44,884 nt of DNA from Nitrospira sp. bin75. GTDB taxonomy: Bacteria; Nitrospirota; Nitrospiria; Nitrospirales; UBA8639. How positions within the stretch are numbered: position 1 is the stretch's first letter; every line of letters begins with the position of its first letter. Where the stretch lies: positions 1 through 44,884 of the forward strand of contig MPMZ01000022.1 in NCBI GenBank assembly GCA_002238765.1, given 5' to 3'. Positions 1-44,884 of this stretch are shown here, piece by piece. Made by a program: the position numbers and the translations under genes. Below the pieces are notes generated by a model. The model searched no databases. It was given only the letters and a program-made list of their open reading frames with translations, and was not told the DNA's origin.

Positions 1-1329
1 CAATTCAGGGGCAAGGTTATCCGCCGGTCTGTTTGAAATAGGCGCGTCGTCGGCAATGGCTTTTTGTTGTGTGGTTGAATCCAAAGAGCCGGGCGGTTCC
101 CCGTACAGGCCCAAAAAGTAATTCTTGGCTTCATTTGTGATGACTTTGTACCGTTCGCCGGTCATCACGTTCAGCGTGGCTTGGGTGCCGACGATTTGAC
201 TGGTGGGGGTCACCAACGGCGGGTACCCCATATCTTTGCGAACCCGTGGGATCTCCTCCAGCACTTCTTTCATTTTCTCTATGGCGTTTTGCTCCGCCAG
301 TTGGGAGGCGAGGTTCGAAATCATGCCGCCCGGGACCTGTGACAGCAGGACATCCGTATCGACGCCCGTGAAATCACTCTCGAATTGGTGATATTTCTTT
401 CTGGCCGCCCGCAGCTGTTCCGTAATGGGGGCGAACCGGGACAAATCCAATCCGGTGTCATAGGGAGTTTTTCTCAGGGCCGCAATAAAGGTTTCCGTGG
501 GGGGGTGGGACGTGCCCCCCGCGAGCGGGGACAGGGCCGTATCCAAAACGTCGAGACCGCCGAGGACCGCCATGAGTGACGACATCGAGGCCATGCCCGA
601 CGTATAGTGCGTATGAAGATGGATGGGAACCCGAACCGCTTCCTTCAACCGCTTGATGAGCGCATAGGCTTCGAAGGGCGGCAAGAGCCCGGCCATATCC
701 TTGATGCAGATACTATCGGTGCCGAGATCTTCCAATCGTTTGGCTTGTTCCACGAAGTGATGCAGGCTGTGCACCGGGCTGACCGTATAGCAAATCGTGG
801 CTTCCACGTGTTTGTTGCATTGCCGGACCACTCTGATGGCGGATTGGAGGTTTCGAATGTCATTGAGGGCGTCGAAAATGCGAAAGACGTCGATGCCGTG
901 TTCCGCGGATTTGACGATGAATTGCTCCAGGACGTCGTCCGCGTAATGCCGGTACCCGACGAGATTTTGCCCCCGAAGCAGCATTTGCAGCCTGGTGTTG
1001 GGGGCGGCCTGGCGAAAAGCCTTTAACCGTTCCCACGGATCTTCTTTCAGAAATCGCAAGCAGGCGTCGAACGTGGCTCCTCCCCAGACTTCCATGGACC
1101 ACAATCCGACTGCGTCCAGTTGTTCCGCCGTGGGGATCAGGTCTTCCGTGCGCATCCGCGTCGCCAGCAAGGACTGATGCCCGTCTCGCAAGGATACGTC
1201 CGTGAGGTGGATTTTTCGTCCCGGCGAGGCCTCCAGTTCGAACGTGTCCGAACGCTTGCCTTTCCGTCGCTTTTTTGATGCTCCGGTGCGTCTTTTGAAC
1301 TTGTCCCAGAGTGTCGGTTTCTTTGCCAT
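1..1329 (-). CDS. pycB: Pyruvate carboxylase subunit B / oxaloacetate decarboxylase alpha-type carboxyltransferase (3' end beyond window)
   Basis: The frame is open from the ATG at 1329 to the left edge, giving 443 codons; the C-terminus, which would carry the biotinyl domain in this family, is outside. It is a DRE-TIM-type carboxyltransferase: the start of the barrel reads LTDVSLRDGHQS near residues 42-53, followed by MEVWGGATFD, the lysine-bearing strand SICIKDMAG (the lysine that is carbamylated in this family) and the metal-binding HLHTHYTSG. The reaction is carboxyl transfer between biotin and pyruvate to give oxaloacetate. The first ~30 residues are very basic (KKRRKGKR) and precede the usual start of the domain. 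It lies 41 bp downstream of the biotin carboxylase gene on the same strand, so the two probably form a two-subunit pyruvate carboxylase for anaplerosis or the reductive TCA cycle. A 2-oxoglutarate carboxylase or an oxaloacetate decarboxylase subunit cannot be excluded by eye. Confidence 0.9.
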   Translation of the reverse strand, partial: MAKKPTLWDKFKRRTGASKKRRKGKRSDTFELEASPGRKIHLTDVSLRDGHQSLLATRMRTEDLIPTAEQLDAVGLWSMEVWGGATFDACLRFLKEDPWERLKAFRQAAPNTRLQMLLRGQNLVGYRHYADDVLEQFIVKSAEHGIDVFRIFDALNDIRNLQSAIRVVRQCNKHVEATICYTVSPVHSLHHFVEQAKRLEDLGTDSICIKDMAGLLPPFEAYALIKRLKEAVRVPIHLHTHYTSGMASMSSLMAVLGGLDVLDTALSPLAGGTSHPPTETFIAALRKTPYDTGLDLSRFAPITEQLRAARKKYHQFESDFTGVDTDVLLSQVPGGMISNLASQLAEQNAIEKMKEVLEEIPRVRKDMGYPPLVTPTSQIVGTQATLNVMTGERYKVITNEAKNYFLGLYGEPPGSLDSTTQQKAIADDAPISNRPADNLAPEL

Positions 1330-1370
1330 AAGGTGCCTTTGCGTTAAAGCGACTCGTTGCCGACGAGACG

Positions 1371-2789
1371 TTACAGCCCTTCATATGCCGCAATGGCAGC
1401 AGAGAGCGTCACCACAAGATCTTCCGATACCAAGGCATGGTCGTAGTTGTACAAGTCCGGGTGAGAGTCAAGATAAGACGTATCGAATTTTCCCGACCGG
1501 AAATCGGATTCTTCCATAATGTTCTTCAAAAAGGGAATAGTCGTTTTCACTCCTCGCAACAAAAATTCCTCCAGTGAGCGGTGCGTTCGCCGAACGGCTT
1601 CGTCCCAAGTCCGGCCTTGGACCGTCATTTTGGCCAACAACGCATCGTAGAAAGGGGGAACGGTATAGTCCTTGTAGACGACGCCGTCGATCCGTACCCC
1701 AATTCCGCCGGGAGACAGGTAGGCCGTGATTTTACCCGAAGAAGGACGGAAGCCGTTTTGAGGGTCTTCGGCGTTAATCCGACATTGAATGGCATAGCCT
1801 TGCAAATTCACTTCATGCTGCCCGAATACGAGCGGTCGTCCTGCGGCAATCCAGATTTGGGCCTGCACGATATCGATGGTGGTGATCTGTTCCGTGACCG
1901 TATGTTCCACCTGAATTCTTGGATTCATTTCCATGAAATAGTGTTGACCATCCTGATCCAACAGGAATTCGACGGTACCGGCGTTTTCGAACTCGGCGGC
2001 ACGGGCCAGCGCAACTGCGGCATCGCCCATTTGCCCCCTGAGTGGCGGCGTCAGGATCAGGGACGGGGCAATTTCGATCACTTTTTGATGGCGGCGTTGG
2101 ATTGAACAATCGCGTTCACCCAGATGCAGGACTTGTCCGTCTTTGTCTGCGAGGAGCTGGAACTCGATATGATGCGGTCGCTCGATGTATTTTTCAAGAA
2201 AAAGATCGGCATTTCCGAAAGCCGCCAATGCTTCCCGGGCCCCGGACTCCATGGCCTCTTTCAGTTCTTCATCGGAGCGGACCACGCGAAGCCCCCGCCC
2301 TCCTCCACCGGCACTGGCCTTGACCATCACCGGATAGCCGATGGATCGGGCAAAGTTCAGGCCTTCTTCTACGCTTTCGACTCGGCCTTCCGTCCCCGGA
2401 ACCACGGGAATTCCGATTTGTTTGGCGAGTTCTCTGGCCCGCACTTTGTCTCCCAGCAGTTCCAAGGCTTCGGGAGTCGGGCCGATAAACGTGATGCCTG
2501 CCTCTCGGCAGAAATGGGCAAACTGGGCATTTTCCGCCAAAAACCCGTAGCCGGGATGAATGGCATCGGCTCCGATGCGTTTGGCTAAATTGACGATTTG
2601 CCGGGCATCCAGGAATCCCTGGACCGGACCGGGACCGACCAAATACGCTTCATGGGCCTTTTTGACATAAATCGCCGTGGCTTCGCATTCAGCATAAATT
2701 GCAGCCGTGGCAATGTTGAGTTCCCGACAGGCCCGGATGACCCGCATTGCGATTTCACCACGATTTGCGACAAGGATTTTCTTAAACAT
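1371..2789 (-). CDS. pycA: Biotin carboxylase subunit (pyruvate carboxylase subunit A / AccC-like)
   Basis: A 472-residue protein of full length for a stand-alone biotin carboxylase. Residues 6-17 carry the N-terminal VANRGEIAMRVI signature; then come HPGYGFLAEN, the ATP-grasp glycine-rich loop SAGGGGRGLRVV (about residues 159-170), the catalytic stretch HLGERDCSIQRRHQK and the metal-binding FMEMNPRIQVEH. It carboxylates biotin with ATP and bicarbonate. In sequence alone it cannot be told from AccC of acetyl-CoA carboxylase, but the next gene downstream encodes a pyruvate-type carboxyltransferase, which argues for pyruvate carboxylase. The ATG at 2789 gives the usual MFKKILVANRGE start. No obvious promoter is visible in the 167 bp upstream. 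Confidence 0.93.
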   Translation of the reverse strand: MFKKILVANRGEIAMRVIRACRELNIATAAIYAECEATAIYVKKAHEAYLVGPGPVQGFLDARQIVNLAKRIGADAIHPGYGFLAENAQFAHFCREAGITFIGPTPEALELLGDKVRARELAKQIGIPVVPGTEGRVESVEEGLNFARSIGYPVMVKASAGGGGRGLRVVRSDEELKEAMESGAREALAAFGNADLFLEKYIERPHHIEFQLLADKDGQVLHLGERDCSIQRRHQKVIEIAPSLILTPPLRGQMGDAAVALARAAEFENAGTVEFLLDQDGQHYFMEMNPRIQVEHTVTEQITTIDIVQAQIWIAAGRPLVFGQHEVNLQGYAIQCRINAEDPQNGFRPSSGKITAYLSPGGIGVRIDGVVYKDYTVPPFYDALLAKMTVQGRTWDEAVRRTHRSLEEFLLRGVKTTIPFLKNIMEESDFRSGKFDTSYLDSHPDLYNYDHALVSEDLVVTLSAAIAAYEGL

Positions 2790-2956
2790 GGCCTGCTCTG
2801 AAGAAAAGACGTGTCTCCGGTTGACTTGAAGAGTCTTCAGCCACTGTTCCTGAGAGACGACGTCTCAGAGAGTCTATTGAGATTTGTGGGTGAGGGGCCT
2901 ATGTAGCACGGATAGCGAAGCTCCTGTCAATAGTGGGCCGTGACCGGGAACCGGGC

Positions 2957-3922
2957 TTACTCCCCGTTGAGGGGATAATATTTGATGACGGAACTGGTTT
3001 TGTCCTGGAAAAGACCGCTGGCGCCTATTTTTATGGCTCGCTGTTCCCCTGGCGATCGCCCCCATTTCCAAAAAGACCCGGCCCGACCGCTGGCCCCTAT
3101 TTTTATGGCTCGTTGTCCCTGAGGCGACAGCACGTATTCCAAAAAGGCCCGGGCCGCCGGAGAGGCATTGGGATTCATGACGAAGACCACCGGTCGACGA
3201 AGGGGATAGGTGCCGTCCAGGACTGTTTGGTATTCAGGTTCGATGTCATCGATAAACAGGAGGGTCACGCCATACCCGTCTTTACGCGCTTGCAAAGCGG
3301 GTCCCATCGAGACGTAGGAAATAGAGTAGATATCGCCGTTGATGGCCTTGAAGGTTTCATTCTCTTTTTCGACGACTCTTGCCCGGAGGCCCTTGTGGTT
3401 TTCAAGGCCGAGAAAGTTTTCAAATGGTTGGCGGATATTCTGATTCCAAGCCCGATGGATCAGCCGAATTCTGGTTTCCGGTCCCTCTTCGTACACTTGC
3501 GACCAGAATTTTATTTTGCCTGAGAAAATGTTTGCCAACTGTTCCCGGGTAATATCTTCAATGGCATTGGAAAAGTTTGTGACCACGGCGATGCCGTCCC
3601 AAGCCACGGTAGTCGACGGAAGATCCTGTTCCGCTTGACCCGCAATGGCGATATCGGCGCCATTTTCTCGAACTTCTTCAACGGGCCTCGCGTTTTGGTG
3701 CCAGAAAAAATCGATGGAGGTTTTGGGATGCAACGCTTCAAAGTTTTTTGCCAAGGCCTCAATGGCATACCGTTCGGGTCCATTGCCCACAATCAAGGCG
3801 GAGCCGGTTAATTCTTCGGTCGCACCCATCACCGGCGAAGAGAACGGCAGCAAGGCCATCAGCCAGAATGCCACCAGAGCGAGGCTTTTCGGCCGCTTGG
3901 CATGTTTCCGAACGTGTCGCAT
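2957..3922 (-). CDS. PstS-like periplasmic substrate-binding protein with an internal 24-residue duplication
   Basis: A 321-residue exported protein. Residues 1-33 are a basic start followed by a hydrophobic stretch ending at a likely signal peptidase site after PVMGA. The rest resembles the PBP domain of phosphate-binding proteins: ALIVGNGPERY early, a DIAIAG strand, DITREQLANIFSGKIKFW (the hallmark of this family) and a C-terminal SPQGQRAIKIG helix. That last segment occurs twice in tandem: residues 255-278 and 279-302 both end in QRAIKIGAS. No PstA, PstB or PstC gene is adjacent, so a role as a stand-alone anion sensor or binder is as likely as classical phosphate uptake. The ligand is not deducible by eye. 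Confidence 0.8.
   Translation of the reverse strand: MRHVRKHAKRPKSLALVAFWLMALLPFSSPVMGATEELTGSALIVGNGPERYAIEALAKNFEALHPKTSIDFFWHQNARPVEEVRENGADIAIAGQAEQDLPSTTVAWDGIAVVTNFSNAIEDITREQLANIFSGKIKFWSQVYEEGPETRIRLIHRAWNQNIRQPFENFLGLENHKGLRARVVEKENETFKAINGDIYSISYVSMGPALQARKDGYGVTLLFIDDIEPEYQTVLDGTYPLRRPVVFVMNPNASPAARAFLEYVLSPQGQRAIKIGASGRAGSFWKWGRSPGEQRAIKIGASGLFQDKTSSVIKYYPLNGE
3013..3156. repeat. Diverged 72-bp tandem duplication inside the PstS-like gene
   Basis: Two adjacent 72-bp units, 3013-3084 and 3085-3156, share long identical blocks, for example CCTATTTTTATGGCTCG in both. The period is 24 codons, so the reading frame is kept. Coding parts of the units diverge in the middle while the QRAIKIGAS-encoding part is nearly identical. 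Confidence 0.85.
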
Positions 3923-4053
3923 TGGGAGTTTCTTATTCAGTAGAATCAGTGTCTCCTGAACAATGAAGCCATCTCATGACAATGATGGGACGGGGTCGTT
4001 TTCCGATAGTTGTCGATCGTGCAGGGAATCACCGGCGACGGGAGTGGTGCGCG

Positions 4054-4371
4054 CTAATTTTCTCCTGAACTTGAGCCTGAATCCGTCGGCTGTGTCATTC
4101 TGGGAGCGCCGGGGGCCTCACGGGCTACACCCATAAGAGGTGGAAGTTTTTTGAATTTATCCATCCTCTCATTGTACATGTCGTAAGCCTTCATTTCACC
4201 GAATCCGGGCTTATGATCGCCTTTGATTTGGGAAGCGAAAGCGGACATGAGACGTTGCGCGTTGACTTCGTTGCATTGGGGACAGGACGTGTCTTCCGGC
4301 CTGGCGTTGACGGATTGGAGCAGTTCAAATTTATGGTCACAGGCATTGCATTGATATTCATAGACAGGCAT
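4054..4371 (-). CDS. FmdB-family zinc-ribbon protein
   Basis: The product starts MPVYEYQCNACDHKFE, typical of the FmdB family of small putative regulatory proteins, with two CxxC knuckles (CNAC and CPQC) spaced to bind one zinc. It is about 105 residues; the tail after residue 40 is polar and low-complexity (PTDSGSSSGEN). I chose the ATG at 4371, not the in-frame GTG at 4383, because AAGGGAG lies 11 nt before the ATG while it would touch the GTG. FmdB was named from a formamidase gene cluster, but its biochemical role is not established. It stands alone here. Confidence 0.85.
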   Translation of the reverse strand: MPVYEYQCNACDHKFELLQSVNARPEDTSCPQCNEVNAQRLMSAFASQIKGDHKPGFGEMKAYDMYNERMDKFKKLPPLMGVAREAPGAPRMTQPTDSGSSSGEN

Positions 4372-4533
4372 GGATCGGATCACTCCCTTCTTGCGGATTC
4401 ACAGCTATGTTGTGACGTCCGGCCTATTATACAGGATTGAAAATGCTCTTGACCATGACCCCGTGAAATTATTCTGAGGTTCGGGGAAGGGCCGGCTTCG
4501 GATTCGATCCGAGGGCGGAGGGGGGAGCCGCTC

Positions 4534-4563
4534 TTGACGACTCGTGGTTTTCTTCTTTAGATT
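4534..4563 (+). promoter_or_regulatory. Possible sigma-70 promoter for the small gene pair
   Basis: TTGACG at 4534-4539 and TAGATT at 4558-4563 are separated by 18 bp, about 50 bp upstream of the first small gene. The match is by eye; the -35 box is one base off consensus and the -10 box is weak. Confidence 0.35.
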
Positions 4564-4613
4564 CTTACAGTTCTGCTAGTGTGTGTTCATTCTAACGGGT
4601 TGGAGGATTGCAG

Positions 4614-4793
4614 ATGTCTGTCTTGGTGAGAACGTATCGCTTGGCGAGTGGGTTGCAGCAGGTGGAACGGATTGACGATCCGGACCGCATTGAACGGTAT
4701 ATGAAACTGTTTGATCGTGAAGATGTGAAAAAAATCCAGACCGGGGCAAAAGTCAAGATTGAAAAAGATGAATGGCAACTTCTTGAAGATTAA
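4614..4793 (+). CDS. Small protein of unknown function (59 aa)
   Basis: I do not recognise this protein. The ATG at 4614 follows a clear ribosome-binding site (GGAGG at 4602-4606). The product is charged and soluble, begins MSVLVRTYRLASGLQQ and contains the acidic-basic stretch FDREDVKKIQTGAKVKIEKDE, with no membrane segment and no cysteines. Its stop codon overlaps the ATG of the next small gene by one base (TAATG), so the two are probably co-translated. The good Shine-Dalgarno and the coupled downstream gene are the reasons to believe it is real. Confidence 0.6.
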   Translation: MSVLVRTYRLASGLQQVERIDDPDRIERYMKLFDREDVKKIQTGAKVKIEKDEWQLLED

Positions 4794-5029
4794 TGGCGCA
4801 GGTTGTTATTGCTGAGAGGTACCATATGGCTCTTTGGGTCAATATTCGAAGATCTGTAGATGAGGCCGTTTTGCACAAGGAACGGTGCATCGAAGTCCCT
4901 TCGATTCCTACACGGTCTGATTTTTGGGAAGGTGGATGGTTTGAATATCCCGATAAAGATACGGCCTTGGACGCGCTGGAACAGTCCGGAGTTGTGCGTC
5001 AAGTGAAATGTCGTCTGTGTAAACCGTAG
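4793..5029 (+). CDS. Small protein of unknown function (67-78 aa)
   Basis: Unrecognised small protein. Two starts are possible: the ATG at 4793, which overlaps the previous stop, gives 78 residues; the ATG at 4826, preceded by GAGAGG at a good distance, gives 67 residues starting MALWVNIRRS. I favour the second on ribosome-binding grounds but give the longer span. The product has an aromatic middle (FWEGGWFEYPDKDTA) and ends in CRLCKP, a CxxC near the C-terminus that could bind metal with the earlier cysteine in ERCIEV. Co-transcription with the upstream small gene is likely. Confidence 0.55.
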   Translation: MAQVVIAERYHMALWVNIRRSVDEAVLHKERCIEVPSIPTRSDFWEGGWFEYPDKDTALDALEQSGVVRQVKCRLCKP

Positions 5030-5203
5030 ATGTCTTGCACTTGCGGGCGCAGGGCGATGTGGTGTCCTCGCTCAACCCTCTCCTATCGAGTTTGATGTGC
5101 TCGGGTTTCGCCGCGGGACGCCTTGACCTGCATCCCGCTATCACAATCAATGAGAGGTGTGTAGAGGCGTTGCGGCGAACCTTCAGGGAAGCAGCAAAAG
5201 CAG

Positions 5204-5683
5204 ATGGCGGAGAAATTCGGCGGATATCGATGGGTCAAAGAAGGATATCTCGACAATCGCACACGGGGAGTCGTGGTCGGGGAGATGACTTTTGCTTCCC
5301 TGGGTCCGATCGAATTTTATTTGAACGGGGATTTCAAACCCGACATTGCCGGCCTGATTTTTTCTTTTAAGAACCCTCAATTCGCTGATGATCCCAACGC
5401 GGGGTCGCGTCTGCTTGATTTCGCCAATCCCCAGATCGGCACTGTAAGCTCGATTTCCTTTGACCCGCATCCTCTTCTGGCGCCGCATCCCTATATTGAG
5501 TGGTTTTCTCTCGGCGGCGATCATTATCGGATTGAATTGCAGGAAGGCGATGCCTGGCTCCTCAATTCTGCCGAAGCTTCATCCTATGAAGAGCAAAGCC
5601 AAAAGATCAGGGACGCCTATGCCGGGCGGTCCGTTGAGAAGCCTTCTGCGGAAACGCAGTCTGCCGATCAGGAGTGGTTCTAG
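5204..5683 (+). CDS. Conserved-looking protein of unknown function (159 aa)
   Basis: Not recognised. The ATG at 5204 follows AGGGAAG at about 13 nt. The protein is soluble and beta-rich in appearance: MAEKFGGYRWVKEGYLDNRT, then GVVVGEMTFASLGPIEFYLNGDF, a proline- and phenylalanine-rich centre and a charged C-terminal tail (YEEQSQKIRDAYAGR) with no hydrophobic segment or signal peptide. Codon use matches the surrounding core genes. It sits 86 bp upstream of hemE on the same strand and could share a transcript, but nothing in the sequence links it to haem synthesis. Confidence 0.6.
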   Translation: MAEKFGGYRWVKEGYLDNRTRGVVVGEMTFASLGPIEFYLNGDFKPDIAGLIFSFKNPQFADDPNAGSRLLDFANPQIGTVSSISFDPHPLLAPHPYIEWFSLGGDHYRIELQEGDAWLLNSAEASSYEEQSQKIRDAYAGRSVEKPSAETQSADQEWF

Positions 5684-5769
5684 CGTCGCGTAGCCGGCAA
5701 CCCGGCCCCAGGCAGGCGTGGCTTCTTCATTGACAGTCTTTTCCTCCCATCCGTACAATTCCACCCCTT

Positions 5770-6798
5770 ATGATCAATGATCGTTTTTTGAAAGCCTGCC
5801 GTCGGGAACCCGTTGATCGAACGCCGGTCTGGTTTATGCGACAAGCCGGTCGCTACATGGCGGAATATCAGCGAATGCGGGCAAAACACGGTATTCTCGA
5901 CGTCTGTAAGACCCCGGATCTGGCCGCGGAGGTGACGCTCCAACCCATCGAACGCTTTGACTTGGATGCGGCCATCATTTTTGCGGATATCCTGTTGCCC
6001 CTGGAACCGATGGGGTTGCAGTTGACGTTCCGTGAAGAGGAAGGCCCGGTCATTCTCAATCCGGTCAGACATCAGGATGACGTGACGCGGTTGCGCCCGG
6101 TCGAGCGTGACGCCTTCCGGTTTTCTTCCGATGCCGTCAGTTTGACGAAAAAAGCATTGGACGGACGGGTGCCCCTCATTGGTTTTGCCGGAGCCCCGTT
6201 CACCCTGGCCAGCTATGCGATCGAGGGAGGGAGTTCTCGGAATTATCTCAATACCAAACAGATGATGTTCGGCCGGCCGGATCAATGGCATGCGTTACTT
6301 CGCAAATTTTCGGACGTGGTCGTCACGTATTTGGAAAACCAGATCCGCGCGGGCGTGGACGCCGTTCAGATTTTCGACAGCTGGGTGGGGTGCCTGACTC
6401 CGGCTGACTACGGCGAGTACGTCTTGCCGCACGTACAAACGATCATCGACCGCCTGAAACCTGAAGGAATTCCGATCATCTATTTTGGCACGGGAACGTC
6501 GACGCTCCTGCCTCTCATGCGCAGTGCCGGCAGCGACGTGCTGGGGTTGGATTGGCACGTTGAACTCGATGAAGCGTGGGCGCGGGTCGGGTTCGACGTC
6601 GCCGTGCAGGGCAACCTCGATCCCGTGGTCTTGTTTGCGCCTTTGCCGGAGATCGAACGCCGTATCAAGGATATTCTGGACCGGGCCGGGAACCGGGCCG
6701 GTCACATTTTCAATCTCGGTCATGGGATTCTCCCCAAAACCCCCGTCGATCACGTTGAGTCCGCCATTGGGTTTGTTCACCAATACAGCACCCGGTGA
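5770..6798 (+). CDS. hemE: Uroporphyrinogen decarboxylase
   Basis: A 342-residue protein, normal length for HemE, which decarboxylates the four acetate chains of uroporphyrinogen III to give coproporphyrinogen III in the cytoplasm. Residues 20-31 are the family signature WFMRQAGRYMAE. The catalytic aspartate region is FADILLPLEPMG (Asp73), followed by GFAGAPFTLASYAIEGG, FDSWVGCL and the C-terminal NLGHGILP with the conserved histidine. Protoporphyrinogen oxidase follows 49 bp downstream on the same strand, so two steps of haem synthesis are grouped; the intervening coproporphyrinogen oxidase is not in this window. Confidence 0.97.
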   Translation: MINDRFLKACRREPVDRTPVWFMRQAGRYMAEYQRMRAKHGILDVCKTPDLAAEVTLQPIERFDLDAAIIFADILLPLEPMGLQLTFREEEGPVILNPVRHQDDVTRLRPVERDAFRFSSDAVSLTKKALDGRVPLIGFAGAPFTLASYAIEGGSSRNYLNTKQMMFGRPDQWHALLRKFSDVVVTYLENQIRAGVDAVQIFDSWVGCLTPADYGEYVLPHVQTIIDRLKPEGIPIIYFGTGTSTLLPLMRSAGSDVLGLDWHVELDEAWARVGFDVAVQGNLDPVVLFAPLPEIERRIKDILDRAGNRAGHIFNLGHGILPKTPVDHVESAIGFVHQYSTR

Positions 6799-6847
6799 GC
6801 CGGCCACGGCCTGTTCGATGTTCTTTCCCTCTAGCGTGTGATTCAGC

Positions 6848-8296
6848 ATGGCGGTTCCCAAACGAGTCGTAATTGTCGGAGGAGGGATTGCCGGGCTTTC
6901 CGCCGCCTTCGCTTTACGGGAGCAGGCAGGAAGCAGGGATGAGCCTTGTCAATGCACGGTGGTGGAAGGAGAGGATTATTTCGGCGGAAAAATCGTCACG
7001 AATCGCCGTGATGGTTTGGTCACGGAGGGAGGGCCCGACTCATTCCTCACGACGAAACCGTCCGCTCTTGCACTCTGTGACAAATTAGGCCTGACGTCGC
7101 AATTGATCAATACGAATCAGGAACACGCGAAAACGTTTACCTATTCGAAAGGACGATTGCGTGAATTTCCGCAAGGTCTGATTTCAATGGTCCCCACGAG
7201 GTTGGGTCCCTTGTTTCTCAGCGGGGTGATCTCCTGGCCCGGCATCATGCGCATGGGGGCCGATTGGATCATCCCTGCACGGGCGCAAACGAGAGATGAA
7301 GAAACGTTGGCGGAGTTTTTCCGCCGGCGTCTGGGTTCCGAGGCGTTTGATCACCTGATTGAACCGTTAGTCTCGGGGATTTACGCCGGTGACGCGAATG
7401 AGTTAAGCGTGGATGCGACCTTTCCTCATCTCGTGGAATTGGAGCGCAAACACGGCAGTCTGATCAAAGGGGCGTTGGCCATGCAGCGGGCGCGGTCTTC
7501 GCACAAGCCGGATGCGACTGCCCGCACGCTGTTCACGACCTTGCAGGGAGGGTTGGGTGATTTGATTACGAGTCTGGCGGACAGCCTGTCACGTGCCGGA
7601 GTGTCCCTTCGGCGAGGCGCCAACGTGAGGGCGATTCAGTCAATCGGTTCCCATGCGGAACCATCGTTTCGGGTTGAGTTGGAAGGAGAAGAACGATTGG
7701 ATGCGGAGGCCGTGGTGCTTGCGACTCCCGCGTACGTGTCCGCGGGGTTTCTTCGCTCGTTCGACCATGAAGCCGCGGCGGCCTTGGATGACATCCCGTA
7801 TGCCTCGACGATGACCATTTCGATGGTCTTTTCCGAGTCGGAGGTCAAGTCCCGGTTGCGCGGCTACGGGTTTGTGGTTCCACGTATTGAAAATCGTCCA
7901 TTGATCGCAGCGACGTGGTCATCGATGAAGTGGGCGGGTCGCGCGCCGGCGGGGCAATGTCTGGTCCGGTGTTATCTGGGCGGGCGTGGACGAGAGGATC
8001 TGCTGGATTTGGATGATGCGGAACTGACGGGACAAGCCTGTCGTGAGTTGGAATCGATGGTCGGCATTCAAAGTCCGCCTCTCCACGTGGAAGTGTATCG
8101 ATGGCCTCGAGCCATGCCCCAGTACACCCGCGGGCATCGGGAGCGCGTGCAACGCATTCGTGAACGTGTCGCCCTGCACCCCGGGTTGTACGTGACGGGG
8201 GCGGCTTATGACGGAATAGGTATCCCCGATTGCATCCGCGACGCGGAAAACACGTCCGCGAAGTTGAGTGCGTATCTATGGGAGCGGCCGTCGTAA
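6848..8296 (+). CDS. hemG: Protoporphyrinogen oxidase (FAD-dependent, HemY/HemG type)
   Basis: A 482-residue flavoprotein that oxidises protoporphyrinogen IX to protoporphyrin IX. The N-terminal dinucleotide-binding motif is VVIVGGGIAGLSAAFAL (residues 7-23), followed by GGKIVTNRRDGLVTEGGPDSF, typical of PPOX, then LIEPLVSGIYAGDANELS, and the C-terminal FAD contact LYVTGAAYDGIGIPDCI. Length and motifs match the oxygen-dependent family, not the short HemG of E. coli. It follows hemE closely. Use of this enzyme suggests an aerobic or microaerobic organism. Confidence 0.93.
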   Translation: MAVPKRVVIVGGGIAGLSAAFALREQAGSRDEPCQCTVVEGEDYFGGKIVTNRRDGLVTEGGPDSFLTTKPSALALCDKLGLTSQLINTNQEHAKTFTYSKGRLREFPQGLISMVPTRLGPLFLSGVISWPGIMRMGADWIIPARAQTRDEETLAEFFRRRLGSEAFDHLIEPLVSGIYAGDANELSVDATFPHLVELERKHGSLIKGALAMQRARSSHKPDATARTLFTTLQGGLGDLITSLADSLSRAGVSLRRGANVRAIQSIGSHAEPSFRVELEGEERLDAEAVVLATPAYVSAGFLRSFDHEAAAALDDIPYASTMTISMVFSESEVKSRLRGYGFVVPRIENRPLIAATWSSMKWAGRAPAGQCLVRCYLGGRGREDLLDLDDAELTGQACRELESMVGIQSPPLHVEVYRWPRAMPQYTRGHRERVQRIRERVALHPGLYVTGAAYDGIGIPDCIRDAENTSAKLSAYLWERPS

Positions 8297-8324
8297 CGCG
8301 TCATGGATAGGTTGTGGTAGGATA

Positions 8325-8633
8325 ATGGACCGGGAAGCCGGAGAACATCCCGTTCGGGCTCACGCCGTGGCCCAAGGCCGCGTGCAGGGCGTTGGGTTTC
8401 GGGCGTTTCTACAATCTCAGGCGACCAGGCGTGGGTTGAGCGGATGGGTCAGGAACTTGCCTGATGGTCGAATAGAAACGGAAGTTGAAGGGTCTCAGGT
8501 GCTCGTCGATGCATTCATCCAGGCCCTCAACCGCGGGCCATCCTTGGCTCAGGTTCAAGATGTTCAAGTGGAATGGATCAACCCGAATGCCGGGAATTCA
8601 TCCGATTTTATCATCATCCCCGGCAGTGCGTAG
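8325..8633 (+). CDS. acyP: Acylphosphatase
   Basis: A 102-residue acylphosphatase, which hydrolyses the carboxyl-phosphate bond of acyl phosphates. The two catalytic positions are visible: Arg26 in GRVQGVGFRAF and Asn44 in GWVRNLPDG. I chose the ATG at 8325 since a longer in-frame opening at 8268 would overlap protoporphyrinogen oxidase and add unrelated sequence. It sits between the haem genes and apt in the same direction; its physiological substrate here is unknown. Confidence 0.92.
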   Translation: MDREAGEHPVRAHAVAQGRVQGVGFRAFLQSQATRRGLSGWVRNLPDGRIETEVEGSQVLVDAFIQALNRGPSLAQVQDVQVEWINPNAGNSSDFIIIPGSA

Positions 8634-8673
8634 CGGGGTTCTTTGCGGAAACCCGGCCGGAAAGGATTGACCT

Positions 8674-9189
8674 ATGGATTACACATCGTTGATTCGCGAG
8701 ATCCCGGATTTTCCAAAACCCGGCATTCTGTTTTACGACATCACCACGTTGTTGAAGAATCCCCAAGGGTATCGATCCGTCATTGACGACCTCACGGCGC
8801 GCTACCGGAATGAACACATCAGTAAGGTGGTGGGGATTGAGTCGCGAGGTTTCATCTTGGGAGCGCCGTTGGCGTACAACCTGGGTGCGGGGTTCGTGCC
8901 GGTCCGCAAAGCCGGCAAGCTTCCCGCCGACGTGTTCGAGGTGAAATACAACCTGGAGTACGGGGCCAGTTCGTTGGCGATCCATCGAGACGCCGTGACG
9001 ATGGAAGAGCGGGTGTTGGTGGTGGATGATCTCCTGGCCACCGGAGGGACCGCGGCGGCGACGGTGGACTTGTTGCGGAAATTAGGCGCGGAAATCGTGG
9101 GGTGTGCCTTTATGATTGAATTGCTGTTTTTGCAGGGACGTCGAAAAATTGAGGATTGCGAGGTTCATTCCTTGATGACTTATGATTGA
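8674..9189 (+). CDS. apt: Adenine phosphoribosyltransferase
   Basis: A 171-residue type I phosphoribosyltransferase that makes AMP from adenine and PRPP (purine salvage). The start [20 protein letters not shown] is diagnostic of Apt, followed by [15 protein letters not shown] and the PRPP-binding loop [14 protein letters not shown] (about residues 113-126). The ATG at 8674 has AAAGGA upstream at a normal distance. It lies 40 bp after the acylphosphatase gene. Confidence 0.96.
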
Positions 9190-9297
9190 ACTGCTATCTT
9201 TGGCAACCTTGACGTCGTGGAATGAGTAGAATCGTCGCTCGTAACGGCCAGCGCAAGAATCACAGCACTGCAGTTGCGCAAGAAAAGGAGATCTGAA

Positions 9298-9891
9298 ATG
9301 GCAGGAAAATCGACGAAGAAAACTTCGACTGCAGTTGCCAAGCGTGCAGCCAAAACTTCCAAGACGAAAGCAACAGGGACTTCCCAGAGCCAAACAAGGA
9401 AAGTGACGTCCAAAGCCAGTTCTCATTCGGCAAAACGAACGGCCGGTGAGGCGAAGACGGTGAAGAAACAGGCTCCGGCGAAAGCGAAAGCTCCTAAACG
9501 GCTGCCGTCTTCGCGATCGATGACCTTGCGAAAGATCATGCTGGAGAAACGGGTCAAGCTCATGAAGGAAATCCAGGACCAGTTGGGGCAGTCATTGACG
9601 GAAGAGCAGCAACGGCGGTTCGAATCGGCCATGGATAGCGGCGACCAGGCTTTATTGGATTTGGAACGTGAAATGGGCATTTCCCTTCAGGAAAAGCGAA
9701 ACCGGGAACGGCAAATGATCGATGAAGCGTTGGTGAGCCTGGAAGAAGGGACCTATGGTATTTGCGTCGAGTGCAATACTGAAATCAGTGAAAAACGCTT
9801 GGCTGTCATGCCGTTCGCCAGGCTCTGCGTCGAATGCCAGGAAAAAATCGAGTTGCTTGAAAAAATTGAACGAGGGGAGCAACGGATCTGA
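9298..9891 (+). CDS. DksA/TraR-family zinc-finger protein with lysine- and alanine-rich N-terminal tail
   Basis: A 197-residue protein with two parts. The C-terminal half is a DksA/TraR-type domain: a long charged helical hairpin (residues ~75-145), then the C4 zinc knuckle with Cys156, Cys159, Cys177 and Cys180 (CVEC...CVEC), preceded by EEGTYGICVEC. Such proteins bind RNA polymerase through the secondary channel and modulate promoters. The first ~70 residues are almost only Lys, Ala, Thr, Ser and Arg (MAGKSTKKTSTAVAKRAA...), like a histone H1 or HupB tail, suggesting nonspecific DNA or RNA contact. The ATG at 9298 follows AAGGAGATCTGAA, an excellent ribosome-binding site. Confidence 0.88.
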   Translation: MAGKSTKKTSTAVAKRAAKTSKTKATGTSQSQTRKVTSKASSHSAKRTAGEAKTVKKQAPAKAKAPKRLPSSRSMTLRKIMLEKRVKLMKEIQDQLGQSLTEEQQRRFESAMDSGDQALLDLEREMGISLQEKRNRERQMIDEALVSLEEGTYGICVECNTEISEKRLAVMPFARLCVECQEKIELLEKIERGEQRI

Positions 9892-10003
9892 CCTGAGCCA
9901 CAACGTATCCTGACTCCCGCCTTTTGTTTGACTGTTCTACCGATCCCGTCTTTGCATCGATTTCCTGACTCGGTCACGTGAGGGTGCCCGGGTTATTCCA
10001 GGC

Positions 10004-10702
10004 ATGATGAAAGCCGTCGCCTTGGCCAGTGGAGGACTCGATTCGACCGTGACGGCCGCAATGGCTCGTCACGACGGATACGCCCTGTACCTGCTCACGA
10101 TCAGGTATGGACAGCGCCATCACGCTGAAATTCAAAAGGCCCGGGAGATTGCAGCGTGGTTGGGAGCAGCCGAACATAAAATTCTTCAATTGGATCTGCA
10201 CGAATTCGGTGGCTCTGCCCTGGTCGGCGCGGGAGACGTTCCGAAGAATCGCTCGGACCGGGAACGGGAGACCGGCATCCCATCCACGTATGTTCCGGCA
10301 CGAAACACGATATTCCTGTCGTTGGCTTTAGCCTATGCCGAAGTCGTCGATGCTTCCTGTATCTTTATCGGGGCCAATGTCTTGGATTATTCCGGATACC
10401 CGGATTGTCGCCCTGAGTTTTTGCACGCGTTTGAACGGGTGGCCCGGCTGGGCACGAAAAAGGGGACGGATGGCCAAACGGTACAGATTAAAGCGCCGCT
10501 TCTGCTATTGAGTAAGACCCAGATCATTCAACAAGGCCGGGTTTTGGGAGTCCCCTTCGAGTTGACCCACAGTTGCTATGACCCCCGCGAGGATGGCGCG
10601 GCATGCGGGCGATGTGACAGTTGCATGATCCGGTTACAGGGTTTTCGCGATGCGGGCCTTCAGGATCCGGCACCGTATGCGACGAGAGTTTTGGGTTCGT
10701 AA
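10004..10702 (+). CDS. queC: 7-cyano-7-deazaguanine synthase (QueC)
   Basis: A 232-residue PP-loop ATP pyrophosphatase that converts 7-carboxy-7-deazaguanine and ammonia to preQ0, the precursor of queuosine in tRNA and of 7-deazaguanine DNA modifications. The PP-loop SGGLDST is at residues 9-15, followed by IRYGQRHHAEI, STYVPARNTIFLSLAL, GANVLDYSGYPDCRPEF and the zinc-binding cysteine cluster CYDPREDGAACGRCDSC near the end. ATG codons at 10004 and 10007 are both possible starts; neither has a strong Shine-Dalgarno. No other queuosine gene is in the window. Confidence 0.95.
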   Translation: MMKAVALASGGLDSTVTAAMARHDGYALYLLTIRYGQRHHAEIQKAREIAAWLGAAEHKILQLDLHEFGGSALVGAGDVPKNRSDRERETGIPSTYVPARNTIFLSLALAYAEVVDASCIFIGANVLDYSGYPDCRPEFLHAFERVARLGTKKGTDGQTVQIKAPLLLLSKTQIIQQGRVLGVPFELTHSCYDPREDGAACGRCDSCMIRLQGFRDAGLQDPAPYATRVLGS

Positions 10703-10756
10703 TTGTCGCCTGGAAGATCGGTGACGGAAGGCGCGCAGATGGCAGGAGGTTTCTGG

Positions 10757-11182
10757 ATGAAACTGGTGTGGCTCGGTCTGGCAGTGTTGACCTGTTTGAT
10801 CGGGTGCTCGGACGAGCAGGGTGAACCGGGTTCAACGCATGCCGCTCACGAAGGCGTCACGCAGGAGGCCGTGGCCTCCCTGGATGCTCCGAAACCGGTG
10901 CCTGAAGAATATGAAACAGGGGAAGAACGGTTCAATGCACTGTGCGCGCGCTGTCATGGCCGGGAAGGCCGGGGGACGAACATGGGGCCGCCGTTGGTGC
11001 ATAAAATTTATGAGCCTTCCCATCATGCCGACTTTGCGTTCATGCGAGCTGCCAAACAAGGCGTCCGGGCCCATCACTGGAAATTCGGGAATATGCCCCG
11101 AATTTCAGAAGCCACGCCCGACGACGTGACAAAGATCATTGCCTACATCCGGTGGTTGCAACGGCAGGCAGGAATTTTTTGA
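10757..11182 (+). CDS. Lipoprotein monohaem cytochrome c
   Basis: A 141-residue class I cytochrome c. The first 17 residues are a lipoprotein signal ending in the lipobox LIGC (Cys17), so the protein should be anchored by a lipid on the periplasmic side of a membrane. The haem is attached at CARCH (Cys63, Cys66, His67), and Met113 in FGNMPRIS is the probable distal ligand. The start at 10757 is set by AGGAGG seven bases upstream. It probably shuttles electrons in a periplasmic respiratory chain; the partner is not visible. It is the last core gene before the accessory island. Confidence 0.88.
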   Translation: MKLVWLGLAVLTCLIGCSDEQGEPGSTHAAHEGVTQEAVASLDAPKPVPEEYETGEERFNALCARCHGREGRGTNMGPPLVHKIYEPSHHADFAFMRAAKQGVRAHHWKFGNMPRISEATPDDVTKIIAYIRWLQRQAGIF

Positions 11183-11551
11183 AGGCAATACGTTTTGAGA
11201 GCGGCTAGCAGGCCTCTCCTCGGACTTTATCCACAAACCCCTCCTTGCAAGAGGAATTATATACATAACGGTGGGAGCGTTACGTAGTAAGTCGCACAGC
11301 TTCTGCCCACTTTCCAGGTCCAAGGTCTGGAGAGAAGACGAATTCATCTGCGTCACGACTCCCCTCGGACACAAGAAATTCGTTGATGTTCTCTGCCAAC
11401 TGGCCTGGTTGAGTAAACAGCCTTATCTCCCTGTTCAGTCTTTCCATCATGGTCTCCCGCCTCCCATACTCCCACTATACTCGGATTGGCAAGTTCCGCT
11501 ATACTCCCGTCTTTACATGTCTTTCAAGAAAGCCTGTGAGCGAAGATTCCT
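11183..11551. other. Non-coding left border of the accessory island
   Basis: I see no convincing gene here; the open frames are short and have no ribosome-binding site or recognisable product. A short inverted repeat, CCTC...GAGG around 11236-11250 followed by AATTATAT, could be a weak end-of-transcript hairpin for the cytochrome gene. The sequence CTATACTC occurs twice, at about 11474 and 11502. Composition shifts from GC-rich core to less GC-rich DNA across this stretch. Confidence 0.5.
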
Positions 11552-12097
11552 ATGGAGCAAGAGACGTGTTTCCCCGGTGTCAGATTCCCTCCATGGGTCG
11601 GAGAGAACTACCGTCGTAACAGTAGGTTTGGGCTTCGTCTGCTCGTGCTTGGTCTGTACCACTATGGAGACCCCGGCTTTGAAAGTTCTGTTCTCACGAG
11701 TGAAGCAGTACGCTTCTGGGGTCAAAAGGACCCCAGTTCATATTTCACGAAAATTGCTCAAGTCCTGCTCGGGGAGAAAGATCGCTTAAGTGATGGGGCT
11801 CGTACTGACGTATGGGAAGACATCGCTTTCTATAACTACATTCAGACATTGGTGGACGGACCTCGAACCCTTCCATCACCAGCCGAATGGAAAGCAGCAG
11901 AAGTGCCATTCATGGTCGTGCTTGGCGCGTTGCAACCCAACGCCGTATTGGTTCTGGGCAAGGGGCTTCGGGACCACATTCGTTGTACGCCTCCAGACGT
12001 AGCATTTGAGCAGATCTACGACCCGTCATATTCACGCATGAGCGTTGCCAATAGCATTCCGGTCTTGCAGGATCTGTTGCGCCGTGCGATCCAGTAG
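11552..12097 (+). CDS. Putative uracil-DNA-glycosylase-fold protein of unknown function
   Basis: A 181-residue soluble protein. I recognise only a loose resemblance to the uracil-DNA glycosylase superfamily: an N-terminal strand and loop LRLLVLGLYHYGDPG (about residues 28-42), a central WEDIAFYNYIQTLVDGPRT, and a C-terminal strand PNAVLVLGKGLRDHI like the histidine-loop region of that fold. The catalytic role cannot be assigned. An in-frame TGA lies five codons before the ATG at 11552, so the start cannot be far upstream. It is in the defence island, 5' to a GIY-YIG fragment in the -1 frame and near vsr; related stand-alone proteins of this kind occur beside restriction-modification genes, which is why I place it there functionally. 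Confidence 0.5.
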   Translation: MEQETCFPGVRFPPWVGENYRRNSRFGLRLLVLGLYHYGDPGFESSVLTSEAVRFWGQKDPSSYFTKIAQVLLGEKDRLSDGARTDVWEDIAFYNYIQTLVDGPRTLPSPAEWKAAEVPFMVVLGALQPNAVLVLGKGLRDHIRCTPPDVAFEQIYDPSYSRMSVANSIPVLQDLLRRAIQ

Positions 12098-12255
12098 GTC
12101 TCGGGGTTTACATTCTATACAGACACGATGAGATTATTTTCATTGGCACATGCGCGGCCAACATTCGGGCTAGGTTGTTTGACCATCTAAGTGGAAACGG
12201 ACAGACAGATTCTCATCAAATTCGATGGCCATGGATGGTTAGGTGTGGAAGTTAA
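12055..12255 (+). pseudogene. GIY-YIG nuclease-like fragment without a start codon
   Basis: This frame is open from 12055 (just after a TAG) to a TAA at 12253-12255 and encodes about 66 residues. It contains a clear GIY-YIG core: GLGVYILYRHDEIIFIGT, then the arginine helix IRARLFDHLSG. No ATG, GTG or TTG lies before the domain, and the frame ends soon after the second motif, before the usual catalytic glutamate. It overlaps the end of the UDG-like gene in the -1 frame and meets vsr tail to tail. The simplest reading is a degraded fragment; a frameshifted fusion to the upstream gene is the alternative. Confidence 0.55.
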
Positions 12256-12728
12256 ATATTGTTCCGATGGAAGTCAGACGAAAATCTGGGTTTTCGGCCA
12301 CAAAGCCAGTTTGCGAAACGATCTATGGTTTGCGAAGTCCGATTGTTCCGCAAGGAGCATTCCCACACGATAGCAACTCGCCATCCGTGCTTCCTCAGGA
12401 GGGCAATTCTATTGCGATCACGTAAAATGTTGTCCATGAATTTTGCTTTCCAGAACTTCACTCTGGTTGCGGGTGTGGTGGCAAAGCGGCATCCCGGATG
12501 CCGATGCCAGAAACACCCATGAACAAAGCACACTGCTTGGTATTTCGGGAAAACCAAGTCCGGTTTTCCCGGAAGTGCTGACCCGTGCAGTCGATATCTG
12601 AAGCCTCGTGCGTGCAGGGCCTTGCGCAGGATCAACTCGGGTTGGGTGTTCCTGCTTCTGATGCCCGACATCATGCGAGACCGCGTCGTGAAGTCAACGA
12701 TATCCGTCAATGGCGTGCTCGCATTCAA
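12252..12728 (-). CDS. vsr: Very-short-patch repair endonuclease (Vsr)
   Basis: A ~158-residue Vsr endonuclease, which nicks next to T:G mismatches formed by deamination of 5-methylcytosine. Recognisable in order: VDFTTRSRMMSGIRSRNTQP (the N-terminal family signature), GFRYRLH, the catalytic aspartate in LPGKPDLVFPK, the metal and zinc-associated VCFVHGCFWHRHPGC, and the lysine/asparagine helix FWKAKFMDNILRDR. There is no in-frame ATG before MMSG; the start is a TTG at 12728 or at 12710, the second giving MTDIVDFTT, closest to known family members. It is divergent from the cytosine methyltransferase gene with about 50 bp between, so they probably share a control region and function. Confidence 0.93.
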   Translation of the reverse strand: MNASTPLTDIVDFTTRSRMMSGIRSRNTQPELILRKALHARGFRYRLHGSALPGKPDLVFPKYQAVCFVHGCFWHRHPGCRFATTPATRVKFWKAKFMDNILRDRNRIALLRKHGWRVAIVWECSLRNNRTSQTIDRFANWLCGRKPRFSSDFHRNNI

Positions 12729-12778
12729 GGCACGTTGGTTTCCGATCGAGTTACTGTGCCAGTTAGAAATTGAATTGT

Positions 12779-14383
12779 ATGCTAAAACCTGTTGCCATTG
12801 TTGACCTTTTTTCAGGTCCTGGGGGTCTTGGAGAAGGCTTTTCGGCCTTCATCGACTCTGCGGGAAATCACCCGTTTTCGATGCAGGTTTCGATCGAAAA
12901 GGAACGGTCAGCTTATGAAACCCTGCTTCTTCGAAGTTTTTTGCGCAAATTCGAATCTGGTTTCCCGCCAGAGTACTACTCATTTCTGAACGGCGAAATC
13001 ATGGAGCCAAATTGGAATGTTCTCTATCCGAAAGCGTGGCAGGCCGCAATTGATGAAACTGTGTGTATGGAACTCGGGGATGAACAGACAACTCAATTTC
13101 TCAATCAGCGTATACGTGAAATCCGCAGGAATTATGGCGACCGCAGCATCCTGATTGGCGGCCCCCCTTGTCAAGCCTACTCTATTGCAGGTCGTTCCCG
13201 GAACGCAGGAATTGTCGATTACGACCCCCTCAAGGACAAGAGAACTTTCCTGTACCGCGAGTATGTAGATGCCCTTGCGAAGCTCAAGCCGGCAATGTTT
13301 GTCATGGAAAACGTCAAGGGTATGCTGTCATCCAAGATTGAAGGCGGGATATTCCAGAAGATCATGTCGGATTTGAAGTCAGCGGCAGGGCCTAACAGCT
13401 ACAGGCTGATTCCACTGACACCTTCGATGAGCAATGATGGATCGGAATTCGATTCCTCTCCCAATGATTTCATGGTACGAACGGAAGAATATGGAATCCC
13501 TCAGGCACGTCACCGCGTGATTGTTGTCGGTCTGCGAAGAAACATTGCCCAAGGCTTGCCAGTGGAGCTCCTGCCTTGTCTCCGGAAATACCAGAGGCAT
13601 GTTACGGTAAATGATGTCATTGGTGCCATGCAACCGCTTCGTAGCGGGCTGAGTCGAGGAGATTGTGTGGCTGCTTGGCGTGAAGTACTGCAGAATGCAA
13701 TCGAAATTGTTTGGAGTAATACACTGCTTCTTCCGGCAAACGAACAGCGGATGATTCAGCAATCGCTGAGACGTTATCTATCTCGATTTCCGGATGACTT
13801 GCCTTCTAATCGTATGGGGCAAAGTAGCGTGAAGTTGCCCAAGACCTGTCCGTTGAAGCTCAGGAAGTGGATTGTGGACGAGAAGCTGAAAGCTTTGCCC
13901 AACCACGAGACTCGTGGGCATATGCCGGCAGACCTCGTACGATATTTGTATGTATCTGTTTTCGGCGAGAGTTTCAACCGGTCACCGAAATCATCTGAGT
14001 TTCCACCCACCTTGGCTCCCTTTCACAATAACTGGCTGTCTGGAAAGTTTCCTGATCGGTTTAGGGTGCAGGTTGCGCATCGACCGGCAAGTACGATTAC
14101 TAGCCATATATCGAAAGATGGTCACTATTACATCCATCCAGACCCTAGGCAGTGCCGTAGTTTGACTGTCCGCGAGGCGGCAAGATTGCAAACGTTTCCG
14201 GACAACTACCTTTTCAAGGGCAATCGCACCGCGCAATACATTCAAGTGGGAAACGCGGTTCCACCATTTCTTGCTTGGCAGATTGCAGGAAGTCTCTCGA
14301 AAATCTTCGAGTTTCTGGAACGACCACACGGGGTTGCTGGAAAGAACAGAAAAAGGTCCAGTATCCCTTTGGAAGCGGCATGA
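12779..14383 (+). CDS. DNA (cytosine-5)-methyltransferase (Dcm/HhaI type)
   Basis: A 534-residue C5-cytosine methyltransferase. Motif I is DLFSGPGGLGEGF (residues 9-21, AdoMet binding), motif IV is GGPPCQAYS with the catalytic Cys131, motif VI is FVMENVKGM, motif VIII is RHRVIVVGLR, and motifs IX-X are LTVREAARLQTFPD and QVGNAVPP. The long stretch between VIII and IX is the target-recognition region; the recognition site cannot be read from it. The ATG at 12779 gives MLKPVAIVDLF. The gene begins a run of five overlapping genes (GHKL ATPase, Z1, DUF4420, AIPR), and its stop overlaps the next ATG (ATGA). It presumably supplies self-protection for that restriction-like system. Confidence 0.95.
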   Translation: MLKPVAIVDLFSGPGGLGEGFSAFIDSAGNHPFSMQVSIEKERSAYETLLLRSFLRKFESGFPPEYYSFLNGEIMEPNWNVLYPKAWQAAIDETVCMELGDEQTTQFLNQRIREIRRNYGDRSILIGGPPCQAYSIAGRSRNAGIVDYDPLKDKRTFLYREYVDALAKLKPAMFVMENVKGMLSSKIEGGIFQKIMSDLKSAAGPNSYRLIPLTPSMSNDGSEFDSSPNDFMVRTEEYGIPQARHRVIVVGLRRNIAQGLPVELLPCLRKYQRHVTVNDVIGAMQPLRSGLSRGDCVAAWREVLQNAIEIVWSNTLLLPANEQRMIQQSLRRYLSRFPDDLPSNRMGQSSVKLPKTCPLKLRKWIVDEKLKALPNHETRGHMPADLVRYLYVSVFGESFNRSPKSSEFPPTLAPFHNNWLSGKFPDRFRVQVAHRPASTITSHISKDGHYYIHPDPRQCRSLTVREAARLQTFPDNYLFKGNRTAQYIQVGNAVPPFLAWQIAGSLSKIFEFLERPHGVAGKNRKRSSIPLEAA

Positions 14384-15876
14384 TGAGTTTCGAACAGACA
14401 AAATGCAAAACAATTACGCCTAGAGCAGATATTTTGATTGAGAGTATGCGAGACATTGGCTATTCGCTGCAAACTGCAATTGCCGATATCATCGATAATT
14501 CCATTACTGCAGGATCTAGCAGAATTGAGTTGTTGGTAAATACTCATTCAGATAAACCAGCGATAGGGATTATTGATGACGGAACGGGAATGTCGGAAGA
14601 GGAACTTCTCGCTGCAATGCGGCTTGGTTCGAAGAATCCTCTAGACGGTCGCTCCAAGGATGATCTCGGACGGTTTGGCTTGGGACTGAAGACGGCATCC
14701 TTTTCGCAGTGCAGGCATCTCACAGTTCTAACACGCAGAGATGGGAGAACATCCGGCGCCATTTGGGACCTCGATAGAGTTGCCTGTAACAATGACTGGC
14801 TTGTAGAGATGGTTTCCAGCGCAGAACGCATTCCGTGGGCAGACAAGCTTGGTGAGAGCGGAACCCTTGTGGTCTGGCAGAAGCTGGACAGGCTCGTGGG
14901 CGGGGAAAACGAAGGTGCTGTGCAAAATTCCATCCGGCAGATTGCCGAAACGGCGACACATATCGAACTGGTCTTTCACCGTTTTCTTGCGGGCAAGGCC
15001 GGTGTGAAGAAGATCCAAATACTGCTGAACAATCGTAACCTTGAGCCATTTGATCCGTTTCACTCGTGGCATCCGGCAACAATTCTGAGAGCGGAGGAAG
15101 TATTCCACTTGGGAAACCAGGAAATCCGGATTCAGTCTGTGACGCTTCCACACCACGGGAAGATCTCATCAGAAGAATGGAATCGCTACGCGGGACCGGA
15201 AGGATATGTCAGAAATCAGGGATTCTACGTTTACCGCGGCAAACGTCTCATTATCCATGGCACATGGTTCAACCTTGCAAAGCAGACAGAGCTGACGAAA
15301 CTAGCTAGGGTCCGTATTGATATCCCGAATGATATGGATTCCAACTGGAAGATTGATCTCAAGAAGTCGTCCGCGCGTCCTCCGGCACCGGTACGTGATC
15401 GCCTCAGAAAAATCATTGCTGAAATCGGGGCGACCTCGAAGCGTGTCTACACTTCGAAGGGAACTCGGTTGATTGAAAGTAACAGATTGCCGGTCTGGAG
15501 ACGTTTTCAGGATAAGAATCTGATTTCCTATGGTTTAGACCCTGAGCATCCTGCTTTCACTAGTTTTTCGGAAAGACTGCCAGAAGATCAGCGAAAGGAA
15601 TTCGGAAAGCTTCTCGAACTGGCAAGCTCAACACTACCAATCGATTCGTTGTTCTCGGATGTGAGTTCTAATCCCGAAAGTGTATATGCAAAGACCATGG
15701 ATGATGAGACATTTGCCGCCATTGTGCGTTCAACCTGTCTGAAGCTCCGGACTGTCGATCAAACTTTTGAGGAAATTGAAACAATGATGTCCTCAGCTGA
15801 ACCATTCCAATCACAATGGCAGATAGCTTCGCAAATTCTGAAAGATATTCAACAGAAGGAAGTGAATGATGGGTAA
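14380..15876 (+). CDS. GHKL-family ATPase (MutL/Hsp90/MORC-like) of a defence operon
   Basis: A 498-residue protein with a histidine-kinase/Hsp90-type ATP-binding domain in its first ~150 residues. The N box is IADIIDNSITAG (Asn40 binds magnesium), the G1 box is DDGTGM (Asp66-Met71) and the G2 box is GRFGLGLKTASF (from Gly97). No kinase, MutL endonuclease or other catalytic motif follows; the rest is a beta-rich S5-like part (YVYRGKRLIIHGTWF) and a charged helical tail. I start it at the ATG at 14380, which overlaps the methyltransferase stop, although the frame is open further upstream. Iyer, Abhiman and Aravind (2008) described MutL/MORC-type ATPases in restriction-modification operons; this is such a case. 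It probably acts as an ATP-driven clamp or remodeller for the nucleases downstream. Confidence 0.9.
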   Translation: MMSFEQTKCKTITPRADILIESMRDIGYSLQTAIADIIDNSITAGSSRIELLVNTHSDKPAIGIIDDGTGMSEEELLAAMRLGSKNPLDGRSKDDLGRFGLGLKTASFSQCRHLTVLTRRDGRTSGAIWDLDRVACNNDWLVEMVSSAERIPWADKLGESGTLVVWQKLDRLVGGENEGAVQNSIRQIAETATHIELVFHRFLAGKAGVKKIQILLNNRNLEPFDPFHSWHPATILRAEEVFHLGNQEIRIQSVTLPHHGKISSEEWNRYAGPEGYVRNQGFYVYRGKRLIIHGTWFNLAKQTELTKLARVRIDIPNDMDSNWKIDLKKSSARPPAPVRDRLRKIIAEIGATSKRVYTSKGTRLIESNRLPVWRRFQDKNLISYGLDPEHPAFTSFSERLPEDQRKEFGKLLELASSTLPIDSLFSDVSSNPESVYAKTMDDETFAAIVRSTCLKLRTVDQTFEEIETMMSSAEPFQSQWQIASQILKDIQQKEVNDG

Positions 15877-18616
15877 CTTGCAAGACCTACAAAATATGGT
15901 CAGCGCTTGGCTCGCAAGCCGTATGCCAACTCCCGAAATGATCAGAGAGCAAATTGCGAGGGTCCGCGTAATTTATCCGGAAGTAACTGACGAAGAGGCC
16001 GAAGCTCTCGCTCGTGAGTTTGAAACCATTCATGGCATCACGATGTCTATCGGCTCAACACTACAGAAAAATATTGATTTTGAGCCGTGGCTCGATAGTG
16101 CAAAAGCGAAAAACGCTATCGACTTCTATTTCTGGGAGCGGTATCAAAAATTGCTAGTTACGAAAGGATTCTCGGCACGGGTTCTGGCTTCGTTTGCTAA
16201 TGTCACAGACCGCACACTTGGACTGCTCGAAAACCCGAAAAGGGAAGGAAAATGGGATCGCCGTGGTATGGTGGTTGGCCATGTACAGTCGGGGAAAACG
16301 GCGAATTACACTGGACTGGTCTGCAAGGCTGCAGATGCCGGATACAAGGTGATTATCGTGATCGCCGGAATTCACAATAATCTGCGTAGTCAGACACAGA
16401 TGCGCCTTGATGAAGGGTTCACCGGATTTGACAGCGCAAGGCTACTTTCGAATCAACCCGACACCAGCCAGGTTATTGGTGTCGGACGTTACGACTCTAG
16501 GCGCCGACCAAGTGTCTTCACGAATTCATTGCGGGATTTCAACAAGGCGACGGCGACAAGTGTCGCTACTCCGTTGGAGAATCTGAAAACGCCTGCTCTA
16601 TTCGTAATCAAGAAGAATTCGTATACCCTGAAAAACCTCCTTGAATGGCTGAGGGAACACAATGCACGCCGTGGTGGCTCATCAATCAGTGAGCCGATGC
16701 TTCTGATTGATGACGAAGCAGACAATGCATCCATCAATATCGGAAGTGGAAGAGATGAAGTGTCTGCCATAAACGGACAGATTCGTCAACTTCTCGAGAT
16801 CTTCGATCGAAGTTGCTACATCGGGTACACTGCTACACCCTTTGCCAACATCTTTATTGATCCAGATAGCGATGACGAGATGTTCGGGGACGATCTTTTC
16901 CCCAGGGATTTTATCGTCAGCCTCGATCCTCCGGACAATTACTTCGGTCCATCACTTGTTTTTGGCAACGATATCGAAGGCGCTGAACAGGGACAGTTCA
17001 TTCGTCATATTGAAGACAATGAGGATCTACTCCCGTTGAGGCACCTTGTCAGTCACGATGTTGTAGCCCTGCCGGACAGTCTCCGGACTGCGGTGCGCAC
17101 CTTTATCGTGGCTCGCGCAATCCGTTTGGCACGCGGGCAGACAGGCAAGCATAATTCGATGCTCGTGAACGCTTCTCGCTTCAACAATGTACAAAACCGG
17201 CTACGGGACCAGATACATGTACTGGTCGAAGACATCAGACACAGCATTAGGGTAAATGGTGCCCTGTCGCAAAAGCTGGCGCTGACTGATTCTGAAATCG
17301 CAGCCCTCCATGAGGTGTTTATCAGAGAATATGAGCGTGCAAGCGGATTATCCTGGGGGAGCGTGCAACAGAAATTGCTGGAAAGTATCGCGCCCGTTAA
17401 CGTTGTGGTCGTGAATAGAATGTCTTCGAGTTCTCTAAATTATGCCGAGCATGCAACATCGGGACTTAACGTTATTGTGGTTGGCGGTTACTCCCTATCC
17501 CGGGGGATGACACTTGAGGGATTGAGCATTAGCTACCTTCTCCGCAACTCCATGATGTATGACACACTCATGCAGATGGGGCGCTGGTTTGGATATCGCC
17601 CCGGCTACGAGGATTTGTGCCGTATCTGGATGCCCGAAGAGGCGGAAGGGTGGTATGCCCATATCGCCAATTCAATCGAGGAACTTCGCGATGAACTCCG
17701 TCGCATGGAAGCGGTGAGTGCCACACCTAAAGAATTCGGCCTCAGGGTGCGCAGCCATCCGGACAGATTACTCGTCACGGCAAGAAACAAGATGGGTTCC
17801 AGTAGACCAATTCGTATATCAGTGGGTCTCGCAAATGAGTTTATCGAGACAGCTATCTTATGGCGTAATTCTGAAAACCTTGAAACGAATCGTCGGGCAG
17901 CGATTACTTTAGGCAAAAAAATACGGAATGCTGGCTTGTTGAATTCTGCAAACGCGGAAGATGCAGCTAGTGGAAAGCTCGTACATCAGGTGCCAGCCGA
18001 CCTGATCATGGAGTTTCTCCTGACTTTCCAGAATCATCCTTCAGCCTATTTGACGGATACGGAGCCCGTGCGTGGTTACATTGAAGATCGCATCAGTAGT
18101 GAACTCTCTGAATGGGATGTCCTGTTTCCAGGGCTTGCCGAGAGATCCGAAAAGTCGCTTGTAAGCGATATTCTGGGGTTCAGAATCATATGTCAGCGCC
18201 GCAGTCCAGGCAAACGAAGCACCAAGGACCTGCTCATGATCACAAACAAACAGCGTGTAGCTTCGCGTGGAATAGAAAAAATCGGACTGACACAGGATGA
18301 AATATCAGAGGCGGAGGAAAGATACCGCAATGAAACAACTTCATTGCATTCCGGTCGGCATCTTAACTTCCCTGACCGGATTTACCGGCGGCTCAGGAAG
18401 AAGCCGCTTCTTGCTGTCCATTTGCTGGCGATTGGACAAGAAGGTGAAGATCTGAGCGGTAGTTCTCCAATTGTAGCATGGAGTATCAGTTTTCCACAGA
18501 CTTCAGTTGAAGAAAGCAATGCAACGTACTTGGTGAATCCCACATGGTTGCTTGAACGATACGGCCCTGAAGACGATGAAGACGAAATGGCGGGAGATGA
18601 TGGCCGAAATGACTGA
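15866..18616 (+). CDS. Z1-domain P-loop ATPase, putative restriction effector
   Basis: A 916-residue protein with a superfamily-2-like ATPase core and a Z1 domain. The Walker A motif is GHVQSGKT (residues 138-145), Walker B is the DDEAD box starting at Asp282 (LLIDDEADNASIN), followed by the TATPF motif (IGYTATPFANI). The Z1 part contains VVGGYSLSRGMTLEGLS and QMGRWFGYRPGYEDLCRIW, the latter similar to helicase motif VI with arginine fingers. Its ATG-ATG start at 15866 overlaps the end of the GHKL gene by 11 bp and is preceded by AAGGAAG. The Z1 domain is known from restriction-like operons with GHKL ATPases, but its biochemical activity is not established; DNA translocation is an inference. 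Confidence 0.9.
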   Translation: MMGNLQDLQNMVSAWLASRMPTPEMIREQIARVRVIYPEVTDEEAEALAREFETIHGITMSIGSTLQKNIDFEPWLDSAKAKNAIDFYFWERYQKLLVTKGFSARVLASFANVTDRTLGLLENPKREGKWDRRGMVVGHVQSGKTANYTGLVCKAADAGYKVIIVIAGIHNNLRSQTQMRLDEGFTGFDSARLLSNQPDTSQVIGVGRYDSRRRPSVFTNSLRDFNKATATSVATPLENLKTPALFVIKKNSYTLKNLLEWLREHNARRGGSSISEPMLLIDDEADNASINIGSGRDEVSAINGQIRQLLEIFDRSCYIGYTATPFANIFIDPDSDDEMFGDDLFPRDFIVSLDPPDNYFGPSLVFGNDIEGAEQGQFIRHIEDNEDLLPLRHLVSHDVVALPDSLRTAVRTFIVARAIRLARGQTGKHNSMLVNASRFNNVQNRLRDQIHVLVEDIRHSIRVNGALSQKLALTDSEIAALHEVFIREYERASGLSWGSVQQKLLESIAPVNVVVVNRMSSSSLNYAEHATSGLNVIVVGGYSLSRGMTLEGLSISYLLRNSMMYDTLMQMGRWFGYRPGYEDLCRIWMPEEAEGWYAHIANSIEELRDELRRMEAVSATPKEFGLRVRSHPDRLLVTARNKMGSSRPIRISVGLANEFIETAILWRNSENLETNRRAAITLGKKIRNAGLLNSANAEDAASGKLVHQVPADLIMEFLLTFQNHPSAYLTDTEPVRGYIEDRISSELSEWDVLFPGLAERSEKSLVSDILGFRIICQRRSPGKRSTKDLLMITNKQRVASRGIEKIGLTQDEISEAEERYRNETTSLHSGRHLNFPDRIYRRLRKKPLLAVHLLAIGQEGEDLSGSSPIVAWSISFPQTSVEESNATYLVNPTWLLERYGPEDDEDEMAGDDGRND

Positions 18617-19613
18617 TCCATGGAAGCCAATTCAGCCGCCAGACCAGTCCACTAATGTCAGCGGTCGCAGAGTCGACCCCGCCTTGTCATGGGATCTGTT
18701 CTGGGGTTTGGATACAAATCGGAACTGCCTGCTGATCCTGAAGCATGACAGGGAAATGAAATTCGACCGACGTCTACCTAAGTTGCGAGGCGTCGAGGTA
18801 GAGACCTTCATCCCGGACACTGGAAGTCGGAACCTCTTGGTCATCCGCCTTGAGGACAATGAGAATCGCGAAATTTTTCATCGGCTTTGCCTTGACATAA
18901 TTGCCTCAGTCGAACTCGCCAAGTCCGAAGAAGAAGCCATTGGACGGTTTATCGGAAGAACTTGGCGCTGGCACCGGCTGCTGCAAAGCGGACGAGATGG
19001 CCGTTTGTCGGACGAGGAGCAGAAAGGCCTTCTGGGTGAATTGGGTGTCCTGCAACGCATTCTTATCCCGGTCATGGGTGCGCGGGCTGCAGTCAATAGC
19101 TGGACGGGACCACACGATGCACCGAAGGATTTCGAGGTCGGACGAATCTGCATTGAGGCTAAGGCGCGACGTGGTGCAGCTACTCCTCATGTTGTGATTT
19201 CGAGCGAGCATCAACTTGATACAGGTGGAATTGATGTCCTTTTTCTATACGTAGCAGAGGTTGCCGCAACGTCGGCTGGGGACAGAAATGCTGTCACCAT
19301 CACGGATGTTGCCAGGCAAATAAAGGAGGAAATAGAAACGCAGGACGTATTTACAGTTGAACTTTTCGAGGAGGGGCTGTTCATGGTCGGTTTTGACTGG
19401 GCAGATGGCTATTCCGACAAGCAGTGGTTACTTGGCCGGGATTCTCTCTTCGAGGTCCGGGAAAATTTTCCGCGCGTCACACCTCTGATGGTTCCCGCTG
19501 GTGTCAACAATGTAAGATACGCAGTTTCCTTGCCGGATTGTGAACCATTCTGCACAAGTATTGAGAACCTGAAGTCCCTGATTTCAGGAGGATCGCATGG
19601 CAATCGGCCTTAA
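18597..19613 (+). CDS. DUF4420 PD-(D/E)XK-motif protein, putative nuclease
   Basis: About 338 residues. A nuclease-like core is visible in the middle: GLLGELGVLQ with Glu148, then KDFEV with Asp178 and IEAKAR with Glu187 and Lys189, matching the E...D...ExK pattern of PD-(D/E)XK enzymes (numbering from the ATG at 18597). The family is known as PD-(D/E)XK motif protein / DUF4420. The exact start is unclear: ATGs at 18576, 18597, 18600 and 18609 are in frame, and all overlap the end of the Z1 gene. The stop overlaps the AIPR start by 17 bp. It is the best candidate for the DNA-cutting subunit of the system. Confidence 0.85.
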   Translation: MMAEMTDPWKPIQPPDQSTNVSGRRVDPALSWDLFWGLDTNRNCLLILKHDREMKFDRRLPKLRGVEVETFIPDTGSRNLLVIRLEDNENREIFHRLCLDIIASVELAKSEEEAIGRFIGRTWRWHRLLQSGRDGRLSDEEQKGLLGELGVLQRILIPVMGARAAVNSWTGPHDAPKDFEVGRICIEAKARRGAATPHVVISSEHQLDTGGIDVLFLYVAEVAATSAGDRNAVTITDVARQIKEEIETQDVFTVELFEEGLFMVGFDWADGYSDKQWLLGRDSLFEVRENFPRVTPLMVPAGVNNVRYAVSLPDCEPFCTSIENLKSLISGGSHGNRP

Positions 19614-21618
19614 TCAATTCGGCAAGGAACTCTTGCAAGACATCTTGGCGGAAGCAGATGCAGCGGGTCGATTTTACGAAGATGTTTTCTTCGAGAAGTT
19701 CTGCGAGTACTTGATTGATGCTGGCGAACTTGTTACCGCGGATCGTGCTGCCTATCTTGGCCCACCCAACACGGGCATGCGCGTTGACGGCTACGGCGGG
19801 GACCCGCGTGATGCATCCGGCACCCTCAGCCTCATCATTGCAGACTTCAATCAAGCTGAAGAAGTCGGCCGACTGATTGGCAGCGACATGAATGCGATTT
19901 TCCAGCGTCTGTCGAGGTTTCTTCGCAAGGCGATGGATATAGAATGGCGAAACAGACTTGAAGAAACCAGCTCGGGATTTGGGCTTGCAAACCTGATCGA
20001 TCAACACTGGAAGAGCGTGACTAGGATTCGCATGTTCTTGGTTAGTAACCGTGAACTTAGCGAACGTGTTGATGGGCGGGAAGCGGAAGAATTCGACGGA
20101 CGAATCATTACCTACAGTGTATGGGATATCAGGCGACTCCATCACTTTGTCACTGCCGGGCACGGCAGAGAAAAAATCGAGATTGATCTTCAGGTTGACT
20201 TCGGCAGGGCACTACCCCTGCTTCCTGCTCATCTTCCTGCGGGAGATTATGAGTCCTATCTGGCAGTTGTTCCAGGACAAACTCTGGGAGCCATTTATGA
20301 CAAGTGGGGTGCAAGGCTGCTGGAACAGAACGTCCGGGTATTCCTTCAGGCTCGCGGGAATGTGAACAAGGGCATCAGAAACACCCTGCAAAATGACCCA
20401 TCCAAGTTTTTTGCCTACAACAATGGGATCACGGCAACCGCTGAAGCCGTTACTACAGAAAAAAGGAGTGGCCAATTGTTTCTGACTGGTCTCAAGAATT
20501 TTCAGATTGTCAATGGTGGACAAACCACTGCATCCATCCATTTAGCATATCGGAACAACAAGGATGATTTGTCACATGTGTTTGTCCAAATGAAGTTATC
20601 CATTGTAGATCCGAAACTTTCGGATGAAATCGTTCCGAAAATTTCAGAATATGCAAATAGCCAGAATCGCGTGAACGCAGCCGATTTTTTCTCGAATCAC
20701 CCATTTCATGTTCGTATGGAGGAATTTTCGCGGCGAATCTATGCACCCTCGCCGGATGGAACCTTCCGCCAAACGAAGTGGTTTTATGAGCGAGCTCGAG
20801 GGCAGTATGCGGATGCCATCTCACTTCTCACGCAAGCTCAGCGCAAAAAGTTTGACCTTGAAAACCCGCGGTCGCAATTCTTCTCCAAGACAGACCTCGC
20901 CAAATATATCAATGTCTGGGAGGGCCATCCTGATACGGTAAGTATGGGAGCACAGAAGAACTTCGCACAATTCGCCAGCGATGTGGGGCAAGCGTGGGGA
21001 AAAAATCAAGATAGTTTCAATGAAAACTACTATCGAGAGGTAATTGCGAAGGCGATCGTCTTCAAGTCGACTAGCAAGATTGTTTCGAATCAGCCGTGGT
21101 ACCAAGGTGGCTATCGAGCAAATATCGTTGCCTATGCCATAGCCAAAATGTCTCATGACGTTACACAGATGAAACGTGCCGTCGATCTTGAAGTTGTCTG
21201 GAAACGTCAGGCAATCAGTTCATCAATGGAAGCATCGCTAGCCGGCGTTGCGGAGAAAGTACATGAAGTTTTGATTAAACCTCCGCCCGGTATAAGCAAC
21301 GTGACTGAATGGGCCAAGAAACAGGCATGTTGGGATCGTGTTCGCTCGCTTGCAATTGAGTGGCGGGTGAGTTTCCTTGAAGAACTTGTCACACAGGAAC
21401 AGCACAAATCCACTAAACGAAATGCGCAAAAAGAACAGAAAATGCTGAATGGCATAGAAGCACAAGCACTGGTTGTAAAGGCTGGTGTAATGTATTGGAA
21501 GAAAGCTCTTGTGTGGGGTAAGAAGAATAAACTTCTGTCACCAAAAGATATTGGAATTCTGAATGTGGCAGCAGGAACTACGCGACAAATACCCTCCGCA
21601 GTCCCGGCGCATCATTGA
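19597..21618 (+). CDS. AIPR-family protein (abortive infection phage resistance)
   Basis: A 673-residue protein of the AIPR family (PF10592). The recognisable core is DPSKFFAYNNGITATAEAV (about residue 266 on) followed by FQIVNGGQTTASIHLAYR, then ISEYANSQNRVNAADFFSNHPFH; this block is diagnostic of AIPR. The N-terminal third (YEDVFFEKFCEYLIDAGEL, then LSLIIADFN) looks like a second nuclease-type fold with an acidic strand, but I cannot assign catalytic residues with certainty. A strong AGGAGG precedes the ATG at 19597. It ends the operon. AIPR proteins are named for phage-resistance loci; their mechanism is not well defined. Confidence 0.9.
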   Translation: MAIGLNQFGKELLQDILAEADAAGRFYEDVFFEKFCEYLIDAGELVTADRAAYLGPPNTGMRVDGYGGDPRDASGTLSLIIADFNQAEEVGRLIGSDMNAIFQRLSRFLRKAMDIEWRNRLEETSSGFGLANLIDQHWKSVTRIRMFLVSNRELSERVDGREAEEFDGRIITYSVWDIRRLHHFVTAGHGREKIEIDLQVDFGRALPLLPAHLPAGDYESYLAVVPGQTLGAIYDKWGARLLEQNVRVFLQARGNVNKGIRNTLQNDPSKFFAYNNGITATAEAVTTEKRSGQLFLTGLKNFQIVNGGQTTASIHLAYRNNKDDLSHVFVQMKLSIVDPKLSDEIVPKISEYANSQNRVNAADFFSNHPFHVRMEEFSRRIYAPSPDGTFRQTKWFYERARGQYADAISLLTQAQRKKFDLENPRSQFFSKTDLAKYINVWEGHPDTVSMGAQKNFAQFASDVGQAWGKNQDSFNENYYREVIAKAIVFKSTSKIVSNQPWYQGGYRANIVAYAIAKMSHDVTQMKRAVDLEVVWKRQAISSSMEASLAGVAEKVHEVLIKPPPGISNVTEWAKKQACWDRVRSLAIEWRVSFLEELVTQEQHKSTKRNAQKEQKMLNGIEAQALVVKAGVMYWKKALVWGKKNKLLSPKDIGILNVAAGTTRQIPSAVPAHH

Positions 21619-21851
21619 AATTCTGAAGAGACTCGAATCCCAGGGATTTTCTGAGAAAGCCACGATAGATCATTGAACAGGTAATCAGCCACGCTGAATG
21701 CTGGCAGAGAAAAACCTCCTTCCTGCTCCCGCCGGAACGTGTCACCAATTTGGTGAAAACAGAAAAGGGACGAATGGGAACAAAGAGGGGATGATATGTA
21801 GAGAAGGGAAGCGATGGCCTCTTTCTTGACCCTGTGCCATGCCGAAGCTGG
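21619..21851. other. Non-coding right border of the accessory island
   Basis: No gene is visible between the AIPR stop and the end of the convergent Lrp-like gene. A 13-bp inverted repeat, CACCAATTTGGTG, is at 21743-21755 and is too short, without a T-run, to call a terminator. I found no repeat shared with the left border by eye. Confidence 0.4.
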
Positions 21852-22094
21852 TTACTCGTAGAGCGTGTAGACCAGGTGGGTATCGGTTTGCGCGACGCCC
21901 TCAATGGCATGGATTTTAGTGAGAACCAATTGCGTCAAGGCTTCCTGGCTCGTCACTTCCACTTTGACAAAAATATCGGGCTTCCCCCAACAGGCGTCAA
22001 TCGTTTTAATTTCCTCGATTTCCGCCAATAGATTTTTCACGTTTGCCGTTTGTCCAGGCAGCACGTTGATAAGAACATAGGCACTTTCCGGCAT
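21852..22094 (-). CDS. Stand-alone Lrp/AsnC ligand-binding (RAM) domain protein
   Basis: An 80-residue protein that consists only of the effector-binding alpha-beta sandwich of Lrp/AsnC regulators: AYVLINVLPGQTANVKNLL, a central ACWGKPDIFVKVEV and a C-terminal DTHLVYTLYE. There is no helix-turn-helix. Such single-domain proteins form ring-like oligomers and may bind amino acids; the ligand here is not known. AAGGGAG lies eight bases before the ATG at 22094. It is on the minus strand, downstream of the pepF-like gene in the same direction with about 140 bp between. Confidence 0.88.
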   Translation of the reverse strand: MPESAYVLINVLPGQTANVKNLLAEIEEIKTIDACWGKPDIFVKVEVTSQEALTQLVLTKIHAIEGVAQTDTHLVYTLYE

Positions 22095-22235
22095 GTGTCA
22101 AACTCCCTTTTTCAAATTCCCGCACTTCACGAGTATCCGACAACGAACCTTAAAAACAGGCTAACGCAACAGGTGTCTTCAAATCAAGGCAAGATGCCGT
22201 AGGCGTGTGAGCGGGCGAACGGTTCGTCTCCTTTC

Positions 22236-24032
22236 TCAAGTTGTTTTGTCCACGGTTTTTTCGAGCGCTTCAACGAGTTCCCGGATGCGGTTGAACCCTG
22301 CTTGCCAGAATGATTTTTTACAGAGATCAATGCCGAGAGGCTTCAGCATCGTCTCAGGGCTTTGGGAACCCCCGTGGCTCAACAGTTCGAGGTACCGCGG
22401 GATGAAAGGCTTCCCCTCTTTTTTATAGCGTTGAAAGAGTGCGAGAACCAGCAAGTTTCCAAAACTGTACGCATAGCAGTAAAACGGGCTTCGGAAAATA
22501 TGGGGGATGGCCAACCATTCCCATTGAAAAGCCTTGGAGATGGTCATGGTGCGACCGAATTGTTCTCTGAGAAGGTGAACATACGCTTGGGCAAGCCCAT
22601 CAACGGTCGTGCCTTGAGCGATGAGATCATGGGCCTGGTTTTCGAATTCGACAAAATAGGCTTGCCGGAGAATCGTGGCGTACAGGTCATCGAGTTGTCC
22701 CAATAACAACCGTTGTTTCACTCTTGCCCCTGCGGCATCCGCAAGCAGGGCATCGGAGAGAAGCTGTTCTCCGAACACGGAGGCGGTTTCGGCGAGAGGC
22801 AGCGTGGCGTGAAACGTGAACACCGAATGTTTCCGGGCCATCATGCTGTGTACGGCATGGCCAAGTTCATGGGCTAACGTGGCGACGTCTCTGGCGTCCC
22901 CGGAATAGTTCAACAGGACGTACGGAGTGAGAGACGGCAACACGCTATAGCAAAATGCTCCGCCCATTTTCCCGGGGGAGGGGGCCGCGTCAACGTGCCG
23001 TTCAGCAAAGACCTGGCGGGCGTGATCTGCGAGGGTGGGAGAAAATTGTTGATAGGCGTCGAAAACCAGTTTGAGGGCTTGATCGAAGGGATAGACGCCT
23101 TTTTTGATCCTTGGCGGGGCATACAGATCGTAACGAGTCATTTTCGGGAAACCGCAGATCCTGGCCTTGATCCGAAAATATTCCTGGAACACGTCCCGGT
23201 TGTCTCGACAGGTTTGAAGCAGGGTGGAGACCGCCTTGTCGGGGATGTCGTTGTCAAGGTTCCGAACGGCAATGGGGCTGGCATAACCGCGAAGATCCAA
23301 CCTCTCGTTTTTCCAATCCGTGACAAGGGCCTTATAGATATCCCCAAGGGTATCGGAATGATTCGAATACACCCGAAAAAGTTCGTCGTAAGCCTGCCGG
23401 CGCACGCGGGCGGAGGGATCTCGAAAATGGACGGTCAAGTGTTCGCGAGACAGCGGCTGTGAGCCGTATCGTGATTTCAATTGGAACGTCAAGCCATTGG
23501 TGATCACGTCGTAGAGGCTGTCGAGGGCTTCCCGTCCGGTCGTGTTTTTGACGTTGATGATTTGTTCTTCGGCTTCGGACAACGTGTGCTGTTTGATTCG
23601 GCGGAGTGATTCCAAATGGTAGCGGTATGTTCCTGCATGGCCCAGCAACCGCCTGGCCGTCCGGTCTCCGACTCGTTGCCACCACAAATCGAAAAAGAGC
23701 GTCCGGTTGGAAAGAGGGAGCAGGTGTTTCCTGACTTGAGTCTCGAATGCCCTCGCACGCTGGTTTTGGGTATTTTGAGCGAACCATAGCTGAGCGTAGG
23801 CCGTCAGCCTGGAAGTTTCAGCCGCAATCGTTTCTCTAAGCTGCAAGCCTTTGAGCAAAGTACGGGCGGGCAGTGTCGAGGAAAGGTTTTTGCGAAGTCT
23901 TTCCAGCGATCGCACGTGATCGTCCAGTGCCCGGGAACGGGTTTCGAGATCTTTGTCCGGATGCCGGAGCAGGTCTTTCAGGTTCCATTGGGGAAGGCCG
24001 GTTGTGTTGGGTCCTGCATGTAATCGTGGCAT
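22236..24032 (-). CDS. pepF: M3-family oligoendopeptidase (PepF-like)
   Basis: A 598-residue zinc metallopeptidase of family M3B, which cleaves short peptides in the cytoplasm. The HExxH zinc motif is in TLAHELGHAVHSMM (around residues 385-392), and the third ligand is expected in the following helix ETASVFGEQLLSD. Other family features are YFRIKARICGFPKMTRYDLYAP and the C-terminal SPFYCYAYSFGNLLVLALF. No signal peptide is present. The first ATG at 24032 gives a normal N-terminus (MPRLHAGPNTTGLPQWNL, with the typical W.L.DL start). It is divergent from the molybdate-type regulator gene, with a 180-bp AT-rich intergenic region. Confidence 0.93.
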   Translation of the reverse strand: MPRLHAGPNTTGLPQWNLKDLLRHPDKDLETRSRALDDHVRSLERLRKNLSSTLPARTLLKGLQLRETIAAETSRLTAYAQLWFAQNTQNQRARAFETQVRKHLLPLSNRTLFFDLWWQRVGDRTARRLLGHAGTYRYHLESLRRIKQHTLSEAEEQIINVKNTTGREALDSLYDVITNGLTFQLKSRYGSQPLSREHLTVHFRDPSARVRRQAYDELFRVYSNHSDTLGDIYKALVTDWKNERLDLRGYASPIAVRNLDNDIPDKAVSTLLQTCRDNRDVFQEYFRIKARICGFPKMTRYDLYAPPRIKKGVYPFDQALKLVFDAYQQFSPTLADHARQVFAERHVDAAPSPGKMGGAFCYSVLPSLTPYVLLNYSGDARDVATLAHELGHAVHSMMARKHSVFTFHATLPLAETASVFGEQLLSDALLADAAGARVKQRLLLGQLDDLYATILRQAYFVEFENQAHDLIAQGTTVDGLAQAYVHLLREQFGRTMTISKAFQWEWLAIPHIFRSPFYCYAYSFGNLLVLALFQRYKKEGKPFIPRYLELLSHGGSQSPETMLKPLGIDLCKKSFWQAGFNRIRELVEALEKTVDKTT

Positions 24033-24141
24033 GGTTGACTCCTGATGACTTCGTTAAGCGATTTCGGACCGGACGCAAGCCAGTGACAGCCCACGACCTC
24101 GTGGCACATGGCGGCAAGACCGCATTCACATGGACGGGTGA

Positions 24142-24203
24142 TTGTCATGTTTTTCAAAATATACTATTATACATGACTTATGTCACTTATTAATTTCCTC
24201 TAG
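24142..24203. promoter_or_regulatory. AT-rich control region between pepF and the HTH-PBP regulator
   Basis: A strikingly AT-rich stretch in GC-rich surroundings contains TATACTATTATAC followed by TGACTTATGTCA, the latter an inverted repeat (TGAC-N4-GTCA) at about 24174-24185. On the minus strand TATAAT is a possible -10 box for the peptidase gene. It is a plausible autoregulatory site for the adjacent regulator. Confidence 0.4.
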
Positions 24204-24212
24204 TCTGCCCCG

Positions 24213-25412
24213 ATGTCTACTCCCAAACCTCAACAACGAGTCGTGAATCGTCTGCGTGAAATGCGGATTGCCGCCGGGCTGTCACAAGGAGAAGTGGCAG
24301 AGAGTGCGGGCATTACTCGACAGGCCCTCTATGCCATGGAAAAAGATCAGTATCTTCCGGGAACGGAAGTCGCCTTGCACCTCGCCGATGCGTTGGGAAC
24401 GTCGGTTGAGGATCTGTTTTCGCTGAATGAGGGTCGTGACGTTCTTGAGGCGGAACTGCCGGCCGGTCATCCCGGAGTCTTGAATTCCACCAGAGTCAAG
24501 TTGGCGACGGTAGGGAATCGTCTGGTAGCCAGGCCGGTGACGGAATTGGGAGACGTGCTGAATTATACGGTTCCCGCTGATGCCCTGGTGTTGGGAGCGA
24601 CATCCCGGCGAAAACGTTCGGTTTACGTGCAACTCTTGAAAAACCGGAAGGACCTGGAGAGTCAGATCGTCGTGGCGGGATGTGATCCCGCCATTTATCT
24701 GGCCGGGGAGCACGTTCGTCAACAAGCAGGAAACGCGTCGGTTGTCGGGTGGAACATGACCAGCCTTGCCGCGCTACGTGCGTTAAAACGTGGAGACGTC
24801 CACGTCGCGGGGATTCATCTGCGGGACCCCCGTTCCGGAGTGTATAACCTTCCGTTTTTGAAAAAGTATTTGCAAGGTCAAACCGTGACGGTCGTCCGGT
24901 TTGCCACGTGGCAGGAAGGGCTGTTGTTGAAAGATGGGAATCCCAAGCATGTCCGTGGCCTTGAAGATCTGGCCAGGCCGGACGTACGCATCGTGAATCG
25001 CGAGAAAGGGGCCGGCGCTCGCCTGCTTTTGGATCATTTGCTCTCCCGTCATCGTATTCCGAGTCAAGTCGTGAGGGGGTATGGAACGATGGCTTCTTCC
25101 CAGATCGGCCTTGGACGATGCATTTTGGAGGGGAAGGCAGACGCCGGTATTGGAACGTGCGCCGTGGCCCAATTATACAATTTTGATTTCATTCCGTTGC
25201 AGGAAGAACGTTATGATTTGGTTATTCCGACGTCATACGTCCACTCGCATCCTGGCATGAAGGCATTTTTGGACACCTTGGTCACGCGCAAGTTTCAACA
25301 GGAAATTGAAGCCTTGGGGGGGTATGACGCCAGGGAGAGCGGGAAGATCATCCGCGACAATGAGTTTTCTTCGAGCCGTACGGCTTTTCAATCTGGTGGC
25401 GACAAACACTAA
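24213..25412 (+). CDS. XRE-type HTH regulator with a PBP-like (molybdate-type) sensor domain
   Basis: A 399-residue regulator. Residues ~9-63 are a Cro/CI-type helix-turn-helix (LREMRIAAGLSQGEVAESAG, ITRQALYAMEKDQYLPG). After a linker, residues ~145-380 are a periplasmic-binding-protein-like domain of the kind found in molybdate-dependent regulators (PF12727): VVAGCDPAIYLAGEHVR, GIHLRDPRSGVYNLPF, FATWQEGLLLKDGNPK, NREKGAGARLLLD and GKADAGIGTCAVAQ. No signal peptide is present, so the sensor is cytoplasmic. It lies upstream of a porin and modABC in the same orientation, so it probably controls molybdate (or related oxyanion) uptake. The ligand is inferred from context only. Confidence 0.9.
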   Translation: MSTPKPQQRVVNRLREMRIAAGLSQGEVAESAGITRQALYAMEKDQYLPGTEVALHLADALGTSVEDLFSLNEGRDVLEAELPAGHPGVLNSTRVKLATVGNRLVARPVTELGDVLNYTVPADALVLGATSRRKRSVYVQLLKNRKDLESQIVVAGCDPAIYLAGEHVRQQAGNASVVGWNMTSLAALRALKRGDVHVAGIHLRDPRSGVYNLPFLKKYLQGQTVTVVRFATWQEGLLLKDGNPKHVRGLEDLARPDVRIVNREKGAGARLLLDHLLSRHRIPSQVVRGYGTMASSQIGLGRCILEGKADAGIGTCAVAQLYNFDFIPLQEERYDLVIPTSYVHSHPGMKAFLDTLVTRKFQQEIEALGGYDARESGKIIRDNEFSSSRTAFQSGGDKH

Positions 25413-25583
25413 TCGCGGAATCGAGCCCGTCTTGCCCCTGACCTGTCGACGCCCCTCTTCCTGAGTTCATTTCAGCCGTACCGCAGGTGTTCCCAATCGG
25501 GCCGTTTCATCGAACGTGGTGGTTGCCTGACGTGCATCCAATAGTGTTCGGCTGATTTATTGAGAAAAGTATAATTGACATTA

Positions 25584-25601
25584 AGTAAATTAAACATTAC
25601 T
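25584..25601. promoter_or_regulatory. Inverted repeat upstream of the porin/mod genes, possible operator
   Basis: AGTAA and TTACT form an inverted repeat with an 8-bp centre in a very AT-rich stretch (GAAAAGTATAATTGACATTA just upstream). The stretch lies 14-47 bp before the candidate starts of the porin gene. Its position suits binding by the HTH-PBP regulator encoded just upstream. Confidence 0.4.
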
Positions 25602-25647
25602 ATCATTTGTCCTGATGAGAGCGCTCCTGACAGAGGGAAAGTCATTG

Positions 25648-27114
25648 ATGATCCTTGAAGGAAGGAAGAGCAGCGTCTTGGCTCTTATCCTGTTTGGCGG
25701 TTTGGCCTTGATCTCTTGGGGGGGGATGGCGCACGGCTCCCCGGATGTTTCCCCGCAAACGGGTGTTGGGTTGCTTGAGACGGTATCCGGAATGGCGGTA
25801 CTGGAGCCCGCCGATGCCGTACTCGTTCATACGAGAGAATGGAAGTGGAATCGCTACCTGAAGGCCGTCTTGCGTCTCCCGGCGTGGATGGACCTTGGAC
25901 TGGAACACCGGACGCGTTTTGAAACGTATGACCATCCCTGGAGGCCCAGCCAACCCTCGGGTCAAACGGATTCCCAAATTCAACAACGGTCGCGCGTACG
26001 GTTGGGTCTGAACGGGAAGAATTTGAAATTCTTGTTTGAAGGGCAGGATGCCAGGGTGTATCTCGATAATGTTGAAAGTTATGTCACCACGGGCATCAGG
26101 AATGAAATGGACGTGTTGCAACTCATGGCGTCCTTCACGCTGGACAACGTGTTGCGTGCCGGTCTCCGTACCGACCTGCACGTTGGACGGCTGACCATGG
26201 ACTTTGGCCGGGGCCGCCTGATCATCCGGAACGACTATCGCAACACCTCGAATGCGTTTGACGGAGTGCACTGGCAACTGGGACGGGATCAACGTTGGCG
26301 GGTCCGTCTGTTTCTGGTGGAACCGGTATTGCGGGATGAAGTGCAGCCCGACGAACAATCGAAACGGAGCGTCTTTTGGGGGGGCTTTATCGAAACCGAA
26401 CACATGCCGAGGTTGGGACTCAATGCATACTATTTCGGATTGAACGATCAACGGAGTGCCAACGTCGGCAGGCATAGAACGTTTTCAACGTTCGGAACCA
26501 GACTCTATGATGACCCGAAACCAGGAAGAATCGATTATGAAATCGAGGGCGTCGTGCAGACGGGGAAAAAGGGGAACGTCAATCATTTTGCCCATTTTCA
26601 GCATATTGTTATCGGATACACGTTGGCTCTCCCCTGGTCGCCGCGTTTTTTGATTCATTATGATTACGCCAGCGGGGACCGGAGTGCGCAGGATAGCCAA
26701 AGTTCGGCCTTTGATACGTTGTTTGGCGCACGACGTTTCGATTATATGCCCACCGGCAATTTCGGGCCGTTTTTCCGGACAAACTTCAGTTCGCCGGGAT
26801 GGCGGGTCATTGTGGTTCCGTGTCAGGGTTGCGAAGTACAACTCAAACACCGGGTGTGGTATCTCGCGACCTCAAGAGGTGCGTTTGGAGGCAACGGCTT
26901 GCATGACCCCACGGGCGGATCCGGAAATTTTCTCGGCCATGATCTTGAATTGCGGGCTCACTGGAAAACCAATGACAACCTGGAATTCGAATTGGGTTAC
27001 ACGCATTGGTTTAAGGGCAGTTATCTCGAGAGGCTTCCCGATTCGGCAGGGTTGCCTCCCGGCGGAAATAGGGATAGCGATTATTTTTACATACAGACGA
27101 AGTTCAGACTATAA
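25648..27114 (+). CDS. Alginate-export-type outer-membrane porin
   Basis: A ~488-residue outer-membrane beta-barrel of the alginate export (AlgE-like) family. The N-terminus has a signal peptide (VLALILFGGLALISWGGMAHGS). The mature part begins with a family-type LGLEHRTRFETYDHPWR and alternates aromatic and polar residues throughout, ending in YFYIQTKFRL with a terminal hydrophobic residue as expected for barrel insertion. I favour the ATG at 25648 (AGAGGG ten bases upstream) over the one at 25615. In this family substrate cannot be read from sequence; placement directly upstream of modA suggests it lets molybdate or a similar anion across the outer membrane. Confidence 0.85.
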   Translation: MILEGRKSSVLALILFGGLALISWGGMAHGSPDVSPQTGVGLLETVSGMAVLEPADAVLVHTREWKWNRYLKAVLRLPAWMDLGLEHRTRFETYDHPWRPSQPSGQTDSQIQQRSRVRLGLNGKNLKFLFEGQDARVYLDNVESYVTTGIRNEMDVLQLMASFTLDNVLRAGLRTDLHVGRLTMDFGRGRLIIRNDYRNTSNAFDGVHWQLGRDQRWRVRLFLVEPVLRDEVQPDEQSKRSVFWGGFIETEHMPRLGLNAYYFGLNDQRSANVGRHRTFSTFGTRLYDDPKPGRIDYEIEGVVQTGKKGNVNHFAHFQHIVIGYTLALPWSPRFLIHYDYASGDRSAQDSQSSAFDTLFGARRFDYMPTGNFGPFFRTNFSSPGWRVIVVPCQGCEVQLKHRVWYLATSRGAFGGNGLHDPTGGSGNFLGHDLELRAHWKTNDNLEFELGYTHWFKGSYLERLPDSAGLPPGGNRDSDYFYIQTKFRL

Positions 27115-27127
27115 GGGCACATGAGTC

Positions 27128-27922
27128 ATGAATACACGTCGGTGTTTCAGGAAGCCCGCGATGAGCGCCAATATTCGCGGTTTTCTGTGCCTTCTGTTTT
27201 TAGCGATGAGTCCGGCCGTGAGTGCCGCCGAAAAGGTACACGTGGCGGTGGCATCCAATTTTTTGGCGACACTCAATGAAATCGTAAACCATTTTGAACG
27301 AGACACGGGACACGCCGCCGCTGTCAGTTCGGGGTCGAGCGGCAAGCTCTATGCACAGATCAAAAACGGCGCCCCGTTTGACGTGTTCTTTTCCGCCGAC
27401 GTCACGCGTCCGGAGTTGATGGAAGAAGAAGGGGTGGCGGTTCGAGGGAGCCGGTTTACGTATGCGGTGGGACGACTGACGTTGTGGAGTTCCGGTTCCA
27501 CCATGATCGAGGGGAATGGAACATCCATGCTGTTGAGCGACCACGTCAAGCACGTGGCCATGGCGAATCCCAAGACCGCGCCGTATGGCGCCGCTGCAAA
27601 GGAAGTCTTGCAGGCATTGGGACTGTGGGAACGGCTTCAGGATCGGCTTGTCCGTGGAGAAAATGTCGGACAAACGTTTCACTTCGTGTTTTCGAAGAAT
27701 GCTCAACTGGGATTCGTCGCCCTTTCGCAGGTGTTCGGGCCCAAAGTCAACGGGTCCGGTAGCCGATGGGACGTGCCGACGCATTTGTATGCCCCTCTCC
27801 GGCAGCAAGCGGTTCTGTTGCGTCACGGTCAACGGAACGCAGCCGCGCGCGCGTTCCTGGCCTACGTGAAGGGGGTCGCATCCCGGAACATCATTGAACG
27901 ATTCGGGTATGGCGTGGAATGA
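27128..27922 (+). CDS. modA: Molybdate ABC transporter substrate-binding protein
   Basis: A 264-residue periplasmic protein with a signal peptide (FLCLLFLAMSPAVSAA). The mature start is HVAVASNFLATLNEIVNHFE, then SSGSSGKLYAQIKNGAPFDVFFSAD, where the serines and main-chain amides bind the oxyanion, and a C-terminal HLYAPLRQQAVLLRHG. These features identify ModA, which binds molybdate and sometimes tungstate. A second possible start, MSANIRG at 27161, would give a more usual signal-peptide length. Only 13 bp separate it from the porin gene. Confidence 0.93.
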   Translation: MNTRRCFRKPAMSANIRGFLCLLFLAMSPAVSAAEKVHVAVASNFLATLNEIVNHFERDTGHAAAVSSGSSGKLYAQIKNGAPFDVFFSADVTRPELMEEEGVAVRGSRFTYAVGRLTLWSSGSTMIEGNGTSMLLSDHVKHVAMANPKTAPYGAAAKEVLQALGLWERLQDRLVRGENVGQTFHFVFSKNAQLGFVALSQVFGPKVNGSGSRWDVPTHLYAPLRQQAVLLRHGQRNAAARAFLAYVKGVASRNIIERFGYGVE

Positions 27923-27943
27923 AAGAAGCTGGGGAGTAGCAGG

Positions 27944-28621
27944 ATGAACGTTATGGATTGGGGCCCGTTATGGCTGACCTTGCAACTGGCGGGGGTGACC
28001 GTTGTCGTGTTGCTTGTGGTCGGCACCCCCCTGGCATGGTGGTTGGCGTTCACGCGTTCGCGGTTCAGGACTTTGGTAGAAGCCATCGTGGCGCTTCCCA
28101 TTGTGCTTCCGCCAACGGTGCTGGGCTTTTATCTGTTGGTGGCACTCGGACCTCATGGACTGATCGGCGGCCCATGGAAGGACCTCACCGGTTCGGCGCT
28201 CTCGTTTACGTTTACGGGGCTGGTGATCGCTTCGACGTTCTATTCGCTCCCTTTTGTCGTTCAACCCCTGCACGGAGCGTTCGAGGCCGTCGGCAAAAAG
28301 CCGCTGGAAGCGGCGTGGTCGCTGGGAGCCTCGAAGCTGGATGCGTTCTTGACCGTCGCGTCGCCCATGGCGATCCGCGGATACCTCAGCGCCGTCGTAT
28401 TAGGTTTTGCCCATACGCTCGGCGAGTTCGGTGTGGTGCTGATGGTCGGAGGCAATATTCCGGGCGTGACCAAAGTCCTCTCCATTGCGATCTACGATCA
28501 CGTCGAAGTCCTTGAATATACCCAAGCCCATATTCTTTCAGCCGTGCTTCTCATCGTCAGTTTTCTCATTCTTTCGATCGTGTACACGGTCAACCGGCGT
28601 TTGCCCATTCACGTCTCATGA
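27944..28621 (+). CDS. modB: Molybdate ABC transporter permease
   Basis: A 225-residue inner-membrane permease with about five hydrophobic segments. The coupling loop that contacts ModC, the EAA motif, is visible as LEAAWSLGASKLDAFLTVASP (about residues 120-140), followed by GFAHTLGEFGVVLMVGGNIPG, typical of ModB. Its stop overlaps the modC start (ATGA), so translation is coupled. It forms the membrane part of the ModABC transporter for molybdate uptake. Confidence 0.94.
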   Translation: MNVMDWGPLWLTLQLAGVTVVVLLVVGTPLAWWLAFTRSRFRTLVEAIVALPIVLPPTVLGFYLLVALGPHGLIGGPWKDLTGSALSFTFTGLVIASTFYSLPFVVQPLHGAFEAVGKKPLEAAWSLGASKLDAFLTVASPMAIRGYLSAVVLGFAHTLGEFGVVLMVGGNIPGVTKVLSIAIYDHVEVLEYTQAHILSAVLLIVSFLILSIVYTVNRRLPIHVS

Positions 28622-29700
28622 GTCGACTCGACGCACGATTTCGCATCGACTATCCCGGGTTTCGTTTTGACGTGGCCTGCTCCGTCCCGTTGGACGGGAC
28701 GATTGCGGTGTTCGGAGCGTCCGGGAGCGGCAAGACTACGCTGTTGAAGTGTCTGGCCGGTTTGACCCGCGCTTCTTCGGGGTTTCTTCAGTTCGACCGG
28801 ACGGTTTGGCAAGACGATGCTCGCGGGATCTTTCTCCCGGTCGACCGACGGCGTGTGGGGGTCGTCTTCCAGGAGGCGCGGCTGTTTCCGCATTTCACCG
28901 TCACGCAAAATCTCACGTATGGGATGAAGCGCAATCCGCCCTCCAGGCGGGGGATTGCATTCGATCACGTCATTGAGTTGTTGGACCTTGAGCCACTCTT
29001 TCGGCGACGGGTGTCTCACTTGTCAGGTGGTGAGCAGCAACGCGTGGCAATAGGAAGAGCGTTGCTGACCAGCCCCCAACTTCTGTTGATGGATGAACCT
29101 CTGGCCTCTCTCGACCAACAACGAAAAAAAGAAATCGTTCCCTTTATCCAGAAACTGAATCGGGAATTGAGCATCCCGGTCTTGTACGTGAGCCACGCTC
29201 TGAACGAAATTTTGCAGCTTGCCAATCACATGGTCCTGATCAAAGAGGGGAGGGTTGCGGCCACCGGGCCGATTCAGGAAGTTTTTGCGCGGTTGGATCT
29301 GCCGGGGTTGGTCGAATCGAATATGGTCGGAGCGATTCTTGAAACCCGGATTGCCGAGCATGAGCCGGAATTCGGGCTGACACGTGTTGAATTTTTGGGA
29401 CGGTCCCTGTTCCTCCCCCGGCAGGCGCTTCCACCCGGTGCGCCGTTGCGGGTACAAATTCTGTCACGTGACGTGAGCCTGGTGGCGGGTGCCCCCCCCG
29501 AGAGAAGCAGCGTGCTGAATGCCTTGGAGGCGACGATTGTCGAGGTCAGCGAGTCGCCGAGTGATCAGTATGCCGTCGAAGTAAAGCTCGACGTGGGGTG
29601 TCCGTTGTTGGCGATGATTACGAGAAAATCCTTACAGCAACTCCGGTTGCGACCCGGCCAAAAGGTGCATGCTTCCTTCAAGGCCGTGGCATTAAGTTGA
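28618..29700 (+). CDS. modC: Molybdate ABC transporter ATP-binding protein
   Basis: A 360-residue ABC ATPase. Walker A is GASGSGKTT (from Gly33), the Q-loop is VFQEARLFPHFTV, the signature is LSGGEQQRVAIGRALL and Walker B is LLLMDEPLASLD. The C-terminal ~75 residues form a Mop/TOBE-type domain (SVLNALEATIVEVSESPSDQ), which in ModC can bind molybdate and regulate transport. The ATG overlaps the modB stop. The likely consumer of molybdenum in a nitrite oxidiser would be nitrite oxidoreductase, but that gene is not in this window. Confidence 0.95.
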   Translation: MSRLDARFRIDYPGFRFDVACSVPLDGTIAVFGASGSGKTTLLKCLAGLTRASSGFLQFDRTVWQDDARGIFLPVDRRRVGVVFQEARLFPHFTVTQNLTYGMKRNPPSRRGIAFDHVIELLDLEPLFRRRVSHLSGGEQQRVAIGRALLTSPQLLLMDEPLASLDQQRKKEIVPFIQKLNRELSIPVLYVSHALNEILQLANHMVLIKEGRVAATGPIQEVFARLDLPGLVESNMVGAILETRIAEHEPEFGLTRVEFLGRSLFLPRQALPPGAPLRVQILSRDVSLVAGAPPERSSVLNALEATIVEVSESPSDQYAVEVKLDVGCPLLAMITRKSLQQLRLRPGQKVHASFKAVALS

Positions 29701-29889
29701 TGGGGCACGTGATCCGCGAGGGTGCGAGGAATTTTCCTGTCCCTCAAATATGGCTCTTGCTGTTTGACCAGTTACCCTTCAGCATAGATTATGGAATTCA
29801 CGGTCCATTCGTTTATCGTTGATGACACGCGCGCTGAGTGACCGAAGGAAACGAGATGACCATTCATTAATCTCTTCAAGGAGAAAAGC

Positions 29890-30389
29890 TTGATACAATG
29901 CTCGATGAAAAAGTTGTTCGCCGTGGGTGCCATGTTGATGGCCTTGACCGTTTCAGGCGAAGCAGGAGCGGAATTACAACGGTCCGGGTGGTACGTTGGC
30001 GGAGGCATAGGGGGCAATTGGGTTCGTGACATGGAAGAGAAGGGCTGGAATCGGGATACATATTGCTATCCCAGTACGTGTGATGAGCCTGGTCTGAGTC
30101 AGGATATAGAAGGAATCTCGATTCCGGGATATCGCTGGAATTACGACCTCGACCTGGATTTCGGCAGCGCGTTCGAAATTTCTATGCCGGTGCTGATTAC
30201 CACGTGACCGACAAGATCCTGGCAGGTATGAAGTTGACGTATTCCATGATGGACGATCTCGAAGCCGATGCCGGCTACTATGCGCACCCGGCTCATCGAG
30301 AGAATCCCGACTTTGGCTTCCACGAACGTTTCAGCGGCCCGCATCAGTACTCAATGATGTTCACGGTCAAATATCTGTTTGCCGATTGA
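29890..30389 (+). pseudogene. Outer-membrane beta-barrel protein gene with internal deletion and frameshift
   Basis: Two open frames join into one outer-membrane protein. The 5' part (from TTG at 29890 or ATG at 29905) encodes a signal peptide (LFAVGAMLMALTVSGEAGA) and the first barrel strands (WYVGGGIGGNWVRD, YRWNYDLDLDFGSAFEI). The 3' part, in the -1 frame, encodes the end of a barrel, FYAGADYHVTDKILAGMKLTY, and finishes MMFTVKYLFAD with the terminal aromatic expected for OMP insertion. The join is near 30165-30185. Together only ~165 residues remain, and the middle barrel strands seem to be missing, so I read it as an internal deletion that also broke the frame. AAGGAG at 29878-29883 is still in place. 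Confidence 0.7.
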
Positions 30390-30500
30390 CGGGCAGGGAT
30401 CGTACGGTACAGATCATCTAGGAGGGAGACGGTCTTCGCTCCGTTCAGGAGGATGCAGGCTGAAGAGGCAATGGGCTGATTGTCATTTGGGATAGGTCAT

Positions 30501-30866
30501 TCATTTTTTCTTTTTGACAGCCGGCAGGCATTGTTTGCCGTCAAACTCGGGGCAGGCTGAATTCCCGCTCGCCAATTTCCATAACTTGATGATCGGCGGG
30601 TTGGGTTTTCCCTGAAAGACAACCACAACGTCAATCAGCCCGCCCACGGGAAGCTTTGAAATATGTGGCATGGCCGCCTCGCTGGCTTTGAGCCAAAGAA
30701 TACCGCTCCCGCTGTTGATCAAAATAAAACCCTTATCCGGGACGATCCGGATAATCGGGCTGTAAAAACTCCCTTCCTTGCCGGGTTCATCGGTAAAAGC
30801 CCAACTCGGTGTGGATGTCAACATCAAGAGAACGATACCCAGGATGAATGTAAAAGGACGGAACAT
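30501..30866 (-). CDS. Small secreted protein of unknown function
   Basis: A 121-residue protein with an N-terminal signal peptide (FRPFTFILGIVLLMLTSTPSWA). The mature part is beta-rich, GFILINSGSGILWLKASEA, and ends with two cysteines (ACPEFDGKQCLP), perhaps a disulfide, and a KKKK tail. I chose the ATG at 30866 because AAGGAG lies seven bases upstream; the frame is open to 30905. Function is not recognisable. It lies downstream of the sulfur operon in the same direction but is separated from the JAMM gene, so it is probably independent. Confidence 0.65.
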   Translation of the reverse strand: MFRPFTFILGIVLLMLTSTPSWAFTDEPGKEGSFYSPIIRIVPDKGFILINSGSGILWLKASEAAMPHISKLPVGGLIDVVVVFQGKPNPPIIKLWKLASGNSACPEFDGKQCLPAVKKKK

Positions 30867-30953
30867 AGTGAATCTCCTTGCTAAAGGGGAGAAAATTTTT
30901 CGCATTATGGCAACTTGGATTAGGGATGTCTAGAACAGCGGCCCAAATCGTGA

Positions 30954-31460
30954 TTATCGGCGTTCGACGGGAACTTCGGTTGCCGTTGAATGCCGGATCC
31001 GATAGGCGCGAATGACGGGAGTCGTCTTATCCTGAAGGGAGATAATGACGTGAAAGGGTTCGGGAATATTAAGTTTTTCCCGGTAACTCTCGAATTCCAT
31101 GGCGATCTTGATATCCGTGATGGAGGGGCGGGCCTGGCTGAAGGTATGCGAATGATAAAAGGCCCTCAACGTGATGCCTCGCTGACGAATATCTTTCTGT
31201 GCCTGTGACATTTCCTGGGCATCCATTTGGAAGGCGATATCGGCCCGTTCCTCCGGTGAGAGTTGTTTGAGGTCCGACAGTTTTGCCTGATCGAATCGGG
31301 CCAGTTCGGCCTCACTCATCGTGGCCAGGATGTTGGTAATACGATAATGTCCGGTAATGGTGCCGTCCGTGCCGGCTAATATGCCGCAGCATTCATGAGG
31401 GTCCAACGCCCGTGCGTGCTCGATCATGTCTTCCCAAATGTCTGAAGGAATCGAAAGCAT
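30954..31460 (-). CDS. JAMM/MPN-type zinc metalloprotease (Mec+-like)
   Basis: A 168-residue protease of the JAB1/MPN/Mov34 family. The catalytic set is complete: Glu23 in HECCG, His103 and His105 in FYHSHTF, Ser113 and Asp116 in RPSITD, matching E...HxHx7Sx2D. Bacterial relatives act on ubiquitin-like sulfur carriers: Mec+ releases cysteine from CysO-Cys and QbsD removes the terminal residues of QbsE. The gene is at the end of an operon with two such carriers, two E1-like enzymes and cysteine synthase, so it most probably trims the carrier tails (-GGCHD, -GGGA) or frees the carrier-amino acid adduct. An insertion (residues ~45-90, acidic-helical) precedes the HxH motif. Confidence 0.92.
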   Translation of the reverse strand: MLSIPSDIWEDMIEHARALDPHECCGILAGTDGTITGHYRITNILATMSEAELARFDQAKLSDLKQLSPEERADIAFQMDAQEMSQAQKDIRQRGITLRAFYHSHTFSQARPSITDIKIAMEFESYREKLNIPEPFHVIISLQDKTTPVIRAYRIRHSTATEVPVERR

Positions 31461-31565
31461 GGTGAGCGAGTGCCGTTCAGCGTGTTTGTGGCGTTGACGG
31501 CTTGGACGTAAAGGACGCTGCAGCCACTCCGGGGACGATGAACGGCCGAGTTCTCTCCATTGCCG

Positions 31566-32366
31566 TTACACGCTGCACGAGACGTGATGTTCTTCCAGCG
31601 CGGTGATCGTCGGGGTGGCGCTGCAAAGCGGGCAGCGGGGATCCTTGGGGCGCCCGACGCTACGAAACTTCATTTCGAGGGCATCGTAGATTAACAAACG
31701 GTCCGCGAGAGTATCACCGATCTCCAGAATTTCTTTGACGGCTTCATTGGCTTGTAAAATACCGATGGTGCCCGCAAGGACGCCCAACACCCCGGCTTCC
31801 TGGCAATTGGGGACCAATCCGGCAGGAGGTGGTTCAGGGTAGAGACAGCGATAGCACGGGTAGCCTTCATGTGGTTTGATCGTGGCGAGCTGCCCTTCAA
31901 AACGAAAGATGCTTCCCGAGATCAGGGGTTTTTTCGCAAAGAAGCAGGCGTCATTCACCAGGAACCGGGTGCCGAAGTTATCGGAGCCGTCGAGCACCAA
32001 GTCGTAGTCGGACAACAGGGTCATGATATTCTCGGCGTTGATATGCTCTTGATACGTCTTCACTTCGACGTCGGGATTCAACGCCTCCAGAAGACGCCGG
32101 CCGGACTCGACCTTGGGGACTCCCACGTGGGGCGTGGTGTGGAGGACCTGCCGTTGCAGGTTCGAGAGATCCACCACGTCGCCGTCAATCAATCCGATCG
32201 TGCCGATGCCCGCTGCTCCCAGATACAGCGCGATCGGGGAGCCCAGACCTCCGGCGCCGATGACGAGGACCCTGGCCCGGCTCAATTTTTGCTGGCCTTT
32301 TCCTCCTACCTGTTCCAGGATAATCTGCCTGCTGTATCGTTCGATTTGTTCTTCGGTAAAATCCAT
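31566..32366 (-). CDS. moeB: E1-like sulfur-carrier adenylyltransferase (MoeB/ThiF family), copy 1
   Basis: A 266-residue ThiF/MoeB-family enzyme that adenylates the C-terminal glycine of a ubiquitin-like sulfur carrier. The ATP loop is VLVIGAGGLGSPIALYLGAAG (from residue 33), followed by DGDVVDLSNLQRQ, DGSDNFGTRFLVND, the zinc pair CYRC matched by the C-terminal CPLC, and VPNCQEAGVLG. There is no rhodanese domain, so sulfur must come from another donor. It is a paralogue of the gene at 34160-34987. It lies 12 bp after the NIL-domain gene in the operon. Confidence 0.93.
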   Translation of the reverse strand: MDFTEEQIERYSRQIILEQVGGKGQQKLSRARVLVIGAGGLGSPIALYLGAAGIGTIGLIDGDVVDLSNLQRQVLHTTPHVGVPKVESGRRLLEALNPDVEVKTYQEHINAENIMTLLSDYDLVLDGSDNFGTRFLVNDACFFAKKPLISGSIFRFEGQLATIKPHEGYPCYRCLYPEPPPAGLVPNCQEAGVLGVLAGTIGILQANEAVKEILEIGDTLADRLLIYDALEMKFRSVGRPKDPRCPLCSATPTITALEEHHVSCSV

Positions 32367-32378
32367 GGGCGTCAGCCT

Positions 32379-32618
32379 CTATTCCACCACGTTGAGTTCA
32401 ATGGGATCGACGAGCACGCCCTTGTTCCGCAGGCCTGCTATGGCGCGTTCAATTTCTGCGGTTTCACCTGAAAATTCCACGTCCATCCAGCCGGTGGTTT
32501 CGCGCACGTCGGCCCGGCGGATGCTGGTGACGACCTGGTATTCGTGCCCGATCTGATAAATGACGGGTTCGGGGATTTTTTCTTCGGGAAACCGGATGTG
32601 AAATCGTAGTTTAGTCAT
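32379..32618 (-). CDS. NIL-domain protein
   Basis: A 79-residue single NIL domain (PF09383): MTKLRFHIRFPEEKIPEPVIYQIG, TGWMDVEFSGETAEIERAIAGL and a C-terminal strand VDPIELNVVE. NIL domains occur at the C-terminus of the methionine transporter ATPase MetN and fused to ferredoxin domains linked to homocysteine synthesis. The ATG at 32618 lies inside the last codons of the MoaD-like gene (8-bp overlap), so the two are translationally coupled. Its presence suggests that the operon's sulfur is used for methionine or homocysteine as well as cysteine, an inference. Confidence 0.85.
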   Translation of the reverse strand: MTKLRFHIRFPEEKIPEPVIYQIGHEYQVVTSIRRADVRETTGWMDVEFSGETAEIERAIAGLRNKGVLVDPIELNVVE

Positions 32619-32892
32619 GGCAGCCACCGGCAATAGCGGGAACGATCGACACCTCATCACCATCCTTGACCGGCGTGTCCTTTCCCGTCAGGAAACGGAT
32701 GTCTTCTTCGTTCAGGTAAATATTGATGAACCGTCGAATCTCTCCCTGTTCGTCGCAGATCCGGTCTTTCAACCCCGGATGAGCGCCATTCAATTGATCG
32801 ATCAATTCGCCGATACTGTTGCCTGTTCCTTCAACCTCACTCTTGCCTCCGGTCATCGGGCGGAGGGGAGTTGGGATGCGTACGGTGATCAT
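32611..32892 (-). CDS. MoaD-like sulfur carrier protein with C-terminal -GGCHD
   Basis: A 93-residue beta-grasp protein of the MoaD/ThiS/CysO type: MITVRIPTPLRPMTGG at the start, FINIYLNEEDIRFL in the middle and VSIVPAIAGG at residues 81-90. Active carriers end at this Gly-Gly, which is adenylated and turned into a thiocarboxylate. Here three residues, Cys-His-Asp, follow. QbsE of the thioquinolobactin pathway (-GGCF) has a similar tail that a JAMM protease removes, and a JAMM protease gene lies in this operon. The length matches CysO. The start overlaps the threonine synthase stop (ATGA). The gene for the NIL protein begins inside the tail codons. Confidence 0.92.
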   Translation of the reverse strand: MITVRIPTPLRPMTGGKSEVEGTGNSIGELIDQLNGAHPGLKDRICDEQGEIRRFINIYLNEEDIRFLTGKDTPVKDGDEVSIVPAIAGGCHD

Positions 32893-34127
32893 GCGGCCCC
32901 CTGTTGTCCAAACGTTTCTTCGAATTTGACCAGGCTGGGTGGAATCCGGTAGGGACGCCCGACCGAATCCACAACGGCTTCTTGTGTTTTTAATCCATTG
33001 CCGGTGATGTAGGCGACGGTCACCTCGTTTTTCTTGATTACGCCTTGTTTCACGAGCTTGCAAAGGGTTCCGATGGTTACGCCTCCCGCGGTCTCCGCAA
33101 AAATCCCTTCTGTCTGGGCCAGGAGCTTGATGCCTTCTATGATTTCATCGTCGGTGACCGCTTCCATGGCTCCCCCGCTTTCCGCGGCGGTTTTCAAGGC
33201 ATAGTAGCCATCGGCGGGGTTGCCGATGGCCAGGGACTTGGCAATGGTGCTCGGCTTGACCGGCTTGAAGAAGTCGCGTCCGTCCTTGAACGCCGTGGCG
33301 ATCGGGGAGCACCCTTCGGCTTGGGCGCCATTCACCTTCGTGGACACGTCCTTGAGAAAACCGATTTTTTTGAATTCGTTGAGGCCCTTCCAGATTTTGG
33401 TCAATAACGACCCCGAGGCCATCGGCACGACGACTTGATCCGGCGCACGCCACCCCAATTGTTCCACGACTTCGAATGCCAGGGTCTTCGACCCTTCCGC
33501 ATAATACGGACGGATGTTCACGTTGACGAAAGCCCATCGTCGTTCGCCGGCAATCTCGCTGCACAAACGATTGACGTCGTCATAATTGCCTTCGATTTCC
33601 ACGACTTTCGGCCGGTAGATCAAGTTGCCGAGAACTTTCGCCGCTTCCAGGTCGCCGGGGATGAACACGTAGCATTGCATCCCGGCCTGCGCTGCATGTG
33701 CAGCCACGGAATTGGCCAGATTGCCGGTGGAGGCGCAGGCGGCGGTTTCATACCCCAGTTCCCTGGCGCGCGTCAGGGCGACGGCGACGACGCGATCCTT
33801 AAACGACAGGGTCGGCTGGTTGACGCAGTCATTTTTGATATAGAGTTCATCCAGTCCCAAAAAGGAGCCGAGGTTTTTGGCATGCACGAGGGGGGTCATG
33901 CCGGCGTGCAGGCCGACGGTCGGACCGCCTTCGATCGGGAGCAATTCCTTGTACCGCCATAGTGACTTGGGACCGGCCTCGACCGAGGCTCGTGACATCG
34001 CTTCCTTGATTTCTTCGTAATTATATTTGACTTCCAGGGGCCCAAAGCACAGTTCGCAGACGTGAAGGGCTTCCGTGGGATATTCCTTCCCACATTCCCG
34101 GCATATGAGGGCTTTCATCTTTTCCAT
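32889..34127 (-). CDS. thrC: Threonine synthase with N-terminal zinc ribbon
   Basis: A 412-residue PLP-dependent enzyme that converts O-phosphohomoserine to threonine. The PLP lysine is in PTLSFKDRVV, followed by CASTGNLANSVAAHAA for the phosphate cup and AETAGGVTIGTLCKL. The N-terminal ~35 residues carry two CxxC knuckles (CREC, CELC), common in this subfamily. AAGGAGG lies seven bases before the ATG at 34127. Its place among sulfur-carrier genes suggests that O-phosphohomoserine metabolism and sulfur transfer are linked; the enzyme could also be a paralogue acting in homocysteine or cysteine formation, though its motifs look like ordinary ThrC. Confidence 0.93.
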   Translation of the reverse strand: MEKMKALICRECGKEYPTEALHVCELCFGPLEVKYNYEEIKEAMSRASVEAGPKSLWRYKELLPIEGGPTVGLHAGMTPLVHAKNLGSFLGLDELYIKNDCVNQPTLSFKDRVVAVALTRARELGYETAACASTGNLANSVAAHAAQAGMQCYVFIPGDLEAAKVLGNLIYRPKVVEIEGNYDDVNRLCSEIAGERRWAFVNVNIRPYYAEGSKTLAFEVVEQLGWRAPDQVVVPMASGSLLTKIWKGLNEFKKIGFLKDVSTKVNGAQAEGCSPIATAFKDGRDFFKPVKPSTIAKSLAIGNPADGYYALKTAAESGGAMEAVTDDEIIEGIKLLAQTEGIFAETAGGVTIGTLCKLVKQGVIKKNEVTVAYITGNGLKTQEAVVDSVGRPYRIPPSLVKFEETFGQQGAA

Positions 34128-34159
34128 GGTTCAACCTCCTTCCGCATCCGGCCGGCAAA

Positions 34160-34987
34160 CTAGGAAACGCCGAGCGCTCCGGGCGTTTGCAGTTGGCACG
34201 CCTCCTGTTCGTGCTCAAACAGTTCGGTGATGTCCGGATGGTCGCCACACAAGGGGCACCTGGGATTTCGTTTCGTCTTGATTTCACGAAACGCGGTTTT
34301 TCGAGCATCAAAGTCGAGAATCCGGTCCGTGAGCGGGTCCCCGATTCCAAGGATCAATTTCAACGCCTCCGTGGCCTGAATGGTCCCGATGATACCGGCG
34401 ACGACGCCGATGATGCCCGCCTCCTGGCAACTGGGCACGAGCCCGGGCGGCGGGGGATGCTGGAAAATGCATCGGTAGCAAGCCGATTGTTTGGGCACAA
34501 TGGAAAACACCCGGCCCTCGAATCGGAGGATCCCGCCGTGGATCAGGGGTTTCCCGGCGAAATAGCAGGCATCATTGATGAGAAACTTTGCCGGAAATGT
34601 ATCCACGCCATCAATCACCACGTCGTAGGGCGCGATATAGTCCATCGCATTGGAGGCGGTAAAGCGATCTTCGTACGTTTCAACGGTCACGTCGGGATTC
34701 AGGAGAAATATCTTGTCTTTCGCCGATTGTACTTTTGACCGTCCGACGTCGGGAGTATGGTGAAGCACCTGTCGTTGAAGGTTGGACCGGTCGACCACGT
34801 CGCTGTCGATCAAGCCGATCGTTCCGACACCGGCTGCGGCCAAATAGAGGGCGACCGGCGAACCGAGCCCTCCCGCCCCGACCACAAACACTTTTGCCTG
34901 GGCAATTTTCTTTTGTCCCTTCCCTCCGACTTCGGGTAACAGGATGTGCCGGCTGTATCGGTTAATTTGTTCTTCAGAGAAACTCAT
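34160..34987 (-). CDS. E1-like sulfur-carrier adenylyltransferase (MoeB/ThiF family), copy 2
   Basis: A 275-residue paralogue of the enzyme at 31566-32366, with the same plan: QINRYSRHILLPEVGGKGQKK, the ATP loop VFVVGAGGLGSPVALYLAAAG, DSDVVDRSNLQRQ, CYRC, VPSCQEAGIIG and CPLC. No rhodanese domain. The C-terminal tail is a little longer and differs in sequence. It sits between threonine synthase and cysteine synthase (14 bp from the latter). With two carriers in the operon, each enzyme may serve one; the ThiS-like carrier is the more likely partner here by proximity. Confidence 0.93.
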   Translation of the reverse strand: MSFSEEQINRYSRHILLPEVGGKGQKKIAQAKVFVVGAGGLGSPVALYLAAAGVGTIGLIDSDVVDRSNLQRQVLHHTPDVGRSKVQSAKDKIFLLNPDVTVETYEDRFTASNAMDYIAPYDVVIDGVDTFPAKFLINDACYFAGKPLIHGGILRFEGRVFSIVPKQSACYRCIFQHPPPPGLVPSCQEAGIIGVVAGIIGTIQATEALKLILGIGDPLTDRILDFDARKTAFREIKTKRNPRCPLCGDHPDITELFEHEQEACQLQTPGALGVS

Positions 34988-35001
34988 GTCGAGAGACGCA
35001 G

Positions 35002-35931
35002 CTAGATATTAAAGTACTTTTCGATGCTCAGATACCGTTCACCCGTGTCGCATAAAACCGTGATGACGTTCTGGTCCGGCCTCAGGTCTTTCGCGACCTG
35101 CTGGGCCGCGAAGACGTTGGCGCCGGCGGAAATACCCACGAGCAGCCCTTCTTTTTTCGCCAGCAGTTTTGTGGTTTGATAGGCTTGGTCGTCGGTCACC
35201 CGAATAATATCATCAATAATGGAACGATTCAGTACTGTCGGCACAAACCCGGCGCCGATGCCTTGAATCTTATGCGGGCCCGGTGCGCCTCCGGAGAGCA
35301 CCGGAGATCCCGCCGGTTCCACGGCAACGATTCTGGTGGCGGGAGCACGTTCTTTCAACACCTCCCCGCACCCCGTGATGGTCCCGCCTGTCCCGACGGC
35401 TGCGACAAACGCATCGATCTTGCCGTCCATGGCATCCCAGATCTCAACCGCCGTCGTGGCCCGGTGCATCGCGGGATTCGCCGGATTGGAAAATTGGTCG
35501 GGCATAAAATATTCAGGATTCTGGGCAATAATGCTCTGAGCTTCCCGGATCGAACCCTGCATGCCTTCCCAGGCCGGGGTCAAAATCAATTGTGCGCCAT
35601 AGGAGGACAACAGGCTTGCGCGTTCGAGGCTCATGCTTTCCGGCATGACCAGAATCAATTTATAGCCGCGAACCGCGGCGATCAACGCGAGTCCGATCCC
35701 CGTGTTTCCGCTGGTCGGTTCGACGATCGTGCCACCCGGTTGGAGTGTGCCGGCACGTTCGGCCTCATCGATCATATTGAGGCAGATCCGATCCTTGACG
35801 CTGCCGCCGGGGTTGGCAAACTCCACCTTTCCGAAAATGGCGCCGCCGCCTTCCTCCGAAAGGCGATTCAATCGAACCAGGGGCGTCTTGCCGATTCCCT
35901 CCGTAATCTTTGATAAATATCGGGTGGTCAC
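35002..35931 (-). CDS. cysK: Cysteine synthase (CysK/CysM family)
   Basis: A 309-residue PLP enzyme that makes cysteine from an activated serine. It begins ITEGIGKTPLVRLNRL; the PLP lysine is in NPGGSVKDRI, the asparagine loop is VEPTSGNTGIGLA and the phosphate loop is VGTGGTITGCGEV. It starts with GTG at 35931, which overlaps the stop of the ThiS-like gene (GTGA). In M. tuberculosis, CysM uses the thiocarboxylate of CysO as sulfur donor; the gene order here (carrier, cysteine synthase, E1, carrier, JAMM) suggests the same. Whether the substrate is O-acetylserine or O-phosphoserine cannot be decided by eye. Confidence 0.93.
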   Translation of the reverse strand: MTTRYLSKITEGIGKTPLVRLNRLSEEGGGAIFGKVEFANPGGSVKDRICLNMIDEAERAGTLQPGGTIVEPTSGNTGIGLALIAAVRGYKLILVMPESMSLERASLLSSYGAQLILTPAWEGMQGSIREAQSIIAQNPEYFMPDQFSNPANPAMHRATTAVEIWDAMDGKIDAFVAAVGTGGTITGCGEVLKERAPATRIVAVEPAGSPVLSGGAPGPHKIQGIGAGFVPTVLNRSIIDDIIRVTDDQAYQTTKLLAKKEGLLVGISAGANVFAAQQVAKDLRPDQNVITVLCDTGERYLSIEKYFNI

Positions 35932-36128
35932 GCCCCTCCACCCATATAGAACAGAAATTCTACCTTATCGCCCTCCCGGACGTTCGTGGTTTCAAGTTGG
36001 TGCCGTTCGACAATTTGAGTATTCAGTTCAACGGCAACCATATGCGGGTCGACGTCCTTATGTTTCAGGACATCCATGATGGTGTCGGCCTGAAGCTCTT
36101 CGGGTTTACCATTAATGGTGATTTGCAT
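35928..36128 (-). CDS. thiS: ThiS-like sulfur carrier protein with C-terminal -GGGA
   Basis: A 66-residue beta-grasp protein of ThiS size: MQITINGKPEELQ at the start, VAVELNTQIV in the middle and KVEFLFYMGGGA at the end. ThiS normally ends in Gly-Gly; here three glycines are followed by alanine, so the usual diglycine is not at the terminus as translated. It is the first gene of the sulfur operon and its stop overlaps the GTG start of cysteine synthase. No thiamine gene (thiG, thiC) is nearby, so a role in cysteine synthesis is more likely than in thiamine, although both are possible. Confidence 0.9.
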   Translation of the reverse strand: MQITINGKPEELQADTIMDVLKHKDVDPHMVAVELNTQIVERHQLETTNVREGDKVEFLFYMGGGA

Positions 36129-36167
36129 TGTGTGCTCCGCCGTATGGGATAGGACTATAAACAGTTT

Positions 36168-36197
36168 AGAGTAACAAACTCATAACAATTTCGTCAA
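36168..36197 (-). promoter_or_regulatory. Probable promoter of the sulfur-transfer operon
   Basis: On the minus strand TTGACG (36197-36192) and TACTCT (36173-36168) are separated by 18 bp, 40 bp before the first gene of the operon. The interval between the sirtuin stop and this operon is the only AT-rich spacer of useful size nearby. The -10 box is imperfect. Confidence 0.45.
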
Positions 36198-36219
36198 GAA
36201 AATGTGAAATTACAAGGAG

Positions 36220-36948
36220 TTACGAAACAAGTTGAGGCACCAGGTCTTTGGCGTGACCCCGGATGGCCACGTCGACCAGGTTGGACTGAGGTGTCGGGTC
36301 CAGATTCAGTTCCGCCACAAAAGCCCCGTTGTCCTTGGCGACGGGCCCGAAAGACGCGGCCGGGTACACCACGCCGGACGTGCCGATAATCAGGAGCATT
36401 TCGCAATTGCGTAAGGCAGCGAAACTGTGTTGCAGATCATCAGGGTCCAGGGATTCTCCAAACCAGACGATGTGAGGACGAAGAAGTCCTTCGCACGTGG
36501 CACATTCGGGCAATATGGCGATGGGCACGTCGCGATTGTCGTCCAGCCGTCCGCATTGTGTGCAACGCACCTTCCAGATATTGCCGTGGATTTCCGACAG
36601 GCGTTGAGAGCCCGCCAAAGGGTGGAGTCCATCGACGTTTTGAGTAATGAGCCAAAAATTGTCGATCCGTTGTTCCAGTTCCACGAGGGCGGTATGGGCC
36701 GGATTCGGTTGCTTGGTCGCAATGAGTTCGCGGCGCCAATTGTACCATTCCCATACGAGCGTGGGATCGCGGTTGAAAGCTTCGGGGGAGGCCAGTTCTT
36801 CGGGCCGGTGATCCTTCCACAGCCCATCCGCGCCACGAAACGTCGGCACGCCGCTGTCCGCGGAAATGCCGGCTCCGGTCAGGACCGTCACGGCGGTGGT
36901 CCGGGCAAGTCGCGCCTTCAGTTCCTGGATTGCGGGGGAAGCGGTCAT
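36220..36948 (-). CDS. cobB: NAD-dependent protein deacylase, sirtuin (SIR2/CobB family)
   Basis: A 242-residue sirtuin that removes acyl groups from lysine using NAD. The NAD-binding start is TVLTGAGISADSGVPTFRG (about residues 21-39), followed by QNVDGLH and the catalytic histidine in SEIHGN (His121). Zinc is held by CTQC (129/132) and CATC (149/152). Tyr69 and Arg72 in WEWYNWRR form the YxxR motif that marks desuccinylases and demalonylases of the SIRT5 class. I use the ATG at 36948; a TTG two codons upstream is also open. It lies upstream of the sulfur operon in the same direction but has its own spacer. Confidence 0.93.
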   Translation of the reverse strand: MTASPAIQELKARLARTTAVTVLTGAGISADSGVPTFRGADGLWKDHRPEELASPEAFNRDPTLVWEWYNWRRELIATKQPNPAHTALVELEQRIDNFWLITQNVDGLHPLAGSQRLSEIHGNIWKVRCTQCGRLDDNRDVPIAILPECATCEGLLRPHIVWFGESLDPDDLQHSFAALRNCEMLLIIGTSGVVYPAASFGPVAKDNGAFVAELNLDPTPQSNLVDVAIRGHAKDLVPQLVS

Positions 36949-36977
36949 GTTCAATCAAAAACGTCGAAGGGGAGAGG

Positions 36978-37247
36978 CTATCGTTGTTGAGCTTCGAGGC
37001 GATCAAGTCTTGCCTTGAGAACACCGACATCCGTTTCAAGCGATTGGATTCGATGATCAAGTTCTGCAAAAGAAAACTTCAGTAAGGCCCTGACTTCTTT
37101 AAACTCTTCCTGAACGTCTTCCCGAAATTGTTGAATCTCCGTAAGGATGACCTGATGGCCTTCGGCTATTTGCTGAAGATCGTGTCGGAATCCTTCGGCA
37201 ACAATGCTAAAATGGCGTTTCAACTGCTCCATATTTTCTGCATTCAT
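36978..37247 (-). CDS. Small coiled-coil protein of unknown function
   Basis: An 89-residue, strongly charged protein that is almost wholly predicted coiled coil by its heptads: ILTEIQQFREDVQEEFKEV, then LDHRIQSLETDVGVLKARLDRLE. No membrane segment or enzymatic motif. I start it at the ATG at 37247 (GGAG five bases upstream); the frame continues to 37298 but would then overlap the transglycosylase gene. Function is unknown. It lies between the sirtuin gene and the transglycosylase gene on the same strand. Confidence 0.65.
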   Translation of the reverse strand: MNAENMEQLKRHFSIVAEGFRHDLQQIAEGHQVILTEIQQFREDVQEEFKEVRALLKFSFAELDHRIQSLETDVGVLKARLDRLEAQQR

Positions 37248-37272
37248 AGCTTCTCCAACTCCCGGAGGATCG

Positions 37273-38049
37273 TCAGACTTTGCGGAGGTATTGCTCAAGC
37301 AGGGCGTGGTAGGCGCGGATGCGTTTCACGTACCGGACGGGCTCTCCGCCGCGAGCGTACCCATGGCGCAAAGTTTCGTAGTAGGGTTCCTGGGCCAAGA
37401 GGGGCAGCATGGTCTTGAGATCATTCCAGGAATGAGGATTCTTCCCCATCCGGCGCGCCAGCTGTTGAGCATCCTTGACGTGTCCCATGCCCACGTTATA
37501 GGCCGCCAGGGCAATCCAGATCCGGTCGGATTTTCCGATACGGCGGGGAAGACGTTTTTCCAGGCTCTGAAAATACCGGGCACCACCTTCGATACTCTTG
37601 GTAGGATCCTCCCGATTTGTGATGCCCAAAGACGAAGCGGTATCGCGGGTGAGCATCATGATGCCTCGAACGCCGGTTGGACTGACGGCATGTCGATCCC
37701 AACGTGATTCCTGATAGGCTTGAGCCGCCAGTAACGTCCACGAAATTCCATAGGCCTGCGCGACGCCTTCAAATTGTCGCCGATATTGGGGCAGGCGGGT
37801 TTCAATGTGGTGCTGAAAACGGCGGATCTCCCACCAGGCGAGATCGGCTTTGACCGGAGTCGGCACATAGTCCGCGGTTTCGGGTTGCGGCTTGGATGAA
37901 GGCTCCGGCTCTGTGACGGGAGTGGACAGCCATACTCCTGCAATCAGCAACAGGAGAACGGAACAGGCTGCCGTACTCTTTCCGACGACGGATGCCGTTC
38001 GTAGAAATTCGGATTTCGCTGGCAGGTATTTCGACAAGGATGAAAGCAT
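37273..38049 (-). CDS. Membrane-anchored lytic transglycosylase (SLT domain, MltF-like)
   Basis: A 258-residue murein-cleaving enzyme. Residues ~28-43 are a single hydrophobic segment (ACSVLLLLIAGVWL) that is probably an uncleaved anchor, followed by a Pro/Glu-rich linker. The SLT domain runs from about residue 95: the catalytic Glu114 is in AYQESRWDRHAVSPTGVRG, then MMLTRDTASSLGI and ALAAYNVGMGHVKDAQQLAR. It cuts the N-acetylmuramic acid to N-acetylglucosamine bond, releasing anhydro-muropeptides. MltF of E. coli also has an N-terminal solute-binding domain; this protein lacks it. Confidence 0.88.
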   Translation of the reverse strand: MLSSLSKYLPAKSEFLRTASVVGKSTAACSVLLLLIAGVWLSTPVTEPEPSSKPQPETADYVPTPVKADLAWWEIRRFQHHIETRLPQYRRQFEGVAQAYGISWTLLAAQAYQESRWDRHAVSPTGVRGIMMLTRDTASSLGITNREDPTKSIEGGARYFQSLEKRLPRRIGKSDRIWIALAAYNVGMGHVKDAQQLARRMGKNPHSWNDLKTMLPLLAQEPYYETLRHGYARGGEPVRYVKRIRAYHALLEQYLRKV

Positions 38050-38359
38050 GGGCTCGCTCCTCGCTGAGGCAGGTTTTCTTCAAGAAAGACTGTCCCAGAC
38101 CGAAAGTCCCTAAATTTAACCATGAAGTCTACAGAGATCCGTTGCCGATCGCAAGCCCGTTTTCTCGATGGGAGCGGTTTGGATGTGGAATGCGGACAAC
38201 CGGAACGTATGCAGCAGGGAACAACGATCGTTGTTCCCTGCTGCATTGGTGTTGTTCGCTTGGAACGTGTTAGTCTAGCCGAAACCTGCCGTAAAGAAAG
38301 GCGGTTCCGATGTACGTAGACGCTTGTCAAAAGATTCAATGAAGAAAGGATGAGGAAGG
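38050..38359. other. Intergenic region between lytic transglycosylase and ndk
   Basis: This 310-bp divergent spacer has no gene that I can support. It holds the 34-bp palindrome described separately at 38211-38244 and must contain promoters for both flanking genes; I see no box pair good enough to name. The 5' side (38050-38120) is the upstream region of the transglycosylase. Confidence 0.5.
38211..38244. repeat. Perfect 34-bp palindrome (first copy)
   Basis: The left arm GCAGCAGGGAACAACGA is followed directly by its exact reverse complement, with the centre at CGATCG. The inner GGGAACAACGA arm is nearly the same as in a second palindrome at 38809-38834 on the other side of ndk. It has no T-run, so it is more like a REP element or protein-binding site than a standard terminator. 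Confidence 0.85.
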
Positions 38360-38785
38360 ATGGTGGAACGAACGTTAGCGATCATTAAACCTGATGCCGT
38401 GAAAAAACGGGTTATTGGCGATGTCATTCAGAGATATGAAGCTGCCGGGCTGAACCCGGTTGCCATGACCATGATACATTTGTCCGAATCGATTGCCGAG
38501 GGATTCTACGCCGTACACCGTGAACGCCCGTTTTTTCATGATCTGACCACGTTCATGTCCTCGGGGCCGTCAGTCGTCCTTGTACTTGAAGGAGAAAACG
38601 CGATCCAGGCGAACCGTGAGCTGATGGGAGCGACCGATCCAAAGAAAGCCGAGGCCGGAACGATTCGAGCGGCGCATGGAGCTTCGATCGAGGCCAATGC
38701 GGTTCATGGATCCGATTCTCCGGAAACAGCCAACTTCGAAATAGGGTATTTTTTCCCGGGCATGGATTTGCAGGCGGGTCACTGA
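38360..38785 (+). CDS. ndk: Nucleoside diphosphate kinase
   Basis: A 141-residue enzyme that transfers the terminal phosphate between nucleoside triphosphates and diphosphates through a phosphohistidine. The N-terminus [12 protein letters not shown] is diagnostic. The active-site histidine is His116 in NAVHGSDS, and EIGYFFPG follows as usual. The ATG at 38360 follows a purine-rich AAAGGATGAGGAAGG. The gene stands between two related palindromes. Confidence 0.96.
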
Positions 38786-38808
38786 ACGCTGCCGTGCCGT
38801 TACAAGAA

Positions 38809-38834
38809 CCGGGAACGACGATCGTTGTTCCCGG
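38809..38834. repeat. Near-perfect 26-bp palindrome (second copy)
   Basis: The arms CCGGGAACGACGA and TCGTTGTTCCCGG pair with one G-T wobble. The core GGGAACRACGATCG is shared with the palindrome at 38211-38244. It lies 24 bp after the ndk stop and 19 bp before the next gene, so an RNA hairpin at the end of the ndk transcript is possible. Confidence 0.8.
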
Positions 38835-38852
38835 CGGATATTCCTTCGTCAC

Positions 38853-40265
38853 ATGTCGGTCTCCATTTCGTATTTGCGATTCATTGTCATCACGCTGTCC
38901 TCCCTCCTTTTGTTGAGCGGATGTTTTCGCGCTGCAGGGCCAGACGTGGGAGTCCGGGCCTTACGCGACCAAGCCGAAAAACGCTCTTTGGATCAGGCGG
39001 AACATGCGTTTCTTCGAGCCGACTATGCGACGGCTGTTGTGTTACTGAACCGGTTTTTACGTACGCATCCCCAATCGTCCCTGTCGCCGGAAGCACGCTG
39101 GTGGCTGGCCCGGGCGTATCAGAAGACGGGGAATCCGTCTTCGGCCCTGGAACACTTCCGCTTTGTCGCCAAGACGCGGAGATGGAACATGTATCAGACG
39201 GATGCCCGGTTTCGTGCGACGCAGCTTGAAGAACGGTTGAGAGGGCCGGCGCCGAGCGGTTCCATCAGGGGAATCCTGACCGCGCTCGGGTCCGCGCCCG
39301 GCAACGTGGATGCTCTGATCTCGACGAGCGGGGAAATCGAAGCGTCCGTCATTGTGCTGGACGTCCCATGCCCGGTTGGCGGGATGCCGCAGGACAACGG
39401 ACAACCCTTCTCGTTTGATGCCATGCGTTCCGCTGTTCGGGATCTATCCTCTCGATGGACAACGGTCTATCTTGGGGTGACCCTGAGGTGCCTGGGCCAT
39501 TTCGCCCGGGAACGGACATTGGAGAAGTGGAAGGACTGGGCCTATGACCCACCATCGGGAACGCTACGTCGCTCATCCTATTTTTCGTTACAGTTTTCGG
39601 GATACCAGGCGTTCCTTGAAGATTGGCTCGAACAACTCCGTGACCTTCCGCTGACGGGCCTGGTGCTGCGCAACGCGGTTCCCGTGGGCGTGTACGACGG
39701 ATTCAATCCCTTGGCCCTGCGGTTATTCGCCAAAGAATTCGGCGTGGCCTTCGATCCGGTGCGCATGTTCAACGACGACCGGACCGTGCTCGCGGCTGAT
39801 TCCGAGTCCGGCGTTCACCTTCCGGCCGTGTTCTGGAAATGGGCCGGATGGAAGGCCCGGGAACGGCTCCGAATCGTTCAAAGTCTGGTTCAGACGTTGC
39901 GCGTGCGGCTCCCTCATCTTGAGTTCGGTATGACGTTGCAACCTGAAGGTATCACCGATCCCATACGAGGGATGATTGATTTCGCTGAAGATTGGGTCGA
40001 CGTGGGCCGTGGGCCGTTTGACAGGTTTCTGATGACGATCAAAGAGCCGGAATCGACGCTTGTCCGTCAAACCTTTCAAGATTCGCCCGCGGGAGTGTCG
40101 GCAAGCAGCGGTGACGCGGCCCCCGTGGCGAAGTTGGTTCAGTATCTCGGAAAGCCTGACAAAGTCTGGGCCATCCTGCCCGCCCGGGGCACGCACGCAC
40201 GCACGCAATCGCCCATCCTTCCCGAAACGGTCGGCCGTATCTATGACCGGCGTGGGGTTCCTTGA
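38853..40265 (+). CDS. Lipoprotein with TPR-like repeats and PgaB-like C-terminal domain
   Basis: A 470-residue lipoprotein: the signal peptide ends in the lipobox LLSGC near residue 23. Residues ~40-110 look like tetratricopeptide repeats (HAFLRADYATAVVLLNRFLRTHP, ARWWLARAYQKTGNPSSALEHFR). The region after ~residue 160 resembles the glycosidase-like C-terminal domain of PgaB (poly-N-acetylglucosamine deacetylase): GVTLRCLGHFARERTLEKWKD, then LTGLVLRNAVPVGVYDGFNPLALRLFAKEFG, and LRVRLPHLEFGMTL. A role in processing or export of an exopolysaccharide is plausible, but no polysaccharide genes adjoin. A tetranucleotide repeat lies near the 3' end. Confidence 0.65.
   Translation: MSVSISYLRFIVITLSSLLLLSGCFRAAGPDVGVRALRDQAEKRSLDQAEHAFLRADYATAVVLLNRFLRTHPQSSLSPEARWWLARAYQKTGNPSSALEHFRFVAKTRRWNMYQTDARFRATQLEERLRGPAPSGSIRGILTALGSAPGNVDALISTSGEIEASVIVLDVPCPVGGMPQDNGQPFSFDAMRSAVRDLSSRWTTVYLGVTLRCLGHFARERTLEKWKDWAYDPPSGTLRRSSYFSLQFSGYQAFLEDWLEQLRDLPLTGLVLRNAVPVGVYDGFNPLALRLFAKEFGVAFDPVRMFNDDRTVLAADSESGVHLPAVFWKWAGWKARERLRIVQSLVQTLRVRLPHLEFGMTLQPEGITDPIRGMIDFAEDWVDVGRGPFDRFLMTIKEPESTLVRQTFQDSPAGVSASSGDAAPVAKLVQYLGKPDKVWAILPARGTHARTQSPILPETVGRIYDRRGVP
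40190..40207. repeat. CACG tetranucleotide repeat near the 3' end of the lipoprotein gene
   Basis: Four and a half copies of CACG are in the coding sequence (encoding THAR). A gain or loss of one unit would change the last ~20 codons and could read into the spacer before gcvH. Confidence 0.8.
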
Positions 40266-40323
40266 CAAACGGCCGCCCCTCACTTTAGAAAAGTTTTGCC
40301 GATGCGATCGGCGGGAGCGGAAC

Positions 40324-40716
40324 ATGGCGGGAATGATTCCTGAAGAGTTACGATATCACAAAGAACACGAGTGGGTGCGGCTCGACGGACAGCGGGTGAC
40401 GCTGGGGATCAGCGACTTTGCGCAGGACGCCCTGGGTGACGTGGTCTTCGTGGACCTGCCGAAAGTCGATACCGAATTGACCGCAAACCAGGAAATAGGC
40501 GAGGTGGAATCAACCAAAGCCACATCCAGCCTGTACTCGCCGGTCAGCGGAAAAGTCGCGGAAGTGAACGACGAATTGCAGGACCATCCCGAATACCTGA
40601 ACCAGGACCCCTATGGGAAGGGATGGATCGCCGTGATCGAATTGGCCGACCCCGTCGACGTTGAAGCCTTGATGACGGCCTCGCAGTATGAGGAATTTCT
40701 TTCCTCGCAGAGTTAA
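40324..40716 (+). CDS. gcvH: Glycine cleavage system H protein (lipoyl carrier)
   Basis: A 130-residue lipoyl-domain protein: IPEELRYHKEHEWVRLDG at the start, then GISDFAQDALGDVVFVDLP and the lipoyl-lysine Lys65 in VESTKATSSLYSPVSG. It carries the aminomethyl group in glycine cleavage. It is followed directly by a dihydrolipoamide dehydrogenase gene; gcvT and gcvP are not in the window. I start it at the ATG at 40324; the ATG at 40333 is also possible. A role as a lipoate relay or in a one-carbon assimilation route is possible but not shown. Confidence 0.93.
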   Translation: MAGMIPEELRYHKEHEWVRLDGQRVTLGISDFAQDALGDVVFVDLPKVDTELTANQEIGEVESTKATSSLYSPVSGKVAEVNDELQDHPEYLNQDPYGKGWIAVIELADPVDVEALMTASQYEEFLSSQS

Positions 40717-40729
40717 TGCCTCTCCCTTA

Positions 40730-42133
40730 ATGCCTTCCCCCAAACATATTGCCATCCTCGGCGCGGGCCCCGGCGGTTACGTGGCCGCGATTCGCGCGGC
40801 CCAACTCGGGGCCAGGGTGACGATAATTGAAAATCGGGCACTCGGCGGCGTCTGCCTGAATTGGGGCTGTATCCCCAGCAAAGCCCTGCTGTCGGTCGTC
40901 GAATTGGGTGAAAAACTGAAAAAGGCGCATGATCTCGGGCTGCAACTCTCCAATCCCCCCACCTATGACCCGGCGCAAATGGTGGCGAGAAAGAACCGGG
41001 TCGTCAATGGGCTCGTCAACGGCATTGCCACGCTGCTGAAACAGTGGGGCGTGTCGCACGTCCGGGGAACGGGACGGCTGGTGAACGACCGGACGGTGAG
41101 GGTGTCCCTTGCCGACGGTGCTGAAACCTCCGTCCAGGCGGATGGCATCGTCATCGCGACGGGCTCATCGTCGCAGGCGCTCCCGATGTTTCCCGTTGAC
41201 GGGCACGACATCATGACGAGTCAGGAAGCTCTGGAGATTCCACGAATACCCAACCGCTTGCTCATCGTCGGCGGGGGAATCGAAGGTTGTGAATTTGCTT
41301 CCCTGTACGCCGGGTTGGGGTCGCAAGTAACGGTGGTGGAAATTCTGCCCCGCGTGTTGCCTTCGGAAGATGACGAGATCTCGGCTTTTATCGAACGTGA
41401 GTTGAAGAAACGGAGAGGGCGTATCATCGTCGGGAACTCGGTGAAGTCCGTTGCAAAGACGGACGCGGGCATTGCGTCGGAGTTGGCCGATGGAGAACGG
41501 CTGGAATGTGATGCGATCATCGTCTCGGTGGGACGGCGCTGCAATACCAATGGAATCGGGTTGGAAGAAGCCGGCGTCAAGCTTGGAGACCAGGGCGAAA
41601 TCGAAGTTGACGACCATCTGGAAACGAACGTGCCGGGCGTGTATGCCATCGGTGACGTCGTGGGGAAGGCGATGTTGGCACACGTCGCGTCGGCACAAGG
41701 TAAGGTTGCTGCGGACAACCTTGTGGGGAATCCGAAAACCATAAATTATGACGTGGTGCCGGCAGGCATTTTTACGTTGCCGGAGATCGGGCGGGTCGGA
41801 TTGACCGAAGGGCAAATTCGTGAGAGGGGAATCGTCCCAAATATAGGACGCTTTCGGTATAGTGCATTGGGCAAAGCCCATGCCGTCGGCGACACGGTCG
41901 GGTTGGTGAAGATCCTGGCCGACCCGAAAACGGATCGCGTGCTGGGGGCTCATCTGGTGGGAACGCACGCGGCGGATTTGGTCCATCAAGCGGCGTTGGC
42001 CATGCAGTTGAACGCCAAGGCCCGGGACGTCGCCGGCATGATCCACGCGCACCCCACGCATACCGAAGCTTTGATGGAAGCATTCGAGGACGTCGAGGGC
42101 AGGGCTGTACACGTGGCCAGGAAACGACCCTGA
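40730..42133 (+). CDS. lpd: Dihydrolipoamide dehydrogenase
   Basis: A 467-residue flavoprotein disulfide reductase that reoxidises dihydrolipoyl groups with NAD. The FAD-binding start is HIAILGAGPGGYVAAIRAAQLG; the redox disulfide is Cys42/Cys47 in GGVCLNWGCIPSKALL; the NAD-binding loop is LLIVGGGIEGCEFASLYAGLG; the C-terminal active-site histidine is in IHAHPTHTEALMEA. I use the ATG at 40730, which leaves a 13-bp gap after gcvH; a frame opening at 40688 would overlap gcvH. It is the E3 partner for GcvH and possibly for 2-oxoacid dehydrogenases. Confidence 0.96.
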   Translation: MPSPKHIAILGAGPGGYVAAIRAAQLGARVTIIENRALGGVCLNWGCIPSKALLSVVELGEKLKKAHDLGLQLSNPPTYDPAQMVARKNRVVNGLVNGIATLLKQWGVSHVRGTGRLVNDRTVRVSLADGAETSVQADGIVIATGSSSQALPMFPVDGHDIMTSQEALEIPRIPNRLLIVGGGIEGCEFASLYAGLGSQVTVVEILPRVLPSEDDEISAFIERELKKRRGRIIVGNSVKSVAKTDAGIASELADGERLECDAIIVSVGRRCNTNGIGLEEAGVKLGDQGEIEVDDHLETNVPGVYAIGDVVGKAMLAHVASAQGKVAADNLVGNPKTINYDVVPAGIFTLPEIGRVGLTEGQIRERGIVPNIGRFRYSALGKAHAVGDTVGLVKILADPKTDRVLGAHLVGTHAADLVHQAALAMQLNAKARDVAGMIHAHPTHTEALMEAFEDVEGRAVHVARKRP

Positions 42134-42561
42134 TGAGAAGATGGTCAATCAGACAATATCCGACGGCCTGCTCATTCGGAGTCAAACTCCTGCTTCTTGC
42201 CGGGACCGTGGGGTTTTTGTCTTTTGCGGGTCTGTTGCAGAGTCCGTCCCAATCGACGCAATCCGAAGCTCCACCCTTGCAGCCGGCCGGCAGGGCGTTT
42301 GAGCGACTCCCGACGCCGGAGCCCGTGACGGGTGCCGACGTTGTGTCCGTCGACATTAATCGCGGTTCGGTGGAAGATCTACGACGGTTGCCGGGGATCG
42401 GGCCGGTCCTGGCTGAGCGCATCCTTCACTATCGTCAGGAGAATGGAAAATTCGTCTCCATTCGTGATATTCAAAACGTGAAAGGCATTGGCGTGAAACG
42501 GTTTGCGCAACTGGAGCCGTATATTCATATTGATCCGAAAAGTTCCTCGTCGAACGACTGA
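42133..42561 (+). CDS. ComEA-like helix-hairpin-helix protein with membrane anchor
   Basis: A 142-residue protein with one hydrophobic segment (LLLLAGTVGFLSFAGLL, residues ~19-35), a Pro/Ser-rich linker and a C-terminal double helix-hairpin-helix of ComEA type: VDINRGSVEDLRRLPGIGPVLAERILHYR and IQNVKGIGVKRFAQL. ComEA binds incoming DNA during competence. No other competence gene is in the window. Its ATG overlaps the lpd stop (TGATG), so it is co-translated with lpd. Confidence 0.88.
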   Translation: MRRWSIRQYPTACSFGVKLLLLAGTVGFLSFAGLLQSPSQSTQSEAPPLQPAGRAFERLPTPEPVTGADVVSVDINRGSVEDLRRLPGIGPVLAERILHYRQENGKFVSIRDIQNVKGIGVKRFAQLEPYIHIDPKSSSSND

Positions 42562-42588
42562 TTCTTTCTTGCGGGATACAGCAAACCG

Positions 42589-43812
42589 ATGTCAGAGCGA
42601 GAATTGAAACGGCAGCTTGACCTGATCACGCGCGGCACCGTTGACGTGATCCAGGAGCGTGAACTCGAAGACCGGGTCAGGGCTTCGCTCAAGGAGGGGA
42701 GCCCCTTGCGGGTGAAGGCCGGGTTCGATCCCACCGCGCCCGACCTGCATCTGGGCCATATCGTGTTGATCCAGAAGCTGCGGCATTTTCAGGAACTCGG
42801 GCATGAGGCGATCTTTTTGATCGGGGATTTTACCGGCATGATCGGTGATCCGACCGGTGTCTCCGAAACGAGGAAGGTGCTCAGCAAGGAGCAGGTCCTG
42901 GCCAACGCCAAGACCTATGAGCGGCAGATTTTCAAAACGTTGGATCCCGAGAAAACGCGCGTCGAGTTCAACAGCCGCTGGATGCGGGACATGCGTGCCC
43001 AGGACATCGTCGAATTGTGTTCGCACTACAATTTGGCGCGCATGTTGGAACGGGACGACTTTTCCAAGCGTTACCGGGAGCAGAAGCCTATCGGGGTTCA
43101 TGAATTTCTCTATCCGCTGGTGCAGGGCTATGATTCCGTGGCGCTCGAAGCCGACGTTGAACTGGGCGGCACCGATCAGACGTTCAATTTGCTCGTGGGG
43201 CGTGATCTTCAGCGTGATTGGGGCCAGGTCCCTCAAATAGTCATCACGATGCCTCTGCTGGAAGGGACGGACGGCGTGCGGAAGATGAGCAAGAGTTTCG
43301 GCAACGCCATTGCCCTGGAAGACGAGCCCTCGGACATGTTCGGCAAGATCATGTCGATCAGCGACGACCTGATGTTCCGGTACTATGAACTGCTGACCTC
43401 TGAAGATCTCGATGCGGTCAAACAACGCCATCCCAAGGAGGCGAAGCTGGACCTGGCGGGAGCCATGGTCACGCGGTACCACGGAGCGGATGCCGGACGA
43501 CAGGCCAAGGAAGACTTCGAGCAGAAGTTCCGGAAACGGGAGTTCCCCGAACAACCGGATGTCACGGTCACGTTGACGGCGGCGGATTTTTCAGATCCCA
43601 ACAATCCCTCGATCGGGCTGGTGGATCTCCTCATGCGAACGGGGTTGTTGCCCAGCAAGGGGGAAGCGCGTCGCCTGATCGCGCAAGGCGCCGTGGTCGT
43701 AAACGAGGAACGCTGCCAGGACAGCACTGCGGTTCTGCCGCTACAGTCGAACGAGTCGTACCAAATGAAAATCGGCAAACGGAAATATGCCCTGGTGCAG
43801 GTACGGATATAG
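42589..43812 (+). CDS. tyrS: Tyrosyl-tRNA synthetase
   Basis: A 407-residue class I aminoacyl-tRNA synthetase. HLGH is at residues 54-57 in [13 protein letters not shown] and KMSKS at 232-236, followed by the C-terminal S4 RNA-binding domain ([24 protein letters not shown]). The KMSKS form is that of the TyrZ-like bacterial type, whereas TyrS of E. coli has KFGKT. It charges tRNA-Tyr. It lies 27 bp after the ComEA-like gene. Confidence 0.95.
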
Positions 43813-44075
43813 CCCGGCCTACGAATTGCCTCTACCTTCCGCCTTTTCCCTCTTCGGAAAAAGTTCTCGTCCTTACCCTTCGACTTCGCTCAGGGCAGGC
43901 AAAGGAGGGGAATACAGAAGGCATGTCCATCTTTTTCCTCCCCTTTGTAAGAGGAGGTCAGGTGGGGTAGAGCCCTATAGGCAGGTAACGGGGCAACCCG
44001 ACAATCCGTTGATCCCCGTCCGCTTGACTTGCCTTCCGCGCCCTGCCTAGAATGAATTCCCTTCTGCGACCGTGA
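43813..44075. other. Intergenic region with dispersed-repeat-like sequences
   Basis: No gene is supported here. CCCTTCGACTTCGCTCAGGG (43876-43895) and a hairpin-forming CCTCCCCTTTGTAAGAGG with AGGTCAGGTGGGGT (about 43937-43968) resemble short repeats that I know from many environmental bacterial genomes. Copy number in this genome cannot be seen from this window. Confidence 0.45.
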
Positions 44076-44150
44076 GCGGGTGTAGCGCAGTGGTAGCGCA
44101 TCGGCTTCCCAAGCCGTTGGTCGGGAGTTCGAATCTCCTCACCCGCTCCA
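44076..44150 (+). tRNA. tRNA-Gly (anticodon CCC), CCA encoded
   Basis: The 75-nt sequence folds as a tRNA: acceptor GCGGGTG pairs with CACCCGC (44140-44146), discriminator T, then encoded CCA. The D arm is GCGC-AGTGGTA-GCGC; the anticodon loop TTCCCAA gives CCC between GCCG-rich arms; the T arm is GGGAG-TTCGAAT-CTCCT. The outermost anticodon-stem pair is a T-T mismatch. Its 3' end is the probable attachment site for the integrase downstream. Confidence 0.95.
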
Positions 44151-44340
44151 ATCTCTCTTTTCCCACAGTCCAAGATATTCCAATAGCGTCCCAAAATGCC
44201 TATGAATAAAGGAGTTTGGAATGTTGACGTTTGAGTTCGAATCTCCCACCCTGTCTTTCGCGTTCAATTTTCCCACACAAAACGGTGAAAAAATGTGACG
44301 GATTTTCAAGAGAGATTCAACCTTACGGGGAGGGGGAACC
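44151..44340. other. tRNA-integrase spacer with a partial copy of the tRNA 3' end
   Basis: GAGTTCGAATCTCC at 44233-44246, followed by CACCC, repeats the tRNA 3' arm at 44125-44138 (there followed by TCACCC), 108 bp apart. No gene is seen. The repeat has lost one base and the acceptor end (ACCCTGTC), so it is a decayed or alternative att-like sequence. Confidence 0.7.
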
Positions 44341-44884
44341 ATGGCCTTGACCAACCGTAGAATTGAGAAATCGACAACAGTGGGCCTGTATGCCGACGAA
44401 CGCACCTTGGATTTGAAGGTGTCCAAAGGCGGCACCAAATCCTGGGGGCAACGAATCGTGGGCAACGGAAAACGGCATGATCTTGGGCTTGGGGGGTATC
44501 CCGTCATCACTATTGAGGATGCCCGAACCTTGGCTATCGAGAATCGGCGGAAAGTGGCCCTCGGTGAGAACATCTTGAGGCCCCGGCATGAGGCGAAGGT
44601 GCCGACGTTTCAAGAGGCGACGGCGTCCGTGATTTCGCTCAATGCCCCGACGTGGAAGGATGGAGGCAAGCCCCTGCAATCGTGGGAGCAGACGCTGAAC
44701 GACTATGCGTTTCCGACCATTGGAGAACAGCGAGTCGATCAGGTCACGAGCAAGGAGGTTCATGCGAGAGTTGCGCCCTTGTGGACCTCGAAACATCATC
44801 AGGGCTTGAAAGTAGGGCAACGTATCGGCGCCGTCATGAAATGGGCGCAGGGGCATCGGCTTGATAACCCATGCGATGCTTTGG
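44341..44884 (+). CDS. P4-type tyrosine recombinase/integrase (3' end beyond window)
   Basis: The frame from the ATG at 44341 is open to the right edge (181 codons). It begins with an arm-binding domain of the DUF4102 type: STTVGLYADERTLDLKVSKG, RHDLGLGGYPVITIEDARTLA; then comes a core-binding domain (TFQEATASVISLNAPTWKDG, LNDYAFPTIGEQRVDQVTSKEV and AVMKWAQGHRLDNPCDAL). The catalytic Arg-His-Tyr residues would lie beyond the edge. Its position just after a tRNA gene is typical for integrases of genomic islands. A GGGGAGGGGGAACC stretch precedes the ATG. Confidence 0.88.
   Translation, partial: MALTNRRIEKSTTVGLYADERTLDLKVSKGGTKSWGQRIVGNGKRHDLGLGGYPVITIEDARTLAIENRRKVALGENILRPRHEAKVPTFQEATASVISLNAPTWKDGGKPLQSWEQTLNDYAFPTIGEQRVDQVTSKEVHARVAPLWTSKHHQGLKVGQRIGAVMKWAQGHRLDNPCDAL

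Follow-up and report, generated by a model that had tools for sequence, protein, structure and literature searches.

A start-less GIY-YIG gene fragment, probably of a Dcm-Vsr-associated nuclease, at the edge of an MZA-like island in Nitrospira sp. bin75

The window analysed here is a stretch of 44,884 nucleotides of contig MPMZ01000022.1 from Nitrospira sp. bin75. It contains an island that holds a UDG-like gene, a sequence which we call the GIY-YIG relic, vsr, dcm and four genes similar to mzaB–mzaE. The features are listed below.

11185..21845, no strand: island of 10.66 kb, missing in genus relatives, which have an empty site there
11552..12097, plus strand: UDG-superfamily-like ORF, 181 aa, full length, with changed family motifs (GES to GLY, HPS to DPS)
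12055..12255, plus strand: whole frame holding the GIY-YIG relic, running from stop to stop, with no start codon before the motif
12100..12246, plus strand: GIY-YIG relic with GVY (17-19), FIG (29-31), Arg40, His44 and a tail alignable with AH2 gp33 up to Cys64
12253..12255, plus strand: stop codon of the relic frame, which shares bases with that of vsr (12252-12254, minus strand); putative break point of the nuclease gene
12252..12728, minus strand: vsr, very short patch repair endonuclease (TIGR00632, 131.8 bits)
12770..14383, plus strand: DNA cytosine-5 methyltransferase (dcm)
14275..15876, plus strand: MzaB-like ATPase (ORF as listed; the true start is probably further in)
15866..18616, plus strand: MzaC-like Z1-domain protein
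18552..19613, plus strand: MzaD-like protein
19597..21618, plus strand: MzaE-like AIPR protein

In the genus relatives that lack the island (loci L030, L031, L034, L036 and others), position 11184 is joined to about position 21846, with two bases between them in L034. The flanks of the empty site are a cytochrome c-like gene and an M3-type peptidase gene, both named by eye, and some relatives carry differing short inserts there. No tRNA or Rfam RNA was detected within 10500-23000. PADLOC matched four island genes to MzaB, MzaC, MzaD and MzaE, though two scores against the NCBIfam equivalog models stayed below the cut-offs (342.7 of 850 bits for MzaB and 605.9 of 1500 bits for MzaC). Systems composed of Z1, PD-(D/E)XK, AIPR and cytosine methyltransferase proteins with low similarity to mzaBCDE have been described, according to the consulted part of PMC9523054, and Z1, PD-(D/E)XK-type, AIPR and cytosine methyltransferase genes likewise adjoin the relic. 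The same order of vsr (minus strand), dcm (plus strand), ATPase, Z1, PD-(D/E)XK and AIPR genes is found on an Agrobacterium plasmid (L113).

The frame at 12055-12255 encodes 66 amino acids between two stop codons, and its peptide is identical to the one read in the earlier note. As that note had it, no in-frame ATG, GTG or TTG precedes the motif, and the frame lies in the -1 register relative to the upstream 181-aa ORF, which ends at 12097. The first in-frame TTG comes only after the YIG motif. The overlap that the note claimed with the upstream gene is confined to the first part of the frame (12055-12097), which is non-homologous; the GIY-YIG similarity begins at about 12100, past the upstream stop. 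The relic also fails to show coding-like codon usage: it scores -0.154, whereas the 5th percentile for in-frame pieces taken from 23 window genes is 0.023, with only 51 relic codons in the comparison; in neither start codon nor codon usage does the frame resemble a functional gene. Two promoter-like matches fall in the relic (1.3 expected), and no terminator-like site is listed within it. The possibility, named in the note as a refutation, that the frame is noise antisense to vsr is contradicted by the coordinates. Because vsr occupies 12252-12728 on the minus strand and shares with the frame just the overlapping stop codons, the two do not lie antisense to each other, and the nuclease ends where vsr begins.

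The GIY-YIG superfamily is characterized, in the consulted part of PMC1564403, by N-terminal GIY and YIG motifs, a central arginine and a C-terminal glutamate in a domain of about 100 amino acids. The frame has GVY and FIG, with Phe in place of the Tyr of YIG, and its Arg40 aligns with the central arginine. The stop codon comes before the catalytic glutamate, as had been observed earlier, and the frame falls short of the length of the domain. The Pfam GIY-YIG model (PF01541) assigned 16.3 bits to the frame (E 0.012), which is under the gathering cut-off of 22.6 bits, and the relic site was absent from the results of a Pfam GIY-YIG search of its own genome. We therefore built a custom profile from 15 GIY-YIG cores, excluding the frame; six were taken from genome loci (two of them UvrC), eight were plasmid proteins and one was gp33 of Burkholderia phage AH2. 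With this profile the frame scored 30.3 bits, with an E value of 3.7e-7 in a set of 16,094 six-frame ORFs from the collected loci, window copies included. The runners-up outside the profile, window copies and a relic in L083 aside, were in L002 (16.1 bits) and L103 (14.4 bits). Dinucleotide shuffling of the sequence (120 windows, 129,599 ORFs) yielded no ORF of at least 16 bits and a maximum of 12.7 bits.

As L018, AH2 and L021 had joined the profile through their likeness to the frame, leave-out profiles were also made. The frame scored 27.5 bits without L018 and 20.9 bits without L018, AH2 and L021, 19.0 bits (12.2 bits for shuffled sequence) when L023 was additionally removed, and 17.1 bits with the plasmid family alone, while a profile of just the three members found by Pfam missed it. 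Residues G17, Y19, G31, R40 and H44 are invariant in an alignment of seven sequences (7/7 for R40). The GIY-YIG core that had been recognized by eye is confirmed by these scores, and the frame is genuinely derived from a GIY-YIG protein.

Searches of the phylum genomes, plasmids, phages, viral contigs and PDB turned up no close homologue of the frame. Among 290 phylum genomes the best non-self match had an E of 4.7e-4 per genome, and the matched frame was not GIY-YIG by eye; plasmids and phages gave weak matches only, the best being AH2 (E 0.05), and the viral contigs and PDB each gave zero matches. The closest full-length match found is AH2 gp33, which is called an ‘excinuclease’ of GIY-YIG type in the consulted part of PMC3483164. 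The two sequences have in common GVYIL, Y/F-I/V-G, IRAR, HL and a WxW...C tail, whereas gp33 is an intact protein of 191 aa with 36 Pfam bits and the frame contributes a fragment of about 50 residues with neither start nor Glu. Their local alignment contains two gaps, one of seven residues and one of a single residue, and reaches a score of 78; no score above 52 was obtained when the residues were shuffled 5,000 times. For the 18-residue tail beyond the motif, the match to gp33 was equalled by 5 of 5,000 shuffles; the corresponding numbers for Kozakia (504), L124 (1,287) and L018 (3,076) amount to no tail match. On this basis, similarity to gp33 probably extends as far as residue 64 (12246), which is five bases before the vsr stop codon. 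The missing 3′ half has no match in any frame on either strand of 11980-12560.

A tblastn search with AH2 gp33 retrieved 14 plasmid records, three phage records (two of which are AH2) and six of the 290 phylum genomes. Eighteen loci were examined (14 plasmid, two distinct phage and the two strong phylum places), and the four weak phylum matches were left uncounted. Within the stretch fetched, a cytosine methyltransferase gene and/or vsr is near the AH2-family GIY-YIG gene in 17 of these loci (L028, L075-L083, L124, L125, L128 and L130-L133), of which three are Methylocystis plasmids of one kind with identical gene order. The sole exception is Haladaptatus L129. These genes are carried by plasmids, by one phage and one phage-labelled contig, and by two genome contigs from the order to which the window belongs. 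AH2 gp33 itself adjoins vsr in a module of cytosine methylase, KasI-like endonuclease, GIY-YIG and Vsr, as given in the consulted part of PMC3483164; KasI-like proteins are also present in the Methylocystis, Kozakia and Sphingomonas (L128 and L132) plasmids and in a faecal phage-labelled contig (L133). The relic likewise has vsr and dcm next door. The orientation differs, however, the GIY-YIG gene and vsr being co-directional in AH2 and convergent in the window. Outside the AH2 paper, the portions of the literature searched gave no description of a GIY-YIG protein as a partner of Dcm-Vsr, which is not proof of absence.

The earlier note had recommended looking for an intact GIY-YIG gene beside Z1 operons. 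We scanned 19 MZA-like stretches with the profile, nine of them chromosomal and ten on plasmids (from 10 of 31 plasmid records in which MzaC was matched), and none held a GIY-YIG sequence at the level of the relic, the best score of 12.0 bits being inside the shuffled range. Set against the 17 of 18 AH2-family loci that have dcm and/or vsr as neighbours, this indicates an association with Dcm-Vsr and not with Z1.

The UDG-like label of the upstream gene is weakly upheld, as one homologue matches PF03167 below the cut-off (E 0.0032) and the window protein has no Pfam match. The protein aligns over its full length with all six homologues (29-38% identity). Two of these come from genomes, one of the same family and one of the same order, two from contigs (Bacteroidetes and Aeromonas) and two from enterobacterial plasmids. 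All six have GES as the first motif and HPS or HPC as the second, where the window protein has GLY and DPS. By its sequence the gene looks complete in length yet functionally changed, as would be the case for a pseudo-enzyme or a decaying gene, and with both motifs lost this flank of the island appears decayed. On an Atlantibacter plasmid, a possible GIY-YIG protein (L002:7054-7800, minus strand, 16.1 bits) lies about 520 bases from a UDG-like homologue. The profile listed none near the homologues L003 and L005-L009, and with one weak case in L002 only, there is no steady link between UDG-like and GIY-YIG genes.

A rival reading, for which the earlier note had named an indel, takes the UDG-like ORF and the GIY-YIG frame for two parts of a single fusion protein that a recent indel or a sequencing error has divided. 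The two frames do adjoin in the -1 register, but the UDG-like protein is full length, and its six homologues all end at about the same place with none running on into a GIY-YIG domain. One indel could not yield a whole protein in any case, because the GIY-YIG half is already truncated. We regard the fused protein as extremely improbable. Just as improbable is continued expression of the fragment, for example from a non-standard start or coupled to the UDG-like gene, to give a small peptide that binds DNA or has a regulatory role. Although 66 codons are open and the five invariant family residues are kept, the start codon and the catalytic half are absent and the codon score is below the 5th percentile for pieces of the window genes.

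A chance resemblance, in which a noncoding frame merely looks like GIY-YIG, would be in keeping with the low Pfam score, the negative own-genome search, the lack of a close homologue and the codon usage. It is nevertheless very unlikely, since none of the shuffled ORFs approaches the score of the frame, the leave-out profiles still place the frame above unrelated ORFs, the five residues are invariant and the AH2 similarity appears to extend past the motif. More weight can be given to a relic of another GIY-YIG family, for example one adjacent to type I restriction genes like the same-genus L018, although we find this fairly unlikely as well. L018 (genome G229) has 48% identity to the frame over 34 residues, with an alignment score of 67 compared with 78 for AH2. 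It is an intact ORF of 156 aa in a genome without vsr at E 1e-10. Against this reading, the tail of the relic is matched by AH2 alone, and the neighbours of the relic are vsr and dcm, as in the AH2 family.

We therefore believe that the frame is probably what is left of the 5′ part of a dead GIY-YIG nuclease gene, and that this gene most likely encoded a Dcm-Vsr accessory nuclease of the AH2 gp33 type. The missing start, the missing half and the codon score together mark it as a dead fragment. The family assignment, made from about 50 residues, is less sure than the GIY-YIG identity. Of the earlier view that a nuclease remnant was left when the module was rearranged, the remnant is borne out by a homology that halts at the vsr stop, the lost Glu half, the absent start and the codon usage, and the removal during a rearrangement is only plausible. 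The 3′ half with the catalytic glutamate would have been lost in the rearrangement that brought the 3′ end of vsr to its present place. The relic would make no active nuclease and is presumably not expressed. Today it would be the spacer between the convergent UDG-like gene and vsr, on the outer side of the MZA-like defence operon, and it looks like the outcome of ordinary gene decay.

A wider idea is offered tentatively, and we think it unlikely to hold: the AH2-type GIY-YIG protein, often accompanied by a KasI-like enzyme, could be a third, dedicated partner of Dcm-Vsr that has hardly been described, and the relic could reflect its loss when a nuclease-bearing Z1/AIPR (MZA-like) system took over the Dcm-Vsr pair. 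By itself the relic, as a dead gene fragment, matters little. It is a scar that can still be read where a defence island has its border, and it has pointed to a pattern that merits a survey, namely nucleases of one GIY-YIG family beside dcm and/or vsr. What such a nuclease contributes where a methylase, a restriction enzyme and a mismatch nicking enzyme are its neighbours can be tested.

A parallel decay is seen in the AH2 gp33 family on the Rhizobium ruizarguesonis plasmid pRL11, where a GIY-YIG relic (L083:1495-1933) adjoins vsr. It differs from the relic of the window in being far closer to the plasmid family (106 bits) and broken by frameshifts rather than by end loss. On a Polaromonas plasmid, a vsr-like sequence beside the GIY-YIG gene is in two pieces in different frames (L076:2084-2463) and is apparently a broken vsr. 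A GIY-YIG gene from the same genus as the window (L126:4109-4579) lies downstream of an ORF that resembles, by eye, a type I specificity subunit.
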